Positions 1-12,593 of a stretch of DNA of 12,593 nt are shown here, piece after piece. Location: assembly GCA_011620825.1 (NCBI GenBank), contig WOYN01000124.1, forward strand, positions 1 to 12,593, written 5' to 3'. Source of the stretch: Candidatus Methanomethylophilaceae archaeon. Lineage in GTDB: Archaea > Thermoplasmatota > Thermoplasmata > Methanomassiliicoccales > Methanomethylophilaceae. Numbering within the stretch: the first letter of the stretch is position 1; each line of letters opens with the position of its first letter. A model generated the notes under the pieces. The model saw only the letters and a list, made by a program, of their open reading frames with translations. It was not told where the DNA came from and made no database searches. Made by a program: the position numbers and the translations under genes.

Positions 1-998
1 TGCTGGCACAATGCATCGACCATCGCATCGATCTTCGGAGGCGACATCTTGGTATGAGAAGACAGTTCGCTCAGGTCGTAGACGAAGACCTCTGAATCTA
101 TCTCTCCGCGCCAAAGGTCGAGCATCTTTCGGCATCTGCGTTCGTCTGCCATTCCATCGGGGGACATATTCCTCAGCACTCCGGGGTCGTGGAGCTTTCC
201 GGTCCAGAATGGTCCGAGGCGGTGCAGGTCATCAGGTTTAGCGGATATCGAGCGTTCCATGGTTTTCGTGTCATATTGCATATAACCCAATTGTGCCAGA
301 GTATTGTCGGCTGCAACAGCTCCCTCGACAATCCGTACGTATGTCCTGTAATAGTGGTCCGCTGAGAACGACAGCATAGGGATCATTCCCCGGTCGAATT
401 TCGCCAGTTCTCTGGCGATTGTGCACATGAGTATACGGAGGCCCCCCTCGTGGCACATATATCCCCTTACTGGTTCTGACTGATATCTTCTCCGGCATTT
501 GGCGGAATGTGCCCCGGCCAACGGAGCCGTGTCCGTTGCGGTAATGGCCATGATCCCTTTTCTGCTGCATCCTCTGATCGCCGACTGGATAAATGGCGCC
601 GGTGAACCGAAAGGATCGAGATCGACATAACCGAAGGCATGTTCTGAGAACAAAACGTGAAGATCCTTGTTGGAAGGGGTGCAGTTCGTTAGACCGTTGA
701 TTTCGATGTTCCTCCTGATATATTCCATGGAACCTGGATTGATGTCGTTAGCAGTAACGACCGATCCCGGGACCTCGTTGGCGATCCTTGCCGCACGTGC
801 GCCGGTCGCGGTCATGGCATCGGCCGCAGTAATTCCCGGGCTCAGCGAACGGAGCAACATGACACTGACATCCCTGTTGAAGGCCATCTGCTCGTTGAAG
901 AAGATCCCCGAATTCTTTTTTCCGGGTCCGCCGTAAGAATGTTCCGAGGGCACGGACAAAAAGGTGCCCCCCTCCTTGACGATGACGGTTTGCGACAT
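1..998 (-). CDS. trm1: tRNA (guanine-26-N2)-dimethyltransferase Trm1, C-terminus cut by window edge
   Basis: Reading the minus strand from ATG at 998-996, the frame stays open for 332 codons to the left edge, so the gene is partial at its 3' end. It is a class I SAM-dependent methyltransferase that makes m2,2G26 in tRNA. Visible family features are FFNEQMAFNRDVSV (res. 33-46), the SAM-binding DAMTATGARAARIA (60-73), TANDINPGS (82-90), the catalytic-type motif VDLDPFGSPAPF (125-136), ATDTAPLAGAH (154-164), the tRNA-side block CHEGGLRILM (182-191), FSADHYYRTYVRI (211-223) and LGPFWTGKLHD (261-271), all typical of archaeal Trm1. About 40-60 residues should be missing. The start overlaps the stop of the NTPase gene by one base (TGATG), so the two are probably translationally coupled. 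Confidence 0.95.
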   Translation of the reverse strand, partial: MSQTVIVKEGGTFLSVPSEHSYGGPGKKNSGIFFNEQMAFNRDVSVMLLRSLSPGITAADAMTATGARAARIANEVPGSVVTANDINPGSMEYIRRNIEINGLTNCTPSNKDLHVLFSEHAFGYVDLDPFGSPAPFIQSAIRGCSRKGIMAITATDTAPLAGAHSAKCRRRYQSEPVRGYMCHEGGLRILMCTIARELAKFDRGMIPMLSFSADHYYRTYVRIVEGAVAADNTLAQLGYMQYDTKTMERSISAKPDDLHRLGPFWTGKLHDPGVLRNMSPDGMADERRCRKMLDLWRGEIDSEVFVYDLSELSSHTKMSPPKIDAMVDALCQ

Positions 999-1543
999 CA
1001 GTTGTCTTCACCGCTCATAAGGTGCATTATCTTATAAGGCAGAAGATTGCGGTTTGTAGGAGTCACTTCAAGAATGCGGACATCGTCGCGTCTTCTGATG
1101 TCCTGTAGAAGAGGATTTCTCGATTTTTTGTGAAGGGTGATTATCATCGGTTTGCCGACATCGAGCGCATCTTTTACGGCATCGATGAAGGCTGGGCACT
1201 CGACCTCGAGTTTTCCTACCTCGTCGATGACGATAATGTCGCAGTCCTCGCATGCACGTCTTATTGCATTCACGCCCACTTTTTCAAGCGCCTCGATATC
1301 CACTCCCAGCTTACCCACCATGATGCGGCTCTCTATTTCGGTACTGGCAAAGACCTCTGTCTCCCCTGTCATAATGTTTCGTACGGAACATCCAGTCTTA
1401 TGCCTGCCGTCTTCTATCGGCTCGTTGATCATACCGCCTATGTGGAGGTCGCTGTCGTTCAGCATTTCTATGACTTTTAGCAAAACATACGTCTTCCCCG
1501 AACCGGGTAGACCCGTGATGCCGATCTTGATTTCATGAGCCAT
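998..1543 (-). CDS. THEP1-family nucleoside-triphosphatase (P-loop NTPase)
   Basis: A 181-residue P-loop NTPase matching the archaeal/bacterial THEP1 family (nucleoside-triphosphate phosphatase, NTPase_1). It has Walker A GLPGSGKT (res. 11-18), a THEP1-like GGMINEPIEDGRHKTGCSV stretch (36-54), Walker B with catalytic Asp-Glu in IIVIDEVGKLE (103-113) and the end-of-core ITLHKK segment (135-140). Members hydrolyse NTPs broadly in vitro; the physiological role is not settled, and a nucleotide- or nucleic-acid-related function is the usual guess. Start ATG at 1543-1541. It is the first gene of a two-gene unit with trm1, with a TATA-like box about 40 nt upstream. The pairing with a tRNA methyltransferase may hint at an RNA-related job, but that is inference only. 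Confidence 0.9.
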   Translation of the reverse strand: MAHEIKIGITGLPGSGKTYVLLKVIEMLNDSDLHIGGMINEPIEDGRHKTGCSVRNIMTGETEVFASTEIESRIMVGKLGVDIEALEKVGVNAIRRACEDCDIIVIDEVGKLEVECPAFIDAVKDALDVGKPMIITLHKKSRNPLLQDIRRRDDVRILEVTPTNRNLLPYKIMHLMSGEDN

Positions 1544-1580
1544 AATGTCGTTACCCAGAGTACACCTGTATAGCGTTCCT

Positions 1581-1590
1581 AATATATAGT
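1581..1590 (-). promoter_or_regulatory. TATA-like box for the NTPase-trm1 unit
   Basis: On the minus strand the sequence reads ACTATATATT, centred about 42 nt before the ATG at 1543. With the usual archaeal spacing of roughly 25 nt it predicts a start near 1559 and a leader of about 16 nt. It lies in the 51-bp gap behind mptD, which suggests that the NTPase-trm1 pair has its own promoter. Confidence 0.45.
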
Positions 1591-1594
1591 ATGT

Positions 1595-1987
1595 TCACGA
1601 TTGCGGCTGCTCTTCGATATTCGATACGAACATCAGGGGATATCCGATCTCTGGATCATAGCGCATCTCCGCTGTGACCGATATGCCCTGGATCTTTATG
1701 CGGACCACCGCATCTATCTTTTCACCCGTAAGCGAGAAATACGAGTATCTGTCGAGAGACCTGCCGAACACGTTGCGGTCGATATGGATGCTGGCACTCT
1801 CAACATAAGGCTGCGAGCATATGCTTTTCACCATCGCGGCCTCCAAGGCTTCGACGCCATCCTTATCCACCGGGGTACCTACAAATTGATGGTATACCGT
1901 GCCCATCTTGATCCCGGCCTCGAAGAGTGCTCTTTCGCGGACGGAACAATTGAATCTGCTGGTAGCCAAAGATTCTCTGTCCATCAT
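1595..1987 (-). CDS. mptD: Archaeal dihydroneopterin aldolase, MptD family
   Basis: A 130-residue protein resembling the archaeal MptD family (Pfam DHNA, PF04038), which cleaves 7,8-dihydroneopterin to 6-hydroxymethyl-7,8-dihydropterin and glycolaldehyde in tetrahydromethanopterin or folate synthesis. The main signature is RERALFEAGIKMGTVYHQF (res. 17-35) followed by VGTPV. Further matches are SQPYV (58-62), LTGEKIDAVVRI (86-97) and the near-terminal GYPLMFV (115-121). By comparison with the Methanocaldococcus enzyme, as I recall it, H33, Q59 and Y116 would be the active-site His, Gln and Tyr. Length is close to the family norm of about 120. ATG codons at 1987 and 1984 are adjacent; the first is used here. 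There is no Shine-Dalgarno site, and a TATA-like box about 30 nt upstream predicts a leaderless mRNA. Confidence 0.8.
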   Translation of the reverse strand: MMDRESLATSRFNCSVRERALFEAGIKMGTVYHQFVGTPVDKDGVEALEAAMVKSICSQPYVESASIHIDRNVFGRSLDRYSYFSLTGEKIDAVVRIKIQGISVTAEMRYDPEIGYPLMFVSNIEEQPQS

Positions 1988-2007
1988 CTGATGGGTAGGT
2001 ATGTTTC

Positions 2008-2024
2008 AATTATATCTTTATAGC
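2008..2024. promoter_or_regulatory. Shared bidirectional AT-rich promoter core between mptD and nadA
   Basis: The 62-bp gap between divergent start codons holds one AT block, aattatatctttatagc. On the minus strand it reads GCTATAAAGATATAAT, placing a TATAAAG core about 30 nt before the mptD ATG. On the plus strand TTATATC or TTTATAG lies about 30 nt before the nadA ATG. Neither gene has a clear Shine-Dalgarno site, so both transcripts are predicted to be leaderless or nearly so. The two TATA elements overlap, so occupancy for one gene may compete with the other. Confidence 0.5.
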
Positions 2025-2049
2025 TCACGTCCGAAGTAAGGGTTTATTT

Positions 2050-2973
2050 ATGGAATCATATAACGGCGCGATGGAAATAACGCTCGAATCCATTCAGCAA
2101 CTCAAAAAAGAGAAGAATGCAGTGATACTCGCGCATAATTATACCTTGCCAGAGGTCCAGGATGTAGCTGATTATGTAGGCGATTCCCTTGGACTGTCAC
2201 GTAAAGCTGCGGAAACAGAGGCCGAGATAATAATATTCTGCGGAGTCAGTTTCATGGGTGAAACCGCCAAGATATTGAATCCCGACAAAAAGGTTCTCCT
2301 GCCGGAGCCCAGGGCGGGTTGTTCCATGGCATCTATGTGCACCGCGGCCCAGGTCAGGGAAATGAGGAGAATATATCCTGATGCGGCAGTCGTAGCTTAC
2401 GTGAACACGACTGCAGACGTGAAGGCTGAATCAGATATATGCTGCACGTCATCCAATTCGATCAAGGCCACAGCGTCTCTCGAAGAAGAGGACATAATTT
2501 TCATCCCAGATATGAATCTGGCCGCCTATACGGCAAACAAGTTGCCTGAAAAGAATATAATTCCTTTCCACGGATACTGCTCGGCGCATCACGGCATAAC
2601 CACATGGCAGATCGAGGACCTGAGGACGTTGCACCCAGGGGCGGATATCGTCAGTCATCCCGAATGTACTTTCGATGTTCTAGCAATGTCGGATTTCATC
2701 GGTTCCACCGAGAAGATGATCGACTTTGTCCGTGTATCCGACAACAACGAATTTATAATTGCCACCGAGGTAGGGATGCTCTACAGGCTCAGGAAAGTGC
2801 GCCCCGACGCAAAGTTCTATTTCCCTCCGAATGCACTGTGCCAGACCATAAAGATGACAAACCTTCGCCTGGTATACAGGTCTCTGGTCGATGGTAACGG
2901 AGAAGTTATCCTGGACCCCGAAATATCCCGGAGGGCGCGCATACCTGTAGAAAGGATGCTTTCTCTGGATTAA
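2050..2973 (+). CDS. nadA: Quinolinate synthase A
   Basis: A 307-residue [4Fe-4S] quinolinate synthase, which condenses iminoaspartate with dihydroxyacetone phosphate to quinolinate in de novo NAD synthesis. Matches run the whole length: AHNYTLPEVQDVADYVGDS (res. 28-46), FMGETAKIL (68-76), CSMASMC (91-97), VAYVNTTADVKAESDICCTSSN (115-136), IPFHGYCSAHH (171-181), SHPEC (202-206) and ATEVGMLYRL (238-247). The three cluster ligands would be C91, C177 and C264. Length is normal. The ATG at 2050 is used, but M8 at 2071 is possible since the family core begins around residue 12. No nadB or nadC is adjacent. The stop codon abuts the stop of the convergent downstream gene with no gap. Confidence 0.97.
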   Translation: MESYNGAMEITLESIQQLKKEKNAVILAHNYTLPEVQDVADYVGDSLGLSRKAAETEAEIIIFCGVSFMGETAKILNPDKKVLLPEPRAGCSMASMCTAAQVREMRRIYPDAAVVAYVNTTADVKAESDICCTSSNSIKATASLEEEDIIFIPDMNLAAYTANKLPEKNIIPFHGYCSAHHGITTWQIEDLRTLHPGADIVSHPECTFDVLAMSDFIGSTEKMIDFVRVSDNNEFIIATEVGMLYRLRKVRPDAKFYFPPNALCQTIKMTNLRLVYRSLVDGNGEVILDPEISRRARIPVERMLSLD

Positions 2974-3444
2974 TCAGCGATACATCATTTCCCAGCCGCA
3001 ACCGGGGATGAGCTCTTTCAGCTCTCCGTCGTGAAGGTCGGCAGTCTGGAAGGACATCTTTATCAAGTGCTTGATGAGGTCTTGCGAGGGCACCCCGTCG
3101 ATGTAGCTTTGGATGACCTTGAACGAAATGTAACCTTCTTCAGAATCCATGATAAAACTGCCGTTGTTTATGGTGTTGTTGATCTTGTTAAGTTCCACCG
3201 TGAGCTCGTTTCTTTTGCTGAGAGGAACCTCGAACATCAGGCGGCAGTAGATGTTCAGTGTTTTGTGCTCATCGTCCGCGGCTAGTACCATGCCGATGGG
3301 GAGGTCTTCGCCGTTGGCCGCTAAGTATATTACGGGTTCGTCCTCCGCGATCTCGTATTTGTAATCGAAACTGTCAAGTGCCTTGCATACAGCGTTCTTT
3401 ACCGATTTTGCACTACCCCTCTTCTTCTTGAACATTTCCACCAC
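2974..3444 (-). CDS. YbjN-like small alpha/beta protein, function unknown
   Basis: A 156-residue soluble protein whose fold pattern resembles the YbjN / type III secretion chaperone-like family: a lysine-rich N-terminus, alternating strands (IYLAANG, LNIYCRLMFEVP, GSFIMDSEEGYISFKV), then a helix-strand tail LIKHLIKMSFQTADLHDGEL (res. 123-142). No catalytic motif, signal peptide or membrane segment is seen. Bacterial YbjN proteins are linked to stress and motility regulation; nothing in the sequence proves such a role here. The frame opens with GTG GTG GAA ATG, so the start may be GTG 3444 or ATG 3435, and no good ribosome site decides it. A TATA-like CTATAGAA on the minus strand at 3500-3493 could serve it. 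It is convergent and directly abutting with nadA. Confidence 0.75.
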   Translation of the reverse strand: MVEMFKKKRGSAKSVKNAVCKALDSFDYKYEIAEDEPVIYLAANGEDLPIGMVLAADDEHKTLNIYCRLMFEVPLSKRNELTVELNKINNTINNGSFIMDSEEGYISFKVIQSYIDGVPSQDLIKHLIKMSFQTADLHDGELKELIPGCGWEMMYR

Positions 3445-3544
3445 ACGCTCGGATATCGTTGTCGGTATTTGATTTTTGACAATTCACTGGATTTCTATAG
3501 GGGATAAAGACAATAACCACCTTATGCGTCTGGGTTTCGAGGCT

Positions 3545-3602
3545 GGCCGGATGAAGATGATTCCATGCTGATCTGTGATGAGCCCTATGAGTGCCGACGG
3601 CC
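3545..3602 (+). ncRNA. Candidate box C/D guide sRNA, predicted target wobble C34 of elongator tRNA-Met
   Basis: A 58-nt stretch has the full order of an archaeal box C/D sRNA. Terminal stem GGCCG (3545-3549) pairs exactly with CGGCC (3598-3602). Box C is ATGAAGA (3551-3557, one change from RTGATGA), then a 10-nt guide (3558-3567), D' box CTGA (3568-3571), 3-nt spacer, C' box GTGATGA (3575-3581, perfect), a 12-nt guide (3582-3593) and D box CCGA (3594-3597, one change from CTGA). The tandem G-A pairs and G-C pair of the kink-turn are kept; only the usual U-U pair is replaced by A-C. The second guide complements CACTCATAGGGC, and the nucleotide five positions before D selects the C of UCAUA, the wobble base of a CAU anticodon. 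Guiding of Cm34 in elongator tRNA-Met by a C/D RNA is known from Haloferax. Promoter evidence is weak, and the 3' end abuts the stop codon of the convergent resolvase gene. Confidence 0.45.
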
Positions 3603-3604
3603 CC

Positions 3605-4141
3605 TCAATCCGTGTCATAATTAGACATGCACATGTATGAGATGAACTCGCTGAGTTTCATGCCGCTCTCCCATCTCATGATGAAATTACCGTTGTTTGA
3701 AATATCTATTTTAGGGATACGTCTGTTAAGCAGGCCGCACCTGCCTCTCAGCCGATCTTCCGAAGGAATTGTGAAAATCCTCCACGGATCTCCCCTGAAG
3801 CCCTTTAGCCGGTATGCGTAAATCGGAATCAAATGAGATTTCTGGCACTCCTCGAGCATCTGGTCTGCCTGCTCGGTCAGTCGGGTGTTCCTGCTGAAAT
3901 GCATGGTGCTATCGTTAGAGCTCTTTACTTCGATCGGAAAAGAAAAGTCCCATCGAAGCGCAACAAGGTCGACACCAAGGGAACCGGCCGCCCTGACGAC
4001 AAGAAACGGCTCCTTAAGCATCGTGTTGTAGGCTTCGGTCTCGACAGTGTCACAGGTCTTGACCATTTTAGCTATGACCTTGGGGTCCCCTGAAAGAAGA
4101 TACTTCAGCTCTCTTTCATAGATGTCGCCCGGGGGAGCCAT
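3605..4141 (-). CDS. hjc: Hjc-like archaeal Holliday junction resolvase with extended N- and C-terminal parts
   Basis: A 178-residue nuclease of the Hjc / restriction-endonuclease-like fold, expected to cut four-way DNA junctions during recombination. It opens with GDIYERELKYLL (res. 5-16), whose E9/E11 matches the helix-1 glutamate, then FLVVRAAGSLGVDLVALR (46-63) with D58, and FPIEVKSS (68-75) with E71 and K73: the E...D...ExK catalytic set. It is longer than typical Hjc (about 120-145): some 20 extra residues separate the YEREL helix from the VVRAAGS strand, and the C-terminus runs on past PIYAYRLKGFRGDPWRIF (106-123). Start ATG 4141 has no ribosome site but lies about 25 nt after a TATA box, so the mRNA is probably leaderless. 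A distinct repair nuclease of the same fold cannot be excluded. Confidence 0.8.
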   Translation of the reverse strand: MAPPGDIYERELKYLLSGDPKVIAKMVKTCDTVETEAYNTMLKEPFLVVRAAGSLGVDLVALRWDFSFPIEVKSSNDSTMHFSRNTRLTEQADQMLEECQKSHLIPIYAYRLKGFRGDPWRIFTIPSEDRLRGRCGLLNRRIPKIDISNNGNFIMRWESGMKLSEFISYMCMSNYDTD

Positions 4142-4161
4142 GAGGTGAAAATGCGTAAGAT

Positions 4162-4170
4162 GTTTATAAA
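4162..4170 (-). promoter_or_regulatory. TATA box of the resolvase gene
   Basis: The minus strand reads TTTATAAAC in the 63-bp gap after aspS, with its TATAAA centre about 25 nt before the ATG at 4141. This spacing puts the transcription start at or next to the start codon, so a leaderless transcript independent of aspS is predicted. Confidence 0.6.
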
Positions 4171-4204
4171 TCGGACCATAGGGTGGCCGAAAGTGCCGAA
4201 ATTG

Positions 4205-5509
4205 TCAGGGGGACAACCTTGACACGTCCCTCGGGAACAAAATGGCCTCCCTGATATTGGGCAGGTCGATCATTTTTACCAAGAGCCTTTCCGTCCCTAT
4301 TCCCCATCCGCCGTGTGAAGGCATGCCGTATCTGAACGCTTCCAGGTAAAACTCGAAATCTTTTGGGTCCAGCCCCTTCTTTTCGATTCTGGATATCAGA
4401 CGGTCTATGCGGTGTTCCCTCTGTCCTCCGGAAGAGATCTCCTGTCCCTTGTAATCCAGGTCGAACGAGTGTGAGTAAGAGGTGCCGTCCTTCTCCATGA
4501 TATAGAAGGGCTTTGCGTCTTCGGGGTACCCGCATATAAAGTAAAGGTCGAAGCCCTCTGACGACATGTGCTCGCCAATAATCTTTTCACCCTCCGTACC
4601 TAGGTCGTCGCCGTCTTTGAGGTCTAGCCCGCCCTCGCGCACTATGCTCAGGCATTCTTCGTAACTTAGGCGAGGATATGGTACTGCTGGCACATTGACA
4701 CTCTTACCAAGTATGCCGAGCTGTTCGGAACCTTTTTCCTTTATTCCCTTCAGTATGAAGTCCATGATCTTCTCGATCATCGACATGACCTCTTCCTCGG
4801 ACGATATCCATGCCATCTCCCCGTCGAAAGATACGAATTCGGTCACATGACGGTTGGTGTTGGAGTTCTCCGCACGGAACGCCGGAGATATTTCGAAAAC
4901 ACGGTCCAGGCCTGTCGACATCAGGATCTGCTTGTAGAGCTGGGGGCTCTGTGCCAGATACGCTTCTCTTCCGAAATAGTCAACTTTGAAGAGCGTAGCG
5001 CCCCCCTCGGCCCCGGAAGAGTTGATCTTCGGTGTCGAGACCTGTACGAAACCATTCTCTCTGCATGCTTCGGATATCAGGCCGAGCATTATAGATTTCA
5101 GCTCGAATATCGCCGTTATTTCAGGCTTGCGGATGTCCATGAACCGGTGGTTGAGGCGGGTGTCCATCTCGACGTTCACTTTGTCGATGACTCCCATGGG
5201 CAGAGGCACCGCGGCCTCTGAAATAATTTCGGCATTAATCGGAATCAATTCAAGGCCCAGAGCGGTCTGGTTGCTTTCCTTGACCTCTGCAGTTATCGAA
5301 ACGGCCGACTCTCTCGAGATGGTGGTCAGCATGACAAATGTCTCTGGGTCGATCTTTTTCTTGGGCATCGTTACCTGTACGGTTCCGAATCTGTCCCTGA
5401 GTGTCAGGAATGATATGCCCCCCAAATTTCTGATATCCTGTACCCAGCCGTTCACTGTGACTGTGCCGTCCCCGATGGCGATGCTTTTTGTGTTCCTTAT
5501 GAGGGTCAT
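4205..5509 (-). CDS. aspS: Aspartyl-tRNA synthetase (archaeal type, predicted non-discriminating)
   Basis: A 434-residue class IIb synthetase. An N-terminal OB-fold anticodon-binding domain (GWVQDIRNLGGISFLTLRD, res. 21-39) precedes the catalytic core: motif 1 DTRLNHRFMDIRKPE (about 116-130), AQSPQLYKQILM and motif 2 FRAENSNTNRHVTEF, the GQEISSGGQREHR loop, and motif 3 GIGTERLLVKMIDLPNIREAILFPR near the C-terminus. Length matches archaeal AspRS (about 430-440). The two residues that mark tRNA-Asp-specific archaeal enzymes (W26 and K85, Thermococcus numbering) align with Q24 and A83, so it may also charge tRNA-Asn, feeding the amidotransferase route to Asn-tRNA. The only Met near the N-terminus is the start ATG at 5509. 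It is divergent from the FBP aldolase/phosphatase gene. Confidence 0.97.
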   Translation of the reverse strand: MTLIRNTKSIAIGDGTVTVNGWVQDIRNLGGISFLTLRDRFGTVQVTMPKKKIDPETFVMLTTISRESAVSITAEVKESNQTALGLELIPINAEIISEAAVPLPMGVIDKVNVEMDTRLNHRFMDIRKPEITAIFELKSIMLGLISEACRENGFVQVSTPKINSSGAEGGATLFKVDYFGREAYLAQSPQLYKQILMSTGLDRVFEISPAFRAENSNTNRHVTEFVSFDGEMAWISSEEEVMSMIEKIMDFILKGIKEKGSEQLGILGKSVNVPAVPYPRLSYEECLSIVREGGLDLKDGDDLGTEGEKIIGEHMSSEGFDLYFICGYPEDAKPFYIMEKDGTSYSHSFDLDYKGQEISSGGQREHRIDRLISRIEKKGLDPKDFEFYLEAFRYGMPSHGGWGIGTERLLVKMIDLPNIREAILFPRDVSRLSP

Positions 5510-5520
5510 TTGATCGAACG

Positions 5521-5545
5521 GTTATATACGCTTACGATAAATAAC
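5521..5545 (-). promoter_or_regulatory. Probable aspS promoter region
   Basis: Two TATA-like elements occur on the minus strand upstream of aspS: TTATTTATCG (about 5544-5535), roughly 30 nt before the ATG and so suited to a leaderless start, and GTATATAAC (5529-5521), only about 16 nt before it and too close for normal spacing. The first is the better candidate; I cannot decide from sequence alone. Confidence 0.35.
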
Positions 5546-5582
5546 TTCAGCCACAAAACAGTACCGGGTGCGACAACAGATC

Positions 5583-5622
5583 GCTGGGCGCATTGCGCCT
5601 TCACTTGCCGCGGCAGACCAGC
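5583..5622. promoter_or_regulatory. Nested palindromes in the aspS / FBPase divergent control region
   Basis: Within the 169-bp gap between divergent genes, arms GCTGG (5583-5587) and CCAGC (5618-5622) enclose two further inverted repeats: GGCGC-ATT-GCGCC (5587-5599, sharing G5587 with the outer arm) and the perfect 10-bp palindrome TGCCGCGGCA (5606-5615). The block lies upstream of both predicted TATA boxes, so neither mRNA should contain it. This favours DNA-binding sites for a regulator of the gluconeogenic pair over an RNA structure. No known operator was recognised. The rest of the gap holds only the two promoter cores. Confidence 0.35.
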
Positions 5623-5640
5623 ATCGCGTGCGGGAATAAG

Positions 5641-5650
5641 TATTATAAAT
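5641..5650 (+). promoter_or_regulatory. TATA box of the FBP aldolase/phosphatase - TIM operon
   Basis: TATTATAAAT, preceded by a purine-rich GGGAATAAG that could act as BRE, predicts a transcription start near 5670. That leaves an 8-nt leader to the ATG at 5679 or about 20 nt to the ATG at 5691, where a GGTG (5682-5685) is well placed as ribosome site. Confidence 0.55.
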
Positions 5651-5678
5651 TAAACCTCCTACTCGGTCTAGTTGAGAG

Positions 5679-6833
5679 ATGGGTGTATCCATGTCAGAGG
5701 AAAAAGTAACAGTATCGGTAATAAAAGCGGACGTCGGGTCCGTTGTCGGACATTCTAAACCCCACCCCTCGATGCTCGAAGCATCCAGGGAAGTCCTTAG
5801 GGACGCACAGAAGCAAGGGACCGTCGAAGATTTCTACGTAACGCGCGTGGGTGACGACATTAACCTCTTCATGACCCATTACAAAGGTGTCGGAAACAGG
5901 GACGTCCACGGTGCAGCCTGGGAGTGTTTTCAGAGGGCGGCCGAGATTGCTAAGTCCATGAAGCTCTACGCCGCCGGACAGGACATCCTGACGGATGCGT
6001 TCTCCGGTAACGTCAAAGGGGCAGGCCCCGGATCGGCCGAGTTTTCCTTTGTGGAGAGGAAGTCCGAGCCCATGTTGTTCTTTATGGCGGACAAGACGGA
6101 ACCGTCTGCATATTCCCCTATTCTTTCCAGGATTTTCCTGGACCCATTCACGACTACCGGTCTGGTAATCGACGCAAGGGCAAAAATGGGGTTTGATGTC
6201 GAGATCCAGGACGTAATGGACCACAAGAAGGTCGTAATGTCCTCCCCTGAGGAGACCCTCAGCATATTGAGTCTTCTCGGCGACACATCGAGATACGCGA
6301 TCAAGGGGATCAACTCCAGGGCAGGCATCGGACCAGCATGCGTGGTGTCCACCGACAAGCTGAATCTTACGGCAGGCAAGTATATAGGCAAGGACGACCC
6401 GGTCTGCGTCTGCCGTGCCCAGAGCGGTCTGCCATCTGTCGGCGAATACCTTCAGCCTTTTGTCAACCCGACCCTAGTGGCGGGCTGGATGAGGGGATCC
6501 CACTATGGGGCGCTGTATCCCTGCTCTCCTGAAGACTCGGACCCCGTCTATTTCGACGGACCTCCGAGGATCTGCTGTCTCGGATTCCAGCTCAATAACG
6601 GAAGGTTGCAGGGCCTCGAGCCCATGAATTCCAAGAACGGGGAGCACACACCCGTGGACTTTTTCAAGGGAGAAACCTGGAACAAGGCGAGGACGGACGC
6701 GATCAAAGCGTCCATGCTCATGAGGAGCCAGGGTCCTTTCATGCCCTCGATACTCGGACCGGAGGAAATGGAGTACACCTCCAGGCCGGAGGTCCTCAGC
6801 TCCCTTACGTCGAGGTTTGAGAACATTGAGTGA
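5679..6833 (+). CDS. fbp: Fructose-1,6-bisphosphate aldolase/phosphatase (archaeal, class V FBPase)
   Basis: A 384-residue bifunctional enzyme that condenses DHAP and glyceraldehyde-3-phosphate to fructose-1,6-bisphosphate and dephosphorylates it to fructose-6-phosphate, the archaeal gluconeogenic step. Metal- and substrate-site motifs follow in order: SVIKADVGSVVGHS (res. 13-26), GDDINLFMTH (58-67), GQD (100-102), MADKTEPSAY (136-145), DPFTTTGLVID (155-165), GKYIGKDDPV (233-242), LVAGWMRGSHYGALYP (266-281), DGPPRICCLGFQL (293-305), GPFMPSILGPEEMEYT (352-367). Y235 and K238 match the Tyr-x-x-Lys pair in which Lys forms the Schiff base. Family members usually start with only a few residues before TVSVIKADVG, so ATG 5691 (M5), with GGTG five nt before it, is at least as likely as 5679. 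The 3' end overlaps the triosephosphate isomerase gene. Confidence 0.97.
   Translation: MGVSMSEEKVTVSVIKADVGSVVGHSKPHPSMLEASREVLRDAQKQGTVEDFYVTRVGDDINLFMTHYKGVGNRDVHGAAWECFQRAAEIAKSMKLYAAGQDILTDAFSGNVKGAGPGSAEFSFVERKSEPMLFFMADKTEPSAYSPILSRIFLDPFTTTGLVIDARAKMGFDVEIQDVMDHKKVVMSSPEETLSILSLLGDTSRYAIKGINSRAGIGPACVVSTDKLNLTAGKYIGKDDPVCVCRAQSGLPSVGEYLQPFVNPTLVAGWMRGSHYGALYPCSPEDSDPVYFDGPPRICCLGFQLNNGRLQGLEPMNSKNGEHTPVDFFKGETWNKARTDAIKASMLMRSQGPFMPSILGPEEMEYTSRPEVLSSLTSRFENIE
6812..6816 (+). promoter_or_regulatory. Ribosome binding site inside fbp that sets the TIM start
   Basis: GAGGT within the last codons of fbp lies 9 nt before TTG at 6826-6828 but touches TTG at 6817-6819. Spacing therefore favours TTG 6826 as the start of the isomerase. 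Confidence 0.5.
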
Positions 6834-7509
6834 GAGAAAATTCCGCAGACCGGTCATAATCGTGAACTTCAAGGCATACCAGGAGGTCAACGGACCCGGT
6901 GCCTTGGAGCTTGCTAAGATATGTGAGAAGGTCTCGGAGGAGTCGGGGCTCAAGGTGGGCATATGCCCGCCCATGGTCGACCTGGGTCACATCGCCAGGA
7001 ATGTGAACATCCCCGTGTTCGCCCAGAACGTCGACCCCCGGGCCCCAGGCTCCGCGACGGGGTGGGTAACGCCTGCCATGGTCAAGGGCTGCGGTGCCAC
7101 TGGCACGCTGATCAATCACACAGAGCACAAGATCAGATTGAACGAAATATCCGAGTGCAACGACCTGGCCAAAGCGTCAGATCTGATCACTGTTATCTGT
7201 TCGGATAATGATAAAATCGCGGCCCAGGTCGCGCAGTTCCGCCCCGATTTCATAGCGGTGGAACCTCCTGACCTGATAGGAGGGGATCTTTCCGTTACGA
7301 AGGCAAATCCCGCCATCATCGAAAACACCGTCGATGCCGTCAGGTCCGTCAACCACGCTGTCATGATCCTTTGCGGTGCGGGAATCAAGACGGGCGCTGA
7401 TGTCAGGGCAGCGCTCGACCTTGGGGCCGACGGGGTCCTTCTCGCTTCCGGCGTGGTAAGATCCAAGGACCCAGAGGCCGCTGTAAGGGACCTTGTGGGC
7501 AAAATCTGA
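6826..7509 (+). CDS. tpiA: Triosephosphate isomerase, archaeal type, TTG start
   Basis: A TIM-barrel isomerase of about 227 residues (the short archaeal form; bacterial enzymes are about 250), interconverting DHAP and glyceraldehyde-3-phosphate. Counting from the upstream TTG at 6817, active-site residues are N17 and K19 in NFKAYQE, H101 in LINHTEHK and E149 in VEPPDLIGG, with phosphate-gripping loops CGAGIKTGADV (186-196) and VLLASGVV (207-214). No ATG fits: the frame offers TTG at 6817 and 6826, both inside the end of fbp. The GAGGT at 6812-6816 is correctly spaced only for 6826, giving an 8-base overlap with fbp. Overlap plus pathway adjacency shows one operon supplying both substrates of the preceding aldolase step. 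No terminator hairpin was seen after the stop. Confidence 0.96.
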   Translation: MSERKFRRPVIIVNFKAYQEVNGPGALELAKICEKVSEESGLKVGICPPMVDLGHIARNVNIPVFAQNVDPRAPGSATGWVTPAMVKGCGATGTLINHTEHKIRLNEISECNDLAKASDLITVICSDNDKIAAQVAQFRPDFIAVEPPDLIGGDLSVTKANPAIIENTVDAVRSVNHAVMILCGAGIKTGADVRAALDLGADGVLLASGVVRSKDPEAAVRDLVGKI

Positions 7510-7526
7510 ATTTCGCTCTGTTTCCG

Positions 7527-7534
7527 AATATAGA
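7527..7534 (+). promoter_or_regulatory. Weak TATA-like box for the PLD-GNAT unit
   Basis: AATATAGA lies in the 69-bp gap after tpiA and predicts a transcript start near 7557, 20-45 nt before the possible starts of the PLD gene. Read-through from the tpiA operon is an equally simple explanation. Confidence 0.25.
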
Positions 7535-7578
7535 CAGATAGCGCGGGCGCACTAACTGTAGCGGGCATCCTGATATGC

Positions 7579-9669
7579 GTGAATGCAGACATGCGTGCGA
7601 TGAGATTTGTATCGGTACTTTTAGTTGCGCTCATTGCCGTTTCGCCCGCATTTCTCGCAACCGAAAGCATGGCGGAGGTTCAGGACGGCATCCTTATATC
7701 TGAGGTTCAGCCGAAAGGCACCGAAGGCTTTTCGATCTATAACGGCAACACTTGCCAGCTAGATCTGAAAGGATATTATCTCACGGACGGCGAGGGCAAC
7801 CTCTCATTTACGAAATCTTTGATAATCGCACCTTTGACGGACATAACAATATCTTTTGACATAGACGCTGTCCAAACGTTTCTGGAGCGTCCCGATGATT
7901 CAGGTTTTGTCGCATACGAGGTAGGGATGTTCGGCATAATCGCAGATAAAAGTTTCAAACTTGCAGATGCGGGCGATGGGCTTTGTTTTTACAGTCCCAA
8001 AAAGGTGTTGTTGGATTCGGTCTGCTGGGGTAACGTCACGGCGGAGGGATGGAGCGGCCCGGCCGGCGACAAGCCGACAAACGACAGATACCTGATGCGT
8101 TTCTCTTCAACAGATACAGACACTGCGGCCGATTGGAGGCTTTCCCGCCCCGGGATGACCGATAGAACCGGTGGCGTCTCCTTCATCGCCGACGTCACGC
8201 CGTTCACCTTTCCCGAATGCCACGGCGCGGAGATATACGACGCCCTTGGATTAGCCAGGGAGGAGGTCCTGATATCGATCTATCAGATCACAAGCAGGAA
8301 CACCATGGCGCTCCTATGTTTGCTGGCAGGAAGAGGCGTGGACGTGAATGTACTCCTAGAAGGGTCTCCTTTGGGGGACAGAGGGCAAACCAACACGGAG
8401 CGCACAATGATGAAGTGCCTTGTGGACAGCGGCGGTACCGTGAGGATGATCAACGATTCAAGGTCGCAGGACCCATCGGACCCCGGAGACAGATTCACAT
8501 ATATCCATGCAAAATATGCCGTGATCGACGGAAAAACAACCATAATCACTTCGGAGAACTGGACCGAGTCCAATATGGGCACGGGAGATGGTAACAGAGG
8601 ATGGGGAGCCGTTTTAGACAGCGAAGATTATGCAACATATATGCGAGAGATATTTTTTAATGACAGCAGCACTGCGTTCGGCGACTGCAAGGATTTGCTG
8701 GCACTCTATCCGGAACAGACCGGATTCGAATCTGACCTGACGTACTATGATTCCGGCTTTACGCATTACGACGGTTACAAAAGCACAACATTCAGGAATT
8801 GCAGTGTATCGCCGATATTATCCCCTGACAATTCTTATGAATCACTTAGATCTTTTATCGAAGGCTCCGAGACCAGGGTGTATGCCCAGCAGATGGACTT
8901 GTCGGATTCTTATCTCGGCATATCGGATGATTCGCCGGTGTCGTGGATGGTCGATTCGGCATCCCGCGGCGTGGACTCCAGACTGTTGCTGGACCTGACC
9001 AACGACACAGGCAGCAAGTCGGCTGAGATAGGCCTCATCAACACAACTACCCGTATGAAGGCTGCGGGAATAAACGGGGGGGAAGGATTTTGGCTGACCC
9101 ACAACAAGGGCGTGATCGCAGATGATGGTGTATGGATAGGGTCCGTCAACTGGACTGACACGTCGTTTTTCCGTAACAGGGAGGTCGCCGTGATAATACA
9201 ATCCCCAGATGTCGCAGATTATTATTCTTCGTATTTCCTCGGAGACTGGAACAACAATGATCGCTCCGGGAAGATAGCTGTCGAGATCAATTGTTTCGAT
9301 GATCACCTGCCGGGCGACTTCGGCTTTTTTGAGGTGGAAATAGCGCCGAAAGGAGATTATGAGTATATGTGGGATATATATGGCGACGGGAGATTCGTAC
9401 GCAGTTCCTCTATATCCAAGATATCTTACGAAGAATTGGAGCCTGGAAGGCATACCCTCATTGTTACGGTTACCGAAAAAGGTACGGGAAGATCGGCTGT
9501 TGCAATGGCCGAATATATCATCGACGAACAAAGTCAAGGGACCGACAGTATTAATGTCGATTTTGTATACTTAGCCATAGTAGTGTCGGCCTCCGTGGCA
9601 GCTCTGGGAATCATCAGGGCAGAAAAAACTCGGGATTTCCGAGAAAAACGAAAGAGGAGAAATCGGTGA
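7579..9669 (+). CDS. Secreted, membrane-anchored phospholipase D-superfamily protein with lamin-tail-like domain
   Basis: A 696-residue exported protein. A signal peptide (hydrophobic VSVLLVALIAVSPAFLA, res. 11-27) is followed by a lamin-tail-like domain (about 37-195): ILISEVQPKGTEGFSIYN, LDLKGYYLTDGEGN, DSVCWGN and DTAADWRLSRPG. Two PLD modules follow: HKD motif 1 is H310-x-K312-x4-D317 with SENW at 325-328, and motif 2 is H508-x-K510-x4-D515 with GSVNW at 521-525. Both motifs are intact, so an active phosphodiesterase (nuclease or phospholipase) is plausible. A beta-rich region (about 567-650) leads to a membrane helix FVYLAIVVSASVAALGII (662-679) and a basic cytoplasmic tail rich in K/R. 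The frame opens at GTG 7579, with ATG at 7591 and 7600; ATG 7600 gives the most compact signal peptide. Its stop overlaps the GNAT start. Substrate is unknown. Confidence 0.88.
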   Translation: MNADMRAMRFVSVLLVALIAVSPAFLATESMAEVQDGILISEVQPKGTEGFSIYNGNTCQLDLKGYYLTDGEGNLSFTKSLIIAPLTDITISFDIDAVQTFLERPDDSGFVAYEVGMFGIIADKSFKLADAGDGLCFYSPKKVLLDSVCWGNVTAEGWSGPAGDKPTNDRYLMRFSSTDTDTAADWRLSRPGMTDRTGGVSFIADVTPFTFPECHGAEIYDALGLAREEVLISIYQITSRNTMALLCLLAGRGVDVNVLLEGSPLGDRGQTNTERTMMKCLVDSGGTVRMINDSRSQDPSDPGDRFTYIHAKYAVIDGKTTIITSENWTESNMGTGDGNRGWGAVLDSEDYATYMREIFFNDSSTAFGDCKDLLALYPEQTGFESDLTYYDSGFTHYDGYKSTTFRNCSVSPILSPDNSYESLRSFIEGSETRVYAQQMDLSDSYLGISDDSPVSWMVDSASRGVDSRLLLDLTNDTGSKSAEIGLINTTTRMKAAGINGGEGFWLTHNKGVIADDGVWIGSVNWTDTSFFRNREVAVIIQSPDVADYYSSYFLGDWNNNDRSGKIAVEINCFDDHLPGDFGFFEVEIAPKGDYEYMWDIYGDGRFVRSSSISKISYEELEPGRHTLIVTVTEKGTGRSAVAMAEYIIDEQSQGTDSINVDFVYLAIVVSASVAALGIIRAEKTRDFREKRKRRNR
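9653..9660 (+). promoter_or_regulatory. Shine-Dalgarno site deciding the GTG start of the acetyltransferase
   Basis: AGAGGAGA inside the last codons of the PLD gene ends 5 nt before GTG at 9666. It supports a GTG start and a GTGA overlap with the PLD stop codon. Confidence 0.65.
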
Positions 9670-10115
9670 TAATAAGACAGATGTCCGAAGAGGACCTCCC
9701 ACGCGTATACGCGATTGCTATGAGCTCGCTCGATGAATACTATCTGCCGGAGGTTTTTTCGTATTTCCTTAACCAATGGCCCGGCGGGCAGATTGTGGCC
9801 TGTTCTGCAGCTGGTAAAGTAATCGGATTCATCTGCGGCTCGCGTCTGGGACCGGACCGTGTAGGCATTGCGCTTTTGGCTGTCGAAAGGCAAAACAGGT
9901 GCCAAGGCATTGGATCGGAACTTCTGGCAACACTAAGGCGACGCGCCGTTACTGAGGGCGCATACACGGTCCAGCTCGAGGTCCGAATCGAAAATAAGGC
10001 GGCAATTGACTTTTACAGGGCCCGTGGCTTCATAATCGCAGAGTCTCTCCCGATGTTCTATAGCAACGGCGGAGATGCCATCAGGATGATCGGAACCACT
10101 GTTCAGAACTCGTGA
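9666..10115 (+). CDS. GNAT-family N-acetyltransferase, RimI-like
   Basis: A 149-residue GCN5-related acetyltransferase, using acetyl-CoA to acetylate an amino group, in archaea often protein N-termini. The core strand and acetyl-CoA loop read IALLAVERQNRCQGIGSELL (res. 68-87), holding the (Q/R)xxGx(G/A) signature. The later LEVRIENKAAIDFYRARGF (104-122) contains Y117, in the position of the general-acid Tyr of RimI-type enzymes. It begins IIRQMSEEDLPRVYAIAMSSL, a typical first helix. The start is GTG, overlapping the PLD stop by four bases (GTGA), with a strong ribosome site, so translation is coupled. Archaeal Ard1/RimI (Nat) is a candidate assignment, but the substrate cannot be read from sequence and no ribosomal-protein gene is nearby. 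Confidence 0.88.
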   Translation: MIIRQMSEEDLPRVYAIAMSSLDEYYLPEVFSYFLNQWPGGQIVACSAAGKVIGFICGSRLGPDRVGIALLAVERQNRCQGIGSELLATLRRRAVTEGAYTVQLEVRIENKAAIDFYRARGFIIAESLPMFYSNGGDAIRMIGTTVQNS

Positions 10116-10150
10116 TTGTCATGCGATTCGATTTCGGGTTCGTCCAACAC

Positions 10151-10160
10151 CTATAATAAT
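10151..10160 (+). promoter_or_regulatory. TATA box of the peroxiredoxin gene
   Basis: CTATAATAAT, centred about 37 nt before the ATG at 10192, predicts a start near 10181. A GAGGT at 10181-10185 lies 6 nt before the ATG and may be at the very 5' end of the mRNA. It gives the peroxiredoxin its own promoter, separate from the PLD-GNAT unit. Confidence 0.55.
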
Positions 10161-10191
10161 CCAGAAGCCGATTCCGCCTTGAGGTAAAAAT

Positions 10192-10908
10192 ATGGAAAAC
10201 GAAGAATATTGTTACTGCTATGACGATGCGGAATTCAGCCCGAGAATCCCCCTCATCGGAGAGGACGCGCCCGCTTTCAAAGCGAACACAACCCAGGGAC
10301 AGATCAATTTCCCCGAAGATTTCAAGGGGAAATGGGTCATTTTGTTCTCCCATCCTGCTGATTTCACACCAGTCTGCTCCACCGAGTTCATGACCTTTGC
10401 TGCAATGGCAGAGGATTTCAAAGCGCTCAACACCCAGCTCGTCGGGCTCTCGGTCGACTCCATCCACTCGCACATTGCGTGGCTCAGGTCGCTCTGTCAG
10501 ATGGAGTGGGGACCTCACAAGAAAGGCGAAGAGATTTCATTCCCGCTGATCGACGACGTCAGCATGGATATTGCCAACAAATATGGTATGATCCACGACA
10601 AGACGTCCACTTCTGCCGTACGTGCGACGTTTGTCATAGACCCCAACGGGAAGATCAGGACAATCCTCTACTATCCGGCAAGCACCGGACGCAACATGGA
10701 GGAGATTAAAAGAGTGGTCATCGCTTTGCAGAAGGCGGACAAGGACAAGTGCGCCACACCCGCCAACTGGAAGCCCGGAGACGATGTCATCATTCCTGCA
10801 CCTGGAAGCTGCGGTGCGGCGAAGGAACGCATGGCAGATGTCAGCAGGTCCGATGACAAGTACAGCTACGACTGGTTCCTCACCTTCCGCAAGGAAAAGA
10901 AGCAGTAA
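10192..10908 (+). CDS. Peroxiredoxin, archaeal Prx6-type, lacking the usual C-terminal resolving cysteines
   Basis: A 238-residue AhpC/TSA-superfamily peroxidase reducing H2O2 and organic peroxides. The active-site loop is HPADFTPVCSTEF (res. 54-66) with P55, T59 and peroxidatic C62; the catalytic Arg is R144 in SAVRATFVIDP. The Prx6-type C-terminal arm is present: YPASTGRNMEEI (161-172) and CATPANWKPGD (187-197). Archaeal homologues such as the Aeropyrum enzyme end with CxDWWFC; here the matching stretch is SYDWFLT (225-231), so both resolving cysteines are replaced by Ser and Thr. Other cysteines are C7 and C9 in an unusual N-terminal EEYCYCYDD, C102, C187 and C207. It may therefore work as a true 1-Cys enzyme or use a different resolving Cys. 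Strong ribosome site GAGGT; own promoter; terminator hairpin after the stop. Confidence 0.96.
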   Translation: MENEEYCYCYDDAEFSPRIPLIGEDAPAFKANTTQGQINFPEDFKGKWVILFSHPADFTPVCSTEFMTFAAMAEDFKALNTQLVGLSVDSIHSHIAWLRSLCQMEWGPHKKGEEISFPLIDDVSMDIANKYGMIHDKTSTSAVRATFVIDPNGKIRTILYYPASTGRNMEEIKRVVIALQKADKDKCATPANWKPGDDVIIPAPGSCGAAKERMADVSRSDDKYSYDWFLTFRKEKKQ

Positions 10909-10916
10909 AATCATTT

Positions 10917-10945
10917 AGGGGGCAAAGGCCCCCTTTTAAAAATTT
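10917..10945. terminator. Bidirectional hairpin terminator between convergent peroxiredoxin and LonB-like genes
   Basis: Seven base pairs AGGGGGC / GCCCCCT (10917-10923 with 10928-10934) close an AAAG loop, followed on the plus strand by TTTTAAAAATTTG. On the minus strand the same hairpin is followed by AAATGATTTT. It sits 8 nt after the peroxiredoxin stop and 13 nt beyond the stop of the convergent gene, so it can end both transcripts. Confidence 0.7.
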
Positions 10946-10947
10946 GT

Positions 10948-12468
10948 TCAGTTGAACATGCTGTCGTCAGGTATGTGCTCGTTCTGGAAATAATACTGGG
11001 ACGTTTCTTTCTGAGCGCTCGTCACGTCTTTGGAAAGGCCTTTGGTGTATGATCCGTACTTGTTCTTTATCTGTTCTTCGACAGGCATCGCACGCTTGAG
11101 CGCTCTGCGCACATGCTCGGCGGCGATCATCTCCTCGCCGTCCATCACAGCGATGTCTCCCGCCGCGCGTATGAGCCCGCCCATCTCCCTCAGCCTCAGA
11201 GTAAGCGAATTAGACTGGTCGTCCAGCTTCGCCCTGCGGCGACCTTCCTTGATAAGCTCTTCTACAGCAGGTATTTCCGCGTGCGGGATGCGCCCGTCCT
11301 TCTGGACTTCTTGGGCCACGAACTGGGCGTACTTGGCGCGATTCTCGCTGTTGTCCGGCATGACTGTGTCGACCAGCACCTCGTATCCGTTGCCGATTAT
11401 ACGCGAACGCAGCGGAGAAAGGATGTTTTCAATGTTCTGTATGTTGCAGGCGGCAACCAGTATGAAGTCGCAGGGCACGGCGTCAACTCTGACACTGGCT
11501 CCTGCTGACTGCGGGTTGTGCCCGGTTATCGGGAACGTCCTTTCCTGCATAGCCGTCAGAATATATCTCTGAAGATTCCCGAGATGAGAGATCTCGTCGA
11601 TGAACAGCACACCTTCATGGGCCTCGTGTATGGCTCCGGCGACGACCCTCTCGTAAGCAGGGGAACCGAGCTTTTCATGACCGCCATAGGGATCATGTAA
11701 AACGTCGCCCAAAAGTTCGGTCTCGGACGAACCGGTGGCCATAACAAACGGGTTTCTCCTGAGTTTGACGAGTATCTTCTTGTTCTTGGTGCCCTGAAGC
11801 TGGCTTCTTTTCTCCAGAGATTTCTGATCGAGCATGCGGATGTTGTCGCCGACCCTTTCGAAGACGATCGTCTCCTCGGTACCGTCGGCAAGTGTGCGGC
11901 TGGTGTTCACGCGGTCCTTTCCTGCGAGCGTCGGCTGCCCGTTGAATGATTCCATAAGGCTGCCGAAGAGGTCGGCGAAAGGTGCATTTCCCGCAACGTT
12001 TGTTTTTCCGGTCTGGCATTCAGGGCACACAAGGTCGTGGGGACTGGAGTACGCCCCGCATCTCTTACACCGGAACCCGAGCCTTTCTGCGACGTTCGCA
12101 GGGGCGTTTTTCGGTTCGAGAATTTTCCCAACCGTCTCGGCCGTAAGGTTCTCTTCCCGGATGACCTCCTTGTCGTCCACCACTTCGAGCAATGGCCTCT
12201 CGCTGTTTTCGGGGTTCTTCACCACTCGCACCTCATGTCTCGGCACCGGTAGGTTCAACGACAGCGCTTGTGCTATCATCGACTTGCCGGTGCCGGGAGG
12301 CCCGACCAGGAGCAGGTTCCTGCGCTGTTTTGCGGCGATCTTGGCTATTTCGATGGCCTTGTTCTGACCCAGCACCCTGTCCAGGGGGTCGGATGGCAGA
12401 CGGATCTCGCCGGTGGAGGACAGTTCAGTCACATCGTTCCAGTTTTTCACGGGCCTCTTTTCTGTCAT
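10948..12468 (-). CDS. LonB-like AAA+ ATPase without protease domain, with zinc ribbon insertion
   Basis: A 506-residue AAA+ protein closely matching the ATPase half of archaeal LonB: VLGQNKAIEIAKIAAKQRR (res. 32-50), Walker A GPPGTGKS (56-63), ELLGDVLHDPYGG (251-263), GAIHEAHEGVLFIDEI with Walker B (278-293), TAMQERTFPITGH (305-317), CDFILVAACN with sensor-1 N342, SPLRSRI with Arg fingers (351-357), FVAQEVQKDGRIPH and sensor-2 LREMGGLIRAAGD (426-438). LonB of about 650 residues continues into a Ser-Lys protease domain. This protein instead ends about 40 residues after the lid in a hydrophilic tail. Where LonB has membrane helices between Walker A and B, it has a four-cysteine ribbon (C134, C137, C148, C151), so it should be soluble. 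Probably an unfoldase or remodeller; its target is unknown. ATG 12468 has GAGGA six nt upstream, overlapping the stop of the preceding gene. Confidence 0.88.
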   Translation of the reverse strand: MTEKRPVKNWNDVTELSSTGEIRLPSDPLDRVLGQNKAIEIAKIAAKQRRNLLLVGPPGTGKSMIAQALSLNLPVPRHEVRVVKNPENSERPLLEVVDDKEVIREENLTAETVGKILEPKNAPANVAERLGFRCKRCGAYSSPHDLVCPECQTGKTNVAGNAPFADLFGSLMESFNGQPTLAGKDRVNTSRTLADGTEETIVFERVGDNIRMLDQKSLEKRSQLQGTKNKKILVKLRRNPFVMATGSSETELLGDVLHDPYGGHEKLGSPAYERVVAGAIHEAHEGVLFIDEISHLGNLQRYILTAMQERTFPITGHNPQSAGASVRVDAVPCDFILVAACNIQNIENILSPLRSRIIGNGYEVLVDTVMPDNSENRAKYAQFVAQEVQKDGRIPHAEIPAVEELIKEGRRRAKLDDQSNSLTLRLREMGGLIRAAGDIAVMDGEEMIAAEHVRRALKRAMPVEEQIKNKYGSYTKGLSKDVTSAQKETSQYYFQNEHIPDDSMFN

Positions 12469-12474
12469 AGGATT

Positions 12475-12480
12475 TCCTCA
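12475..12480 (-). promoter_or_regulatory. Ribosome site of the LonB-like gene, fused to the upstream stop codon
   Basis: On the minus strand TGAGGA combines the TGA stop of the upstream gene with the GAGGA ribosome site, six nt before the ATG at 12468. This indicates one transcript and probable translational coupling. Confidence 0.6.
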
Positions 12481-12593
12481 GTATAAATCGTCCTTCGCCC
12501 AGAGGGTCATGTCGGCTGGCAGTTTGGAAACCTTTCCCTTGCGGGTGGCGTCCACGACACCGATCTTCTTCTCATCGCAGACATCCACTATCC
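12478..12593 (-). CDS. C-terminal 37 residues of an unrecognised gene, cut by the window edge
   Basis: Reading in from the right edge, the minus strand has an open frame ending at TGA 12480-12478, just nine bases before the LonB-like ATG. The visible end contains IVDVCDEKKIGVVDATRKGK and then PADMTLWAKDDLY. It looks like soluble, strand-rich sequence with a basic patch; no family was recognised. The frame is supported mainly by its position: its stop overlaps the ribosome site of the next gene. It is presumably co-transcribed with the AAA+ ATPase and may be its functional partner. Confidence 0.6.
   Translation of the reverse strand, partial: IVDVCDEKKIGVVDATRKGKVSKLPADMTLWAKDDLY

Follow-up and report, generated by a model that had tools for sequence, protein, structure and literature searches.

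Archaeal box C/D sRNAs are built around boxes C (RUGAUGA) and D (CUGA), which form a kink-turn beside a terminal stem, together with an internal C'/D' pair and two guides of 10-12 nt, and they are bound by L7Ae, Nop5 and fibrillarin. The described systems closest to the locus analysed here are guides for 2'-O-methylation of wobble C34 (Cm34) in elongator tRNA-Met. Passages of PMC2584109 list 18 sRNA candidates for tRNA-Met Cm34 and describe, for haloarchaea, a guide with which part of the intron pairs, methylation having to precede splicing; a preliminary description of the present locus had rightly treated guides of this kind as already known. The same passages apply the name sR41, in Pyrococcus, to an orphan for which a different target is suggested, and call the tRNA-Met guide sR49, while an excerpt of PMC4033218 credits the haloarchaeal sR-tMet to Joardar et al. 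2011. According to a passage of PMC7089733 that cites Yang et al. 2016, guide-target duplexes of 8-10 bp lead to high methylation, with melting beyond the tenth pair.

The window, that is, the whole stretch of DNA that was analysed, is one entire contig of 12,593 nucleotides from a genome of 922 kb that is 71% complete. We conclude, with a probability of about 0.94, that it contains a box C/D sRNA gene guiding Cm34 of unspliced elongator tRNA-Met (Table 1). Read directly from the plus strand at 3545-3602, the 58-nt sequence is GGCCG-G-AUGAAGA-UGAUUCCAUG-CUGA-UCU-GUGAUGA-GCCCUAUGAGUG-CCGA-CGGCC, with guides of 10 and 12 nt, an internal D' CUGA and C' GUGAUGA, and a supported stem. It occupies a gap of 160 bp (3445-3604), flanked on one side by the start of a YbjN-like gene (2974-3444, minus strand) and on the other by an hjc-like stop codon located 3 nt past its end. 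The order and spacing of the parts, the length and the gap reported in the preliminary description were all recovered on direct reading, and boxes C and D do carry one change each, both at the same kink-turn pair (3b.3n = A.C). Across the 31 genomes aligned from the window's own family (f1), A+T content peaks at 0.80 between -38 and -33 from box C and is 0.30-0.60 outside -42 to -31; this peak, 27-32 nt ahead of the stem, suggests a TATA box of the sRNA's own at a fitting distance. A fibrillarin gene is present in 4/4 genomes tested, the window's own among them, and the match in the same-genus genome G004 (G004:C3:418956-419594) contains one internal TGA, which may be a sequencing error, a frame problem or real. 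Elsewhere in the window, 7579-9669 encodes a protein of 696 aa that has phospholipase-D-like domains and, below cut-off, weakly matches a lamin-tail domain; it adjoins the genes for triosephosphate isomerase and fructose-1,6-bisphosphatase.

Table 1. Coordinates in the window of the sRNA, its parts and the adjoining elements.
Feature	Positions	Strand	Basis or remark
Box C/D sRNA, sR41 / sR-tMet type	3545..3602	+	RF01126 53.8 bits, E 3.3e-10; RF02163 31.4 bits; homologues in relatives
Terminal stem, 5' strand GGCCG	3545..3549	+	Partner of 3598-3602
Box C AUGAAGA, 3b = A not U	3551..3557	+	A there in 26/38 aligned homologues
D' guide UGAUUCCAUG, probable orphan	3558..3567	+	29 different sequences among 31 f1 genomes
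Box D' CUGA	3568..3571	+	Identical in 38/38 strict-match homologues, CTGA being demanded by that match
D'-C' spacer UCU, 3 nt, K-loop type	3572..3574	+	3 nt in 29/31 f1 homologues
Box C' GUGAUGA	3575..3581	+	Homologue alignment; RTGATGA demanded by match
D guide	3582..3593	+	3583-3592 (CCCUAUGAGU) pair pre-tRNA-Met; 3589 (G) opposite C34
Box D CCGA, 3n = C not U	3594..3597	+	C there in 13/38 homologues
Terminal stem, 3' strand CGGCC	3598..3602	+	Stem pairing across homologues
Candidate TATA-like element, putative sRNA promoter	3511..3519	+	Suggested by A+T peak over f1 genomes
hjc-like gene (Holliday junction resolvase), convergent	3605..4141	-	Pfam PF01870 39.1 bits; neighbour in 30/31 f1 loci

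The sR41 model (RF01126) scores the window copy 53.8 bits (E 3.3e-10 for the 12.6-kb window), 0.2 bit short of its gathering cut-off of 54, and weaker matches at the same place came from sR-tMet (RF02163, 31.4 bits) and snoPyro_CD (28.7 bits). A scan of 40 homologous loci put 13 at or over the sR41 cut-off, all from f1 and including same-genus G004 at 56.6 bits; the other 27, including the window copy, fall below it. A second sR41 scan with other scoring gave 42.8 bits for the window copy and put none of 61 related genomes over the cut-off, with a match at E <= 0.001 in 39/61. Since this second scoring underrates the window copy (42.8 vs 53.8 bits), the 40-locus scan is the fairer test of the cut-off, and the statement that the Rfam cut-off misses the sRNA in all 61 genomes was rejected. 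With 53.8 below 54, the window copy is classed as an sR41 homologue and not as an Rfam-accepted hit, on the strength of its guide, architecture, target and passing orthologues.

The elongator tRNA-Met of the same genome (G000:C159:4086-4190, L014) carries ACTCATAGGG and has a 31-nt intron after A37; its junctions, read by eye and marked here with slashes, are GGACUCAUA/GGGUUCUGG...CCAGGGAA/AUCCG, and its anticodon is CAU. ARAGORN labels this intron-containing gene (L014:1501-1605) tRNA-Ser(CGA), and elongator tRNA-Met may be missing from the automatic annotation of such genomes. Positions 2-11 of the D guide pair 10/10 with ACUCAUAGGG, which consists of tRNA nucleotides 31-37 and the first three intron bases (ACUCAUA/GGG), and position 5 (N+5) stands opposite C34. 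Positions 1 and 12 form no Watson-Crick pairs, in agreement with the maximum-10-nt rule of Yang et al. 2016 as relayed by the passage of PMC7089733. The spliced tRNA-Met (ACUCAUAAUC; anticodon arm ACTCATAATC) offers just 7 bp to the D guide and the initiator tRNA (L013, GCUCAUAACC) 7 pairs, one of them G-U (counted by eye), while the runner-up among the 31 tRNA predictions of the genome, a set with some repeats that counts the initiator, would pair with one mismatch and three G-U pairs. Because the GGG is intronic and both the spliced and the initiator tRNA are limited to 7 bp, the substrate is best read as the unspliced precursor.

This pairing supports the earlier proposal that the D guide selects C34 of elongator tRNA-Met by the N+5 rule. 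The expectation that the guide would match the genome's own tRNA-Met held for perfect pairing with C34 at N+5, but the partner proved to be the intron-containing precursor; since the spliced arm pairs over 7 bp, a comparison with the anticodon arm of the mature tRNA, as previously suggested, would have seemed to fail. In the mechanism we propose, the transcribed sRNA of ~58 nt would bind L7Ae, Nop5 and fibrillarin, its D guide would form 10 bp with unspliced elongator tRNA-Met over the 5' exon-intron junction, and fibrillarin would methylate the 2'-O of wobble C34. As three of the ten pairs use the first bases of the intron, methylation should precede splicing, and the spliced and initiator tRNAs would be poor substrates. 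The same guide and the same order of events are described in the haloarchaeal passages of PMC2584109; the window sRNA is real and was rightly interpreted at the outset, and it belongs to a known type.

A duplex that spans the exon-intron junction (CUCAUA/GGG), which must fold as splicing substrate, could also mean that the C/D RNP serves mainly as a chaperone of, or brake on, pre-tRNA-Met splicing by covering the 5' splice site, with methylation secondary. We regard such a role as improbable, given that pairing register and invariant residues (positions 2-11) both match what a methylation guide would show, C34 lying at N+5. A single-strand fold of pre-tRNA-Met gave no clear cloverleaf.

The conservation of the locus was analysed in 38 aligned homologues (31 from f1 and 7 others) obtained by a strict box match; G031, in which the D guide is present and a long D' guide fails that match, was left out of both counts. 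The D-guide core CCCUAUGAGU is invariant in 38/38, and within f1 (n=31) guide positions 2-11 carry 2.0 bits of information each, with 1.1 at position 1 and 1.32 at position 12. The homologues were gathered with the sR41 model, which favours the D guide, and TATGAG was demanded by the strict match, the other four positions being open; on account of this bias, less constrained evidence comes from a relaxed pattern in which four positions of the intron-pairing part were left open. This pattern gave 52 matches in 48/61 genomes, with 5 matches in 5 genomes for the backwards control; each of the 48 genomes has one NCCC match, and the four extra matches (three genomes) differ. A pattern around the D guide matched 35/61 related genomes, and the same pattern read backwards, used as control, matched 0/61. 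One match in G049 (L121), resembling an initiator tRNA-Met guide, was discarded because neither box C nor D' can be seen and the sequence looks coding (by eye).

Within the genus (6 genomes), pairwise identity is 91.5% over the sRNA; it is 59.8% in the upstream flank and 79.2% in the downstream flank, which runs into hjc. In the 31 f1 sequences 91.6% of the 155 cells of the terminal stem are paired and 9 cells are changed on both sides; sliding the stem partner by +3 raised the covariation score with far fewer cells paired. In the alignment across relatives proposed in the preliminary description, the guide is kept, and the stem is mostly maintained through changes. The 3b.3n pair is A.U in 14 of the 38 homologues, A.C in 7, C.C in 5, A.A in 5 and U.U in 4, with three other forms seen once each. 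A claim of covariation at this pair was rejected as too weak, its mutual information being matched by 442 of 10000 shuffles that ignore relatedness. According to an excerpt of PMC4382518, folding in ions alone is poor when 3b.3n is a Watson-Crick or G-U pair and is permitted by 3b=C or 3n=G, provided that the two do not occur together; by analogy, the C.C kink-turns might fold with ions, and L7Ae would be expected to be necessary for the A.U forms.

The neighbourhood is conserved as well. An hjc gene lies beside the sRNA in 30/31 f1 loci (a partial match in G026, on a short stretch; the exception is G013, whose contig soon ends), and outside f1 an hjc match was found at 1/7 loci, all seven stretches being merely 451-501 bases long. 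With an end 3 nt from the hjc stop and this neighbourhood, the sRNA could be taken to serve the convergent hjc gene in the main, as an antisense or 3'-end element, a reading that we consider very improbable, as records titled Methanosarcina, Methanothrix, Methanoperedens and haloarchaea contain the same D guide and the constraint on it tracks tRNA pairing. Chance resemblance or a decayed guide, to which the single changes in boxes C and D (departures also seen in relatives) and a score slightly below the Rfam cut-off might point, is the least credible account, in the face of the conservation, the backwards-pattern controls and the 10/10 match to pre-tRNA.

We then compared the presence of the guide with the state of the tRNA-Met intron across the 61 genomes, the tRNA-Met of G006 and G016 being read by eye. 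The tRNA-Met reads ACTCATAGGG in 46 genomes, and the sRNA pattern is present in 44 of these. Nine genomes have a changed or lost intron (AAGG in 5, ATGG in 1, ATGA in 1, intronless in 2), with the sRNA pattern in 0/9; six others, without a usable tRNA-Met found, divide into 4 with and 2 without the sRNA. The association of intron and guide has a Fisher probability of 8.6e-9, a value that ignores shared ancestry. The nine non-pairing genomes comprise seven f6 genomes and two from genus g2 (within f1), a grouping that probably reflects at least two separate intron changes. Both exceptions with a pairing intron come from incomplete genomes: in G014 (73% complete) a contig ends in an apparent 3' part of the sRNA with a different outermost base, and G027 (88% complete) shows neither the sRNA pattern nor an hjc match. 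In G028 (g2, 79% complete; L338, L091) the intron reads ATGG and hjc is present, and nothing resembling the sRNA was seen in the 300 nt beyond hjc. The tRNA-Met junction of G006 (g2; L079) reads AAGG and no guide was found there; no hjc match was obtained in G006 or in any of the eight f6 genomes. The intronless G041 and G058 have CTCATA-ATCC at the junction (ACTCATAATC) and gave no guide match.

The D' guide behaves differently from the D guide, with 29 different sequences in 31 f1 genomes. As rRNA was not found in the window's own assembly by searches each of which also missed 5/14 control genomes, the D' guide was run against SSU and LSU of same-genus G001. The best match of UGAUUCCAUG in these rRNAs was equalled by 47/100 shuffled guides, and the best pairing it makes with the genome's own predicted tRNAs includes one mismatch and two G-U pairs. 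G001's own D' guide has a match of 8 bp plus one G-U in LSU, equalled by 10/100 shuffles; this site was dismissed as a target for the window guide, which mismatches at N+5 (by eye). The methylation site once predicted for the first guide is therefore probably not real, with no convincing target in G001 rRNA or own tRNAs and a guide that is not conserved, and in f1 the D' half is probably without a target. Several family members (L034, L040, L045, L185 and L226) share a D' guide that resembles GACCGAGG or CCGAGG ahead of CUGA, with no convincing common target (G020 tested).

Outside f1, Thermoplasmatota homologues (e.g. G048, G042, L175, L213) share the identical D-guide core and differ from the window sRNA in a D' guide, AGAGGGUCAG, predicted to target 23S helix 69, and in a D'-C' spacer longer than 3 nt (9-12 nt in the 7 non-f1 aligned homologues), while Methanomethylophilaceae mostly have the short K-loop spacer. 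Exact AGAGGGUCAG-CUGA occurs in 13/16 non-f1 members of the order with the sRNA; the D' guide is a close variant in G051 and G055 and unrelated in G039, and 8/24 non-f1 genomes, all f6, are without the sRNA pattern. At the sRNA, AGAGGGUCAG is absent from all 31 aligned f1 copies and from G031. Positions 2-11 of GAAGAGGGUCAG pair 10/10 with 23S AUGACCCUCUUA in G048 and G042 (L112, L313), a result equalled by 0/100 shuffles, and N+5 falls on the C aligned to E. coli C1920 in helix 69. Nine LSU genes, seven from f1, were checked, and every one keeps the target site. Among the matches listed, 22/119 loci have AGAGGGTC upstream of the D guide, and a loose match finds box C and CTGA upstream in 101/119; the 14 titled AGAGGGTC loci among the matches listed comprise 11 named Thermoplasmata, Thermoplasmatota or Methanomassiliicoccales/-aceae and 3 named 'Euryarchaeota archaeon'. 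At least one locus, L224, from a record titled Spirochaetales, has neither box C nor CTGA upstream and is likely a chance match, and occurrences of the helix-69 pattern in G050, G024, G033 and at a second place in G048 were set aside for having no visible C/D boxes (by eye).

In passages of the respective papers, C1920 is methylated by TlyA, a protein enzyme, in bacteria (PMC5778110), and helix 69 is predicted to be a hotspot of methylation among hyperthermophilic archaea (PMC4644070). Among the papers listed by searches of an open-access collection, which omits most subscription journals, we found none linking the GAAGAGGGUCAG guide to C1920. We give even odds to a history in which, across much of the Thermoplasmatota, the sRNA would guide two sites of the translation machinery (D, C34 of pre-tRNA-Met; D', the C1920 position of 23S helix 69), Methanomethylophilaceae would have lost the D' guide and kept its rRNA site, and lineages losing the intron GGG would have lost the sRNA. 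If this is true, guide survival would be tied to an intron, providing a selective reason to keep a tRNA intron. Two natural experiments are at hand: a D' guide altered in one family with its rRNA site unchanged, and genomes without the intron or without its GGG, which gave no guide match.

These results extend the established tRNA-Met Cm34 guide to a family of methanogens living in guts and sediments, and each genome gains a predicted methylation site. Among the open-access papers listed for Methanomassiliicoccales, none dealt with the window sRNA, and both the co-occurrence of intron and guide across the order and the Thermoplasmatota D' guide appear to be unreported in the literature searched.

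Compared with the known systems, the window sRNA has the architecture and the entire D guide GAGCCCUAUGAG of sR41 (RF01126), and differs from it in the D' guide and in the U to A change of box C and the U to C change of box D. It shares with the haloarchaeal sR-tMet (RF02163) the D-guide sequence and the target, C34 of elongator tRNA-Met, and the box D of that model is CCGA-like; the sR-tMet model has 72 positions with an inner stem, whereas the window sRNA has 58 nt and a 3-nt D'-C' spacer. A further likeness, in target and gene setting as described, is to Pyrococcus sR49, which in the passages of PMC2584109 has the same predicted Cm34 target nucleotide and a free-standing gene, not an intronic one. 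Finally, tRNA-targeting sRNAs of Pyrobaculum are described in a passage of PMC7994747 as having one tRNA guide and one guide without a target, a layout that the window sRNA probably shares.
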